Assembly: GCA_030600655.1 (NCBI GenBank)
Contig: JAUVLP010000005.1
Coordinates: forward strand, 1 to 49,944
DNA length: 49,944 nt
Reading direction: 5' to 3'
Origin: Candidatus Eiseniibacteriota bacterium
GTDB lineage: Bacteria; Joyebacterota; Joyebacteria; Joyebacterales; Joyebacteraceae
This document shows positions 1-49,944 of this stretch, piece after piece. The translations under genes were made by a program, and so were the position numbers. How positions within the stretch are numbered: position 1 is the first letter of the stretch; every line of letters starts with the position of its first letter. Below the pieces are notes generated by a model, which was not told where the DNA came from, did no database searches, and saw only the letters and a list, made by a program, of their open reading frames with translations.

Positions 1-1
1 C

Positions 2-1210
2 GCGCACACACCCGTCACCGATACGCCCGAGGCTTCGTGGCCACCGACGGCAGATGCAACGGTCACCGACAACATCCAGGTGGGAACCGTCACGCTCGAA
101 TCGTGGATCAACGGAACGCCTCAGACAGACGTCACGATGACCAACATTTCAGGCACCTTCACATACGAGGGCCAGTTCCCGGGCAGTGTCTCCATCGGTA
201 ATGTGGTGACGTACAGGATCAAGGCCGAGGACATGGCCTTCCCTGCCAATGTCACGTACGACCCGGCGAGCGGGACACACAGCTTTGACATCGTCGAGGG
301 CATTCCGATCCTCATCGTCGAGCTCGATGGGTCGCCTGTTTCGGGATCGGCCATGATGTCGATCCTCGACTCCAAGGACCTGAGCTACGACTACACGACC
401 TCGTTCCCGGGGGACTTCGGTGAGTACGACGCTGTCTTCATCCTGCTCGGCATCTACTCACAGAACTACTCTCTCAACACGACGCAGGCAAACAATCTCG
501 TCGCTTACCTCAACGGAGGCGGCCAGGTCTACATGGAGGGCGGAGACTGCTGGGCCTACGATTCGTCAAGGACCATCTACAACGGTCACTTCGGCATTGA
601 CGGAACGAATGACGGCTCCGGCGACCTCTCGACCGTACTGGGTGAATCGGGATCCATGTGTGACGGGATGAGTTTCACTTACGGCGGGGACAACAGCTAC
701 ATCGACCACATCTCCCCCACTGGCGGAGCCGTGCAGATCTTCAGGAATCCGTCCGATAATGCAGGCTGCGGCGTCTCGAATGATGAGGGTAGCTACAAGA
801 CTGTAGGCTGCTCCTTCGAGTTCGGCGGCCTCACTGACGGCAGTTCGCCGTCGACGAAGGCAGACCTTCTGACGGAGATCCTGGACTTCTTCGGTATCAC
901 CGAGACCGGCGTAGACAACGGCGTCACTGTCTACCACTTCTCACTCGAGCAGAACAGACCGAACCCGTTCAACCCGTGTACTGTGATGGCGTTCAGTCTG
1001 CCGACGGCCGATGATGTCGAACTTGCCGTGTACAACGCTTCCGGCCGCAGGATCACAACTCTGCTGAGCGGCGAACTCGCCGCGGGTCGCCACATTGCCA
1101 CATGGGACGGAACGGACGGGAACCGCCGCGCTGTAGCAAGCGGCGTCTACTTCTTCAGGCTCACACGCAACGGTGAGAGCGTAACAAGAAAGGGCGTGCT
1201 CCTGAAATAG
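2..1210 (+). CDS. Secreted protein with FlgD-like C-terminal sorting domain (5' end outside window)
   Basis: The reading frame is open to the left edge, so only the last 402 residues are present; an internal GTG at 80 is not a credible start. In order it holds an Ig-like stretch (window residues about 1-95), then a flavodoxin/glutamine-amidotransferase-like fold without a visible catalytic Cys (about 105-300; hydrophobic strand ILIVELDG, then LNGGGQVYMEGGD), and a C-terminal FlgD-like Ig domain (last 90 residues: RPNPFNP, ATWDGTD, VASGVYF, final GVLLK). That C-terminal module is the type used for type IX-like export to the cell surface. The catalytic or binding part lies outside the window, so its function is unknown. 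It may be a secreted protease like its neighbours, but nothing visible here proves that. Confidence 0.85.
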   Translation, partial: AHTPVTDTPEASWPPTADATVTDNIQVGTVTLESWINGTPQTDVTMTNISGTFTYEGQFPGSVSIGNVVTYRIKAEDMAFPANVTYDPASGTHSFDIVEGIPILIVELDGSPVSGSAMMSILDSKDLSYDYTTSFPGDFGEYDAVFILLGIYSQNYSLNTTQANNLVAYLNGGGQVYMEGGDCWAYDSSRTIYNGHFGIDGTNDGSGDLSTVLGESGSMCDGMSFTYGGDNSYIDHISPTGGAVQIFRNPSDNAGCGVSNDEGSYKTVGCSFEFGGLTDGSSPSTKADLLTEILDFFGITETGVDNGVTVYHFSLEQNRPNPFNPCTVMAFSLPTADDVELAVYNASGRRITTLLSGELAAGRHIATWDGTDGNRRAVASGVYFFRLTRNGESVTRKGVLLK

Positions 1211-1237
1211 AGCTCGCCGGCAGATGATCGTACCATT

Positions 1238-1268
1238 CGCCCCGGTGGGACTCACTCCTGCCGGGGCG
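1238..1268 (+). terminator. Possible rho-independent terminator
   Basis: An 8-bp perfect inverted repeat, CGCCCCGG / CCGGGGCG, lies about 28 bases after the stop codon at 1210. The loop is long (15 nt) and there is no T-run, so strength is uncertain. Confidence 0.45.
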
Positions 1269-1400
1269 TCAACAATATTGACAGCGCCACCCCGGACCAA
1301 GCACTCTATTGCTTGAAGCGCCGCCGCCTTCGCAGATTGGCACGAAGCTCGCATCTTGAGACCGGCTCCGCAGAACGCAACACCCCTGGAGGAACGCACA

Positions 1401-3578
1401 ATGAGGAATCGTTCTAGATCCGCTCGCTCGATACTGGCTATCGCGGCATTGCTGGCTCTGCTCGTACCCAGCACACCGCGCGCGCAAGACCGCTACGACA
1501 ACACCTGGATGAAGGACTTCATGATGGATGCACCGTGGCGTGTCAAGAATGCAGACACGTCCATTCCTCTCATGCTCGTTCTCAAAGACTGCGACTCGGA
1601 TGACATTCGTGAGCTTCATTGGATACGGTGCTGGGACGTGACGTCGGGTGAGACGATTCTATGGAACCACGACTTTGGCGATGAGCAAATCGGTGATGAT
1701 CCATACGAGTCGAACTACTGGACGTGGATCACGACAGTGACCGAAGGACATCCGTCTCTCCCGGACGGAACGCCTTTGACCCCGGCGAATCTGGGCTACG
1801 CGGCGGGCGACGCCATCAACCTGAAGGTCTCCATCTACTACAAGGACGACTGGTTCAACTACGAGGAGACACGCTACCTCAGAGTTCACGTGGGATGTGG
1901 CGACTACCCGTGGCCGGACGGTTGGTACGGTGGAGACACGCACTATCACACGATGTACACGAACAACCTGGCCGAGTTCGGGGCGCCCCTTCCCGCCGTA
2001 GTGCGTGCAGGAGAGGCGATGGGCCTCCACTGGCTTACGACGACCGATCACTCGTGCGATCTTGATGAGACGGGCGACGGCACCTACTCCTACGCGACTA
2101 CGCACTGGGAGTACACGATCCAGGACGAGACGGGGATCAACACAGTCTATCGCGACAACACGGCCATCGGGACCACGTGGGATGTCCTCGGTGATGATGT
2201 CGCCATGCTTGACTCGCCATCCTTCCGCCTCTACCGAGCGGTGGAACTGAATGCCGCCTCAATCGATGGCGACTCGTTCAACAAGACGTTGCATACACTT
2301 GTCTACAACGAGAACTACATTTCCTCCCCGCTCTCCGGAGCGCTCGGCGAGCGTCCGGTAACCCCGGATCTTCCCGGCGTGCTTTCTCAGATCAGCGGCG
2401 GCGGTTTCATGTATGCGGCCCACCCCTTGTCAGACATGAGCGCCGAGTGGGGAGGCCTGGACTGGGGCATCGACGGCACTATGTGGGGTGATGAAGATAT
2501 CGCCACCGCGCTCGGCTACGAGGTTTTCAAGGGCCTCCAGGCATTCAATACGCGGCATTCGTTGTACTCCAACGATCAGAACAACCCTTGGTCGGACTTC
2601 GATGCCGGCGTGACTCCGAGCGACCCGTATCCGAACGAGCTTCTCGCCGGAATCGCCACGTGGAACGGCCTCCTGGAGACAGGGCTTGATCCGCTCGTCA
2701 AGTGCTTCCTCTCAGGCGGAAGCGATGCGCACGGCGATCTTAACTACGGGACGTTCATAGGCCTCGACAACTATGCAACAGATAACGCCATCGGGAAAGT
2801 GCAGACGGTGGTCCAAGTGCCGGGCTCGTACGGCCCCGGCAACCTCCCACCAATCAGTGAGCTTCTGGCAGCGCTCCGGGCTGGGCGCAGCGTGGTGACT
2901 GACGGTCCTTTCGTCCTCTTGGGGATTGACGAGAATGGTGACGGCGACTTCGACGACGCCCTGGATCTTGCCATTGGCGAGGATGGCTCGTGGGAACCGT
3001 TCCAGGAGCTTCCGATCACGCTCAGGTGGTGTTCAATGGAGGACTTCGGACCAATCGTACACGTTGAACTCCTGTCATCGACTGAGACCGGCACGCAGAC
3101 ACTCTTCTCATTCAACCCTGATGCTATCGGGGAGGGATACGCGGGCGAGCAAGTGCTCGAATACCCGCCGGGGAATTTCGACGAACCACAGGCCTTCCGC
3201 GTCGAGTGTCGCTCCGCAAGAGATGGCCAGACGTATCGCGCCTACTCGAATCCTGTGTGGGTTGGTTTCGATGCCACATCGGTGGCCGGTCATGCGCCGG
3301 AGAGCGGCCTCTGGTTGCAGGCGCGAGGGAATCCTTTCACGTCAGGCACATCGATCGACTTCTCCGTACCGTCCGGCAGCGATGCAAGGATGGCTGTCTT
3401 TGACATATCCGGCCGCGTCGTCACAACACTGCATATCGGCAGTGCAGACGAGCGCGCGAACACGGTCACCTGGAGCGGCACCGACCGCGCAGGCAGGCAC
3501 GTCGCATCGGGCGTCTATCTCATCACCTTGTCATCCGGCACTGAAACTGTGACAGCAAAGGTGGTACTGCTGCGCTGA
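1401..3578 (+). CDS. Secreted PHP-domain phosphoesterase-like protein with FlgD-like sorting domain
   Basis: The ATG at 1401 is preceded by GGAGG at 1388 and begins a clear signal peptide (basic n-region, then ILAIAALLALLVPS, cleavage near AQD), giving 725 residues; the in-frame ATG at 1356 lacks this support. PHP-type metal-binding motifs are spread through the middle: G-D-T-H-Y-H (D179, H181, H183), T-T-D-H-S near 215, A-A-H-P (H341) and G-G-S-D-A-H (D442, H444). These suggest a metal-dependent phosphoesterase or related hydrolase. The last 90 residues form a FlgD-like Ig domain (RGNPF, VASGVYL, VVLLR end), so the protein is predicted to be exported to the surface or medium. The substrate cannot be inferred. 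PHP proteins are usually cytoplasmic, so an exported one is uncommon. Confidence 0.85.
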   Translation: MRNRSRSARSILAIAALLALLVPSTPRAQDRYDNTWMKDFMMDAPWRVKNADTSIPLMLVLKDCDSDDIRELHWIRCWDVTSGETILWNHDFGDEQIGDDPYESNYWTWITTVTEGHPSLPDGTPLTPANLGYAAGDAINLKVSIYYKDDWFNYEETRYLRVHVGCGDYPWPDGWYGGDTHYHTMYTNNLAEFGAPLPAVVRAGEAMGLHWLTTTDHSCDLDETGDGTYSYATTHWEYTIQDETGINTVYRDNTAIGTTWDVLGDDVAMLDSPSFRLYRAVELNAASIDGDSFNKTLHTLVYNENYISSPLSGALGERPVTPDLPGVLSQISGGGFMYAAHPLSDMSAEWGGLDWGIDGTMWGDEDIATALGYEVFKGLQAFNTRHSLYSNDQNNPWSDFDAGVTPSDPYPNELLAGIATWNGLLETGLDPLVKCFLSGGSDAHGDLNYGTFIGLDNYATDNAIGKVQTVVQVPGSYGPGNLPPISELLAALRAGRSVVTDGPFVLLGIDENGDGDFDDALDLAIGEDGSWEPFQELPITLRWCSMEDFGPIVHVELLSSTETGTQTLFSFNPDAIGEGYAGEQVLEYPPGNFDEPQAFRVECRSARDGQTYRAYSNPVWVGFDATSVAGHAPESGLWLQARGNPFTSGTSIDFSVPSGSDARMAVFDISGRVVTTLHIGSADERANTVTWSGTDRAGRHVASGVYLITLSSGTETVTAKVVLLR

Positions 3579-3646
3579 TATGGAACGGTCGCGCTCGACC
3601 GTTACGTACGGTCCCGCATCATTACAATCGATTCATCCGTGTGAAA

Positions 3647-3677
3647 GAGCCGCCCCTGCGCATAGCGGGGGCGGCTC
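3647..3677. terminator. Bidirectional terminator between convergent genes
   Basis: GAGCCGCCCC pairs with GGGGCGGCTC across an 11-nt loop, between genes ending at 3578 (+) and 3709 (-). The minus-strand side runs into TTTC, and the plus side into CCTTG. Confidence 0.75.
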
Positions 3678-3708
3678 CTTGCTGTGCTTCTTCTTGCGCT
3701 GACTGTTC

Positions 3709-6219
3709 CTATTTGATGAGCACCATCTTGACGGCGTCATCGAAATCCTCGGTCTGCATGCGGGCGAAGTAGACGCCTGCCGCGACACGCTCTCCACTTG
3801 CATCACGACCGTCCCAAACGGCCACGTGAGAGCCGGCATCCATGGGTCCGCTCTCCAGCGTGCACACGAACCGGCCCGCTGCATCGTAGACCTTGAGCGT
3901 CATGTGCGAACGCTCGGATAGCGAGAACTGTACGCTGGCCGTCGGACCGAACGGATTCGGATAGGCGGGCGACAACGCGAGTCTCGTTTCAGCGCCTGGG
4001 TCGATCACATCCGTTCCACCCATTGACACACCCCAGATCTCAACATCATCGATGTTCCAACCGGAGAACTGCCAGCTTGAATCGGTGGAACCCATGGTCC
4101 AGCGGAGATAGACGATCGACTCTTCAGCCGCGATTGAGGAGATGTCATACTCAAGCTGCGACCACGAGGAATCCTCGGTGTGGCTGTCCGGGTTACTCCA
4201 GATCGTCTCCCAAGACGAACCGTCGTTGCTCACGCGGATGTACGCATGATCATACGAGCAGCGCTCGACGTTGAGCCAACGCCAGAACTTGACGGTCACA
4301 GTGCCAAGGTCGGAGCAGTCGATCGCTGTGGTCGTCAGGTGACACTCTGAGAGGCTGTTCTCATAGTCGCCGCTCAGATTGTAGCCGTAGACGTTGGAGC
4401 TCGTGTGCCCTGACGTGGGATCGGCGTTACCGTACTCGCCACCTCCGCCGGTCGGGCTACCAAACGCCCAGAGCCCCTTCGTCGTCCAGCCTGGGTCCGT
4501 GTCCATCGGGAAGCTGTAGACCAGTTCCGGAAGACCGACCGTCAGAGTAACGCCTCTCGAAGTGTCGCCGACGTGATCGGTCTCGTTGACAAATTCCAGC
4601 AGGTCGGTGTACACACCGTTCCCAAGAGAGTTAGCCGCAGAGTTGATCGTGACCGTTACATTCACAGTCGCGTGGGCGTTCAGATGGCCGCTTGCGTTCG
4701 CAAGGGTGATCCACGCCACGCTCTTGGAGACGCTGTAATCGATCCCCGTGTCGTCCTGGTTCTCAACCACGTAGATAAACTCGCTCGGAGTAAACGGGCC
4801 GCCGGAGCTGCCTTCCGATACCGCTGCGGACGACGGTGTCACACGCATCCCAGCCGCGAACGGCGAGTAGAGATCGACCGCAGTTGCACCTGTCGAAGCA
4901 GGATCCAGCCAGTCGCTCAGGCGAGAGCTGCTCAAACCGCCACCCGTCCACGACGTCGAGATGCGTCCGTACCAGTCGGACTCATCGTTGCCGCACGCTG
5001 CATAACCACCGTGAAGCTGACCGACGATACGATGGTTCTGGTCGAAGAGCGGTGAACCGGACGAACCGGGCTCGGTCGTACCTACGTCCCAGTCGACCAC
5101 GCGCACGTGCGAACCGTCGCCTGGTTGACTGGTTCCGAGATAGCTCGTTGTCTGGCAGGCATCGTACTCAAAGCTGATGCACTTGACGTCGGCATCAGGC
5201 TGATGGATGGCAGTCGCACTTGTTGCATCCGCCGTCGTACGGTCCCAACCGGCGAACGTGACGCCATGAGTTGGGTCTGGATCCGAATCGAGCTCAACCA
5301 GGGTGAAGTCGGAGGTCGAGTACCCAGCCCGGAAGTAGGAGCCGGTCTGGTAGTCGCTGAACGAACCGCCGCCAAGATCGCCACAGTTCGGACTTTCGTA
5401 GTTCCAGTAGACGACGAGCGAGGCCGCGTTACCCGTGTTGATACCACAGTGGTTCGCCGTCATGAAGTAAGGGGTCGCATCCTGTGCGGTGTTGTTCACC
5501 ATGAAACCTGTGCAGAAAGTGGAACCGCCGGTCGAGATGACACCGACCGAGGCGATGTCATCGCGCCAGCCGTCGCCTTCCGGACAGACTACGTCTATGT
5601 TGCACCATCCCGGGCTTCTGTCGATGAGTTCACCAAAACCCCGGTAACCAACGTTGATCGAGCTGAGTTCCAGCTCGAGGTCGTCCACTGCTTTCGTAGC
5701 GATGGTGAGTTCTATGACGACATCGTCGGAGAGCACAACGGGCGTCCACAGCTCGCCGTGATCCTCGTTGTCCAGAGCAGTGTACGGACCGGCGATGTGC
5801 GAACCGTCGGCCGCATAGATGAGAAGACTGCCGGTTGTCGGCAGATGATAGCGACCGAAACCGAGGTTGATCGACGATGCTCCGTCAGAGGTGACTCTGA
5901 GGCGCCAGAGCCTGGTCGCGAAGTCCACATCCTCCCATGTACCATCGGTCGCCGGGGAGATGGAGACTGCATTGGGAATCGCGTAGCGCGGCGGGAGCCC
6001 CTGCTCCTCGCGGAGTTCATCCTCGAAAGACAGCTCTGCACGATCGACGGTCGGCACGCGCAGAAGCTCCACCGACTCCAGCGGAAGCACATCGGCCGTA
6101 TCAGCCGTCGGTGTCACATCGACAGCGCCGGCAGAACCCGCCGCCATGGCGAGCGAGATCAGGACTGTGAGGAGCGCGGCGTACGTGAACCCAGCGCCGC
6201 TGCGGTCTCTTGCGAGCAT
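3709..6219 (-). CDS. Secreted lysyl-endopeptidase-like serine protease (S1 type) with FlgD-like sorting domain
   Basis: 836 residues; the ATG at 6219 follows a GGGAGG ribosome site by six bases. A hydrophobic signal segment (about 10-32) is followed by a propeptide and a trypsin-fold domain (about 205-425). The catalytic triad is visible: H257 in T-A-N-H-C-G, D304 in S-D-F-T-L-V, and S387 in G-S-S-G-S-P. The G-S-S-G-S-P-L-F form and the several cysteines resemble Achromobacter-type lysyl endopeptidases, so cleavage after basic residues is likely but unproven. Next come an Ig-like region (about 455-560), a jelly-roll/MAM-like segment (about 565-735) and a FlgD-like Ig domain ending KMVLIK. Expected to be surface-bound or released. 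A candidate -10 (TATACT) lies on the minus strand near 6300. It is transcribed in the same direction as the C25 protease gene upstream. Confidence 0.88.
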   Translation of the reverse strand: MLARDRSGAGFTYAALLTVLISLAMAAGSAGAVDVTPTADTADVLPLESVELLRVPTVDRAELSFEDELREEQGLPPRYAIPNAVSISPATDGTWEDVDFATRLWRLRVTSDGASSINLGFGRYHLPTTGSLLIYAADGSHIAGPYTALDNEDHGELWTPVVLSDDVVIELTIATKAVDDLELELSSINVGYRGFGELIDRSPGWCNIDVVCPEGDGWRDDIASVGVISTGGSTFCTGFMVNNTAQDATPYFMTANHCGINTGNAASLVVYWNYESPNCGDLGGGSFSDYQTGSYFRAGYSTSDFTLVELDSDPDPTHGVTFAGWDRTTADATSATAIHQPDADVKCISFEYDACQTTSYLGTSQPGDGSHVRVVDWDVGTTEPGSSGSPLFDQNHRIVGQLHGGYAACGNDESDWYGRISTSWTGGGLSSSRLSDWLDPASTGATAVDLYSPFAAGMRVTPSSAAVSEGSSGGPFTPSEFIYVVENQDDTGIDYSVSKSVAWITLANASGHLNAHATVNVTVTINSAANSLGNGVYTDLLEFVNETDHVGDTSRGVTLTVGLPELVYSFPMDTDPGWTTKGLWAFGSPTGGGGEYGNADPTSGHTSSNVYGYNLSGDYENSLSECHLTTTAIDCSDLGTVTVKFWRWLNVERCSYDHAYIRVSNDGSSWETIWSNPDSHTEDSSWSQLEYDISSIAAEESIVYLRWTMGSTDSSWQFSGWNIDDVEIWGVSMGGTDVIDPGAETRLALSPAYPNPFGPTASVQFSLSERSHMTLKVYDAAGRFVCTLESGPMDAGSHVAVWDGRDASGERVAAGVYFARMQTEDFDDAVKMVLIK

Positions 6220-6349
6220 CTACAACCTCCCAGATTGGGGGACACAGACAGGCAACCAGAGGACGGCCGCCCAAAGGCACAGCTGTCTCTCTCTTGACAA
6301 GTATAACACAGTTGGCGTTGTTTCGCCAGCAGCACTCCACTTGATGACC

Positions 6350-6380
6350 TGGGCCCCTGTGCGATTCACACAGGGGCCCA
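6350..6380 (-). terminator. Hairpin after the C25 protease gene
   Basis: A 12-bp perfect stem, TGGGCCCCTGTG / CACAGGGGCCCA, with a 7-nt loop, starts 50 bases past the stop of the gene ending at 6430. There is no clear T-run. Confidence 0.6.
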
Positions 6381-6429
6381 AGTTCTCGAGCGTGCAGATC
6401 TGTGGCTGGATATGCTGTCAGAACGCCAC

Positions 6430-9400
6430 TTACTTAAGCAACACCATCTTCACAGCATCGTCGAAGCCCTCAGCCCGCATACGGCAGAAGTAGACACCTG
6501 ACGCGACTGAACGACCATCGTTGTCCCGACCGTACCAGACGGTGCTGTAATAGCCGGCCTCGACCTCTCCCTCGACGAGAGTCTTCACCAACCGGCCGTT
6601 CACGTTGTAGATCGCAAGCTCCACGTCGCTCGCTCTCGGTGCGCCGTAGGCTATCACAGTCATGGGATTGAATGGGTTCGGCGCAACACCTCCAAGGACA
6701 TACGACCTCGGGATATCGAACTCATCATCCACGCCCGTCCACGGCAAGCCACCCGTCACCTTCACACACCATGTGTGGAGTGTTCCAAGATCGCCGCCTG
6801 CGTTATCACTCACCCAGATCTCCCACTCACCGAGCGCATTCTCGCCAATGAAATCATCCAGCGAGCCCGGACCATCAACTGAGATCTCCAACGGATACCA
6901 TCCAAGGATGTCACTCGAGCTGCCACCGGAGCGGTTGTGAAGCCTGACCGTCGTGCCCTCCGGTGATGTGATCTCCACGATGAGATCACCTATGTAGGTA
7001 TGCGTCAGATTCAGATAGACCTCAACCTCGGAGATCGCGACATCGTCCGGGAACTGCAGCTGGCCGTAGACACCCACGGGGCTATTATCCGGAATCGGGA
7101 GCTCAGGGGTCTCGCAGTACTGGTATATGGTGACCGGGGTCAACACGAAATCGACGCCGCTCACATGCCCGCTTGCTGAAACAACGATCTCATCCATAAC
7201 GGCCGTACTCCACTCATCCTTCGTCGCGGTGACCGTGTAGGTTCCAGCGTAGAGATTCTCGATCTGGTAGCTACCATTCACATCGGTGAAGTCATTCTGG
7301 CCACCGGGAGAGACCGTCACCTTCACACCACTGTGGTCGCTCTCACTCTCCAGGAAGACATGCCCGGATATGCTGCCATCCGGCAGACCCTCTGGGGTCA
7401 TGAGATACGTGACAGTATTCTCGAGAAGGTCCTTCCGCCCGGCAGCATTGGCAGCGCCGTAGTTGAATGAGTAGAAAACGATCTGACCGCTCGCCGGGTT
7501 CGCTGTGTCATCGTAGACCAGCACGCTCGCGAGTGTCCCGTAGCCCGACCAGCTCATCACGATGTCGGCGTCGGACGTCGGGATATAGGAGTCATGGTCG
7601 CCATAGCCGGAGTAATTGACTGTAATGTCGCCGACCGTGTTCGGGAACGTCGTGATCGGGTGCGCTCCGTCGTAGACCGTGATGCCCGTACCGCTCGAGT
7701 CGTGCTCCCAATCGTACGAGTGGAGCACGTTTGCAGCGAACGTTGGATAGCCGGGATAGCTCGAGGCGTCGTAAGATAGCTCACCGCCCTCGATGAGCAA
7801 CTTGCCACCGGCGGCAATGTACGCCTCAAGAGCATCACGGTAGCTCAGCGCTACGACCGGGCCAGTATTGTTGCCGCATGACCAGATGATGAAGTCGTAA
7901 TTCTCCCAGGTCGCAGGGTCGCTCACTGCGGCCGTCTCCATTGTGACGTCGAAGCCCAGATCGATCAGGTCGGTCTCGAAATCCAGTGCTGCCGCCTCCT
8001 GCGGACCATCGTAGGTGTCGAGCACGGCGCCCGTCTTGTCAATCTTGACCGTCTCGTCCTTCGCCCCACCATCCTGGATGATCAGAAGGTTCGCGAGCGT
8101 CGGCTCGAGATAGAATTGCTCGTTCTCGTTCGGCTCGTCGATCACGACGCCGCGGGTCTCCGGAATGTAATGATACGCCCGGACCTTGAACGTGTAGTTG
8201 AAGTACGGGAGCGTCGCCTCGAAGCGCCCACCGGCGAGCGAGTCCGAGAAAACCTCCATGTACAGTTCGCCACTGTCGGCGCGATAGATCTTGACCGAAG
8301 CCGAGAGCGGATCCATTGTTCCGACCTCAAGAACCGCGCCCATCACGAGTCCTGAGGGCGCCGGGTCGAGCAGGAAATCGACATCGTTGACGCCATACTG
8401 GATGAAGAGTTCCTCGGTGTGTGTGAGGTAGCCGAACTTCATCACGTAGATATCGTAGTAGCCAATCTCGAGCTCGTCCTCAACCACATACGTCCCGCCC
8501 GCGATCGTCAGCGCATCGAATACGGGACCCACGGCCGCCGTGTCGGCGCCCGCCACGTAGCCCTTCACCTTCGCGCCATCAAGCGCTCCACCGCCGTTCT
8601 CTGCGACTGATCCTGAGATCGTCCCGTAGACGACCTCGACCAGGATGTCTTCGAGATAGACGTTGAACCCGCTCTTTCCAATGGCAGCGTGAACGGTTCC
8701 TGGCTCGGTGCACGTATCGAGGATATCAACTGTCATCGCGCCGCCCGAGTTGGCGCCGGCGTCTATGCCGCAACCAACAGCGTGCAGATCAAAGTCCGTC
8801 TCGGACGCCGTACCTGTAATGGTGCCTTCGTAGTAGGGCGCGAGGAACCCGTACAGACCAATTGACGGCACGCTCGCCTCAATGTCGACCGATGCAAGGT
8901 CAGCAGCGCCCGTAACTGGAAGCACATCCGACAGGCAGTCGTACGTCTCGCTGATCCGGCTACCGAGGACAACAAGATCCTCACCGTATGGCGCGGTTAC
9001 CGTGAGCATGGCCTCACCATTGACGTCAGTGGTGTCGAGGACGGCATCAATACCCCATCCGTCGATCGTGATGACGACATCCGGCTCCAGGTAACCCTCA
9101 CTGTCCCAGACAGTGACCGTGACATCGGTCGCGATGTTGACGGGGACCGTGCCCGGCACGATCGTGTAGGTCACGGGGTAGATAACGGGAACATCCTCAG
9201 AGTAGCGGTAGTAGTTTGGCTTCGTGACCGTGAGCCTCATCGTACCCGGCACCATCGCCGGAATGACGGACATGTCCATCGGTGCGCCCGTCCCATCGGC
9301 CACACCAATGATCTCCCCATCGACCGTGAGAGCCACAATGGAACCCTCATCCGCCGTCACACTGAACGTCGCAGCGCCTATGGGCAACAGACCCTGGTGG

Positions 9401-11301
9401 CTGACTGTCAGATCCTCCGGGACCTCGGAGTAGAGCTGTGTGAAGGCATCACCGTGCGCGTGAAATAGGTGGTAGGTAACTTCCTTGGACTCCGGGTTGT
9501 ATGGCCAGCTCGAAGCCCAGAGGAAGTGCTTGCCGGACGCGTTACCGAACGCTGGCCGCATGACTCCGCTCGACTCGTTGAACCGGCTCTTGACCGGGTA
9601 GCCGGGGTCGAAGTCCGGGAACATTTCGTCGTAGATCCCGAAAATATACGTGTCGTTCACGAACGAGTAGGAACTCTCGGACGCCGCGATGATCCCGAGC
9701 GCGCCGTGTTCGTGGCGATGGAACGCCTCGGCGAAACACTCACCTGAGATTCCGTACATGCCGGTCATGCAGTTGATGGAGAACACATACGGCAGGTCGG
9801 CGTTCGTGAGACCCGCCATGTCTCCGATATCGTAGGCGGGGTGCCCCCAGGCCGTCTCGTTACCGTGATCACGGTGTTGGAGAATGAACGCCCCGGCATT
9901 GATGTCCGCATTCAGCCTGGTAGCATTGCCGCCCCAGTCGGTCAGGTGGCTCGAATCCTCCGGGAGATAGCCAAGCCCGTCGGGACCGAAGTAGTCCTCC
10001 AACATGTATGTGTTCGCGTTCGTCGACCAGTACGTGCCGGGGGTTCCGTCGTAGATGGCGTACTCGCGAACCGGGGTCTTGCCGTGGACGTTGGCGAAAT
10101 AGCCATAGAGGATCTCGGTGCACATCTGGAACCATCGCGTGTCCTGCCACCCGCACGCCATGATCGGATTCTGATAGAAACCAGGGTTCGTCGGTGGGCT
10201 GCGCTCGTAGCTGATAGCTTTCGTGACCAGAAGCTCGATGTTGTCCACGGTGGCCGTCATCCTACCCATGACTATCTCGGGCAGATGGTCACCATCGATA
10301 TCACCGTAGATGTTGTCGGACAGGCAGTAGCCACCGTAGGTCGGCGAAGTGATGCCTGTGGTGCCTCCGCTCGACACGTAGTCGGCAAGCAGGAGAATTG
10401 CCACGGGCGGTGTACTCCATGTCGTGTACGCGTTGTTGATCCAACTCTCGATGTCGGTGTATGTGGAACCCGTCTCAGTCAGAGTCACGACACCGGTATC
10501 GATGCCCTGATTCGTGCGCCACTGCTTGATGGAGTCGGCCCAAGCGATGTATGTGGGATCGTCCGGCACTACGATGACGTACTCGTACTCGTCGTCGCGA
10601 CCAGTTCTGATCCCGTAGTCCATCTCCGGAAGCAATTCGTAATTGACAAGGTTCGCCGCGAGAATCGGATCCCAGTAACGGCTACGGTATCTGTCCTCAC
10701 CGAAGTGACCACTCCCGCCATCGAACGTCACGCGGACCTCGATGTCAGTGTAGGCGGTGAGTTCACGCGTTATGGGATTGTACTGGAAGGGCGTGATACC
10801 AAGCGTGGTGACGTCGACTCCGCGCATCTGGTGTACGTCGGACAGGCGCACGAACTCCGCAGGAAACGCCGCATTCAGCGAATAGATGGACTCGTTCTTC
10901 ACGTGGACGAGCGGCGAATCATCGCTCTCGAAGGGAATCCTCGGCGCCGGGAGAACATCTATTCCCGTGAAGACCTGCGCTTTCGCAGAGAGGATCTCGA
11001 GATGGGGTGTCGCTCCCTCGGGCAGCGCCATCAGTCTTCCCACGCCGGGAAGGTTCGGGGCACCCTCATCGTTCGGCAGCACGAGACCCGATATCAGGAT
11101 CTGCTGGAATATCTCCCCGTCGACTTCGACGTCCTCGATGCTGATCTCACTCAGTCTGTACGAGATATCAATGAACGAATCAGATTGCTGCTCGACGACC
11201 AAGCCGTCCTGTCCCAGGTTCTCCTCAAACACGATCGTCCGGGCTGGGGAGATCGAGACCATCAGAGCCAAGACTGCCAACACCCACGGGGCGACTCTCA
11301 T
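6430..11301 (-). CDS. Gingipain-like C25 cysteine protease, multidomain, with P-domain and FlgD-like sorting domain
   Basis: 1623 residues from the ATG at 11301, which has AGGAGG six bases upstream and a signal peptide (VLAVLALMVSIS, cleavage near ART). The open frame continues 43 codons upstream, but without a ribosome site. A propeptide (about 25-225) precedes a C25 catalytic domain (about 235-580). Likely catalytic residues are H479 in R-D-H-G-N and C511 in S-I-N-C-M-T-G, as in gingipains. Then follow a C25-type Ig domain, several carboxypeptidase-regulatory-like beta domains, a flavodoxin/GATase-like domain (IWSCGNN, GGKLLIEGGE), another regulatory-like repeat, a proprotein-convertase P-domain (THTYIGDLIVEITSPEG region) and a FlgD-like domain ending KMVLLK. 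Predicted to be an exported endopeptidase. In known relatives such proteins use type IX secretion, whose machinery is not in this window. Confidence 0.92.
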   Translation of the reverse strand: MRVAPWVLAVLALMVSISPARTIVFEENLGQDGLVVEQQSDSFIDISYRLSEISIEDVEVDGEIFQQILISGLVLPNDEGAPNLPGVGRLMALPEGATPHLEILSAKAQVFTGIDVLPAPRIPFESDDSPLVHVKNESIYSLNAAFPAEFVRLSDVHQMRGVDVTTLGITPFQYNPITRELTAYTDIEVRVTFDGGSGHFGEDRYRSRYWDPILAANLVNYELLPEMDYGIRTGRDDEYEYVIVVPDDPTYIAWADSIKQWRTNQGIDTGVVTLTETGSTYTDIESWINNAYTTWSTPPVAILLLADYVSSGGTTGITSPTYGGYCLSDNIYGDIDGDHLPEIVMGRMTATVDNIELLVTKAISYERSPPTNPGFYQNPIMACGWQDTRWFQMCTEILYGYFANVHGKTPVREYAIYDGTPGTYWSTNANTYMLEDYFGPDGLGYLPEDSSHLTDWGGNATRLNADINAGAFILQHRDHGNETAWGHPAYDIGDMAGLTNADLPYVFSINCMTGMYGISGECFAEAFHRHEHGALGIIAASESSYSFVNDTYIFGIYDEMFPDFDPGYPVKSRFNESSGVMRPAFGNASGKHFLWASSWPYNPESKEVTYHLFHAHGDAFTQLYSEVPEDLTVSHQGLLPIGAATFSVTADEGSIVALTVDGEIIGVADGTGAPMDMSVIPAMVPGTMRLTVTKPNYYRYSEDVPVIYPVTYTIVPGTVPVNIATDVTVTVWDSEGYLEPDVVITIDGWGIDAVLDTTDVNGEAMLTVTAPYGEDLVVLGSRISETYDCLSDVLPVTGAADLASVDIEASVPSIGLYGFLAPYYEGTITGTASETDFDLHAVGCGIDAGANSGGAMTVDILDTCTEPGTVHAAIGKSGFNVYLEDILVEVVYGTISGSVAENGGGALDGAKVKGYVAGADTAAVGPVFDALTIAGGTYVVEDELEIGYYDIYVMKFGYLTHTEELFIQYGVNDVDFLLDPAPSGLVMGAVLEVGTMDPLSASVKIYRADSGELYMEVFSDSLAGGRFEATLPYFNYTFKVRAYHYIPETRGVVIDEPNENEQFYLEPTLANLLIIQDGGAKDETVKIDKTGAVLDTYDGPQEAAALDFETDLIDLGFDVTMETAAVSDPATWENYDFIIWSCGNNTGPVVALSYRDALEAYIAAGGKLLIEGGELSYDASSYPGYPTFAANVLHSYDWEHDSSGTGITVYDGAHPITTFPNTVGDITVNYSGYGDHDSYIPTSDADIVMSWSGYGTLASVLVYDDTANPASGQIVFYSFNYGAANAAGRKDLLENTVTYLMTPEGLPDGSISGHVFLESESDHSGVKVTVSPGGQNDFTDVNGSYQIENLYAGTYTVTATKDEWSTAVMDEIVVSASGHVSGVDFVLTPVTIYQYCETPELPIPDNSPVGVYGQLQFPDDVAISEVEVYLNLTHTYIGDLIVEITSPEGTTVRLHNRSGGSSSDILGWYPLEISVDGPGSLDDFIGENALGEWEIWVSDNAGGDLGTLHTWCVKVTGGLPWTGVDDEFDIPRSYVLGGVAPNPFNPMTVIAYGAPRASDVELAIYNVNGRLVKTLVEGEVEAGYYSTVWYGRDNDGRSVASGVYFCRMRAEGFDDAVKMVLLK

Positions 11302-11473
11302 CGCTGCCTCCTGCGTAGCATGAGCCTGCATGCGTGCAGCCGGTATCCCCCATTGTCGAAGAATACCAGCCACACCGTAACTTACGGTCCTTATAGCACT
11401 ATTTGTGGAATTTTTCCAGTAGAAGTTCACTTCTCACTGCAACTGCGCAGGCTGTGCATGTCAGCAGGAGTGT

Positions 11474-12679
11474 CTAGCCTACTCGGGTCTTGAGTTCCGC
11501 TGCTATGGTCTCCCCCAGTGCCCACGCACCGGTCAGGTCCTCCTCATCGGGGACAAACTGGACCCGGAGTGGCTCCGAAATGAGCTCCACCTTCATTTCC
11601 TTCAGTGCGTCGTTCACCATGGCCACACCCTCGCCGCTCCAGCCGTATGAGCCGAATGCGGCTCCTATGAGGTTAGTGGGCCTGAGGCCGTTGATGTAGC
11701 ACAGGATATCCGCGACCGATGGAAACATCTGGTTGTTGATCGTAGGACTCCCTACGATGAAAGCTCCGGATTCAAGGATGTCCGCAGCTACATCACTCCT
11801 ATGACTCGCTCGGAGCTGATGGAGCTGCGGCGAAGCACCACCCGCCGCCAAGCCTCCCGCTATCGCGCGGGCCATGAGGGCCGTACTCTGCCACATGGTG
11901 TCGTACGTTACGACCGCCTTGAGCGTGGGCTCCTGCTTCCACCACCTGTCGTAGAGATCAGCTATCCAATCGAACCGCGTGCGCCAGATGGGTCCATGAT
12001 CGGGTGCTACCGTCTTGAGCGAGAGTCCGAGCCCTCCCATGCGCTCGATCAGTTTGCCTATCAGTTTCGAGTACGGGAGGAGAATGTTTGCGAAGTACTT
12101 CGAGGCCTCGCTCTCAAGGAGAGCTGGATCCAACTCATCGTCGAAACGTTCGGAGGACGCCAGGTGCATCCCGAACGCGTCTTGAGTGAACAGTACCTCG
12201 TCTGCCCCAAGGTAGCAAAACATGCTGTCAGGCCAGTGGAGCATCCGCGTCTCGATGAAGCTGAGATCCATGTTTCCCAGAGACAGAGTCTCACCGTCTT
12301 TGACAGGATCGACTTCGATCGCACCATGCGTGTGTCTTGCCAGGACCTTGACGCCCATCGGCGATGCGACGATGCGATCCGGCCTCACCGTCCGCGCGAC
12401 CGATACAAGGCTGCCGGTGTGATCCTGCTCAGCATGGTTGGATACAATGAGCGAGATCTCCGATGGGTCGATGACGGACGCGATGCGGTACATGAGTTCG
12501 TCACGGTACTGCGCCTTGACGGTGTCGACCAGCGTGACGGTGTCGGCGAGAATCAGGTAGGCGTTATACGTCGTTCCGTGTGGCGTCGAGTAGCCGTGGA
12601 AATCGCGCGTGGACCAATCAATTGCCCCCACCCAATAGACATGCTCGCTGATCTTCACTGCCCGGAAGGGACCTGGCAT
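11474..12679 (-). CDS. Flavodiiron protein (FprA-type A-type flavoprotein; O2/NO reductase)
   Basis: 401 residues, ATG at 12679 with AGGAG upstream. The N-terminal metallo-beta-lactamase-like domain carries the complete di-iron ligand set: H82-x-E84-x-D86-H87, H148, D167 and H228. The C-terminal flavodoxin domain starts near 255 (VTYDTMWQST) and includes SPTINNQ and FGSYGWSG FMN-binding loops. There is no C-terminal rubredoxin domain. Family members reduce O2 to water and/or NO to N2O in anaerobes, taking electrons from rubredoxin or coenzyme F420. It is the last gene of the leftward oxidative-stress operon, 114 bases after the TIGR02757 gene. Which gas it prefers cannot be read from the sequence. 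Confidence 0.95.
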   Translation of the reverse strand: MPGPFRAVKISEHVYWVGAIDWSTRDFHGYSTPHGTTYNAYLILADTVTLVDTVKAQYRDELMYRIASVIDPSEISLIVSNHAEQDHTGSLVSVARTVRPDRIVASPMGVKVLARHTHGAIEVDPVKDGETLSLGNMDLSFIETRMLHWPDSMFCYLGADEVLFTQDAFGMHLASSERFDDELDPALLESEASKYFANILLPYSKLIGKLIERMGGLGLSLKTVAPDHGPIWRTRFDWIADLYDRWWKQEPTLKAVVTYDTMWQSTALMARAIAGGLAAGGASPQLHQLRASHRSDVAADILESGAFIVGSPTINNQMFPSVADILCYINGLRPTNLIGAAFGSYGWSGEGVAMVNDALKEMKVELISEPLRVQFVPDEEDLTGAWALGETIAAELKTRVG

Positions 12680-12793
12680 GACTTACTCCTTTTCTCCAGC
12701 CGGCGGTGTGAACGTGCGCTGACCCAACTCCCTGTCCAGCATGAAAAGGCCATGCCCCGCGCCGCTGAGCATCGTGTTTGTCCTTTCCGCACT

Positions 12794-13591
12794 CTACCGG
12801 TCGATGAACTCGAACAGGGCGTCCGGATTGATACCGACTCTCGTTATCGCAAAATCATACTTGACGGGGTCGTCCGGCACGAACCGCCGAAACCCCTCAG
12901 TTATCTCAAGCGCTGTCCTTATGTCAGCCTGCCGCCTCTGAGTCAGCCCCAAGACCCTCGATATCCTGTGCATGTGGGTATCGACCGGAACGACCAGTTT
13001 CGCGGGCGACACATGCTGCCACGGACCCGGGTCTATCTCATCCTGCCTGACCATCCACCGGAGATAGAGATGAAGCCTCTTACACGCGCTTCCGCGTTCG
13101 GGGATCGCGAGCAGAGTCCGCGGACGCTCACTGCTGAGTCTGTTCAGCCTCGCGACGAACTCTCCCAGAGCCGGAATGACGGTCTCATCAGAACTCCGCA
13201 TCCCCTCAATGAAACACGATTCCAGAGAACCGCACTCTCTGAGCATCCGTCCTATTCCGATGAGCAATCCCGACATCTCGGCCCCGGTTGTGAACCGGTG
13301 CCTGAATTCCTGCAACGATTGCTCAATCGCTGCGGGCTGCGCCTCCAGAAGAAACGCAGACGGCGAGTCACCGAGTGTCTCAAGCACTCTCGAAACGCTC
13401 TTGAGGATCTGTGCCACGCGCCCGTACGCCAGCGATGAGGCGATCAACCCCACGACCTCCTGGTCACGCACCTCCGTGTACTGAAAGAGCAGTTCCAGTG
13501 GGTCGGGATGGAGAAATTCCCTCCGGTTGAAACGCTCGTAGAGCGCTTCGAAGCACATCCCGTCCGGTTCGAATGGTTGCTCGAAGGCCAC
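12794..13591 (-). CDS. TIGR02757/DUF2400 family protein
   Basis: The sequence matches my recollection of the TIGR02757 (DUF2400) family: ALYERFNRREFLHPDPLELL near the N-terminus, SSLAYGRVAQI, and a later V-D-T-H-M-H-R-I-S-R-x-L-G-L-T segment. I placed the start at GTG 13591, just after the upstream gene's stop, with GAGGG about ten bases before it (265 residues). ATG 13558 is also possible and fits the usual family N-terminus. The open frame reaches 13669 but would overlap the upstream gene. The family has no established function that I know of. The helix-rich sequence and the V-D-T-H-x-x-R motif recall the HhH-GPD DNA-glycosylase fold, but this is weak. It lies within an oxidative-stress operon. 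Confidence 0.82.
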   Translation of the reverse strand: MAFEQPFEPDGMCFEALYERFNRREFLHPDPLELLFQYTEVRDQEVVGLIASSLAYGRVAQILKSVSRVLETLGDSPSAFLLEAQPAAIEQSLQEFRHRFTTGAEMSGLLIGIGRMLRECGSLESCFIEGMRSSDETVIPALGEFVARLNRLSSERPRTLLAIPERGSACKRLHLYLRWMVRQDEIDPGPWQHVSPAKLVVPVDTHMHRISRVLGLTQRRQADIRTALEITEGFRRFVPDDPVKYDFAITRVGINPDALFEFIDR

Positions 13592-13622
13592 AGTGAACTT
13601 TCCCTCGCGGCGCCCTTCGGCG

Positions 13623-14126
13623 CTACTCGAGCGTGAATTCCTGTATGTCAAACCAGTGGCCCGTTCCACTCAGCGCGTCTATCTGCGCCTTGACGAGTGC
13701 CAGGTGTCCTCTCTCAATATCGAGAAAGCGGCCGAACATTCTCTGCCCTTGATCGCCAAGTTCTCCGATGACCTTCTCATAGAAACCGCAGGTCTCGCGC
13801 TCGGCCTCGAACGCCTTCCGGAGAAATTCCATCTCCGCCCCGGAGGATTCACCGGCCAGGCTATCCTCGATACTCGACAACCCTGCTGCGATCGCCTCTG
13901 GTGAGGGGACCGCCGTCCTGACGTCGCCCGGATTGACCTTCCCGGTCTCCTTCCACTCCCGAAGTCTCTCCACGAGGTAATCGACGTGCTGCTGCTCCTC
14001 ATCCGCCATCAAACGGAACAGCCCGTCCCCAGCTGTCCCTGCACTCCGTTTGGCCGCGTCAACGTAGACATCGCGGACCTTCATCTCGTACTCTATCGCC
14101 ATTCTGATGGCTTCTTCCAGCGTCAC
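13623..14126 (-). CDS. Ferritin-like (rubrerythrin-type) di-iron protein without rubredoxin domain
   Basis: 167 residues from GTG 14126, preceded by a GGAAGG-like site; the open frame extends to 14312 but its extra N-terminus does not look like the family and runs into the desulfoferrodoxin gene. Two four-helix-bundle ligand sets are visible: E14 with E44-x-x-H47 (EEQQH), and an E-x-E-R pair in the third helix with E-R-G-H in the fourth. No C-terminal C-x-x-C rubredoxin segment is present. It probably acts as a peroxidase or in iron handling alongside the rubrerythrin at the other end of the operon. It sits about 100 bases downstream of the desulfoferrodoxin gene and 31 bases upstream of the next gene. 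Confidence 0.85.
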   Translation of the reverse strand: MTLEEAIRMAIEYEMKVRDVYVDAAKRSAGTAGDGLFRLMADEEQQHVDYLVERLREWKETGKVNPGDVRTAVPSPEAIAAGLSSIEDSLAGESSGAEMEFLRKAFEAERETCGFYEKVIGELGDQGQRMFGRFLDIERGHLALVKAQIDALSGTGHWFDIQEFTLE

Positions 14127-14229
14127 GTTGCACCACCTTCCCGCAGGAGTCACCCGTTCACATGCCGCGCGGGGCCCTCTCACCACGAACAGGGAGTCGA
14201 CGCCACCCAGCATTGACTTCGCACACCAG

Positions 14230-14601
14230 CTAAGCCTTCCAGTGTCCGTGAACATTGCAGTACGCGCGTACCAGCTCGACATTACTGATCGGGAAGACAG
14301 CTTCGGGAGCATCGCCGGGCTTCAGGAACTCGGTGTATGTTTTCCCGCCTGAGACAACTTCGATCCACTCGATGTAGTGCTCGTCCGCCATCGGATGTGC
14401 GACTTCACCGACCTTGACCTTGATCCCACCGTCTACATTCTCGACGACCGGTACGTGCTTCTCCTGCGCTGCGTCTGTCGTGTTCTCATCGAGAAGCACC
14501 ATCGGATCACCGCAGCAGACCAAGGCTCCGGCTCCGGTGTGATAGATCTCAACAATATTGCCACACTTCTCGCACTTGTAGACCTGAGACATCGCTGTCA
14601 T
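14230..14601 (-). CDS. dfx: Desulfoferrodoxin (superoxide reductase, two-iron type)
   Basis: 123 residues from ATG 14601, with GAGGAG eight bases upstream; upstream in-frame codons lack a ribosome site. The N-terminal desulforedoxin-like centre I is complete (C10, C13, C29, C30). Catalytic centre II ligands are all present: H49, H69, H75, C115 and H118, with the E47-K48-H49-V-P motif characteristic of superoxide reductases. The enzyme reduces superoxide to hydrogen peroxide without releasing O2, which suits anaerobes. The peroxide can then be removed by the adjacent Tpx and rubrerythrin. Cytoplasmic. Electrons normally come from a rubredoxin; none is visible as a separate gene here. Confidence 0.96.
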
Positions 14602-14702
14602 TGTGATTTCCTCCTCGTTGTCGGTGCCCTTTGCCGACCAGTCAGTATCCCGTGCCCGCCGCCTCGCAAGTCGCGCCCCGCGCGACCGGCTCAACGTCAA
14701 GG

Positions 14703-15218
14703 CTACAGCAGCTTCCGAGCTGCGTCCAAGGTGGCTTCGTAGTCCGGCTCGTGGGTCAGGTCATCTACGATCTCCATATGCCTGATGACGCCTTCCCTGT
14801 CAACGACGAAGATCGCCCGAGCCAGCAACCTGTTCTCCTTGATGAAAACACCATACGACTCGCCGAACGCGGCGCTCCGATAGGCCGACAGCGTCGTGAC
14901 GCGCTCAACTCCGGCGGCCGCGCACCACCGGGCCTGCGCAAACGGCAGGTCCATGCTCACTGTCAGAATCACCACATCGTCTCCGAGCCCCGATGCCTCC
15001 TCGTTGAAGCGACGGGTCTCGGTATCACAGACCCCCGTATCCAATGAGGGTACCGTGGCCACGATACGTACCTTGCCATCGAACTCAGCTGAGGTCACTG
15101 ATTCAAGACCATTACCGGCAAGCTCGAATTCAGGTGCCTTGTCCCCAACCTTGAGTTCGTTTCCGACGAGCGTCAGGAGATTCCCCTCTACTGCTGTCAG
15201 TCCCGTTCTCTCCTGCAT
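14703..15218 (-). CDS. tpx: Thiol peroxidase (Tpx, atypical 2-Cys peroxiredoxin)
   Basis: 171 residues from ATG 15218, directly behind AAGGAG. The peroxidatic cysteine is C64 in S-L-D-T-G-V-C-D, with T61 as the conserved threonine, and the resolving cysteine is C99 in A-R-W-C. This spacing is that of Tpx. It reduces hydrogen peroxide and alkyl peroxides using thioredoxin. Length matches the family. It sits 90 bases after the rubrerythrin gene and about 100 before desulfoferrodoxin in the same orientation. Confidence 0.95.
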
Positions 15219-15308
15219 CTTCCTTCTCCTTAGTTGTTTCGAAACTGCGCCCGACTCCGACACTCCGGATCCGCCATACGCTCCAGCCACTTCCTGTTTG
15301 GATGTCTG

Positions 15309-15881
15309 CTACCAGTTCTCGCCCAGGATCTCGAAATGTGACTGCGGATGCGCACATGCAGGACAGAGCTCAGGCGCCTCAGTACCCTCGTGGACGTAGC
15401 CGCAGTTCATGCAGCGCCAGACAACCTTGTCCTCACGCTTGAAGACCCTGCCGGCCTTCATATTCGCAGCGAGATCGTTGTAGCGCTTCTCATGCTGCTT
15501 CTCGGCTATTGCGATCGACTCGAAGACCGACGCGATCTCATCGAGACCCTCTTCGCGCGCAATCTTCGCAAAGGATGGATACATATCAGTCCACTCGTGG
15601 TTCTCCCCGGCCGCTCCAGCCTGGAGATTCTCGACCGTCGTGCCGATAACACCCGCGGGGAACGATGCCGTTATCTCGACCGCCCCGCCTTCCAGGAACT
15701 TGAAGAGTCTCTTGGCGTGCTCTCGCTCCTGGTTCGCAGTCTCTTCAAAGATCTCTGATATCTGGCGGTAGCCTTCCTTCCGCGCCTTGCCGGCAAAGTA
15801 CGTGTAGCGGTTTCTCGCCTGCGACTCACCCGCGAATGCTGCCAGCAGATTCGTCTCCGTCCGGCTTCCTTTGAGTTCCAT
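15309..15881 (-). CDS. rbr: Rubrerythrin
   Basis: 190 residues from ATG 15881, with a GGAGAGGGA ribosome site. A ferritin-like di-iron domain carries E19, E52 with H55, the E93/E96 region, and E127 with H130. It is followed by a C-terminal rubredoxin domain with C157-x-x-C160 and C173-x-x-C176. Rubrerythrin reduces hydrogen peroxide to water in the cytoplasm of anaerobes. It is the first intact enzyme gene after the Fur-family regulator at the head of the operon. The old Fur reading frame may run 55 bases into its 5' end. Confidence 0.97.
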   Translation of the reverse strand: MELKGSRTETNLLAAFAGESQARNRYTYFAGKARKEGYRQISEIFEETANQEREHAKRLFKFLEGGAVEITASFPAGVIGTTVENLQAGAAGENHEWTDMYPSFAKIAREEGLDEIASVFESIAIAEKQHEKRYNDLAANMKAGRVFKREDKVVWRCMNCGYVHEGTEAPELCPACAHPQSHFEILGENW

Positions 15882-15987
15882 ATCGGTCCCTCTCCTTCTT
15901 CGTTGTGCGCATCCTCGCGCAGTCATCACATACACCCAGGAACATAAGCTCGTGGTTCCTGATCTCGAAGCCGCTTGCCTCGGCCAT
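15826..15987 (-). pseudogene. Out-of-frame remnant of the Fur-family C-terminus
   Basis: In the frame +1 relative to the regulator's open frame, these bases encode EASGFEIRNHELMFLGVCDD followed by C and A-R-M. This is the usual end of Fur/PerR proteins (G-F-x-I-x-x-H-x-L-x-F-x-G-x-C-x-x-C). The recognisable part is 15919-15987; the frame then runs to a stop at 15826, inside the rubrerythrin gene. It lies immediately after the DNA-binding half with no room for the usual metal-sensing core. Confidence 0.65.
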
Positions 15988-16183
15988 CCCTCACAATACG
16001 AACAAGCCCCTGCTCCGCAAAGAGCTCAAGGTTCCTATAGACCGACGCCAATCCAATGCCCGGGAGCTTCTTTCTGACCTCCTTGAACACCTCTTCAGCC
16101 GTCTGGTGCCGGCGTTTCTCCCCGAGAACATCGAGAATCGCCGTGCGACCGGGTGTCATTCGGAGTGCGTTCTCGGCGTGCAT
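15926..16183 (-). CDS. Fur/PerR-family regulator, apparently truncated by internal deletion and frameshift
   Basis: 85 residues from ATG 16183, with AAGGA upstream. The N-terminal winged helix is typical: T-P-G-R-T-A-I-L-D-V-L, T-A-E-E-V-F, then L-A-S-V-Y-R-N-L-E-L and E-Q-G-L-V-R. After about residue 70 the frame gives a tail unlike any Fur (ending VPGCM), while the +1 frame gives the true family C-terminus. The His/Cys-rich metal-sensing and dimerisation core, normally about 40 residues, is missing. Intact homologues repress peroxide-defence or metal-uptake genes, which fits both neighbours. The broken gene may still make a DNA-binding fragment, or the break may be an assembly error. Confidence 0.75.
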   Translation of the reverse strand: MHAENALRMTPGRTAILDVLGEKRRHQTAEEVFKEVRKKLPGIGLASVYRNLELFAEQGLVRIVRDGRGKRLRDQEPRAYVPGCM

Positions 16184-16203
16184 TCGGAGGTTCCTTGCTT
16201 GGG

Positions 16204-16219
16204 AATGGGAATCATTATC
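16204..16219. promoter_or_regulatory. Fur-box-like operator between the fur and znu genes
   Basis: AATGGGAATCATTATC on the plus strand reads GATAATGATTCCCATT on the minus strand, matching 13 of the first 16 positions of the classical Fur box. It lies 20 bases upstream of the regulator's start and about 170 upstream of znuA, so it could control both directions. Confidence 0.5.
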
Positions 16220-16389
16220 GCCCAACCAATGCTTCTGATGCAATGGAAAGGCCGTGGTTTCACGGTCTCCGGAAAGTGAATGATTCGGCAGTTCTACCTT
16301 GCACACCACCAGTGTGGCTCATAGTCTCGATGGGTAACGGCTTACTCAAACACCTGACCACGGAGCAGGACGCGCCGGAGGGGAGAAGC

Positions 16390-17361
16390 ATGAAAAGCCG
16401 CGCTGATGTTTCCAGACAGGGTAGGATCGGGAGTCTATTCGGCCTTCGCATCATCGGCCTCGCGCCGGCCGCCATTCTGCTTGCTGCCGCCTCGCTTGCA
16501 CTCTCTCCCCTGCCAGTGAGCGCCGACTCTCCCTTGCCATTGAGCGCCGACTCTCCCCTGCCAATGAGTGCCGATTCTCCTGCCGTAAGTGTGCTGGTCA
16601 GTATCGTGCCGCAGGCCTTCTTCGTCGACCGCATTGGCGGCAAGAGAGTGAGTACGCATGTGTTCATACCGGCCGGCCGCTCTCCCCATGCATTCGAGCC
16701 TACGCCGACTCAGATGATCGAGGCTGCCGCAGCCAATATATACCTTACCATCGGGCTTCCCTTCGAGCAGAACATCGTTCCAAGAATCTCAGACATGAGC
16801 CCTGACATGACAGTCGTCTCTACACAGGCAGAGGAAAACGGGCTCGGACACGGATCCGATCCACACACGTGGATGAACCCGGGACTCGCATTGGCCCAAT
16901 CCGACGCCATCTGCAATGCGCTCGCGACAATCGACCCTCACGGCGCCGATATGTACCGAGCAAACATGGACTCGCTGAGAGTGGAGCTTCTCAAGCTCGA
17001 CGAGGAACTCTCAGAAATTCTGGCGCCTTGCCGCGGTGGCAGCTTCTTCGTGTTTCATCCGGCCTTCGGCCACTTCGCGGACGCCTACGGTCTCGAACAG
17101 ATCGCCATTGAATCCGAAGGAAAGGAACCGGCCGCGCGCAAGCTCGCCGAGCTCATTGAGTCTGCGGCATCGAGAGAAATCCGTGCTATCTTTGTTCAAC
17201 CGCAACATACAACCAAAAGTGCAGAGACGCTTGCGGATGAGATAGGAGCAGACCTCGTCCCTCTCGATCCTCTGGCATACGATTACCCGAGCAATCTGAG
17301 GAAGATAGCCATCGCAGTAGCTGCGGCAACAACCGTAGTGATAGAGGAGCCTGCACGATGA
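16390..17361 (+). CDS. Zinc/manganese ABC transporter substrate-binding protein (ZnuA-like)
   Basis: 323 residues from ATG 16390, with GGAGG upstream; the open frame before it has no ribosome site. A hydrophobic signal segment (about 22-38) is followed by an unusual 3 x 8-residue repeat (P-L-P-x-S-A-D-S). The mature part has the cluster A-I metal-binding fold: H100 in S-P-H-A-F-E-P, H159 in D-P-H-T-W-M-N-P, H223 in F-H-P-A-F-G-H-F, and an acidic residue late in the chain. The His-rich loop seen in many ZnuA proteins is reduced to G-L-G-H-G. It delivers Zn2+ or Mn2+ to the permease encoded downstream. Its stop overlaps the next start (ATGA). The metal cannot be decided from the sequence. Confidence 0.92.
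   Translation: MKSRADVSRQGRIGSLFGLRIIGLAPAAILLAAASLALSPLPVSADSPLPLSADSPLPMSADSPAVSVLVSIVPQAFFVDRIGGKRVSTHVFIPAGRSPHAFEPTPTQMIEAAAANIYLTIGLPFEQNIVPRISDMSPDMTVVSTQAEENGLGHGSDPHTWMNPGLALAQSDAICNALATIDPHGADMYRANMDSLRVELLKLDEELSEILAPCRGGSFFVFHPAFGHFADAYGLEQIAIESEGKEPAARKLAELIESAASREIRAIFVQPQHTTKSAETLADEIGADLVPLDPLAYDYPSNLRKIAIAVAAATTVVIEEPAR
16510..16581 (+). repeat. Three tandem 24-bp repeats inside znuA
   Basis: Three consecutive 24-bp units (16510-16533, 16534-16557, 16558-16581) encode P-L-P-[VLM]-S-A-D-S. They lie just after the signal-peptide hydrophobic core. Units 1 and 2 differ at two or three bases; unit 3 is slightly more diverged. Confidence 0.95.
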
Positions 17362-18140
17362 GCAGGAAGCCGGTCGAGGACAGGACCACGATCATCGAAA
17401 TAGAGGGTGTCTCATTCTCGTATGGCGGGCATGATATTCTGAGCGATGTAAACTTCACACTTTCGAAACGTGAATTCGCGGGAATGGTCGGCCCCAACGG
17501 CGGCGGCAAGACCACGCTTCTGAAACTCATGCTCGGACTTCTGAAACCTGCAACCGGCACGATTACCGTACTTGGATCGAGTCCCCTGGATGCAAGGCGC
17601 CACATCGGCTACATGCCGCAGCACGCGCAGATAGACCCTAGCTTCCCCGCCCGCGTTCTGGATATCGTCCTGACCGGGCGGCTCACCGGAGGCCGTCTCA
17701 TGCGGTATTCATCCGGGGACAGGGAGCGAGCTGAGATCGCCATAGCGGAGGTAGGGCTGTCCGAGAAACGGACAAGCATGTTCTCTTCGCTCTCGGGAGG
17801 CCAGCGCCAACGAACTCTGATCGCGCGTGCGCTCGTCTCCGACCCGAAGCTTCTCCTTCTCGATGAGCCGACCGCCAACCTGGATGTGAGCATGGAAGCA
17901 CAGCTTCACAGACTCCTTCGAAAACTCAATGAACGGATGGCCATCGTGCTTGTGTCTCATGACATCGGGTTCGTATCGGAATACGCGACCAAGGTGATCT
18001 GTGTAAAGAAGACAGTCGTGCTCCACGCAACCTCAGAACTCTGCGGGGACACATTGAGAGAGATGTACGGAGAGAGGATCAGGGTGGTCCGACACGACCA
18101 CGACGAAGATGGACGTGCGACGGGAGATTGCCGTGGGTAG
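17358..18140 (+). CDS. Metal ABC transporter ATP-binding protein (ZnuC-like)
   Basis: 260 residues. The ATG at 17358 overlaps the znuA stop as ATGA, indicating translational coupling. Walker A is G45-P-N-G-G-G-K-T-T, the signature is L145-S-G-G-Q, and Walker B L-L-L-L-D-E ends at E170, followed by P-T-A-N-L-D and a switch histidine in L-V-S-H-D. It powers import of the metal captured by the upstream binding protein. The tail after about 235 is short and charged, with D-H-D. Confidence 0.95.
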   Translation: MSRKPVEDRTTIIEIEGVSFSYGGHDILSDVNFTLSKREFAGMVGPNGGGKTTLLKLMLGLLKPATGTITVLGSSPLDARRHIGYMPQHAQIDPSFPARVLDIVLTGRLTGGRLMRYSSGDRERAEIAIAEVGLSEKRTSMFSSLSGGQRQRTLIARALVSDPKLLLLDEPTANLDVSMEAQLHRLLRKLNERMAIVLVSHDIGFVSEYATKVICVKKTVVLHATSELCGDTLREMYGERIRVVRHDHDEDGRATGDCRG

Positions 18141-18146
18141 GCTCAT

Positions 18147-19037
18147 GTGCAATTGGAGACGATCGTGAATGAATTCATGCGTGCCGTCGCCGAGTACACC
18201 TTCATGCGCAACGCCCTCCTGTCCGGTCTGCTTGCCAGCGTAGCCTGCGGCGTTGTCGGCACCCTTGTTGTGGTCCGCCGCATCGCTTTCATTGCGGGGG
18301 GTATCGCACACTGTGTACTCGGCGGCATAGGCGCCGCCGTCTATCTGCAGACAGTGCGCGGCTGGCAGTGGTTTGACCCCCTCTACGGAGCTCTCCTCTC
18401 CGCCCTCCTCGCCGCGGTCGTTATAGGCATAGTCAGCATGAAGGCAAAGGAACGGACCGACACGGTCATCGGAGCCGTATGGGCAATAGGAATGGCCACC
18501 GGCGTTCTCTTCCTCTCCCGCACCCCCGGCTATGGCGGAGACCTCGTAGGCTATCTCTTCGGCAATATCCTGATGGTCAGAACGAGCGACCTCTGGCTGC
18601 TCGGGATTCTCGACCTGGTCGTTCTCGTTTCAGTTCTGATCTACTACGACCAGTTGATGGCAGTAGCGTTCGACGAAGAATATGCACGCACGCGCGGAAT
18701 CCCGGTTGATCTCTTCTTCATCGGCCTTCTGCTCCTGACGGCACTGACCATTGTTCTCCTCGTCACCGCTGTCGGCATCGTTATGATGATCGCGCTTCTC
18801 ACGATCCCGGCTGCCATAGCCGGCCGCTTCGCTACTAAACTCTCTCACATGATGATCTGGGGTGCGATCCTCACGATCGTGTTCACAACCACCGGACTGG
18901 CATTGAGCTACTCGCCCGGCCTCCCGGCCGGCGCCACTGTCATTGTTCTATCTGGAGTTGCGTATCTCCTCGTTGTCCTTGTCACTGCTCCCGGGGGCAG
19001 ATTGCGTTTCCTTCCCGTACGGCGCCACGACTCCTGA
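18147..19037 (+). CDS. Metal ABC transporter permease (ZnuB-like)
   Basis: 296 residues from GTG 18147; ATG 18177 is a reasonable alternative, since neither has a strong ribosome site. About eight or nine membrane segments are evident, with the family-typical G-T-L-V-V-V-R-R near 40 and I-A-G-G-I-A-H near 55. The later A-L-L-T-I-P-A-A-I-A-G-R loop interacts with the ATPase in this family. It forms the inner-membrane channel of the zinc or manganese importer. It is the last gene of the three-gene operon and is followed by a hairpin. Confidence 0.93.
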   Translation: MQLETIVNEFMRAVAEYTFMRNALLSGLLASVACGVVGTLVVVRRIAFIAGGIAHCVLGGIGAAVYLQTVRGWQWFDPLYGALLSALLAAVVIGIVSMKAKERTDTVIGAVWAIGMATGVLFLSRTPGYGGDLVGYLFGNILMVRTSDLWLLGILDLVVLVSVLIYYDQLMAVAFDEEYARTRGIPVDLFFIGLLLLTALTIVLLVTAVGIVMMIALLTIPAAIAGRFATKLSHMMIWGAILTIVFTTTGLALSYSPGLPAGATVIVLSGVAYLLVVLVTAPGGRLRFLPVRRHDS

Positions 19038-19050
19038 GAGAGACGTCGAA

Positions 19051-19082
19051 ACGCCCCGCCCGGCATCAGCCAGGCGGGGCGT
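19051..19082 (+). terminator. Terminator hairpin after znuB
   Basis: A 10-bp perfect stem, ACGCCCCGCC / GGCGGGGCGT, with a 12-nt loop, begins 14 bases after the stop. There is only a weak T-rich tail. Confidence 0.7.
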
Positions 19083-19127
19083 CATCGTTCGCCAGTGCTA
19101 CTGGTGCACTGGATCCTTCATGTCAGA

Positions 19128-20174
19128 CTACCGGTAGAGAGCCTTGATGGAACCCCAGCTCCCCTCCTCAACCGCCGACGTGCACTCGTAACCGTCGATG
19201 GTGAGGTAGTAATCGGAACCACAGACGTAGCCCGTATCCCATGAATCCGTCGAGACGAAGATAACCGTCTCGCCGACCGGAACAGAGTACGAAAGCGTCG
19301 CGTACGTGCAGCTCGGTGTCGTGGTGGACACATAGAACACGCCGTTTGCTATGTCAACGAAGCCGATGAGGGCGCCGAATTCAGCCTCGATACCGATCGT
19401 GATCGTGGCGGGCACCTCAACGTTCAGCATGTACCAATCAGTATCTCTGTAGTCCGAGCCCTCGAAGTCGTACACACCGCTGGTACCACAGATCACGATG
19501 GTCTCGTTACTGCAATCGACATACGAGTAGACCGGCGGCTCGCTGTTGATACCACCATTGAAGTTATCAACATATCCGTCGTAGCAGTCGACCTCGCCCT
19601 CGAGAAGCGCTCCCGCTGGGCACTCGACCACGCACAGCTCGACCTCATAAACGTCGAGAATGTAGTCGCCACAGTCGCCGCCGTAACCATCGACGACGAT
19701 GTAGTAGGTGTGACCGGCGTAGAACGCAATCTCGGTCAGCCATGACTGGTACATGTACGTGTTGTAGTCGCCACATGCACCGTTGTCATCATTACAGGCA
19801 TACGGGGCGCCCGGTGTGTGTGCATCCTCGTACACAAAAACCTTCGTGTCGTAGGATGACATGCACAGGAATATGTCGACGACCACATCGGCGCCAGGCG
19901 TGAACGCATAGACGCAGTCCGGTGAAGTTGATCCCGTGTAGGGGCAGACTTCGTCGTAGTCATCAAGGAACGCGCACGTGTTACCGGCATCCGAGAACGG
20001 CAGTGCGCCGATCACGGTGGCGGTCGCAATGGTCTCACCACCGACACGGCCGGTCGGGTGCGCAACGCCGGACACGACGTTCTGCTTGACGAGAGCGACG
20101 TTAGTCGGCGAGACGGCGAGAGCAACCATGCTTAAGGCAACAATCACAACCACTGCAAGATAAACGACCTTCAT
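19128..20174 (-). CDS. Secreted protein with PPC-like domains and short SWGxIK-type C-terminal tail
   Basis: 348 residues from ATG 20174, six bases behind AGGAGG; an ATG at 20178 abuts the ribosome site and is less likely. A signal peptide covers about 1-21. The body has two regions resembling bacterial pre-peptidase C-terminal (PPC) domains. The first, about 50-175, contains D-C-V-Y-A-F-T-P, Y-D-T-K-V-F-V-Y-E and Y-Y-I-V-V-D-G-Y; the second is about 200-330. It is rich in Cys, Asp and Tyr. It ends in E-E-G-S-W-G-S-I-K-A-L-Y-R, almost the same tail as the beta-helix protein near 31.3 kb. No enzyme motif is seen. Probably an extracellular or surface protein of unknown role. Confidence 0.8.
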   Translation of the reverse strand: MKVVYLAVVVIVALSMVALAVSPTNVALVKQNVVSGVAHPTGRVGGETIATATVIGALPFSDAGNTCAFLDDYDEVCPYTGSTSPDCVYAFTPGADVVVDIFLCMSSYDTKVFVYEDAHTPGAPYACNDDNGACGDYNTYMYQSWLTEIAFYAGHTYYIVVDGYGGDCGDYILDVYEVELCVVECPAGALLEGEVDCYDGYVDNFNGGINSEPPVYSYVDCSNETIVICGTSGVYDFEGSDYRDTDWYMLNVEVPATITIGIEAEFGALIGFVDIANGVFYVSTTTPSCTYATLSYSVPVGETVIFVSTDSWDTGYVCGSDYYLTIDGYECTSAVEEGSWGSIKALYR

Positions 20175-20276
20175 TTGCATCCTCCTGGATCGAAGAACGA
20201 GATGTCACTCACGAAAGCACAACTTCCGATGCGCATCCCCCCTTTCCCAAGGATAAGTACTTCTGAGTTGAGTGTC

Positions 20277-20312
20277 TTGTCTGGCGTGTCTCGTTTGTCT
20301 GGCGTGTTTCGC
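20277..20312. repeat. Two tandem 18-bp repeats
   Basis: TTGTCTGGCGTGTCTCGT at 20277-20294 is followed directly by TTGTCTGGCGTGTTTCGC, with two mismatches. It is non-coding and lies in the leader of the leftward gene starting at 20174. Confidence 0.85.
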
Positions 20313-20383
20313 CGGAGCCCATCCAGCACTCGGTACCATAGTGCACGGGTGTTGGCGAAACACTGCTAGCCCACGCAGGCCGA

Positions 20384-20413
20384 ACCATATCACGGTTTGT
20401 TCACGATTGTCAA
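20384..20413 (-). promoter_or_regulatory. Candidate sigma-70-like promoter, leftward
   Basis: On the minus strand TTGACA (20413-20408) is followed after 18 bases by TATGGT (20389-20384). It would drive the gene starting at 20174 with a leader of roughly 200 bases. Confidence 0.45.
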
Positions 20414-20627
20414 GCACCATAACAACTAGTGACAAGATAGTCATTATAGGCTTCGGCAGGCGCGCCGGGAATCCAGTCGCCCATCTCCTGACCAGAGTGA
20501 ATCAAGATTGCGTTTGGATCCCAGAGTGGCATAATCATCCAACACTCACTATTCTCACAGAAGCGATGGGGCGAGCACGAGACTCGGAGCTCGCCTTGAG
20601 ATCAGAACTGACACGGAGACCTGCACA

Positions 20628-21251
20628 TTGGCCCCACGACAACGCTACCCCATCCCGGCCGCTCGGCATCGTGTCGAGGAGACCATCCTCAGAAGCCGGT
20701 TTGTAACGACGGTCGGTCACGCATCATCGGTCGAGGAGGCTCGGGCATTCATTGCAGCCGTGAGCTCCGAGTTTACCGATGCCACACATAACTGCTGGGC
20801 GTACGTCATCGGCCCACCCGGCGACACGAGCCGCGTGGGCATGAGCGACGCCGGCGAGCCTCATGGAACGGCGGGCCGACCGATGCTCACCGTGCTCGTC
20901 CACAGTGGTGTAGGCGATATCGCAGCAGTTGTCACGCGGTACTACGGTGGAACAAAGCTCGGCAAGGGCGGACTTGTGAGAGCGTATAGCGGTGGCGTGA
21001 AAAGCGCCATTGCCGACCTTCCCACAAGAATGCTCATCGCGACAACCGTCCTCGTCATGACCATCGACTACCCCAGCGTTGACCCAACCAAACGGATCCT
21101 CTCAGACTATGAAGCTCGCGTGCTTTCGGAGGACTACGAGACCCGCGTGACACTTGAGATCGAGCTCCCTGAGGAGCACGCCGGTGACCTGTCGGACGCA
21201 GTATTCGGTCTTACGAGAGGAACCGCCGTCATTGAGAGAAGAGATTCATGA
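20628..21251 (+). CDS. YigZ/IMPACT family protein
   Basis: 207 residues from TTG 20628, with GGAG about ten bases upstream. The conserved IMPACT/UPF0029 block is clear: K/R-S-R-F near the start, A-T-H-N-C-W-A-Y at about 52-59, D-A-G-E-P-H-G-T-A-G-R-P-M at about 74-86, and V-T-R-Y-Y-G-G-T-K-L-G-K-G-G-L-V-R-A-Y at about 102-120. A small C-terminal domain follows. Homologues (YigZ, YvyE, IMPACT) are linked to translation regulation and ribosome or actin binding, but the bacterial role is poorly defined. Cytoplasmic. It precedes a lipoprotein gene by 100 bases in the same orientation. Confidence 0.93.
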   Translation: MAPRQRYPIPAARHRVEETILRSRFVTTVGHASSVEEARAFIAAVSSEFTDATHNCWAYVIGPPGDTSRVGMSDAGEPHGTAGRPMLTVLVHSGVGDIAAVVTRYYGGTKLGKGGLVRAYSGGVKSAIADLPTRMLIATTVLVMTIDYPSVDPTKRILSDYEARVLSEDYETRVTLEIELPEEHAGDLSDAVFGLTRGTAVIERRDS

Positions 21252-21351
21252 TGAAACCCTGCCTCCCCTGGTGGTGTCCTACATTGGTGGAAGCAGTGAT
21301 GGTCGCCGCATTCAACACGGCGGAGACGGCACAGCAAACAGGGAGACACAA

Positions 21352-22098
21352 TTGAGAACTGCACACAGAACCCTGCTGATATCGGCGATGGCTGTGGCGC
21401 TCGCCACATCAACGGGCTGCATATACGGCGGCCCGCCTGTTCCTGTCGGAGAAATGGTGACTGAGACGTCGACTATCTCGGTCACGACAGCCAAGTCTGT
21501 GACCGTTCTCGTGGATGTGGGCGTCTGCGACCTGGTCATCGAGGGCGGCGCCGGCACATTGATGGACGCTGAGTTCACATACAATGTGCCGAGCTGGAAG
21601 CCCACGATCGCATACACAGAATCCGGCTCACACGGCACCTTGACGGTGCGCCAGTCCACAACGAGGGGATCCGTAGGACGCGGCGCCGATTGTGACTGGC
21701 ACCTCCGCTTCTCGGACGACATTGCGCTCACCATCAAGGTCGATACCGGTGTCGGGCACTCCGAGCTTGACCTCACCAGTATGACGCTCACGGAGCTGGA
21801 CGTCGATGCCGGAGTCGGTGATACGGTCGTGAAGCTTGGAGACATCCGGAGTCACGATGTGACCATTGGGATTGACAGCGGCGTCGGCGATATCGTTCTC
21901 CGCCTCCCCGGACAGACGAATGTGATTCTCGACTGCGATACGGGCGTTGGCGGTGTCGACCCCGGCAATCTCGTCAAGCGCGACGGCGCGTACATGACCG
22001 ATACCCCTGCCGAATCCGGCGGGACCTTCAGAATCAACGTGGACATCGGTGTAGGCGACCTGAGGATCATCGACCCGGAACCCCACACGCAAATCTGA
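21352..22098 (+). CDS. DUF4097-like repeat lipoprotein
   Basis: 248 residues from TTG 21352, behind GGAG. A lipoprotein signal ends in L-A-T-S-T-G-C (C about 23), so the mature protein should be lipid-anchored. The body is a series of short beta-strand repeats, each with D-x-G-V-[GC]-[DHG]: at least six copies (DVGVCD, DTGVGH, DAGVGD, DSGVGD, DTGVGG, DIGVGD). This is the pattern of DUF4097/putative adhesin beta-solenoids. The function of the family is not settled. The open frame upstream to 21154 overlaps the YigZ gene and is not expected to be used. Confidence 0.78.
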   Translation: MRTAHRTLLISAMAVALATSTGCIYGGPPVPVGEMVTETSTISVTTAKSVTVLVDVGVCDLVIEGGAGTLMDAEFTYNVPSWKPTIAYTESGSHGTLTVRQSTTRGSVGRGADCDWHLRFSDDIALTIKVDTGVGHSELDLTSMTLTELDVDAGVGDTVVKLGDIRSHDVTIGIDSGVGDIVLRLPGQTNVILDCDTGVGGVDPGNLVKRDGAYMTDTPAESGGTFRINVDIGVGDLRIIDPEPHTQI

Positions 22099-22143
22099 GC
22101 GCGTAGGATCTCAGGTCCCCCCCAGAGACAGCGCGTTCGAACG

Positions 22144-22170
22144 CCCCCGGGATCGTCAAGATCCCGGGGG
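22144..22170 (+). terminator. Rho-independent terminator
   Basis: CCCCCGGGATC pairs perfectly with GATCCCGGGGG over a 5-nt loop and is followed by TTTT. It ends the YigZ-lipoprotein unit and insulates the Rrf2 gene. Confidence 0.92.
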
Positions 22171-22187
22171 TTTTCTCATTAGGAGTG

Positions 22188-22215
22188 TTGACATCCGACC
22201 AATGATTGTTATATT
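22188..22215 (+). promoter_or_regulatory. Promoter of the rrf2-hcp unit
   Basis: TTGACA (22188-22193), 16 bases, then TATATT (22210-22215). It is about 110 bases upstream of the Rrf2 start and overlaps the palindrome at 22212-22229. Confidence 0.72.
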
Positions 22216-22229
22216 CTCGTATCAGAATA
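22212..22229. promoter_or_regulatory. Palindromic operator overlapping the -10 box
   Basis: TATTCTCGTATCAGAATA has perfect 6-bp arms (TATTCT/AGAATA) and a 6-nt spacer. Its position over the -10 suggests repression, most simply autoregulation by the Rrf2 protein encoded next. Confidence 0.6.
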
Positions 22230-22322
22230 CTACTATTAGAGCAGGCGACCTGTGAGAAGTTACTGTTCGGACAGAAGCCTAGCTCTCGACCCACGCAGTC
22301 AAATTCAGATACGGAGCAACGC

Positions 22323-22739
22323 ATGAACGGCGCAGTCAGTTTCTCGGAGGCAGCCTCGCTTGCCATTCACGCCACCGCAATTCTCGCAGGGGCCGGAGAC
22401 GACCCCCTGACCGCAGGCCGCATGGCTGAAATCCTGGGAGCGTCGGAGGCACATCTGGCAAAGGTTCTGGCGCGGCTGTCGAGGGCAGGATTGGTCGCGG
22501 CAACGCGCGGACCTCATGGCGGCTTCCGGCTCTCCGTCGATGCTTCCGAAGTGACGCTCCGCGATGTGTATGAGGCAATGGAAGGCAAGCTGGAGACTCA
22601 GCATTGCCTCGCAGGCCTCCCCCTCTGTAACAAGTCGCGGTGTCCTCTGGGCGAGCTCCTGGAAAAGGTGAGCACGGAAATCGTAGAAGGTCTGGCAGCC
22701 ATCACCTTGCACGAGCTGCGACTCGTGGATAAGCGATAG
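22323..22739 (+). CDS. Rrf2-family iron-sulfur transcriptional regulator (NsrR/IscR-like)
   Basis: 138 residues from ATG 22323, with CGGAG upstream. The N-terminal winged helix is typical: A-S-L-A-I-H-A-T-A-I-L, A-E-I-L-G-A-S-E-A-H-L-A-K-V-L, and R-G-P-H-G-G-F-R-L. Three cysteines, C95, C102 and C107, could hold an Fe-S cluster. Their spacing (C-x6-C-x4-C) differs slightly from the C-x5-C-x5-C of NsrR and IscR. Adjacency to hcp suggests a sensor of NO or nitrosative stress, as NsrR and HcpR-type regulators are. It is the first gene of the unit and lies under the palindromic operator. Confidence 0.9.
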   Translation: MNGAVSFSEAASLAIHATAILAGAGDDPLTAGRMAEILGASEAHLAKVLARLSRAGLVAATRGPHGGFRLSVDASEVTLRDVYEAMEGKLETQHCLAGLPLCNKSRCPLGELLEKVSTEIVEGLAAITLHELRLVDKR

Positions 22740-22823
22740 AGATCTCGAAGTGTCTCAAGCATGCCGATTGTTGCAGCGCGGAGTGTTGGATGTGAACTTC
22801 GATGATTGTACCAGTGTTGATCC

Positions 22824-22882
22824 GAATCCCCATGCGGGGATTCACAGCGAGAGGCGAGTTGGATTCAGCCGGTGAGAACCGG
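22824..22882 (+). promoter_or_regulatory. Two hairpins in the hcp leader
   Basis: GAATCCCC-ATGC-GGGGATTC (22824-22843) and CCGGT-GAGA-ACCGG (22869-22882) precede the hcp ribosome site at about 22891. They could stabilise or pace the mRNA; no known riboswitch was recognised. Confidence 0.5.
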
Positions 22883-22900
22883 CCCAACCAGGAGAACAGA

Positions 22901-24547
22901 ATGTACTGTTTTCAGTGTGAACAGACGGCGAAAGGAACGGGCTGCTCTATTGCCGGCGTATGCGGCAAGGCCTCTTCGACCGCGAATCTGCAGGATCTTC
23001 TGATCCACGTTGCCACCGGGATCTCGATGTGGGCGCACCGAGCGCGCGCGCATGGCGCAGTGGACAGAGACGTTGATGTCTTCATCATAGAGGCGTTTTT
23101 CACAACCGTGACCAACGTCAACTTCGACGACGAGCGCATGGCCGACCTCATTCGCAAAGCGGCTGAGATCAAGGACCGCGCCCGCTCGCTCTACGAAAGG
23201 GCCTGTGCGACTGACGGGACAACACCAGAAGTACTGGACGGCCCTGCCGTCTGGACCCCGGCCGCCAGCCACGACGAGCTTCTTGCTCAGGCTGCAAAGG
23301 TCTCGATCCTTGCACGGCGCGAGTCGCTCGGCGAAGATATCTCCAGTCTTCAGGAGCTCATAACATACGGTCTCAAGGGCGCAGCTGCGTACGTCGACCA
23401 CGCTCACATACTGGGCGTTGATGATAATGAAATCTACGGCCTTTTCCACGAGGCGCTCGACACGCTGACGCGAACCGACGCGACTGTGGAGGAGTTGACA
23501 GCCTGGGCACTCAAGACCGGCGAGATCAACCTGAAGGCAATGGAGATCCTCGATCGCGCCAACACATCAACCTACGGACATCCCGTGCCGACTGTGGTGC
23601 GCGTTACTCCGGTAGCCGGCAGATCCATTCTGGTTTCCGGCCACGACCTGCTCGATCTAGAAGAGCTCCTGAAACAGACTGAGGGCAAAGGCATCAACAT
23701 CTACACGCACGGCGAGATGCTTCCTGCTCACGGTTACCCGGAGCTCAAGCGGTACAAACATCTTGTCGGGAACTACGGCGGTGCATGGCAGGATCAGGCT
23801 AAGGAGTTTGATGCGTTCCCGGGTTCGATCCTCATGACTACGAATTGTATCCAGAAACCGCGTGTTTCCTACATGGACCGCATCTTCACATCGGGACTTG
23901 TTGCCTGGCCCGGAGTCACACACATTTCGAATCGCGACTTCACGCAGGTCATCAAGGCAGCGGAAGCCGCAGGCGGCTTCGACGCGGATGAACCTGAAAA
24001 GAGCATCACAGTTGGTTTCGGGCATAACGCCGTACTGGGCATCGCAGACAAGATTGTCGAAGCCGTCAAGGCAGGCTCGATTCGGCACTTCTTCCTGGTC
24101 GGCGGCTGCGATGGAGCCAGGAGCGGGAGAAATTACTACACGGAGTTCGCCAAGAACGTGCCGGAAGACTGCGTCATACTGACGCTTGCCTGCGGCAAGT
24201 ATCGTTTCAACAAACTCGAGTTCGGCGACATCGGCGGCATCCCCCGACTCCTGGATGTCGGACAGTGCAACGATGCCTATTCAGCGATCAGGATCGCCAC
24301 GGCTCTCTCCGAGGCGTTCGGCGTAGGCGTCAACGAGCTTCCGCTCTCGTTCATATTGTCCTGGTACGAGCAGAAGGCAGTGGCCATATTGCTCACTCTG
24401 CTGCACTTGGGAATCAAGGGCATTCGCCTTGGGCCAACGCTCCCGGCCTTCGTCTCCCCCAATGTGCTCGACCTTCTTGTGAGGGAGTACGATCTGAAGC
24501 CGATCGGCACTGCGGAGGCGGATCTCGCTGAGATCTTCTCCGCCTAG
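22901..24547 (+). CDS. hcp: Hydroxylamine reductase / hybrid cluster protein
   Basis: 548 residues from ATG 22901, with AGGAG upstream; the earlier in-frame start at 22802 lacks support. The N-terminal cluster motif C3-x2-C6-x8-C15-x5-C21 matches Desulfovibrio-type Hcp. Hybrid-cluster cysteines are recognisable in T-N-C-I-Q-K-P, G-G-C-D-G-A, L-A-C-G-K-Y-R and V-G-Q-C-N-D. Members reduce hydroxylamine in vitro and NO in vivo, and act as nitrosylases. Cytoplasmic. It follows the Rrf2 regulator by 160 bases. No hcr reductase gene is adjacent. A weak GC hairpin (24573-24595) follows. Confidence 0.97.
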   Translation: MYCFQCEQTAKGTGCSIAGVCGKASSTANLQDLLIHVATGISMWAHRARAHGAVDRDVDVFIIEAFFTTVTNVNFDDERMADLIRKAAEIKDRARSLYERACATDGTTPEVLDGPAVWTPAASHDELLAQAAKVSILARRESLGEDISSLQELITYGLKGAAAYVDHAHILGVDDNEIYGLFHEALDTLTRTDATVEELTAWALKTGEINLKAMEILDRANTSTYGHPVPTVVRVTPVAGRSILVSGHDLLDLEELLKQTEGKGINIYTHGEMLPAHGYPELKRYKHLVGNYGGAWQDQAKEFDAFPGSILMTTNCIQKPRVSYMDRIFTSGLVAWPGVTHISNRDFTQVIKAAEAAGGFDADEPEKSITVGFGHNAVLGIADKIVEAVKAGSIRHFFLVGGCDGARSGRNYYTEFAKNVPEDCVILTLACGKYRFNKLEFGDIGGIPRLLDVGQCNDAYSAIRIATALSEAFGVGVNELPLSFILSWYEQKAVAILLTLLHLGIKGIRLGPTLPAFVSPNVLDLLVREYDLKPIGTAEADLAEIFSA

Positions 24548-24661
24548 CCTAGTGTTGAAATTCGTTGGAAGGGGGCCGTGCATGACGCGCGGCCCTCGGC
24601 ATTTCACCTCCCCGGACGCCGAGCGATTCAGGCTTGACGCGGTCTCTCGCTTCAGCAACAA

Positions 24662-24678
24662 TATGATGTATTCTCATA
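24662..24678 (+). promoter_or_regulatory. Candidate -10 with Rrf2-operator-like half-site
   Basis: TATGAT (24662-24667) is followed by TATTCTCATA (24669-24678), which matches nine of ten bases of the left half of the operator at 22212 (TATTCTCGTA). It lies 40 bases upstream of the small Cys-rich gene. Confidence 0.35.
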
Positions 24679-24718
24679 GTGTGCATGTTGTAGCGCAGCT
24701 AGTGGCGGAGGATGGATC

Positions 24719-25087
24719 ATGCGAAAGATCATCGTACTGGCTATTATCGCAGTGCTCGGACTCGGGTTCGGTTTCTATCTCTCGACTACGTCCAGAGCCG
24801 ATGCTTGGCCCCCGGAAAAGGACGTGGCCGCACTCACTTCAGGTGATCAAGTCACGTGTGCTGGTGTGTGCGGGTCGGCATGCAAGGACGGCAAGCAAAC
24901 TGACGTGGACCACTGTCCCAGCTTAGACGACAACGACGACCACCACGCCTCCTCGGACTGTACCTGTGATGACGACCACGCCTCTTCAGACTGCGCGTGT
25001 GACGGCGATCGTGACGCCTGCACAGACGACATGAAGGCATCGTGCGAGCACCTGAAGAGCTGCAGCGACAGCCACGAGGAGAGCTAG
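24719..25087 (+). CDS. Small Cys/Asp/His-rich secreted protein
   Basis: 122 residues, ATG at 24719 with GCGGAGG upstream. A signal or anchor segment (about 3-24, IIVLAIIAVLGLGFGFYLS) leads to a mature part of about 95 residues containing 11 cysteines, many Asp and several His. It includes a near-repeat, D-D-H-H-A-S-S-D-C-T-C-D then D-D-H-A-S-S-D-C-A-C-D. This composition suggests metal binding or an Fe-S or thiol-rich role in the periplasm. I do not recognise a family. It sits downstream of hcp in the same direction, with an operator-like half-site in front of it. A strong hairpin terminator follows. Confidence 0.8.
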   Translation: MRKIIVLAIIAVLGLGFGFYLSTTSRADAWPPEKDVAALTSGDQVTCAGVCGSACKDGKQTDVDHCPSLDDNDDHHASSDCTCDDDHASSDCACDGDRDACTDDMKASCEHLKSCSDSHEES

Positions 25088-25107
25088 CCACCCTCGGGCA
25101 TCCGGAC

Positions 25108-25166
25108 GAAGCAAGCCCTGCGTGAGTAACCCGTCAGTGAACGCTCATTCACGCAGGGCTTGCTTC
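25108..25166. terminator. Strong hairpin terminator
   Basis: An 18-bp perfect inverted repeat (arms 25108-25125 and 25149-25166, starting GAAGCAAGCCC) has a 23-nt loop and ends in CTTCTTT. Confidence 0.88.
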
Positions 25167-25270
25167 TTTGGTAGGTGTGTCCTCTTGACGGTCACCCCCC
25201 ACGGGAGTATTTTCCCCATTGAAGATTGATGCATCGCATCGGCATGGTCTCAAAATCAAGGGAGGATGAT

Positions 25271-26170
25271 ATGCGTGTTCCCACTCGTCTGATTACTGCG
25301 ATCGGATTCACGATGCTCGCTCTGCTCATGACAGCGCCGGCAATCGCTCAGATCGAAGACCAGCTCTCCGCATACACTGGCGCCAATGCGGAGGGGTACC
25401 TTCAGCCTCTCTCGGACGCCTTCGGAGCAGACCTCAACTCCGGCTGGTACCACTCAGCCTACATACCTGAGGACGGCTTTCACTGGAGCATAGAATTCCG
25501 CGTGATGGGCACCATCTTCTCAGATGATGCCGCCACATTCAGCGCCACGACCCAGAGCGGATTCTCTCCTGAACAGACCGTAGACGCGCCGACCGTTGTG
25601 GGCTCAGGTGACGCTGTGACTGTCGGTGGCGACGGCGGAACGGAGTTTTCCTTCCCGGGTGGCTTCGATCTGAACTCATTCGCCATGGCGGTTCCACAGC
25701 TCAAACTCGGTTCGTTCAAGGGTACAGAGGCTGTGATCAGATACTTCGCTCTCGACGTTGGCGATGTCGAGATCGGAAACGTCAAGCTCCTTGGATTCGG
25801 CGCGCGTCACAGCATCTCACAATACCTGGATCCTGAATTCCCGGTCGACCTGGCCGGAGGATTCATGTGGCAGAGATTCACGCTTGGGGACGATTTCATT
25901 GAGGCCAACGCCTTCACTATCGGGGTCCAGGCCAGCCGGAGCTTCGGCTGGATCGAGCCCTATGCCGGCCTCTCCTACGACACGTTCTCAATGAGTGTCT
26001 CCTACGATGCCGATGAGTCCGGTGAGACCGAGGAGATCGACCTCGACGCGGAGTCATCGGTTTGTCTGTGTCTGGGATGCGCCGTCGGTATCGCCCCGGT
26101 CATGGTGAACGCGGAGTACAGTATCGCTGCCCAGAACAGTTTTGTATTTGGCCTGGCAATCGGCTTCTAG
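25271..26170 (+). CDS. Predicted outer-membrane beta-barrel protein (DUF6588-like)
   Basis: 299 residues from ATG 25271, six bases after GGAGG; the open frame before it is not supported. A signal peptide ends near A-I-A-Q-I. The remainder alternates short aromatic/hydrophobic strands and ends in N-S-F-V-F-G-L-A-I-G-F, the C-terminal Phe signature of outer-membrane barrels. The order of segments (N-A-E-G-Y-L-Q-P-L-x-D-A-F-G-A-D-L-N-S-G-W-Y near the N-terminus) recalls the DUF6588 family (from memory). Function unknown. It forms a pair with the next gene, 23 bases downstream. Confidence 0.8.
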   Translation: MRVPTRLITAIGFTMLALLMTAPAIAQIEDQLSAYTGANAEGYLQPLSDAFGADLNSGWYHSAYIPEDGFHWSIEFRVMGTIFSDDAATFSATTQSGFSPEQTVDAPTVVGSGDAVTVGGDGGTEFSFPGGFDLNSFAMAVPQLKLGSFKGTEAVIRYFALDVGDVEIGNVKLLGFGARHSISQYLDPEFPVDLAGGFMWQRFTLGDDFIEANAFTIGVQASRSFGWIEPYAGLSYDTFSMSVSYDADESGETEEIDLDAESSVCLCLGCAVGIAPVMVNAEYSIAAQNSFVFGLAIGF

Positions 26171-26193
26171 CAGATTGAGAAGGAGGGTGAAAG

Positions 26194-26811
26194 ATGAGAA
26201 CGAGATTTCTGATACCGCTTCTGCTCCTGCTCGTAGCGTTTGCCATGAGTGGAAGCGACTGCCTGCTGGATGAGAAGGTGCTGGACATCGTCTACTTCCA
26301 GAAGACCTGCGTGGGCTTCGAGCAGAACGAGGCGTCGGCGGTGTTCACAACTCCGGAAACGGTGGACTACGCGGACGAGCTTGATGAAATACTCGATGAC
26401 AATGACATCACCAAGAGTGATATCAACAGCGCTCGCGTTGTCAGCGCCTCGTACATGGTGACCGACTTTTCCCACACGCACGACTGGGAGATCTCAGGCG
26501 AGATCACAGTCCGGAGAATCGACACCGCCGGCGCGGCCGTCACTCTCGTCACATACACGGACCAGTCGATCCAAGGTGCACTCAACAACAGTGTCCCGGC
26601 AGTGCTCGACCAGGCCGGGGTGGAGCTCATGAACCAGGCTCTTGAGGACTACATCGCCGGCACAGCAGAGCCGGTCCTCGAGTTCGCGGTTCAGAATGGG
26701 GCGGTAGAACCAAACCCAAGCGCGCAGAATATGCTGGTGTTCGACTGGCGTGGGTGCGTCGCCATTCATATCGTTGCCGGCATATCGCTCGAAGTCCCGG
26801 ACCCCTTCTAG
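26194..26811 (+). CDS. Secreted protein of unknown function
   Basis: 205 residues, ATG at 26194 with AAGGAGGG upstream. The N-terminus is a signal peptide (LLLLLVAFAM) ending in S-G-S-D-C. The Cys at 23 could be lipidated, though Asp at -1 is unusual for a lipobox. The rest is mixed alpha/beta without a motif I recognise; it has an acidic D-E-L-D-E-I-L-D-D-N-D-I segment that may be a coiled or linker region. It probably acts with the outer-membrane protein encoded just upstream. A hairpin terminator follows. Confidence 0.72.
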   Translation: MRTRFLIPLLLLLVAFAMSGSDCLLDEKVLDIVYFQKTCVGFEQNEASAVFTTPETVDYADELDEILDDNDITKSDINSARVVSASYMVTDFSHTHDWEISGEITVRRIDTAGAAVTLVTYTDQSIQGALNNSVPAVLDQAGVELMNQALEDYIAGTAEPVLEFAVQNGAVEPNPSAQNMLVFDWRGCVAIHIVAGISLEVPDPF

Positions 26812-26853
26812 CTGCCGATCAGGGCATAGGGATCAAATGCTGTCAGATAGTGA

Positions 26854-26878
26854 AAGGCCGCCCCCTAAGGGCGGCCTT
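26854..26878. terminator. Rho-independent terminator
   Basis: AAGGCCGCCC / GGGCGGCCTT form a 10-bp perfect stem with a 5-nt loop, followed by CTTCTC. It lies between convergent genes. Confidence 0.85.
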
Positions 26879-26963
26879 CTCACTGGCCCCCTTGTCGGGA
26901 GCCGTTGGTAAGCAGAACATGCGCTTCTCCTGCTGGTGAGTTCCACAATCGGTCGATCGCGTC

Positions 26964-27119
26964 CTACATGCCGTGCCAACCACCCGATGCCCAGGTGAAG
27001 AACAGCACGATCCAATCCCAGAGAGTCTCATTGTTCTCAGGGTTGGCGGCGAAGCACGCAACTGGCGAAGCAAGAACCACCAGAAGCACGAGGTAGAGCC
27101 GGGTCGAGAACCGCTTCAT
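26964..27119 (-). CDS. Small secreted or membrane peptide (51 aa)
   Basis: An ATG at 27119 follows an excellent ribosome site (GAGGAGGTGA, eight bases upstream). The 51 residues begin with a signal-like stretch (K-R-F-S-T-R-L-Y-L-V-L-L-V-V-L-A-S-P-V), then N-P-E-N-N-E-T and a Trp-rich hydrophobic end (W-D-W-I-V-L-F-F-T-W). It overlaps the 3' end of the upstream gene by 83 bases in another frame. No family is recognised. The strong ribosome site is the main evidence that it is translated. Confidence 0.55.
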   Translation of the reverse strand: MKRFSTRLYLVLLVVLASPVACFAANPENNETLWDWIVLFFTWASGGWHGM

Positions 27120-27675
27120 TGTATTCACCTCCTCTCAGTTCAAAAGCGTCAGGGATCCACCCTCGGTCTCCTCCCAGTGATCCCTTGTCAAAACGTACGG
27201 TGGTCAGGTAACCACCGCTTCTCACCTTCGCGTATCTGCCGTTGTCCTCCGTAAGAAAGACTGTCTCTTCCATGTTGCTGAACACGCGTCTCTCAAAGAC
27301 GCTGTCGGTGAGCAGGATCTCCTTGCTCTCCACCTCCCTGTCCCCGTAGAGAAACACAAACCGGCTGTCCTCATTCAGGATCAACTCTCCGTCACCGTCC
27401 ACATAGACGACGCAGACGACGTAGTCGCCCGGATTCTCGCGAACCCTCACATGAAGACGAAATCCGCCCCGATGCTCGAGGCGGATCATTTGACGTCCCG
27501 CTCTTGTCTCTTCGAGGGCCGACGGCCAGGTCTCCTGCTCTACAACGATCTTGTGTTTGAACGCGGCCGTGACACCAGGAGCGATCTCCTGGGTAATGCT
27601 GTCTCTCCCCCCCGACCAAGCGGCAAGCGCGAAGAGAGCAAGCAATACCATGACTATGGAGATGATCGGTTTCAA
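27037..27675 (-). CDS. Secreted protein of unknown function
   Basis: 212 residues from TTG 27675, three bases after AGGAGG; a GTG at 27702 in the same frame is the alternative. A signal-like hydrophobic segment (ISIVMVLLALFALAAW) opens the protein, and a beta-rich body follows. The last 28 residues overlap the small gene at 26964-27119 in another frame and look less protein-like, so the true end may have shifted by an indel. No family recognised. The pair is probably co-translated. Confidence 0.55.
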   Translation of the reverse strand: MKPIISIVMVLLALFALAAWSGGRDSITQEIAPGVTAAFKHKIVVEQETWPSALEETRAGRQMIRLEHRGGFRLHVRVRENPGDYVVCVVYVDGDGELILNEDSRFVFLYGDREVESKEILLTDSVFERRVFSNMEETVFLTEDNGRYAKVRSGGYLTTVRFDKGSLGGDRGWIPDAFELRGGEYNEAVLDPALPRASGGSCFASCVLRRQP

Positions 27676-28010
27676 AACCCTCCTCTCACGGCCGCAACCC
27701 ACTTCATGACCGTGTTACACGGCTGAATCTTGCATCATGCGTGCCACGAGGCAGTCGCCAAGAAGGGCCCTCCCAGCTAACTCCCTTGCAGACGTGAGGT
27801 TCGCGCCTACGACTGGAGGAGGTGATTCACACAACTATGTATGACACGGCAAGAACCATCAACTTCGTTGACAGGGGTTAGCCTCCGGAGCCCTCGCAAG
27901 CACCGCGACCCGGCACCTTTCTTGCATTCCTATGCGCACAACGCGCACTCATCAGCTCTGAGGAACACCACACTGACAGCAATACCGCGCAGTACACTAA
28001 GGAGGAAGAC
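27676..28010. other. Intergenic region between divergent genes
   Basis: No gene longer than a few codons was recognised. It holds an orphan perfect Shine-Dalgarno sequence (27815-27827) and the ribosome site of the next gene. No convincing promoter was found on either strand. Confidence 0.55.
27815..27881 (+). promoter_or_regulatory. Orphan Shine-Dalgarno with possible 14-codon leader peptide
   Basis: GGAGGAGGTGATT (27815-27827) is fully complementary to the 16S rRNA 3' end. The nearest ATG (27837) opens only 14 codons, stopping at 27881. It may be a leader peptide upstream of the lipoprotein gene at 28011, or the remains of a lost gene. Confidence 0.3.
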
Positions 28011-30323
28011 ATGCTTTCGAAGTCAGCTCTGGCACTCGCAATGCTCATGGTCGCGTTCGCCCTCATCTCCTGCGGGCTTCTGTCTCCTGAGTCGGACGGA
28101 GATGGAGACCCCCCGGGCAGCACTGACCTTCCAGTCACGTCGGTCACCGGCACGGTCGACCTGCCAACCGGCTCTACTGTTGATGCTGACGACCTCCGCG
28201 CAGTATCGTTCATTGCACAGGCGGACGTGAGCACCGGCGGCACGTTCACCGTGGACATCGTCGATTCCGACACCTATCAGTGGGTGCTCATCGTATCAAA
28301 GAGCACCGGTCACCCGGTCTTCATTGCCCTCTATAACCCAACAGCCCGGAGCATAGTCGCCAGTAGTTCAACAACGGCGCTTGCACTCTGCGGCGGTATG
28401 CCGCATCTCATTTTCACGACGCACTCGGAGCGCGAAGACTACTTCGACAGAGTTGCAGACAGCTCCACATTCACCCAGGTGCTGACAAACCTGAACGCTG
28501 CATACGCAAGCGACGCAGAGACCGCGCTTGACCCCATGACGAACTCACTCCTCTACCAGCTCGTCGCACAAGCGGCTGAGATCGCCTTTGAAAGCCTCGG
28601 CTCCGGAGCGAGGCCGGCCGTCACTCCACCGCACATCGAAGACGCCGCCGGTGACAATATCGTGTTCGTCAGCGAACGGCAGATCTGGTACACGGCCGCC
28701 GTATACGACGCATCCGAGCAGCTCAGCGACATCGTGACCGTGAACGGCGATGACAGCCCCGGCTACGCATGGGGATGGCCGCCGGCCATAACGACTGACG
28801 AGCAAGAGACCACATATGCTCTCGGCGATGGGACATTCGCTATTGCTCTCCACAAGGGCGACGACTTCACGGTGGTGGACGCATGGAGCGACCCGGTCGG
28901 TCGCGCCACTGCCCTCAATGTGGCCCAGGGCACTATCTGCCTGATCGAACTGCTCATCGGTTATGAACCCGACATCAGCGCGCAAGACCTTTCCGGCGGG
29001 CTAACGGTGCCTTCACTCTATGCTTCGGAGCTGACGCTCGACATGCTTCAGGGTCGCACTGAGTCTTTCATCTCGCATTTCAGCAGCCTCATCGGTAACA
29101 AGGCTGGCGACCTCGCCGAATGGCTCCATGGCGGGAGTGTTCCGTCCGACGCATCCGAGACGTTCCTCGATGAGTCCGCGTACATCATGGAGTACATCTG
29201 TTACTACCTGGACCTCCTCAGCATGACCAATACTGAGGGCCCGTTCTTCTGGGACTGGGTGATGGCGGACATTGACCTCGCATACGACGTCACGCAGACC
29301 GGCGGCGAGCTGATATCGATCGATGGTCTCACTGCACCGGACAGCGAATTCACGACCGACCCGCCTGCGGGCATCATCGGAACGGTCTTCGAGTTCGACG
29401 CATCGAGCACCACCGATGACAACGATGCGATCGGCAACCTCCTGTTCCGTTGGGACTGGAACAGCGACGGGAACTGGGACACGAGCTGGTCAGGTTCCAC
29501 CACGGTGACACACTCGTACTCTTCAAGCGGTGCCTACAGCGTGACTCTCCAGGTCAAGGACACCGATGGGCTCAAGGGCGCTGTCACCCACAACGTGAAC
29601 GTAGGCGGCGGAGCCGGCACGGCGACGCACATCAAGCTCTTCCGTGATGTCTACCCGTGGGGTATGAACGCGACAGTTGATGTCATCGAGAGCCTTGGGT
29701 TCACATTGGGAAGCGGCCCTAACACCTACGAGATCCTCACGTCAGCGGAGATGGCGACGGAAACGCTCATCCCCGGCGAGGATCTGATCCTCATCTGCAA
29801 TGATCAGGTGCAGTCGTTCTACGATAACTATGCGGCCAGCCAGGTTCGCTTCAACAACTTCGTGTACATGGGTGGATCATTGCTCTGGGAAGCCTGTGAT
29901 CAGGGGTGGAGCGGAGGCTCCATGGCGCAGGCGGGCGTTGTACTCCCAGGCAGCGTCGGGATACAGACCGACTACTGCTGGTACAACTACATCCCGAACC
30001 CCGAGCTGCCTCTTGTGGCCGGACTCCCTACGACCATGGATCACAACTACGCGAGCCACGAGAGCTTCTGCAATCTGCCGGACGGCACCACCGTGTACTG
30101 CGTGGACGACTTCGATAACCCGACGCTTATCGAGTACAGCCTGGGCGCCGGCTGGGTGGTCATGAGTGGCCAGACGCTCGAGCACCAGTACGTCTACGTC
30201 TACGGCAACAACGATATGGAGGAACTTCTTCCTCGCATCATTTCCTATTTCACCGGTGTTGCACTGCCGGGCCCGGCGAGGGTCGCTGTCGAGATTTCTC
30301 CTATGTCGACGAACGGCCGGTAG
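28011..30323 (+). CDS. Large lipoprotein with PKD domain and GATase-like C-terminal domain
   Basis: 770 residues, ATG at 28011 with AAGGAGG upstream. The signal ends in the lipobox A-L-I-S-C-G (C21), then an acidic linker (S-D-G-D-G-D). Residues about 40-440 are unrecognised. A PKD domain covers about 455-540 (F-R-W-D-W-N-S-D-G-N-W-D, then V-T-H-S-Y-S). The last 220 residues resemble a flavodoxin/glutamine-amidotransferase-like fold with Y-M-G-G-S-L-L-W-E-A, similar to domains in the proteins at 2-1210 and 6430-11301, but without a nucleophile elbow. There is no FlgD-like domain; anchoring would be by lipid. Function unknown, possibly surface binding. Confidence 0.78.
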   Translation: MLSKSALALAMLMVAFALISCGLLSPESDGDGDPPGSTDLPVTSVTGTVDLPTGSTVDADDLRAVSFIAQADVSTGGTFTVDIVDSDTYQWVLIVSKSTGHPVFIALYNPTARSIVASSSTTALALCGGMPHLIFTTHSEREDYFDRVADSSTFTQVLTNLNAAYASDAETALDPMTNSLLYQLVAQAAEIAFESLGSGARPAVTPPHIEDAAGDNIVFVSERQIWYTAAVYDASEQLSDIVTVNGDDSPGYAWGWPPAITTDEQETTYALGDGTFAIALHKGDDFTVVDAWSDPVGRATALNVAQGTICLIELLIGYEPDISAQDLSGGLTVPSLYASELTLDMLQGRTESFISHFSSLIGNKAGDLAEWLHGGSVPSDASETFLDESAYIMEYICYYLDLLSMTNTEGPFFWDWVMADIDLAYDVTQTGGELISIDGLTAPDSEFTTDPPAGIIGTVFEFDASSTTDDNDAIGNLLFRWDWNSDGNWDTSWSGSTTVTHSYSSSGAYSVTLQVKDTDGLKGAVTHNVNVGGGAGTATHIKLFRDVYPWGMNATVDVIESLGFTLGSGPNTYEILTSAEMATETLIPGEDLILICNDQVQSFYDNYAASQVRFNNFVYMGGSLLWEACDQGWSGGSMAQAGVVLPGSVGIQTDYCWYNYIPNPELPLVAGLPTTMDHNYASHESFCNLPDGTTVYCVDDFDNPTLIEYSLGAGWVVMSGQTLEHQYVYVYGNNDMEELLPRIISYFTGVALPGPARVAVEISPMSTNGR

Positions 30324-30372
30324 GGAAACGGTGTCCTGGATTTGCGACACGATCCGCGGGCGCCAGACATTC

Positions 30373-30416
30373 AACAGAGCGAGGGCGGGGCCTCACGGTC
30401 CCGCCCTCGCTCTGTT
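30373..30416. terminator. Bidirectional terminator
   Basis: A 17-bp perfect inverted repeat starting AACAGAGCGAGGGCGGG (30373-30389), paired with 30400-30416 over a 10-nt loop, lies between genes ending at 30323 (+) and 30480 (-). Confidence 0.88.
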
Positions 30417-30479
30417 AACAGAATGGCAACTCCGGAAAGCACCCTCGCACGAGAGAGAGGTACGGGATCGAATGAGCGT

Positions 30480-31247
30480 TCAGCCCTGCTTCCGGACCTT
30501 CCACGCCTCTTCGCACGGCCACCTGCGCGCCCATTCGTACGTGACATACGGGTAGCTCGTCACCGCGCCTCCGGGGGGACGCACCTCGACGAGATCTTCG
30601 ATCTCGAAGCCGGAACGGCGAAGCAGCCTTATCCACTCGCCGTGTGTCTGATGGAACTCCACGCCGGGGTCGTCGGGCCACTCCATGCGATACATGCCGA
30701 ACGCCGGCCTCAGGAGCCGCTCTCCCGCTGGGACATTATCCTCATCGGGCATGCAGAGATCGAGGAGGTGTGAGTTCCCAAGGAAGACGAGCCGTCCACC
30801 CGGGCGGAGCAACCGTGCCGCCTCCGGGACCCAGCGTGCGGGATCGGCCCAGATGCAGACGCCGTACTCGGAGATGACAAAGTCGAAACTCTCGTCAGGT
30901 AGCGGTACGGTCTCCGCGTTACCGTGAATCAGAGGAAACTCGAGACCGTGCTCCCCTTGAAGACGGCGTGCCGTCACGAGCTGTTCCTCACAATTGTCGA
31001 TGCCGACGACGCGCGCGCCGCGACGCATGAGCCACGCGGACACGTAGGCCGTTCCACATCCGAGTTCGATGGCGTCCTTCCCATCGAGATCGTCAGGCAA
31101 AAGACCCAGCTCCGCTTCCGGCACACACCAGACCCCCCAGGACGGCTCCTGCTCGGCCCAATGCCTTTCTCCGGATGCGACGAAGTCCGCTGCCATCTCG
31201 CTCCAGGCCTCGCGATTGCGTCGAACGTGCTCGGGAAGTTCGTTCAT
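30480..31247 (-). CDS. Class I SAM-dependent methyltransferase
   Basis: 255 residues, ATG at 31247 with GAGGAG upstream. SAM-binding motif I is E61-L-G-C-G-T-A, followed by V-V-G-I-D-N (end of strand 2), G-N-A-E-T-V-P-L and the post-motif L-L-R-P-G-G-R-L-V-F. This is the Methyltransf_11/25 layout. The substrate is not evident; small-molecule methyltransferases of this size act on many targets. Cytoplasmic. The gene stands between a terminator and the beta-helix protein gene, which reads the same way and ends 40 bases upstream of it on the minus strand. Confidence 0.9.
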   Translation of the reverse strand: MNELPEHVRRNREAWSEMAADFVASGERHWAEQEPSWGVWCVPEAELGLLPDDLDGKDAIELGCGTAYVSAWLMRRGARVVGIDNCEEQLVTARRLQGEHGLEFPLIHGNAETVPLPDESFDFVISEYGVCIWADPARWVPEAARLLRPGGRLVFLGNSHLLDLCMPDEDNVPAGERLLRPAFGMYRMEWPDDPGVEFHQTHGEWIRLLRRSGFEIEDLVEVRPPGGAVTSYPYVTYEWARRWPCEEAWKVRKQG

Positions 31248-31286
31248 GATCTCCTCATAAGGACTGACTCCACTCAGGGGATGCGC

Positions 31287-32516
31287 CTACCGCCACATCG
31301 ACTTCACGCGCCCCCAGCTCATCTTCTGCACCGGCGAGTCGCAGCCCTGCCCGTAGGCGCCCAGCTGCACGCTGCAGTCGTTGCCTCCGGGAAGACACGG
31401 AGACGTATCGAACAACCGGTAGTCGGCTATGTCTAACCCGCAGAGCTGCGGATTCTCGGAGATGTTGCCATCGAGGCCCGTCTGGTCGGTAAGACTGCCG
31501 CCGTAGTCCCCCCCCGCATTGCCGTATACGTCGCAGCACGACATCGTCGGAAGATAACCCTCGGTCGCGTAGACACCCTCGCCGCTCTCGCTGAAGGCGA
31601 TGATGCAGTTTGTGAGGGTGCCAGTGCCCGCACTACAGTAGACGTTCCCGCCATCCTGAGCGGTGGCGTTGTCGACGATGGTGCAGCCGACAGCGGAACC
31701 CGCCTGGAGCCAGAGTCCGCCTGCGTAGTTCGTGGTCGCCTCGTTCCGGCTGATGTCGCAATCGGTCAGAAGCGGCTGGTAGCCCGACAGCCGGACACCT
31801 CCCGCTCTGAGTGCAACGTTGCTGACGATCGCGCAATCGCTGAACTCCATTGTGCCGACGGAGGATGTGTAGAGGCCGCCCGCTATGCCCGTGGCCTCGT
31901 TGTCGATGATCGTGCACCTCTCGTAGAAGCCGCCCCCACCAGACACGGCAACGCCCCCACCGTAGTCCCCGGTATTGCCTGTGAAGGTGCAGTCCTGAAC
32001 CCAGGGGCTGCCCATGTTACTTACGTAGAGACCTCCGCCATATCTGACGCCGCCCACCGCCGTGCACTGGGCCACGATGCAGTTGACCAGATCCGGATCG
32101 GCGCCCTGGACCCAGATACCTCCACCGCCATCCGTCGTCACATACCCATTGATGATCCCAATGTCCTGGAGCCGGGCTGTCTCGCTTCCGGTCGTGGTGA
32201 AGTGAAACCCGCGGTGCTCCGCGCGCGCGCTTCCCTCGCAGTCGATAATGCAGGCGGCCGGATCTCCTCCCTGCGAGCGTATCGTCACACTTACCGAGGG
32301 CACGACGATGTCCCGATTGCCGTCGCCGGTGAACGTCCCGTCTGTCAGCTCGATGATGTCACCTTCGACCACGATATCGACCGCTGCCTGGATCGTCGGA
32401 AAATCCCCGAGACCATCGGCACTGACTGTGTAGATGACGGCCCCAACCGGAACGGCGACCACAGCAACGAACGCGGCAGCAATGACGCACATATTCACAC
32501 AATTGGCAATCCTCAT
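31287..32516 (-). CDS. Secreted right-handed beta-helix protein with short SWGxVK-type C-terminal tail
   Basis: 409 residues from ATG 32516, five bases after GAGGGGG; the longer open frame to 32654 has no such site. A signal peptide covers about 1-26. The N-terminal F-P-T-I-Q-A-A-V-D block is typical of pectate-lyase-like/parallel beta-helix proteins. It continues with repeated turns of G-G-G-[ILV]-[WYV] and C-x-[IF]-x-x-N (e.g. GGGLYVSN, GGGVAVSG, GGLWLQAG). No catalytic residues are evident. It ends in S-P-V-Q-K-M-S-W-G-R-V-K-S-M-W-R, closely matching the tail of the protein at 19128-20174. Probably exported; possible polysaccharide binding or structural role. Confidence 0.85.
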   Translation of the reverse strand: MRIANCVNMCVIAAAFVAVVAVPVGAVIYTVSADGLGDFPTIQAAVDIVVEGDIIELTDGTFTGDGNRDIVVPSVSVTIRSQGGDPAACIIDCEGSARAEHRGFHFTTTGSETARLQDIGIINGYVTTDGGGGIWVQGADPDLVNCIVAQCTAVGGVRYGGGLYVSNMGSPWVQDCTFTGNTGDYGGGVAVSGGGGFYERCTIIDNEATGIAGGLYTSSVGTMEFSDCAIVSNVALRAGGVRLSGYQPLLTDCDISRNEATTNYAGGLWLQAGSAVGCTIVDNATAQDGGNVYCSAGTGTLTNCIIAFSESGEGVYATEGYLPTMSCCDVYGNAGGDYGGSLTDQTGLDGNISENPQLCGLDIADYRLFDTSPCLPGGNDCSVQLGAYGQGCDSPVQKMSWGRVKSMWR

Positions 32517-32631
32517 GAATTCCCCCTCGCTCCAGAGCCCGTGAGCAATTGTCTCAGGTTGACAACAACTCGCTAACAATACCACACCGGCCCTGAGCCT
32601 GCCACCGCAGCCGCCATCCATACACAAGACA

Positions 32632-32676
32632 AGGCGGACAGAACCGAGCCCCACACGGGGTCAATCCTGTCCGCCT
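32632..32676 (-). terminator. Terminator hairpin downstream of the decayed gene
   Basis: AGGCGGACAG (32632-32641) pairs with CTGTCCGCCT (32667-32676). An inner CCCC/GGGG pair closes part of the loop. Confidence 0.6.
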
Positions 32677-32753
32677 CTACTACCTGCAGACCGCGATCGA
32701 ACTCACCTCTGTCGTCAGTGTGCGTCAACTGCGGTCTTGCTTCAACCGCGTCC

Positions 32754-33094
32754 TTACTTGAGAAGCAACATCTTCTTGCTGGACTCGATGCCTTCGGCGT
32801 GCAGACCGTCATGTCGATGTTCACCTGGGCGGGATCACCGGCAACAAGCACGGTCGTGAAGATCACGCCGTCCTCGATCTCACAGCACGGATACCAGTAG
32901 GCCGCGGGCGGTGAGAGCCAACCTTTTACCTCTCTGTCTTCATACGACACAATGAAGTCACCAGGCTGGAATTCCTTCACCCACAGGCAGTCACCCGGCA
33001 TGCTATAACCGTGTACGCGGGCGGGGATGTCCGAGTAGATGCCGATCATGAACGAGACGCTGTGGGGATCCCCCATGGACGGCACAGGAAGCAC
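32754..33094 (-). pseudogene. Decayed gene for a secreted FlgD-tailed protein
   Basis: The minus-strand frame from 33094 reads V-S-F-M-I-G-I-Y-S-D-I-P, Y-S-M-P-G-D-C-L-W and Y-W-Y-P-C-C-E-I-E-D, an arrangement I recall from secreted proteins of related bacteria. There is no signal peptide or ribosome site, so the 5' end is lost against the ABC permease gene ending at 33112. Near 32800 the frame breaks. In a neighbouring frame the DNA encodes H-A-E-G-I-E-S-S-K-K-M-L-L-L-K and a stop at 32754, matching the last 15 residues of a FlgD-like domain (compare RAEGFDDAVKMVLLK of the C25 protease). The rest of that domain is missing, so both ends have been eroded. Confidence 0.6.
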
Positions 33095-33111
33095 CAGACC
33101 CCGTACCGGCG

Positions 33112-34329
33112 CTACTCGTATCTCAACGCGTCTATCGGGTTGAGCCGTGCAGCCTTGCGGGCAGGATAGTAGCCGAAAAAGACGCCGACGGCGCCGGAGA
33201 AGCAGAAGGCCAGAGCCACGATCACCGGTGAGATGATCGCCGTCATGCCGATGACACGATCCAGGAAAACAGAGACTCCGACGGCCAGCAGAATTCCCAC
33301 GGTCCCGCCGACGAGAGCGAGGACAATGGCCTCCGTCAGGAACTGAACCAGAACGTCGCTGCCACGCGCGCCGACGGCGAGGCGTATACCGATCTCCCGC
33401 GTCCGTTCGGTCACGGACACGAGCATGATGTTCATGATCCCGATGCCTCCCACCACGAGCGAGACGGCGGCAACAGCCCCGAGCAACAGTGTCATCACGC
33501 GGGACGTCTCGGTCGCGGTTTCCAGAAACTCAGCCTGGCTTCGCACACGGAAGTCGTCTTCCTCGCCGGGTTCCAGATTGTGCTCTTCTCTCAGAATTGC
33601 GGTCAGCTCTTCCTCTGCCGCTTCTGACGCTTCAATCGACACGGCGCTAGCGAAGATCCTGCTGATATAGCGACCGCCGGCCAGACGATAGAGCGCCGTC
33701 GTGGACGGCATCATGACGACATCGTCCCTGTCAGACCCGTAGGCCGACTGTCCCTTTGCCTCGAGAACACCGACCACCTTGAAGGGTGTGTTCCTGATCC
33801 TTATCCTCTCACCGACAGGATCGGAACCCGGGAACAGATTGTCGGCAACCGTCTTTCCGAGCACGGCCACCTTCGCCTTGGCTCGCACATCTCTCTCAGT
33901 GAAAAACTCGCCCGACACGGTGTACCAGTCCCGAATCTCCTGATACTCCGGGTCGACCCCCTGAATAGAGGTGTTCCAGTTGCTGTCACCACCGATTATC
34001 TGTGCGTTCACACGCACCTCGGTGGACACGGCGGTGACGAGGGTCGCCCTCTCCCTGATGGCATCCGCATCGTCGAGTGTGAGGCGGTTCTGCGAGCCCG
34101 CCCCATGGCTCACCCCGCGTGACCACGATGAGCCTGGAAATATCATCACCATGTTCGCACCCAGTGATGTTATCTGCGCTTCGATATCTGCCTGCGCACC
34201 CTGACCGATGGCGACCATCACTATGACCGCACCGACGCCAATGATGACGCCAAGTGAGGTCAGGAGACTGCGCATCCTGTTCCTGGTGAGGCTCTTGATA
34301 GCAATCTTCAGCAGGTTGCGGAGTCTCAT
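33112..34329 (-). CDS. MacB-type ABC transporter permease (FtsX-like)
   Basis: 405 residues. The ATG at 34329 overlaps the stop of the ATPase gene (ATGA). An N-terminal membrane segment (about 20-42, with [14 protein letters not shown]) precedes a periplasmic MacB_PCD domain. Three C-terminal membrane segments follow, with the family motif [22 protein letters not shown] between the first two. Such permeases pair with a separate ATPase and a MacA-like adaptor to move lipoproteins, peptides or toxins from the periplasm outward by mechanotransmission. Substrate unknown. It is the last gene of the unit and is followed by the decayed gene. Confidence 0.93.
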
Positions 34330-35030
34330 TCGATCTGCCCCCCCACATTCACCACATCCCGGATGATAGCGCCGTCCTTCATCTCGATTATCCGCCCGGT
34401 GGCCTCAGCAATGTCGTGCTCATGCGTGACGATTATGATGGTGATACCCTGCGCGTTGAGTTCGCCGAAGAGCTCCATTATCTCGAGGGACATGACGCTG
34501 TCGAGATTGCCCGTCGGCTCATCGGCCAGGATGATCGATGGTCTGTTTACGAGTGCCCGTGCTATCGCCACGCGCTGCCGCTCGCCTCCGGAGAGCTGAT
34601 TAGGCTCGTGAGTGATCCGATCTGCCAAGCCTACGCGCTCGAGCGCAGCCACGGCTTCCGCCCGCGGGTCCTTTATGCGACGGGTGCGATCGTACAGGAG
34701 CGGGAGCTCAACATTGTCGAGAGCTGTCGTTCTGGGAAGGAGATTGAACACCTGGAAGACGAACCCTATTCTGGTGTTTCGCACTTCAGCAAACTCGTTT
34801 GGGTTAAGTTCGCTGACGTCCCTCCCATTCAGAAGATACTCACCCGAGGTCGGGTGGTCCAGACAACCGAGCACATTCATGAGCGTTGATTTCCCGGAGC
34901 CCGATGCGCCCATGATAGAGATGAACTCACCGTCTTCGACGGTCAGATCAACCCCTCTCAGGGCGTGGACCTCCACCTCTCCCATCTGATAGATCTTCGA
35001 GATCCCGGATGCTTCGATTACCGCACTCAT
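34326..35030 (-). CDS. MacB/LolD-type ABC transporter ATP-binding protein
   Basis: 234 residues, ATG at 35030 with GCGAGG upstream. Walker A is G41-A-S-G-S-G-K-S-T, the signature is L146-S-G-G-E, and Walker B I-I-L-A-D-E ends at E171, with P-T-G-N-L-D. The A-L-R-G-V-D-L and G-E-F-[IV]-[SA]-I-M-G blocks are those of the MacB/LolD subfamily. It drives the FtsX-like permease whose start overlaps its stop. The adaptor gene lies 53 bases upstream. Confidence 0.95.
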
Positions 35031-35083
35031 CGTGCCTCGCTGTCTACTTGGATATCCGTCGTTGCTCCCCTGCCTGTGCAGAG

Positions 35084-36388
35084 CTAGCGGCGCCTTATGG
35101 CTGAACTGAGGGGATTCGAGCTCCCCGAAGAATCGTCCTCATTGACCTTTGTGATAGCGTTCGTGCCTTCGGTGATACCGCGCCCATCCACGATCTCCGT
35201 CACGCGCCCATCGGTGGCCCCAGTGCGAACCCTTGCCACGCTTGGCCTGCCTTCTTCATCGAGGTACCACAGCCGAGCCGCGTCACCGAACGCGTTGCCG
35301 TCTCCCATGCCGGAACCACTGCCCATTCCAGGACCACCTCCCGGCGAACCGCGCCCGCCGGCCCCTGCTGCACCTGGTCCACCTTCACGACCGGCGCCCA
35401 TCGCCTGCCGCTCAGAGTCCGACATGTCCTTCATGCGCTCCTGCATCACCGACCGGAACTCCTCGATCATCGATTCGCTCGGTTGGAAACGAAGGGCCGT
35501 GTTCGAAACAAGCAGCACATCGTGGACCTCATCTATCATGAAGTCGACTGTCGCCGTCATCCCGGGATAGAGCAGGCCTCTGTCATTGGTCGCATCTATG
35601 ACGACAGTGTAGTTCACCACGTTCTGCACCGTCTGTGGCTGAAGCCACACTTGACGGATAGTACCCTCAAATCCCTCATCGATATAGGCTTCCACTGTGA
35701 AGTGAACGTTCTGTTCTTCCTTGATCTGACCGATGTCACTCTCGTCAACGAGCGCCCGTATCTCCATCTTGGAGAGATCCTCCGCGATAACAAATAGAGT
35801 CGGGGTCGAGAAGCTCGCCGCGACGGTCTGACCGGACTCGACACTCCGCATGATAACGGTCCCGTCGATCGGAGAGCGGATGACGGCATATGAGAAGTTC
35901 GCCAGCGCTCTGTCCAGCGAAGCTGCTGCAGAAAGCAGCGACGCTTCCGCAGACTTGGCGCTCGTCTCAACGTCCTCAAACTCTGCGTCACTGATGAGCC
36001 TGTTGCTGAAGAGTTCATCCGCGCGCCCGAGTTCCCTGTCGGCCTGCTCACTCAACGCCTTCGTCCTCATCACCGTGGCGCGAGCGTCGCGGACCGATGC
36101 CGACAGCATGGTCGTGTCCAGAACCGCCAGAACCTGCCCGGCGGTCACGCTCTCGTTGTAATCCACGAGCACACGAGAGACACTCCCGGATACCTGCGTT
36201 CCCACCTCCACCGTCCCGACCGCCGAGAGCGTACCTGTACTCGTAATGACGTTCTCGAGATCGCCTCGCGTGACCTCGACAAACTCGTAGCGTTCAGTGG
36301 CCGAACTGTCGCCCCCACTCCGCAACGCAAGTACACCGGCAGCGACAACCACAACGGCTATCAGCGCTATGACAATCCATTTCTTCAT
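35084..36388 (-). CDS. Periplasmic adaptor (MacA/HlyD-type membrane fusion protein)
   Basis: 434 residues from ATG 36388, with GGGAG upstream. One N-terminal membrane anchor ([15 protein letters not shown]) is followed by a barrel-sandwich ([10 protein letters not shown] near 60, and I-D-G-T-V-I-M-R), an alpha-helical hairpin (about 100-150), and a beta-barrel domain. Near residues 330-385 sits a Gly/Met-rich stretch (G-R-E-G-G-P-G-A-A, then [10 protein letters not shown]) that interrupts the C-terminal domain. It links the MacB-type transporter downstream to an outer-membrane channel; no TolC-like gene is visible here. Confidence 0.93.
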
Positions 36389-36476
36389 GTGTGTCTCCCA
36401 ACCATTGACCGGCAGCATCCCTCCTGCTTTGCAGCTATTCTAGCACTTCCTTAACCTCCACACTAATGCTCTCGTT

Positions 36477-38444
36477 CTAGCGAAAGGCCAACGTCCTCCC
36501 GCGATCGGAACCGTTCGCAAGGAGAACCCCACGCAGCTCCATCCACATATCGGGAGAGATGCTTGCTTGAGTCAGTGACAGTTCGCGCGTCACCGTGACC
36601 CAGTCCCCATCTTCCTCAACGCTCAGAGTAAACTTCCCGCACGGGCAATCTACGGTAACGGGTTCGGGCAGACGAACGATCTCGAGATCCCCCACTTTGA
36701 CCCTTAGCACCACCCTCTGGGAAATCACCGAAGGAAGGAGCACGGGCGACTCTCGCATGGATGAGTACGTGTGTACATCTCCGGGAAGAAGGTCTGTAAC
36801 ACCACCGGCCGGATCGCCTATCTCGAGCCACGTTCGGCCTTCGTCGTCAGATTCGGGAAGCGTCATCGTGAGGGAGAAACCCGCCACGATCTCCTCCTTT
36901 GTGAGGACGGCAACATTGTGTTCCGTGATCTCCGATCCGGGCAGGACACCGTCCGCAACTCGACCGAAGAAGGCCTCCGCTTCGCTGCCCAACCCAATGA
37001 TGTAATCGTGTGGACTCAACAGACCCGAAGCGCGGAAGAACCCCTCACCCACCCATTCGTCTGCATCACCGAGCTCAACGGAGATAACCAGCTCAAGCTG
37101 GTTGCCGTCGCCGAGATCCCCGACCCCCAATGCAGGCGCCGTCCATTCGCCGGGCACCCACACCGTACGCCCGGCAAGAAGAGATCCTCCATTCGTCAGA
37201 TGACCGCTCACAGGATCGTAGTATGCGTTCAGGCCATCGCCGGTGACGCGGAGCGCAATGCCGCCGAAGCGCGAGAGTGACGGCACGTCGCAAGCAATCT
37301 CTCCAAACCCGCGGCTCCTGTAGATTGGGTTCACGTCACACCCCACCTCCTCGAAGAGAGCGAGAGCAAGCACCGCGCGGTCAAGTCTGTGACCGTACGC
37401 TGTCTCCCACGTCCTCGATGCCGGGCGCGGCGCGAACTTCCACAAGCGCTCGTCGTACCGTATCGCTCGCGTCGTCTCATTCACATAATCAACCACGGCC
37501 TCTGCTCTTGCCGGAAGGTATGGCTCGTGCTTCACCAGCGCCGATATCGTATCCCGGATGACCTCCGTCAGCTCTGCCGCTGCGTTGAAATTCCCCAGGA
37601 TCGCGTCTCCGAGCTCATCCCAGTCCTTCCACGTGGACCAGGCAACATACGGGGCGACGGCGGCCGGATCAACGATGTGTGGCCGAGGGAGGCGGCACAC
37701 ATCACTCATCTCCCATGTGAACGTGTCTCTACCGCTCTTGACGCCGTACACCACCTCCGGAGCGCCGTTCCCACACGTGTGCTCAAACCGCTCGCCTGAG
37801 GGAACACTGACCGAGTACCGAACGACAATAGCCGGATCATCGCGCTGGAACACCCAGAGGCCATCGGTGAGGATGCCATCCGGACGAGACTCCGTTGTCG
37901 TGTAAATGGTCTCAATGATGCACGGGATCTCAACACCGTCGTGAAGGAGGACCATCTCGCGGATCGCAAGATAGTCGTCGGCCCGTCCGAGTGCGCCAGG
38001 CGTCGTCTCGACGACGGCCGTCGGACTGATCGCGGACTCGTGTGGCCACCATCTACCGTCACGCCAGGTTCTGAGTACACGCACGTCGAGCGAAGTGGTC
38101 TCCGTGTTGTACGGCACTCTGAGGTCGGCATACTCCTCGATTCCGAGCTCAGTTGAGATCCAGACTATCTGATGAAACGTCGTGCGCAGACTCCCGTCCA
38201 CACGAACTTCGATATCGCGACCATCGTAGAGAATGACTGCATCCATCTCCGATAGATCGAGGGACGATTTCGCCTGTGACAGGAGTTCACCGATGTCGAG
38301 TCCTCGCCCAGAAGCAAGCGGCTCAGCGGCACACTCGTATGCAGTGATGAAAACGAGTGTGAGAACAATGGCGCAGACTCCTGCGCCGCGTGCAACAACA
38401 GCAGCGAGAGAATGAAGGTGCCTGCCTGTGTAGTTGGCTCTCAT
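36477..38444 (-). CDS. Exported DUF3857/transglutaminase-like protein lacking the catalytic Cys and His
   Basis: 655 residues. The ATG at 38444 shares one base with the stop of the preceding gene (TGATG). A hydrophobic segment at about 22-36 acts as the signal; a Cys at 38 might be lipidated. The DUF3857-like N-terminal half covers about 60-255 (Y-D-G-R-D-I-E-V, then W-I-S-T-E-L-G-I-E-E-Y). A transglutaminase-like core follows at about 310-420. Where active members have G-x-C-K-D-x-A this protein has G-H-R-L-D-R-A (R353), and the usual catalytic His is also missing, while an Asp near 410 remains. It therefore looks catalytically inactive. It probably partners the complete relative encoded just upstream. 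Confidence 0.82.
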   Translation of the reverse strand: MRANYTGRHLHSLAAVVARGAGVCAIVLTLVFITAYECAAEPLASGRGLDIGELLSQAKSSLDLSEMDAVILYDGRDIEVRVDGSLRTTFHQIVWISTELGIEEYADLRVPYNTETTSLDVRVLRTWRDGRWWPHESAISPTAVVETTPGALGRADDYLAIREMVLLHDGVEIPCIIETIYTTTESRPDGILTDGLWVFQRDDPAIVVRYSVSVPSGERFEHTCGNGAPEVVYGVKSGRDTFTWEMSDVCRLPRPHIVDPAAVAPYVAWSTWKDWDELGDAILGNFNAAAELTEVIRDTISALVKHEPYLPARAEAVVDYVNETTRAIRYDERLWKFAPRPASRTWETAYGHRLDRAVLALALFEEVGCDVNPIYRSRGFGEIACDVPSLSRFGGIALRVTGDGLNAYYDPVSGHLTNGGSLLAGRTVWVPGEWTAPALGVGDLGDGNQLELVISVELGDADEWVGEGFFRASGLLSPHDYIIGLGSEAEAFFGRVADGVLPGSEITEHNVAVLTKEEIVAGFSLTMTLPESDDEGRTWLEIGDPAGGVTDLLPGDVHTYSSMRESPVLLPSVISQRVVLRVKVGDLEIVRLPEPVTVDCPCGKFTLSVEEDGDWVTVTRELSLTQASISPDMWMELRGVLLANGSDRGRTLAFR

Positions 38445-40540
38445 CAGGAGTCATCTCCCTTCTCGGCGCGGTACGTCTTTCCGGCCCAATCCAACGCCTC
38501 ATCCACTGCGGCCTTGAATCCCTCAAACCCGTCAGATGGAATCAACCGTCTGCGCGCCTCAAAGCGCTCCGTCACGGTGAGCTTCCGGCCGTCCGCCTCA
38601 CCTCCGGCCTTGAAGTAGGCGAAGGTCTCGTCTACCTCCTCCGACGACGGAGGATCGTCTATCGAGTACCCCCTCGGAAGCCGAATCGTCTCTTCTCCGT
38701 CGATCAACTGCGTGAACCAGAGGAAGATGTCGTTCTCGCGCTCCTCTCCCCAATCGTAGACGCAGGACCTGCAGAGCCACCCGTTCTCTGTCGTGAGAAC
38801 CGCCATAGGGCTCTTGAACTCGAGTCCATCTTCGATGGGCAACGCGTACTCAGGGATCACATACTCCACATCGATCCACGCATTCCCGCTGAAGTCGTCC
38901 ACCGCACGGTAGTCAAGCTTCACGATCTCGATACCTTCACCCAGCTCCGAGAAGTAGTACGCGATGTCGTCCTCTATATCCGTGAGCCTGCTCATGCTCA
39001 CCATCCCTCTGAGTCTTGAATCCATGACGCCCGCCCCGGATAGCCTGAAGGTGCCGCGGAGCGTTCCGTCCTCTGACAGCTCGGCTTCATGCCGCACATT
39101 GAGAGGTGATCCTTCCGGGGGGCTGTACGGAATCGAAGCGAGCGGTTCTCCAGTGGACGTGCCTGTGAGGTACTGCTGCTCTGTCTCAGATTTCGACCAT
39201 ATGTCGTTGTAGTATGGAACCCAGGTCGGGTCGTACATCTCGAAGCTTCCATCGTCCTTCTTGAGGGCACAGACACAGTGGTTGAACTGGTCTGCCGGGA
39301 CTTCCTCGATGCGGCTTCCGGCCATCGTCATGGCAGCATAAGAGTCCATGCCGGCGGCGCGCATCATCGTGACAAGCATCCCAGCTATGTCCTTGCAGAC
39401 ACCACTCCTCTGCTCGAATATCATGGCGCCAGAATGGAGAATGAACCCCTCTCCCACTCCCATAGTCTGCCCGCTGTACCGGATGTTCTGCGCGACCCAA
39501 TGGACGAGCACCTCTGCCTTCTCTTCCTCGCTGCCTCGAGCAACACCGGCGTCCCGGAAGATCTCATCTACCTTCGCCTGGATCCCGGGCGTCACATCGA
39601 ACTGGTCCTTGTTCACATCGAAGAACCAACGACTCTTCGCTTCCCAGCTCTCCACCGTCGCCACAACGACCTTGGAAACGCGATCGCTCATGTCCGGCGA
39701 CCGCGGCTCACTCGTGACCGCCGGGACATCCTCAGCCCACCAGGTGTATGTGGTCGTATCCTCTGAGTAGGTCGTGCTCGCGTAGAGCGGACCGTTGTAG
39801 ATCTGAGAGTGCAGCCTCTTGTCGGCCGGGAGCGTTAGCTCATAGCGCTTCTCAACGATAGGAACTGACGACTGGAAAAGTACGATGTCGAAGTACTCAC
39901 CAGGCATCGGCGGTATGTACTTATCGTCATCCGGTTCGGCCAGAAGGCCACGCCCGGCCGGAAGCCCACTCCCGCCCCCCTCCAAAAGCGCGTAGCTGTA
40001 GCCCTTTCGGAAGACGTGAACCTCCACCCCGTCATCCACTTCCAGACGGGGAAGCTGGAGGGTCTTGATGCGCGAGTTCCAGTAGATGCCCGACTGCGGA
40101 GCCGGCAGGTCGTGAACGCTCGATACATCGACGGAGATCATCTCCTCTCCCCGAACGATGTTGACCTCCGTAATCTCGATGAAGCTGCTCCACGGCTCGT
40201 AGCCCCATCTGAGCACTGAACGATCACGGCAGCCGGCCGGCGTCAGCATTTTGTAGAGTACATAGCCGTCGACGTATGTGACCCCAGAAGGTTTCACGCG
40301 GTTCTCGGCAAGATCGTACACGATGATGTGGTTGGCTCCGGGGTGGTCGTCGGCATCTCCTGCGTCCGCCAAACGGGTGAACGCTGTGACCGGCGGACTG
40401 TCGCCGGGCGGAAGAGTGCAATCGGATGCGACCGCCACCCCGGACGATGAAGCGCTCGTCGCGAGCGGCAGCGCCAGGAGTGTCACGGCAAGCAGCATCA
40501 CCGCTGCGGTGGTCAACCTCGACTTCTCTGATCGGATCAA
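38444..40540 (-). CDS. Exported DUF3857/transglutaminase-like protein with complete catalytic triad
   Basis: 698 residues from TTG 40540, preceded by GAGGAGG; an ATG nearby is out of frame. The signal peptide covers about 10-30. A DUF3857-like region (about 70-285) leads to a transglutaminase-like core with C382 in S-G-V-C-K-D-I-A, H421 in F-N-H-C-V, and D437 in M-Y-D-P-T-W, all in the expected order. Such proteins may crosslink or cleave peptides in the periplasm or on the surface. The C-terminal part (about 480-690) is beta-rich and unassigned. It is coupled to the inactive paralogue, and the MacAB-like genes follow in the same direction. Confidence 0.88.
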   Translation of the reverse strand: MIRSEKSRLTTAAVMLLAVTLLALPLATSASSSGVAVASDCTLPPGDSPPVTAFTRLADAGDADDHPGANHIIVYDLAENRVKPSGVTYVDGYVLYKMLTPAGCRDRSVLRWGYEPWSSFIEITEVNIVRGEEMISVDVSSVHDLPAPQSGIYWNSRIKTLQLPRLEVDDGVEVHVFRKGYSYALLEGGGSGLPAGRGLLAEPDDDKYIPPMPGEYFDIVLFQSSVPIVEKRYELTLPADKRLHSQIYNGPLYASTTYSEDTTTYTWWAEDVPAVTSEPRSPDMSDRVSKVVVATVESWEAKSRWFFDVNKDQFDVTPGIQAKVDEIFRDAGVARGSEEEKAEVLVHWVAQNIRYSGQTMGVGEGFILHSGAMIFEQRSGVCKDIAGMLVTMMRAAGMDSYAAMTMAGSRIEEVPADQFNHCVCALKKDDGSFEMYDPTWVPYYNDIWSKSETEQQYLTGTSTGEPLASIPYSPPEGSPLNVRHEAELSEDGTLRGTFRLSGAGVMDSRLRGMVSMSRLTDIEDDIAYYFSELGEGIEIVKLDYRAVDDFSGNAWIDVEYVIPEYALPIEDGLEFKSPMAVLTTENGWLCRSCVYDWGEERENDIFLWFTQLIDGEETIRLPRGYSIDDPPSSEEVDETFAYFKAGGEADGRKLTVTERFEARRRLIPSDGFEGFKAAVDEALDWAGKTYRAEKGDDS

Positions 40541-40708
40541 GCATTCCTCCTCGGTTCGTCGTCTCGTGCCGGACCAGTAGACTGGGCATTCGTAATCGTC
40601 TTGTGTATTCTCGCAATCTTATGCTATCACGAGCGGCACAACAACACGTCCTCGTGTGCAGACACAGGGCAGGCACAGGGCAGGCAAGACCTCAGCAGCC
40701 TTGTCTGC

Positions 40709-40737
40709 TTGCCAGATTCGTGCAGCTGTGCTATACT
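40709..40737 (+). promoter_or_regulatory. Candidate promoter of the EEP-domain gene
   Basis: TTGCCA (40709-40714), 17 bases, then TATACT (40732-40737), about 70 bases before the start at 40805. A similar TTGCCA-N16-TAGAAT pair precedes the next gene. Confidence 0.65.
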
Positions 40738-40804
40738 ATAGGGAAGTGATACGGTTCTCTTGCTCGCCCCCAAGACAGAGGAACAACAGGAAGAGAGACA
40801 ACAC

Positions 40805-42745
40805 ATGCGATACGGCAAAGTCCTGGTGGTGGTGGCAGCTCTGCTCGTCACGTTCCTTCCCCAAACGGCGCTCGGCCTCAGGGTGGTTACATACAACGTA
40901 CTCAATTTCCCCGGCACAACTGGCTCGGCCCGTGAGGACGATTTCGTAAAGGTCTGCGATGAGCTCGACGCGGACATAATCGTCGTGCAGGAGATGCTCA
41001 GCCTTGCAGGCACGAACCAGTTCCTGAACGACATCCTGAACTACACTGTACCCGGGACATATGCCGCCGGCCCATTCGTGAACGGATACGATACCGACAA
41101 TGCTCTCTTCTACCGCACAGCCACCGTGGACTACATCTCGCACCAGGAGATATCCACGGCCCTCAGGAACATCTCCGAGTACGTCCTCCGTCCTGTCGGC
41201 TACAGCTCCTCTGATGCAGAGCTCACGATTTACTCTCTCCACCTCAAGGCTGGGTCTAGTTCATCGGACCAGACGAAGCGCCTGACTGAGGCGACGATAC
41301 TCAGAAACCACACGAACAATCTTGACCCCGACACCCACTTCATCATCGCCGGCGATTTCAATATCAGAGGGAGTTCCGAGAACGCATACCAGAAGCTGGT
41401 GGGAAGCGAGGCGGACAACGACGGTCGTGTGAAGGATCCCATCAACAGATCCGGGTATTGGCACGACAGCTACACGTTCAGGGACATCCACACGCAGTCT
41501 CCACGCACAACGCAGTTCGGTGGAGGCGCAACGGGCGGGATGGATGACCGCTTCGACCAGCTCCTCATCTCATACCCACTCGACGACGGGAACGGCCTAT
41601 CGTACGTATCCGGAAGTCACGTTGCCTACGGTAATGACGGCGGCCATCTGAACCAGGCCATCAACTACGGCACGAACTACGCCGTCGGATCCGTCATCGC
41701 CGACGCGCTTCACGAGGCATCCGATCATATCCCGGTCTACGCGGATTTCCAGGTGCCTGCGAAGATCGACTGTGCATCATCACTGGCATTCGGCGAGGTG
41801 ATCGTCGGTGCGGTCGCAGAAGAGATTCTCTCTGTCGGCAACTCCGCCACCACTCCGGCGGACGACCTTGACTACTCGTTCAGCGCTCCTTCCGGCTTCG
41901 AAGCGCCTGCCGGTGGTTTCTCTGAGCCCTCAGCTGGAAGCAGTGGGCACACCATCTCTATGAACACCTCCTCAACCGGGGCGCAAGCAGGCAACCTGGT
42001 GGTGTCATCGAACGACGTCGACCTGCCGTCGGCGAGCGTCGCTCTCTCAGGAACAGTACTCGACCATGCCACACCGTCGCTTGCGGCGGCGGAGATCCTC
42101 CTGGTCAACACTCTCGATTTCGGGACACACGACGCGGGCGACTTCGACCAGATGGAGATCAGCATTCACAACTTCGAATACGACAGCCTCCAGGCAACGC
42201 TTGAGATCTACGATGCCGAGATCGTCGGAGGCGAAGGGTTCTTCTCGATCGCCGGCGGATTCTCCAGTCAGGAGGCCGGATCTACACCCGCGGACTACGG
42301 TCTTGTGTTCGACGACGCCTCGGCGTCGACGGGCGTAGTCTACGAAGCGGTTCTCACATTCAGCACACGCGACCTTCCAGGCATAGCCGGTGGAACAGTA
42401 CACGATGATCTCACCATTCACCTGAGCGCGTGTCCCCTGAACGGCACATCGGTGCCGTCCGACGCCACGCGTTTCGCGCTTGCTCCCGGCAGACCCAATC
42501 CGTTCACTGACGCAACGGTACTCCAGTTATCGCTGCCGGCTGCGACAAAGGCCAGAGTGCTTGTATTCGACGTCTCCGGCAGACTTGTGAGAACTCTTGT
42601 CTCAGAGGTTCTGAGCGCGGGCGACCATGCTGTGCCGTGGGACGGTAGAGATGACCGCGATAAGCTCGTGGCATCGGGCATCTATCTCATACGCGCTGAT
42701 GCCGGCGAGTGGCAGCAATCGCGGAAAACTGTGTTCCTGCGGTAA
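40805..42745 (+). CDS. Secreted endonuclease/exonuclease/phosphatase-family protein with FlgD-like sorting domain
   Basis: 646 residues from ATG 40805, preceded by AGGAAGAGAG; a signal peptide covers about 1-24 (LVVVAALLVTFLP). The EEP fold spans about 25-315 with its usual motifs: T-Y-N-V-L-N (N31), V-V-Q-E-M (E63), S-L-H-L-K (H146), A-G-D-F-N-I (D184, N186) and A-S-D-H-I-P (D307, H308). Thus a metal-dependent phosphodiesterase or nuclease activity is likely. Residues about 325-435 form an Ig/ASH-like region, followed by a second beta domain and a FlgD-like domain ending K-T-V-F-L-R. Possibly an extracellular nuclease that scavenges phosphate or nucleotides; substrate unproven. Confidence 0.9.
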   Translation: MRYGKVLVVVAALLVTFLPQTALGLRVVTYNVLNFPGTTGSAREDDFVKVCDELDADIIVVQEMLSLAGTNQFLNDILNYTVPGTYAAGPFVNGYDTDNALFYRTATVDYISHQEISTALRNISEYVLRPVGYSSSDAELTIYSLHLKAGSSSSDQTKRLTEATILRNHTNNLDPDTHFIIAGDFNIRGSSENAYQKLVGSEADNDGRVKDPINRSGYWHDSYTFRDIHTQSPRTTQFGGGATGGMDDRFDQLLISYPLDDGNGLSYVSGSHVAYGNDGGHLNQAINYGTNYAVGSVIADALHEASDHIPVYADFQVPAKIDCASSLAFGEVIVGAVAEEILSVGNSATTPADDLDYSFSAPSGFEAPAGGFSEPSAGSSGHTISMNTSSTGAQAGNLVVSSNDVDLPSASVALSGTVLDHATPSLAAAEILLVNTLDFGTHDAGDFDQMEISIHNFEYDSLQATLEIYDAEIVGGEGFFSIAGGFSSQEAGSTPADYGLVFDDASASTGVVYEAVLTFSTRDLPGIAGGTVHDDLTIHLSACPLNGTSVPSDATRFALAPGRPNPFTDATVLQLSLPAATKARVLVFDVSGRLVRTLVSEVLSAGDHAVPWDGRDDRDKLVASGIYLIRADAGEWQQSRKTVFLR

Positions 42746-42765
42746 ATCGTAACTCAAGAAAACTC

Positions 42766-42793
42766 TTGCCAAACTGCATACATGTGATAGAAT
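42766..42793 (+). promoter_or_regulatory. Candidate promoter of the PEP-CTERM gene
   Basis: TTGCCA (42766-42771), 16 bases, then TAGAAT (42788-42793), about 60 bases before the start at 42856. Confidence 0.5.
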
Positions 42794-42855
42794 GGATGTT
42801 AGATGCAGATATGCACCAGAGACACACACGGAGATTCGCACTTGGGAGACTCATC

Positions 42856-43551
42856 ATGATGAGACAGCAACGACACTCTGCAAGCATTCGGAGCGCACTT
42901 GTGGTAGTGGCCGTTCTGGCCGCGATGCTCGTCCCCGCAGCAGCGTCAGCATATGTCGGCATGCTGCACAACTACGATGACGGCCTCACAGGAACCGGCA
43001 ACTGGTTCTACGGGGAAAACTCGACCTGGATCGAGTGGAACGTTACCCAGAACGTGGATAACTCCTGGCACTACGCCTACTACTTCGGTCACCCAACGGG
43101 CGAAACCAGTCATTTCATCCTTGAGGTCTCTGACAATTTCACCAGGAACGATATCTTCGGAGAGTTCGGCGACTTCGCGGGCATCGACATTGGAACCCAC
43201 GCGGTCGGGTCAGGGAACTTCAACATGCCTGAGGATATCTACGGCATCAAGTTCGATGAGACGTGGGGGATCAATACCCAGATTGAGTTTGACAGCTTCC
43301 GCGTTCCGGTCTGGGGTGACTTCTACGCCAAGGACGGAGAGGCTGGCGGACAGGGTTTCAACACCGCCTACAACACCGGATTCACCACGGCCGACTACGA
43401 CCCGATCGCCGCTGCGCAGGACGGCTCGATCGAATTCCACATCCTCGTGCCCGATAGCGAGAGCACACCGCCAGTGCCAGAGCCCGCAACACTTCTGCTC
43501 ATGGGCACGGGCCTGGCAGGACTCATCGCAGCAAGAAGGCGCCGCAGGTAG
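42856..43551 (+). CDS. PEP-CTERM sorting-domain protein
   Basis: 231 residues from ATG 42856, behind GGGAG; an ATG at 42859 is equivalent. The signal peptide covers about 1-32 (ALVVVAVLAAMLVPAAASA). The body is Asp/Gly/aromatic-rich and beta-like, with no recognised enzyme motif. The C-terminus is a classical PEP-CTERM signal: P-V-P-E-P-A-T, a hydrophobic helix L-L-L-M-G-T-G-L-A-G-L-I-A, then A-R-R-R-R-R. Such tails are recognised by an exosortase and removed during surface sorting, usually in exopolysaccharide-producing bacteria. No exosortase gene is in this window. A strong terminator follows. Confidence 0.9.
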   Translation: MMRQQRHSASIRSALVVVAVLAAMLVPAAASAYVGMLHNYDDGLTGTGNWFYGENSTWIEWNVTQNVDNSWHYAYYFGHPTGETSHFILEVSDNFTRNDIFGEFGDFAGIDIGTHAVGSGNFNMPEDIYGIKFDETWGINTQIEFDSFRVPVWGDFYAKDGEAGGQGFNTAYNTGFTTADYDPIAAAQDGSIEFHILVPDSESTPPVPEPATLLLMGTGLAGLIAARRRRR

Positions 43552-43579
43552 CAGACCTGATATGATATCTAAACAACCG

Positions 43580-43609
43580 ACCGCCCGGGAACTCAGTTTC
43601 CCGGGCGGT
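43580..43609 (+). terminator. Rho-independent terminator
   Basis: ACCGCCCGGGAA / TTCCCGGGCGGT form a 12-bp perfect stem with a 6-nt loop and a TTTTCGTT tail. Confidence 0.92.
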
Positions 43610-43749
43610 TTTCGTTGGGTAAGACATAGCTCATTGAGATAAGTTGCATATATGACCTGGCTCGTGTACGTTTCGGATATTCGGCGTCCGACACCACCAT
43701 TTCTTGGGCACCCCGACTCGGAATGCTCAGCGCACACAATAGGAGATCC

Positions 43750-45117
43750 ATGCCGAACGGACAGAATAACCACATCCTCGGTGACGAGAACATAGGGGCA
43801 CTCCTCTGGAAGCTGACCATACCAGCTACCGTAGGCATGGCCGTCATGGCAACCTACGGGCTCGTGGACACCATCTTCATCGGGCACGCCGTCGGTCCGC
43901 TCGGTATCGGCGGAATTGCCCTTGTCTTCCCCATCCAGATGCTGGTCATGGCCATCGGCCACATGGTAGGAATGGGTGGGGCATCGATCATCTCCCGCGC
44001 GCTCGGTGCGGGCAATACAGCAAGAGCAGAGAGGACACTCGGCAATGTCGTCTCGTTGATCGTCCTCATCTCCGCAGCACTCATGGCAGCGGGCTTCATG
44101 TTCGCCGACGACCTTCTCCACCTCTTGGGAGCCAGCGAGAACCTCCTTCCCTACGCCAGGGACTACCTGCTCATAATGCTCTGGGGAATACCGCTCAGGG
44201 CATTCGCAATGGGAAGCAATAACATCGTCCGTTCCGAGGGCAGAGCCAAGGTCGCGATGACCACAATGATCCTGAGTGCCGGGATCAACATCGTTCTCGA
44301 TGCCGTCTTCATCTTCGGACTCGGGATGGGCGTCAAGGGTGCGGCTATAGCAACTGTCATCGCCACAGGGTGTGCATCTGTTTTCCTTCTGATCTACTTC
44401 ACCTCCGGTTTCAGCGGCCTTTCACTCAGATTCGGCGCCCTGCGCCTTGATCTTGCCATCGTTCGCGAAACGATTGCCGTCGGCTCTGCTTCCTTCACCC
44501 GCATGGTGTCGGCAAGCGTTGTGATGGTCATCTTGAACCGCAGCCTTGGCTTCTACGGCGGGGACATGGCTATTGCCGCCTACGGGATCATCAACCGGGT
44601 CGTGCACTTCATGTTCATGCCGATGATGGGATTCGCGCAGGCTCTTCAACCCGTCGCCGGCTTCAATTATGGAGCCGGTAGATTCGCCAAGGCAAAGGAG
44701 GCATTCAAGCTCTCCGTCATCCGCGCGACAGTCCTCGGCACGGTGTCCGTCTCGCTGATCATGATCTTCGCGAGACCCCTCCTCGGGATATTCTCACGAG
44801 ACGTGGCGCTCATCGCAATGAGCACTCCGGCGCTCAGGATCATCATCGCGGCTTTCCCGCTCGTCGGGTTCCAATTCATGGGAGCAGCACTCCTGCAGGC
44901 TCACGGTCGGGCGCTCCCGGCGATTGCTCTCTCTCTCGCCCGACAGGTCATTCTGCTCATCCCACTCGTCCTCATCCTGCCACGCTTCTTCGGGCTCACC
45001 GGGATCTTCGTGTCATTCCCTTCGGCGTCCATAGGGGCAACCAGCTTGGCTCTGGTGCTCCTCGCCCAAGAGATGCGGTTCCTGAGCAGGCACGAACAAG
45101 ACGAAGCCCCGGCGTAG
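43750..45117 (+). CDS. MATE-family efflux transporter
   Basis: 455 residues from ATG 43750, four bases behind AGGAG; a start at 43723 is also in frame but lacks a ribosome site. Twelve hydrophobic segments in two similar halves are evident. The MATE signatures include L-W-K-L-T-I-P-A-T near 18, V-D-T-I-F-I-G, G-M-G-G-A-S-I-I-S-R-A-L-G, and Q-A-L-Q-P-V-A-G-F-N-Y-G-A-G in the second half. It probably exports drugs or metabolites in exchange for Na+ or H+, with the Na+ gradient possibly supplied by the NQR complex encoded nearby. Substrate unknown. Confidence 0.95.
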   Translation: MPNGQNNHILGDENIGALLWKLTIPATVGMAVMATYGLVDTIFIGHAVGPLGIGGIALVFPIQMLVMAIGHMVGMGGASIISRALGAGNTARAERTLGNVVSLIVLISAALMAAGFMFADDLLHLLGASENLLPYARDYLLIMLWGIPLRAFAMGSNNIVRSEGRAKVAMTTMILSAGINIVLDAVFIFGLGMGVKGAAIATVIATGCASVFLLIYFTSGFSGLSLRFGALRLDLAIVRETIAVGSASFTRMVSASVVMVILNRSLGFYGGDMAIAAYGIINRVVHFMFMPMMGFAQALQPVAGFNYGAGRFAKAKEAFKLSVIRATVLGTVSVSLIMIFARPLLGIFSRDVALIAMSTPALRIIIAAFPLVGFQFMGAALLQAHGRALPAIALSLARQVILLIPLVLILPRFFGLTGIFVSFPSASIGATSLALVLLAQEMRFLSRHEQDEAPA

Positions 45118-45127
45118 CTCCGGGGCT
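45105..45127 (+). terminator. Terminator overlapping the MATE stop codon
   Basis: AGCCCCGG / CCGGGGCT, 8 bp with a 7-nt loop, spans the TAG at 45115-45117 and is followed by CCTTCG. Confidence 0.7.
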
Positions 45128-45234
45128 CCTTCGAGGCAGCTGGTTTTCCTGCTCTCATCATTCACACGTATTCAAGCGGTCGGCCATCACGTGATGCGAC
45201 CGTGTCCGCAAATGGTTTCCATATGCTCTTCATA

Positions 45235-45804
45235 CTAACCATCCAGTTCATGTGCCACGTCGTGGCACTCCAGACATGACACCTCACCCGATTGCAGCTC
45301 CTCCAGAATCGCCTCGTGACCCCACCCCTCGAGGAAACTCTCGGCCTCACTGTGACATCTCAGACAGATGCTCGTGTCGTACTCTCCGTCAAGCTCCAGT
45401 TCCTCGGGGAACTCACCAAGATAGTGGGCATAAGCATTGTGCAGCCCCTTCTTCTTGGCCTCCAGAAACCCGGACAGCCCGGGTCGAGTATGACACTCGT
45501 AGCACGCGGTCTCCCGGTCAACGAAGTCGTTCCCGAAATGCACAGCCGCTAGCGACTCGTTGTCGACGGCAAGGCCTTCGCCGTACTCCCACATTTCGTG
45601 ACACTGTGTGCAGAAGGAGACCTTCTTGAACTCATGGTCGGCGTAGCCCATCATTCCCGCGAGCCAGAGGATGGAGAAGACCGCCATCGCGAAGAACGCG
45701 AGAACCCTCTTAGGGCGTGTCGCGAGCGACTTCATCCTTCTCGTGAGAACCAGGAGCAATACAACCAGCACGCCGGCGCCCACTGCCAGTACCCAGTAGA
45801 TCAC
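45235..45804 (-). CDS. NapC/NrfH-like membrane-anchored tetrahaem cytochrome c
   Basis: 189 residues from GTG 45804, six bases after the previous stop and overlapping its ribosome site. Two hydrophobic segments (about 3-20 and 34-51) are followed by a soluble part with four C-x-x-C-H haem sites at 65-69, 101-105, 147-151 and 177-181. This is the NapC/NirT/NrfH quinol-dehydrogenase layout, although those proteins usually have one anchor. It would pass electrons from quinol to periplasmic partners. No terminal reductase gene is in the window; the operon's mono-haem cytochrome is a candidate partner. It is the last gene of the nqr-cytochrome operon. Confidence 0.88.
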   Translation of the reverse strand: MIYWVLAVGAGVLVVLLLVLTRRMKSLATRPKRVLAFFAMAVFSILWLAGMMGYADHEFKKVSFCTQCHEMWEYGEGLAVDNESLAAVHFGNDFVDRETACYECHTRPGLSGFLEAKKKGLHNAYAHYLGEFPEELELDGEYDTSICLRCHSEAESFLEGWGHEAILEELQSGEVSCLECHDVAHELDG

Positions 45805-45810
45805 GATTGA

Positions 45811-46296
45811 TCACTCGCTTGTCTGTGTGCCCGTTTCAATGGCGCTCTCCGCCGGGATCTCTGTCTTGCCTTCGGTCGTATCCGCGGGCGCGCCGAGACT
45901 CAGAAGCCAGCCGGACAGCGCAGCCCATTCTTCCTCGGTACCCTTGAAACCCATCACGTGCTTCACACCGTCGATCTCTTCCTTCTCAATGAGAAAGAGA
46001 CGCAGCCAGTCCAGCTTCCTGTGCGAAGCCTCGAAGGTCGACAGATCAGACAGCCCGTCGCTCCCGCCCTCTTCGCCTGCCGCTGCTTCTTCGTCACCTT
46101 CCGCTGTCTCATCACCTTCCTTCGGTGCTTCACCTATGCCCTCAGCATACACCGTGTGGCACAAGGCGCACTTGCTCTTTACGAAAACCGTCTTACCCGT
46201 AGGCTCCGCGGGCTTTTCCTCAGTATCGGCCTCGACCGCCAGGACCGGCACGAGACCGACGACGAGCACGAGAAGAACAAGAAACACGATGCGCAT
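45811..46296 (-). CDS. Exported mono-haem cytochrome c with acidic insertion
   Basis: 161 residues from ATG 46296, behind GAGAGGTGA; the longer open frame is not supported. The signal peptide covers about 1-20. The haem site is C43-A-L-C46-H47, followed by a Glu/Gly/Ala-rich acidic insertion (about 57-83) before the rest of the fold. M115 in K-H-V-M-G-F is the likely distal ligand, and E-E-W-A-A-L-S-G-W-L is the usual final helix. A flexible Thr/Glu-rich tail ends the protein. Probably a periplasmic electron carrier for the tetrahaem protein encoded six bases downstream. Confidence 0.86.
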   Translation of the reverse strand: MRIVFLVLLVLVVGLVPVLAVEADTEEKPAEPTGKTVFVKSKCALCHTVYAEGIGEAPKEGDETAEGDEEAAAGEEGGSDGLSDLSTFEASHRKLDWLRLFLIEKEEIDGVKHVMGFKGTEEEWAALSGWLLSLGAPADTTEGKTEIPAESAIETGTQTSE

Positions 46297-46382
46297 TCTG
46301 TCACCTCTCTCCGGATGTCGCACGGGACGCTTCCCTGATAGTGCTTGCACCACCACGAGATTCGGATGTCCGGCCGGACCAG

Positions 46383-46454
46383 TCAAGCTGATTCCGACCA
46401 AGACTCGCGTGCGGCCTATCAAGCTGATTCCGGCCAAGACCCGCGTGCGGCCTA
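46383..46454. repeat. 36-bp tandem duplication at a gene end
   Basis: Two adjacent 36-bp copies (46383-46418 and 46419-46454) differ at two bases. The right copy includes the stop codon of the ferritin-like gene (46452-46454). Confidence 0.95.
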
Positions 46455-46904
46455 GAAGTAGTCCATCGCCTTGATCTTCTTGAGCTCGATGGTGTCTCCC
46501 TCCTCAGCCTGAACCAGGCTCTCGAAGAGGTCCTTGACCTCCTGGTCGACGTCCTGCGCCAGAACCTGACGATACAGGTCGATCAGGCACCCGTCGATCT
46601 CGATCGCGATGTCCAGTACTTCTGCTGCCGTGGCGTCCGGGGGAAGTTCGCGCCCCTCGAAAGACGTGTAGTCAAGGGCGAGAGGTTCGTACCTGATCGG
46701 AAACGAGTTCAGTTCCTCCCGTTCGGCGCTACCGAGTCGCTCGAGAGCCTCCGACAGGTGGCGGCGGTGCCTCCCCATGTAGTCCGCGAGAAGTTTGACA
46801 CCGTCCGATGTCGTTTGTTCGGCGATCTTCGTGTAGTAGTCGACGAGCTTCGTTTCGAAATCCTCGGCCATCTTCAGCACGTCGGCCACAGTAATGATGG
46901 CCAT
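46452..46904 (-). CDS. Ferritin-like helical protein
   Basis: 150 residues from ATG 46904, with AAGGAG overlapping the nqrF stop. The sequence is helical, with a first helix E-D-F-E-T-K-L-V-D-Y-Y-T-K-I-A like small rubrerythrin-type proteins. The second-helix ligand motif reads R-H-R-R-H instead of E-x-x-H, and the fourth helix has E-E-G-D instead of E-x-x-H, so a normal di-iron site is doubtful. Lying between nqrF and cytochrome genes, it might assist the redox chain or respond to iron or oxygen. This is inference. I do not recognise a closer family. Confidence 0.78.
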   Translation of the reverse strand: MAIITVADVLKMAEDFETKLVDYYTKIAEQTTSDGVKLLADYMGRHRRHLSEALERLGSAEREELNSFPIRYEPLALDYTSFEGRELPPDATAAEVLDIAIEIDGCLIDLYRQVLAQDVDQEVKDLFESLVQAEEGDTIELKKIKAMDYF

Positions 46905-46917
46905 GGTTCTTCTCCTT

Positions 46918-48012
46918 CTAGAACTTGTCGTAGAAGATGTCGCCCTCTTCAAATCCCTTCTCTTCCAGAACCTTCATGACGGCCTCGATCATCGGAGGCG
47001 GACCGCAGAGAAACGCGTGTCGTTTCACGTCATCTGCCTCAAGGTGCTTGTCAACCGAGACGTGGATAAAACCTGTCTCGCCGTCCCACTCACCACCCTC
47101 AGGGTCATGATCGGATAGCGCGTAGATGACACGAAAATTCGGGTTCTTCTTCGCCAGCTCGCGGAACTCGTCGAGGTAGAACACATCCCTCGCGGAGCGG
47201 CAGCCAAAGAAGAGCCGGCACTTCCGGTCCGGCCAACGCTCGCACACGCTGAAAAGGATGTTCTTCAACGGCGCCATGCCTGAGCCGCCGCCGATGCAGA
47301 CGATCTCAACGTCCGGATCCTCACTCAACCGAAACTCTCCGTACGGGCCCGTCAAGACTATCGGATCCCCTTTCTTCAGACTGTGCGCGTAAGTGGAACC
47401 TATCCCTCCGGGCACCAGCCGAACAACAAGCTCGATGACGCCTGTCTCATACGCGGGTGAGCTGATGGAGTAGGCACGGAAGACCGGCCCATCCGGAGAG
47501 GGCGCCTGCAGCTGCACGTATTGCCCGGGGCGCTGCTCGATCTCCGCGGGCTCCTTGAGCTCAAAACGCGTCTCGACCATGTCGTGCGTCAGCATACGCA
47601 CGCCCTCGACCGTCCCCGTGAAGAGCTGAACGTTGAGGAGTTCCTCCGGAATCTTGATCTCGAGATCCTCACGGACCTTGACCTGGCAAGCAAGCCGAAC
47701 ACCAGAACGCACCTGCGATCGGGTTAGAAACGGCATCTCTGTCGGCAGGACCGCGCCGCCGCCGGAAACCACGGTGATGGTGCAGTACCCGCACGAGCCA
47801 CGGCCGCCACAGCCGGATGGAATGAAGATCTTTGACTCGATAAGGGCAGAGAGAAGCGTCTGCCCACCCTCGACCTCAAGAACGAGGTCTCCGGAGTTGA
47901 TATCGATCTTGCAGATGCCGTAGTTCACGAGCAATCGCTCGGCGACCGTGAGCGCGACCGCAAGAGCAACGAGGATTCCCGTGAAGACCAGTATGGGGAG
48001 AAAGAAGATCAT
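46918..48012 (-). CDS. nqrF: Na+-translocating NADH:quinone reductase subunit F
   Basis: 364 residues from ATG 48012 (GTG 48015 is equally near the nqrE stop). One N-terminal membrane helix (about 2-24) is followed by a 2Fe-2S domain with C68, C74, C77 and C109. An FAD domain contains R179-A-Y-S and an NAD domain contains G-G-G-S-G-M-A-P (241-248) and C-G-P-P-P-M. NqrF accepts electrons from NADH and passes them into the sodium pump. It is somewhat shorter than the approximately 405 residues usual in Vibrio. It follows nqrE by seven bases and precedes the ferritin-like gene by 13. Confidence 0.96.
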   Translation of the reverse strand: MIFFLPILVFTGILVALAVALTVAERLLVNYGICKIDINSGDLVLEVEGGQTLLSALIESKIFIPSGCGGRGSCGYCTITVVSGGGAVLPTEMPFLTRSQVRSGVRLACQVKVREDLEIKIPEELLNVQLFTGTVEGVRMLTHDMVETRFELKEPAEIEQRPGQYVQLQAPSPDGPVFRAYSISSPAYETGVIELVVRLVPGGIGSTYAHSLKKGDPIVLTGPYGEFRLSEDPDVEIVCIGGGSGMAPLKNILFSVCERWPDRKCRLFFGCRSARDVFYLDEFRELAKKNPNFRVIYALSDHDPEGGEWDGETGFIHVSVDKHLEADDVKRHAFLCGPPPMIEAVMKVLEEKGFEEGDIFYDKF

Positions 48013-48019
48013 CACTTGC

Positions 48020-48610
48020 CTACTGTATCGTGACCATGCCGGCGAATCCCATGAACGTCATAGCCATTACGCCGGTGATGACCATGGCGATGGCGACACC
48101 CCTGAATGGAACAGGGACGATGCTGTATCTCATCTTCTGTCTCAACCCGGCGATCAGGATGATCGCCAGCGTCCACCCAACGCCCCCGCCGAAACCGAAC
48201 GCGATCGACTGCATGAACGTGTAGTTCCTGATGATCATGAAGAGCGATACGCCCAGGATCGCGCAGTTGACGGTGATGAGCGGCAGGAAGATCCCCAGCG
48301 CATGATAGAGCACGGGGCTGAAGCGTTCGACGAACATCTCCACGAACTGTACGAAAGCCGCTATCACAGTGATGAAGATGATGTACGAGAGGAACGTGAG
48401 TTCCATTGGAACGAGCACGTGGTGGTAGATGCCGTAGTTGATCGCTGTCGTGAACGTCGTGACGAAGATCACGGCAGCGCCGAGCCCGGCCGCGGTGTCG
48501 ATACGCTTCGACACCGCGAGGAACGAACACATCCCCAGGAAGTTCGCCAACAGGATGTTGTTGGTGAAGATCGCCGCTACGAGGATGACAAGGGGTGATA
48601 CTTCACCCAT
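48020..48610 (-). CDS. nqrE: Na+-translocating NADH:quinone reductase subunit E
   Basis: 196 residues, ATG at 48610 with GAAGGGGA upstream, two bases after the nqrD stop. Six membrane helices and the family blocks F-T-N-N-I-L-L-A-N-F-L-G-M-C and L-P-L-I-T-V-N-C-A-I-L-G are present. The two Cys residues in these blocks ligate the intramembrane 2Fe-2S cluster shared with NqrD. It is part of the membrane core of the sodium pump. Rnf subunit RnfA is the close homologue, but the NqrF next door settles the assignment. Confidence 0.96.
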   Translation of the reverse strand: MGEVSPLVILVAAIFTNNILLANFLGMCSFLAVSKRIDTAAGLGAAVIFVTTFTTAINYGIYHHVLVPMELTFLSYIIFITVIAAFVQFVEMFVERFSPVLYHALGIFLPLITVNCAILGVSLFMIIRNYTFMQSIAFGFGGGVGWTLAIILIAGLRQKMRYSIVPVPFRGVAIAMVITGVMAMTFMGFAGMVTIQ

Positions 48611-48612
48611 CG

Positions 48613-49284
48613 CTAGTTCCCCTTCCCTTCAGGCTTGTTGATACCGGTGATCGCATTATGGAGAGCGATCAGGAAGCCGAGTGCAATGAACGCCCCAGGC
48701 GCCAGGATCATCAGCTGATTCGGTGTGTACCAGTCGGCCCCGAGAATCTGGTGGCCGAAGAGCGCTCCTGTTCCCATGAGCTCTCGGACGAACCCGATGA
48801 TCCCGAGGACGAGCGCGTACCCGAGACCGTTGGCGAGACCATCGAGCATCGACACAACCGGGCGGTTCGACAGCGCGAATGCCTCGGCACGTCCCATGAT
48901 GATGCAGTTGGTGATGATAAGGCCGACGTATGGACCGAGCTGCTTCGACATCTCCAAGTAGTACGCCCTGAGTATCTGGTCGAAGATGATCACGAATGTG
49001 GCGATGATGGCCACCTCCGCTATCATCCGGATGCGTCTGGGTGTCACGTTCCTGAGAAGCGACACAAACAGATTCGTGCCCACACAAACGAACATAAGGG
49101 CAGCACCCATGACGAGCGCGTTCTCGAGCTTGTTTGTCACGGCCAGAGCGGAACAGACGCCGAGCACCTGGACGGAGACCGGATTGGTCACCCAGACACC
49201 GGCTCGGAGTGTCTCCCTGCCCTTCCCGTCACAGGGACCGGATCCTCCGCAGATAGCGCAGACTACTGGTCCGCTATGCGCCAT
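48613..49284 (-). CDS. nqrD: Na+-translocating NADH:quinone reductase subunit D with Cys-rich N-terminal extension
   Basis: 223 residues from ATG 49284, with AGGAGCGG upstream and overlapping the nqrC stop by 11 bases. The core is standard NqrD: N-P-V-S-V-Q-V-L-G-V-C-S-A-L-A-V-T-N, L-I-I-T-N-C-I-I-M-G-R-A-E-A and six helices, with the two Cys that ligate the intramembrane cluster. Unusually, residues 8-22 read V-C-A-I-C-G-G-S-G-P-C-D-G-K-G, containing C9-x-x-C12-x-G-x-G and C18-x-G-x-G, which resemble a DnaJ-type zinc-finger repeat. A later start would remove it, but no good one exists before the conserved core. Confidence 0.93.
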   Translation of the reverse strand: MAHSGPVVCAICGGSGPCDGKGRETLRAGVWVTNPVSVQVLGVCSALAVTNKLENALVMGAALMFVCVGTNLFVSLLRNVTPRRIRMIAEVAIIATFVIIFDQILRAYYLEMSKQLGPYVGLIITNCIIMGRAEAFALSNRPVVSMLDGLANGLGYALVLGIIGFVRELMGTGALFGHQILGADWYTPNQLMILAPGAFIALGFLIALHNAITGINKPEGKGN

Positions 49285-49909
49285 GGGCTCCGCTCCTCGC
49301 AATGATCCTCTCGATGATCTCGCTCAGCATGTCCTCGACCTTGTCGCTGGTCATCGTCGCTCCGGTGATGGCATCGATCTCGTTCACCTGATCGGCACCG
49401 TCGTTGACGAGATGGATGCCCGGATATCCCAATGGTCCCACGATCATCTTCCCACGGAACTGGTCCTGGAAATCCGCGGACGATATCTGGCCGCCCAGCC
49501 CGGGAGTCTCTTCCTGCTTGTAGAATGAGATGGCGTAGATCGTGCGCATGTCCTCCTCGAGACAGATCAGTCCCTCGATCGGAGCCAACAATCCCGGCCC
49601 GGAGAAACGCGTCGCTCGAAGCTTGCCTGCTTCCGGATGCCGGCTCACAAAGAACGTGAGTCCATCAATCTCCTCTTCACCTACCATTGATTCATACACG
49701 GCCAGAAGGTCCGACGAACTCGCTTGTGCGTCGAACGGCACGCCGAGCACCGTGAGAATGTCCTGAACCTCCTCCGCCTGCACATTTGCGACCTTCCTCG
49801 TCTCCGTGAAGCGATCGACCGCAGTCAGGGCAGCCGCACAGGTGATTCCGAGAACCGCCGCGTAGAGAATCGTATACGAGCTACCCTTTTTCCCGAAGCC
49901 TCCGAACAT
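49274..49909 (-). CDS. nqrC: Na+-translocating NADH:quinone reductase subunit C
   Basis: 211 residues from ATG 49909; TTG 49921 is an alternative four codons upstream. One membrane helix (about 12-32) is followed by a periplasmic FMN-binding domain. T185 in I-T-G-A-T-M-T-S is the expected covalent FMN attachment site, and G-L-G-G-Q-I-S-S precedes it as in the family. It is shorter than Vibrio NqrC (about 257 residues). The start lies inside the end of nqrB, and the stop overlaps nqrD, so the genes are tightly coupled. Confidence 0.94.
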   Translation of the reverse strand: MFGGFGKKGSSYTILYAAVLGITCAAALTAVDRFTETRKVANVQAEEVQDILTVLGVPFDAQASSSDLLAVYESMVGEEEIDGLTFFVSRHPEAGKLRATRFSGPGLLAPIEGLICLEEDMRTIYAISFYKQEETPGLGGQISSADFQDQFRGKMIVGPLGYPGIHLVNDGADQVNEIDAITGATMTSDKVEDMLSEIIERIIARSGAHGA

Positions 49910-49943
49910 GAGCCGTGACAAAGAGCTCGTCGAGGACCGGCGC
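49881..49943 (-). CDS. nqrB: C-terminal end of NADH:quinone reductase subunit B
   Basis: In another frame, the last bases of the window read A-P-V-L-D-E-L-F-V-T-A-H-V-R-R-L-R-E-K-G and stop at 49881. This matches the usual NqrB end (A-P-L-F-D-x-x-V-x-x-x-x-x-x-R-R). The rest lies beyond the right edge. It overlaps the nqrC start by about 29 bases, as expected in this operon. The assignment rests on 20 residues plus gene order. Confidence 0.72.
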   Translation of the reverse strand, partial: APVLDELFVTAHVRRLREKG

Positions 49944-49944
49944 G

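Follow-up and report, generated by a model that had tools for sequence, protein, structure and literature searches.

A short C-terminal tail on unrelated exported proteins of uncultured bacteria is probably a sorting signal

The window analysed here is a stretch of 49,944 nucleotides from contig JAUVLP010000005.1 of a Candidatus Eiseniibacteriota bacterium. It encodes two putative exported proteins that end in the same kind of short peptide, as well as proteins that end in a type A sorting domain of the type IX secretion system (T9SS) (Table 1). A first-pass annotation had picked out the two endings, SWGSIKALYR (19128-20180) and SWGRVKSMWR (31287-32516), and both ORFs and both tails were verified. 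For the PPC-like protein, it had placed the start at an in-frame ATG at 20174, six nucleotides inside the ATG used here. This protein had no match in Pfam or NCBIfam in family scans, while a relative (locus L040) is 52% identical to it and bears the same tail. The first protein lacks a family match and the second is a beta-helix; the annotation had seen no further similarity between the two. A signal-peptide-like N-terminal segment was found in each, and neither matched TIGR04183 or FlgD_ig, in agreement with the reported absence of the FlgD-like domain from both. TIGR04183 scores above the cut-off identify the window's FlgD-like domain as the T9SS type A sorting domain. It had been ascribed to five other exported proteins, and TIGR04183 was found in four of the ten other window ORFs scanned. 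The window also encodes a hybrid-cluster protein (hydroxylamine reductase; 22802-24547, NF003658, 828 bits).

Table 1. Coordinates of the tail-bearing proteins and of the T9SS type A sorting domains in the window
Feature	Position	Strand	Basis or remark
PPC-like exported protein, 350 aa	19128..20180	-	ATG at 20180
Signal-peptide-like N-terminus MQMKVVYLAVVVIVALSMVALA	20115..20180	-	Sequence and rule-based scan
C-terminal tail AVEEGSWGSIKALYR plus stop	19128..19175	-	Pattern match
Right-handed beta-helix exported protein, 409 aa	31287..32516	-	Pfam Beta_helix, E 2.9e-13
Signal-peptide-like N-terminus MRIANCVNMCVIAAAFVAVVAVPVGA	32439..32516	-	Sequence; N-terminal helix in AlphaFold2 model
C-terminal tail PVQKMSWGRVKSMWR plus stop	31287..31334	-	Pattern match; predicted isolated helix
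T9SS type A sorting domain (FlgD-like), end of ORF 3709-6219	3721..3963	-	TIGR04183, 33.5 bits (cut-off 23)
T9SS type A sorting domain, end of ORF 6430-11430	6445..6687	-	TIGR04183, 24.3 bits
T9SS type A sorting domain, end of ORF 1356-3578	3330..3566	+	TIGR04183, 34.8 bits
T9SS type A sorting domain, end of ORF 40760-42745	42494..42727	+	TIGR04183, 25.4 bits

We have searched genomes with a degenerate DNA pattern encoding W-G-x-[IV]-K-x, one of L, M, I, V or F, one of Y, F, W and a few other residues, and R followed by a stop codon, the same pattern read backwards being the control. The 2.6-Mb genome of the window gave 33 matches, both window tails included, against none for the control. The tail was present in all 20 genomes of the window's phylum, with 10 to 59 matches each (715 in total) and again no control match. 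It was also present in 39 of 47 genomes of the Eisenbacteria group and in 72 of 78 of the Krumholzibacteria group (one control hit in all). The tail thus occurs more often than expected by chance, and a chance match was ruled out by the absence of control matches in the window's genome and in the 20 phylum genomes. Among the matches listed, the named genomes were Ca. Eisenbacteria, Ca. Effluviviacota, Ca. Latescibacterota, Ca. Krumholzibacteriia and Ca. Aegiribacteria, together with a Zixibacteria MAG and MAGs labelled Gemmatimonadota or Gemmatimonas. An Effluviviaceae MAG and named relatives of the phylum's genomes bear the same tails. According to the Effluviviacota phylum paper (PMC11323493), Effluviviacota shares a root with Latescibacterota, Eisenbacteria and two other lineages, which fits the spread of the tail. 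In a Zixibacteria MAG, two adjacent paralogues (L144:2700-4779) end in WGEIKAKYR and WGTIKAMYR, with drift at the -3 position.

The consensus drawn from 193 distinct tails was [ST]-P-V-E-x-x-[ST]-W-G-x-[IV]-K-[ASG]-[LM]-[YF]-R-stop, with I commonest at the [IV] position. The invariance of W, G, K and R was set by the search pattern and is no evidence. Conservation at the free positions was 94% for the [ST] before W, 66% for V at -14, 65% for E at -13 and 58% for P at -15. Variant tails were met by chance, among them WSSIKALYK, WGSIKALYQ, WGRIKLLFRR, WGEVKALFGRED and WGELKAIFLYHDRD. The pattern without the stop codon gave 825 matches. When 12 no-stop cases were inspected, 11 ended 9 to 37 residues from the W, mostly one or two residues beyond the R, and one was internal. 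The C-terminal position of the tail therefore stands, although the exact C-terminus that had been claimed for it is not always reached. The only internal copy seen, SWGEIKGMYR at L215:823-848, lies inside a longer frame of a MAM-like family and possibly arose by fusion of two copies.

The tails of the window's genome use all four Gly codons and five Arg codons, and the mean pairwise identity of their codons is 0.87 at second positions and 0.59 at third positions. The 60 bases downstream of the tail genes are unrelated (identity 0.26), and the upstream DNA is likewise unshared. A copied DNA element was ruled out by this codon variation and by the unshared flanks. In three alignments, of 136 mixed, 15 beta-helix and 12 small-family carriers, the most conserved nine-column window coincided with the last nine columns; this is partly built in, as the carriers were picked by the motif, whereas the upstream PVE and [ST] were not so picked. 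Judged from these sequences, the tail is under selection at the peptide level. It is highly improbable that the tail is a functionless copied element or a shared ancestral 3' end. Some carriers are indeed paralogous (the largest families have 47 and 22 of 192 members), but within families the tail is more conserved than the body, and it occurs in at least three phylum-level groups.

A signal-peptide-like start, called by a rule-based test rather than by SignalP, was found in 135 of 152 complete tail ORFs versus 97 of 562 other ORFs at the same loci. This supported that the tail proteins are exported and that the motif is not found equally in cytoplasmic proteins. The same start was present in 11 of 12 variant-tail ORFs and in 37 of 46 FlgD-ended ORFs. 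The 136 aligned carriers had a mean column identity of 6%, with the tail alone standing out, so that what had been noticed in two proteins holds for many otherwise unrelated ones. Their bodies include beta-helix, lamin-tail, PKD, FG-GAP, NHL propeller, phosphoesterase and choice-of-anchor J proteins, among others, and the tail is independent of the fold. Some carriers have body types that are found elsewhere with other C-terminal signals: choice-of-anchor J (4), rhombosortase/myxosortase-dependent M36-like, ExeM and ScyF. The median length was 271 aa for tail proteins versus 764 aa for FlgD-ended proteins. One carrier family has a predicted cohesin-like fold (best match E 1.5e-6, TM 0.56). It is family A3, with 12 members, and consists of small secreted tail proteins (L062, L077, L081, L130, L140 and L174), four of which are in tandem in L062.

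The AlphaFold2 model of the window's beta-helix protein has a mean pLDDT of 88.7, with most ten-residue blocks between 85 and 98. The pLDDT drops to about 48 over the last nine residues, and residues 398-408 form an isolated helix. In the model of an unrelated tail family, the body is mostly at 80-90, the tail is below 50 and the helix spans residues 175-182. Neither tail is predicted to pack confidently against its body, and these models suggest a detached short helix after a well-folded body. A C-terminal transmembrane segment (19-residue hydropathy of at least 1.6) was present in 1 of 192 tail proteins, and a CTERM signal of the transmembrane type was ruled out on this basis. The PEP-CTERM, GlyGly-CTERM and MYXO-CTERM signals resemble the tail in that a short C-terminal homology is shared by dozens of otherwise unrelated exported proteins in a genome, and their body families overlap with those of the tail. 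These signals, however, combine a signature motif with a transmembrane helix and a basic cluster, whereas the tail has no hydrophobic segment.

The tail and the type A domain exclude each other. TIGR04183 or FlgD_ig was found in 0 of 136 tail proteins scanned, in keeping with the prediction that the two never occur together, and no tail motif was found in the last 150 residues of FlgD-ended ORFs. A hidden T9SS C-terminal domain (CTD) in the tail proteins was ruled out by the same family scans. Of 192 tail proteins, 7 had G-x-Y, taken as a test for a motif D-like G[VI]Y element, in the 94 residues that precede the tail. The 20 phylum genomes have 43 to 150 type A domains and 8 to 30 C25 peptidases each. 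Once its tail is removed, the window's beta-helix protein matches a type A-ended protein of 1038 aa from L063 (30-38%), and the L051 and L053 proteins similarly match a type A-ended protein of 971 aa from L128 (35-40%). In L158, two neighbours on one contig, one tail-ended and the other type A-ended, have matching bodies (35-38%). These comparisons indicate that one kind of body can bear either end and that the ends are swapped.

Based on the peptide-level selection, the many unrelated exported carriers, the exchange with a secretion domain and the independence of fold, the tail is probably a sorting-type signal of some kind (probability of roughly 0.85). The earlier proposal of a sorting or processing signal is thus supported, as a reading of this pattern. 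The tail would be a modular C-terminal export or sorting signal of about 9 to 16 residues on proteins that are mostly small and exported by Sec. Once such a protein has left the cytoplasm through Sec, its globular part would fold, and the tail would stay free, as a short helix or a linear peptide. A periplasmic or outer-membrane receptor would then recognise the W, I/V, K, L/M, Y/F and R residues and take the protein to the surface or through the outer membrane, with any cleavage or anchoring being likewise conjectural.

The tail might instead be a docking or retention peptide of a protein that is already outside or periplasmic, its short helix binding a surface scaffold, porin or lipoprotein. 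The predicted detached helix is amphipathic, a few residues may follow the tail, which would suit a binding motif better than a cleaved end, and the cohesin-like fold of one tail family hints at surface assemblies. We consider this unlikely, since an export signal would more naturally be swapped with a secretion signal and no conserved scaffold gene lies beside the tail genes.

For a sorting-type signal, the most economical receptor would be the type IX apparatus, that is, the SprA translocon with one of several PorV-family shuttles. T9SS is generally present in these genomes and the PorV family is multiplied. Moreover, type A CTDs need their last 13 residues, including the motif E lysines, and 22 residues of HBP35 are enough for the secretion of GFP (PMC10202324). 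T9SS shuttles also tell signal types apart, different classes using different shuttles (PMC12618676). The type A CTD (TIGR04183/PF18962) is like the tail in being C-terminal on Sec-exported cargo of many families, in occurring in the same genomes with exchange of homologous bodies, and in ending with a basic residue after hydrophobic ones. It differs in having some 70-80 residues, a seven-strand Ig-like fold and motifs A-E, none of which is seen in the tail of about 16 residues. Were T9SS the reader, the tail would be a fourth and minimal signal class beside types A, B and C. Like the tail, type B (TIGR04131) and type C (ChiA-like) CTDs are alternative T9SS signal classes, type B having its own PorP/SprF shuttles. 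Neither TIGR04131 nor a type C model appeared for the 136 tail proteins among the 25 of 32 families listed, and no PorP/SprF-type gene was a recurrent neighbour of the tail genes.

The tail lacks the motifs and the beta-strand fold of known T9SS signals. With 40-55 residues and three strands, the short CTDs of Prevotella intermedia are the shortest T9SS signals used for comparison; type A models detect these CTDs, which retain motifs B, D and E (PMC11969387). They are similar to the tail in being a reduced signal beside long CTDs with no obvious split in cargo function, but the tail has about a third of their length and is predicted to be helical. This difference in length disfavours T9SS as the reader, as does the presence of the tail varying independently of T9SS. 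SprA_N, which marks the T9SS translocon, was detected in 23 of 25 tail-bearing genomes and in that of the window. The tail is missing from six genomes of the Eisenbacteria group (G067, G068, G069, G074, G075 and G076) that do have SprA, along with 29-83 type A domains, and SprA is also present in five tail-free genomes of the Krumholzibacteria group. With at least 11 SprA-positive genomes lacking it, the tail is separable from T9SS, which is not sufficient for its presence. Some tail-rich genomes have no SprA match, e.g., G099 (14 tails), G111 (18) and G148 (10); as the completeness of these MAGs is unreported, T9SS may or may not be necessary. Tail-free genomes with type A domains in the Eisenbacteria group were G051, G067-G069 and G073-G076, most of them with SprA.

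The earlier annotation had asked whether the number of tails tracks a particular exporter or protease; of SprA and PorV, the two that were profiled against the tail, neither did so. Within the two groups, the presence of SprA did not correlate with that of the tail (Fisher p 0.4-1.0), and SprA was ruled out as a tracking exporter. Each of the 47 Eisenbacteria-group genomes has 6 to 15 PorV-family proteins, tail-free genomes included, which ruled out this family as a discriminating partner; the correlation of PorV with the tail is weak (Spearman 0.41), with genome size and kinship as confounders. The neighbours that recur beside tail genes are confined to FlgD-ended proteins, housekeeping genes and ORFs that are likely spurious, with neither a candidate sorting enzyme nor a conserved scaffold gene among them. 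Taken together, we give T9SS about an even chance of being the reader, and a PorV-family shuttle would be its presumed partner.

A dedicated receptor, protease or transpeptidase of the superphylum, distinct from T9SS, might instead read the tail as exosortase reads PEP-CTERM. This is suggested by the tail-free genomes with T9SS and many type A cargos, by the tail-rich genomes without detectable SprA, by the absence from the tail of any feature of known T9SS signals and by bodies matching families that are paired elsewhere with dedicated sorting enzymes. We find such a reader doubtful, as every group seen with the tail belongs to lineages where T9SS is common, the bodies are swapped with type A cargo, no candidate enzyme was found beside the tail genes, and exosortase, rhombosortase and myxosortase signals need a transmembrane segment that the tail lacks. 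Only tentatively do we consider that an undescribed sorting system of this uncultured superphylum works beside T9SS, in which a peptide of about 16 residues, with neither transmembrane helix nor domain, and a reader of its own would serve small surface or extracellular proteins that form a set apart.

The tail is not a named family, as had been noted: no Pfam or NCBIfam model covers it, and it is thus a C-terminal signal described in neither database. In a literature search, no paper naming the motif was found, the sole text match being a chance one in an unrelated peptide paper. Sorting and T9SS are not discussed in the passages found of the Effluviviacota phylum paper (PMC11323493). Tail-bearing exported proteins number roughly 10 to 60 per genome in the window's phylum and fewer in the two other uncultured groups. 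If T9SS reads the tail, it would show how small a part of a CTD is needed, and to our knowledge no shorter T9SS signal is known. If T9SS is not the reader, the tail would mark a further sorting machine. Either way, it offers a simple handle for predicting exported proteins of these bacteria. As a separate observation, SprA, TIGR04183, PorV-family proteins and C25 peptidases occur commonly outside Bacteroidota, in three uncultured groups; a 2023 review termed T9SS CTD proteins restricted to Bacteroidota (PMC10202324).

Follow-up and report, generated by a model that had tools for sequence, protein, structure and literature searches.

Subunit D of Na+-NQR (NqrD) carries, in the genome considered here, an N-terminal extension with three closely spaced cysteines, which raises the question of whether this extension is a real and selected part of the protein and what it could add to a sodium pump. 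The window, i.e. the whole stretch of 49,944 nucleotides of DNA that was analysed, encodes this 223-aa NqrD on the minus strand at 48613..49284, coordinates that an earlier reading made from the letters of the DNA (the sequence-only reading) had given correctly. The protein scores above both NCBIfam equivalog cut-offs for NqrD (NF006777, 253.4 bits against 235; TIGR01939, 246.2 against 244.85), and it matches the NqrD chain of Vibrio cholerae (PDB 7xk3_D) with 215.6 bits. The alignment to Vibrio starts only at residue 25, which pairs with chain residue 10, so that window residues 1-24 replace about nine residues and the protein is about 15 residues longer. Both cysteines of the intramembrane [2Fe-2S] cluster are present in the window protein; the two NqrD columns are Cys in 14 of 14 tail carriers and in all 95 non-carrier NqrD proteins that formed the comparison set.

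The partner of NqrD in holding this cluster is encoded by nqrE (48020..48610, minus strand), which is directly followed, with no RnfB gene in between, by nqrF (46918..48015, minus strand). The NqrF of this operon has Fer2, FAD and NAD domains and a juxtamembrane cysteine, Cys35, in the sequence NYGIC (codon at about 47913-47911). On the other side, nqrC (49274..49921, minus strand) lies at the contig end with its frame still open at 49942, and nqrA and nqrB of the same genome are located on contig C94. An antisense open frame of 236 aa (48595-49305, plus strand) spans the whole of nqrD and is probably a by-product of high GC content.

Several neighbouring genes were also recorded. A protein judged by eye to be ferritin-like, without a Pfam or NCBIfam match, is encoded directly after nqrF in the family (46452..46904, minus strand in the window), followed by a monoheme c-type cytochrome and then a NapC/NrfH-like multiheme cytochrome (45235-45804). 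A secreted-looking protein with a PEP-CTERM-like tail, again by eye, is found at 42709-43551 (plus strand).

Conservation of the NqrD extension

The extended protein begins with MAHSGPVVCAICGGSGPCDGKG and contains the cysteine/glycine motif C9-A-I-C12-G-G-S-G-P-C18-D-G-K-G (residues 9-22, CAICGGSGPCDGKG; codons at 49219..49260, minus strand). Its ATG is at 49284, with GAGGAG 8 bases upstream, and the first 11 nt of the gene overlap the end of nqrC (stop at 49274); this ribosome site, the overlap and the conservation of the extension together support the start. The codons of the motif (Cys9, 49260-49258; Cys12, 49251-49249; Cys18, 49233-49231; GKG to 49219) are outside the overlap.

By aligning the N-termini of relatives, a check that had been proposed for the extension, the cysteines were found in close relatives, which bears out the claim that a cysteine-containing extension is present. 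The phylum sample comprised 20 genomes, all from one family, and this NqrD occurs in 12 of them including the window's own, the other 11 proteins being 73-97% identical to it (that of genome G018 is split over two contigs). All 12 family proteins whose N-terminus could be read have the strict motif C-x2-C-x(4-7)-C-[DG]-G-[KR]-G. Indels vary the spacer from 4 to 7 residues, the residues between the cysteines and glycines of the tail vary freely, and the Cys9 and Cys18 codons show synonymous TGC/TGT changes across the family. The plain reading of these substitution patterns is purifying selection on the tail cysteines and glycines; strict retention in 12 of 12, synonymous cysteine codon changes and varying spacers argue that the motif is not a matter of chance. 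Drift or a wrongly called start codon, leaving the tail untranslated or unselected, would fit its place outside the domain core and its poor conservation apart from Cys, Gly and Lys, but the same complete retention and codon changes, together with a common start position, make this very unlikely. Since it is kept across the 12 family genomes and also occurs in Phycisphaerae, the extension is almost surely real and translated. The RnfE proteins examined from family genomes lack the motif; separately, an RnfE match in the window's genome (G000:C21:14751-15353) has a TAG within its aligned range.

The sequence-only reading had likened the motif to DnaJ, as CxxCxGxG plus half a repeat. The half repeat, CxGKG, is general and is more conserved in the tails than the CxxC pair, whereas the full CxxCxGxG is present in the window's genus and is not general. 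Each zinc of DnaJ needs four cysteines. With three cysteines, an unconserved glycine pattern after the second and no Pfam domain match, a DnaJ-type zinc domain is scarcely credible despite these partial resemblances, and that part of the claim falls away.

Tail bearers and an NqrA with RnfC-type motifs

Outside the family, the tail was traced in several genome sets. Among 386 sampled genomes, 38 have a match at E values up to 1e-54, and only family members exceed 60% identity. A scan of named genomes, considering the best 80 matches, identified two Phycisphaerae bins, L034 (whose NqrD is cut at a contig edge) and L035. With the L035 genome as the starting point, close relatives then turned up in 19 of the 298 genomes in its class and in 4 of the 392 in its phylum, two of the latter being new. 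Within the 21 Phycisphaerae N-termini, the strict motif occurs in 11, cysteines altered in number or spacing in seven (L189, L196, L200, L201, L202, L207 and L208) and no tail in three, L204-L206, whose NqrA is of the type found in the tail bearers. Most tails have only two or three cysteines, and L189, L196 and L200 have two. All distinct NqrD/RnfE proteins read (n=144, excluding L207 and L208, which were examined separately) comprised 23 with the strict motif, five with a looser form and 116 without it. Every tail bearer belongs to one NQR clade, formed by the window's phylum and Phycisphaerae and referred to here as FeS-NQR. The tail would most simply have arisen inside this clade by one gain followed by at least three alterations; a single gain is simplest because the tail-less L204-L206 branch first within it.

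The clade is further distinguished by its NqrA. Two CxxCxxCxxxC motifs are present in all 29 members with a readable nqrA (12 family genomes, including the window's own on contig C94, and 17 Phycisphaerae), a count that leaves out L190 and L197, which are cut before nqrA, as well as L207 and L208; the NqrA of L120 is split between two ORFs. At the eight columns of the RnfC [4Fe-4S] ligands, every one of the 8 clade NqrA proteins aligned has Cys throughout, as do 5 of 5 RnfC proteins. Among 35 canonical NqrA proteins, the first six columns hold 0-1 Cys; at the seventh and eighth, 31 and 23 of the proteins still have one, and these cysteines look like vestiges. The RnfC FMN loop GGAAFP is replaced in clade NqrA by an LGAWQF-like sequence, as in NqrA. 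Pfam found Fer4 domains in these proteins in addition to NQRA_2nd and NQRA_SLBB above cut-off in L116 and L113 (NQRA_2nd only in L035), and Foldseek with a model of the protein gave V. cholerae NqrA as the top match and RnfC next; AlphaFold produced no confident structure in the Fe-S part. The NCBIfam cut-offs for NqrA are not reached, and so the present cut-offs miss clade NqrA proteins. An NqrA without Fe-S cluster motifs, which is a criterion for Na+-NQR, is absent from the clade, and so are the RnfC FMN glycine loop and RnfB, which are criteria for RNF. An open-access literature search, with most subscription papers outside it, turned up no description of Fe-S motifs in NqrA, nor of a cysteine tail on NqrD.

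The quinone site provides further information on the chemistry of the complex. At the NqrB positions that align with G140, G141 and N156-F159 of V. cholerae, residues whose roles are described in a section of PMC10643135, the clade is like canonical NQR and unlike RNF (D-G-S-A), with matches at G140 (25/25 ungapped), E157 and G158 (25/25 each) and F159 (22/25). Because of this agreement with canonical NQR and difference from RNF, electrons are likely to leave FeS-NQR through the reduction of quinone at NqrB. In both lineages a gene assigned by eye to polyprenyl diphosphate synthase follows nqrF at a short distance downstream (L116, 6245-7249; L035, 10370-11359), which provides a link to quinone synthesis.

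Trees of NqrB, NqrD and NqrE, rooted on RNF, were used to place the clade. Rows were thinned to 64 out of 109 and later set at 67, with 18 new Phycisphaerae and without L149, and a mixture model was run on 43 rows. Two hybrid operons, L150 and L153, branch first, then an NqrA-less nqrBCDEF clade, and then FeS-NQR as sister to all canonical NQR, with support of 99/98 in the 67-row tree and 100/99 under the mixture model. The alternatives joining the NqrA-less clade to FeS-NQR or to canonical NQR were rejected (AU p 0.007 and 0.001, respectively, for groups named after the first tree had been seen). The order of branches inside FeS-NQR is weaker than its placement. Moreover, the window's family is nested among Phycisphaerae rows, which suggests that the operon moved by horizontal transfer.

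The hybrids L150 (G020:C66:25000-40000) and L153 (G339:C53:4000-23000) combine nqrBCDE with an RnfC-like subunit bearing two [4Fe-4S] motifs and with NqrF, and no RnfB was seen beside either operon; L150 keeps the FMN loop GGGKGGFPT, which is partly eroded in L153. As read from their sequences, these operons are earlier steps of the RNF-to-NQR transition. In its relevant passage, PMC4014512 (Reyes-Prieto et al. 2014) proposes that NqrA is RnfC minus its NAD, FMN and [4Fe-4S] sites, after loss of RnfB, and a passage of a 2025 RNF paper (PMC11889175) likewise describes NqrA as having lost redox cofactors. FeS-NQR sits where the passage of PMC4014512 predicted an intermediate, and it looks like a living intermediate of the transition. 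Since clade NqrA keeps the cluster motifs and is without the FMN loop, the order of losses becomes readable, FMN first and Fe-S later. The clade also offers a natural comparison for the role of NqrA, which is debated.

Location and possible roles of the tail

NqrD is equivalent to RnfE by homology, and the topology of RnfE is inverted relative to RnfA according to a passage of PMC12174285, citing Saaf 1999. By this homology the tail would lie on the cytoplasmic face of the membrane, in agreement with the earlier expectation that the extension adjoins the membrane, and the charges of the NqrD loops appear to fit an inside N-terminus. In V. cholerae, as described in parts of PMC10643135 and PMC12174285, the ferredoxin-like domain of NqrF passes an electron to the intramembrane [2Fe-2S] at the cytoplasmic NqrD/E face. 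At this face, where NqrF docks, the tail is a candidate for an additional metal site. AlphaFold gave residues 1-19 of NqrD a pLDDT under 50, with no confident structure for the tail. There is also a likeness, and no more than that, between CGGKG in the tail and the loop (CGG[KR]G) that bears the first ligand of the NqrF cluster.

The favoured reading, to which we would give about an even chance, is that the tail was gained once in FeS-NQR and binds a metal with help from outside, the NqrA clusters being a side port or a relic. The metal, as zinc or in an Fe-S cluster, would take one or more ligands from beyond NqrD itself. It would be located beside the docking place of the NqrF ferredoxin-like domain on NqrD/E, where the tail would either anchor NqrF or add an electron step. 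The [4Fe-4S] sites of NqrA would probably be filled, letting electrons leave or enter by a side route between the NqrB riboflavin and a soluble carrier; alternatively, they may persist as a structural relic. The metal site itself is held with moderate confidence. The altered cysteines of seven clade members and the missing tail of three count against a rigid redox site.

A covarying fourth ligand was sought in NqrB, C, E and F, and none was found. Cys35 of NqrF appeared at first to be a candidate (13/13 carriers against 9/84 others), but it was weakened by its presence in the tail-less L204-L206. It was read in 32 of 32 clade proteins and in 9 of 84 outside; Cys35 thus goes with membership of the clade, whether or not the tail is present. 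A histidine of NqrE (FSxxLYH, 12/14) was ruled out by Phe in L034 and L035, and a cysteine of NqrC was ruled out by its expected periplasmic location and its absence in L035. This NqrC cysteine, in GL[IL]C, is near the region packing on FMN in V. cholerae NqrC and is found in 12 of 13 carriers and 1 of 94 others.

CxxC and CxG elements are common in zinc knuckles, and both are present in the tail. A structural zinc (or iron) knuckle, to which NqrF, NqrE or water would contribute the fourth ligand, could pin the swinging domain of NqrF with no redox role, and plastic spacing would be accommodated more readily by zinc than by a redox cluster; the two-cysteine members and the failure to find a covarying ligand in the four subunits speak against it, and it is regarded as possible but less probable. 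The two-cysteine tails would still be competent for a disulfide, as required if the tail were a metal-free redox-sensing thiol that tunes NqrF docking under oxygen stress. Such a disulfide would not need the CxGKG, which is better conserved than the CxxC pair, and this explanation is considered unlikely. Also doubtful is a two-port chain in an RNF/NQR intermediate, in which NADH would feed electrons through NqrF and an Fe-S centre in the tail, and the NqrA clusters would link the NqrB riboflavin to a carrier such as ferredoxin; if true, a single sodium pump would serve a low-potential pool as well as the quinone pool.

Comparison with known systems

Canonical Na+-NQR (V. cholerae, PDB 7xk3 and 8a1t) has in common with FeS-NQR the nqrABCDEF order, the NqrD/E cluster cysteines, the [2Fe-2S], FAD and NADH domains of NqrF and the NqrB quinone-site signature, whereas FeS-NQR differs from it in the two NqrA [4Fe-4S] motifs, the NqrD cysteine tail and the juxtamembrane Cys35 of NqrF. 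The cysteine-rich domain of DnaJ is similar in the CxGxG half repeat of the tail, but differs from its three cysteines, unconserved pattern and lack of a domain match. The NqrF-driven NqrBCDE core is common to FeS-NQR and the NqrA-less nqrBCDEF systems that a part of PMC5924567 describes from Clostridium ultunense and Pseudothermotoga, which differ in having no nqrA and in forming a separate clade in the tree. With RNF, FeS-NQR shares the eight RnfC [4Fe-4S] ligand cysteines in NqrA; it differs in having NqrF instead of RnfB, no GGAAFP FMN loop and NqrB quinone columns that are not RNF-like.
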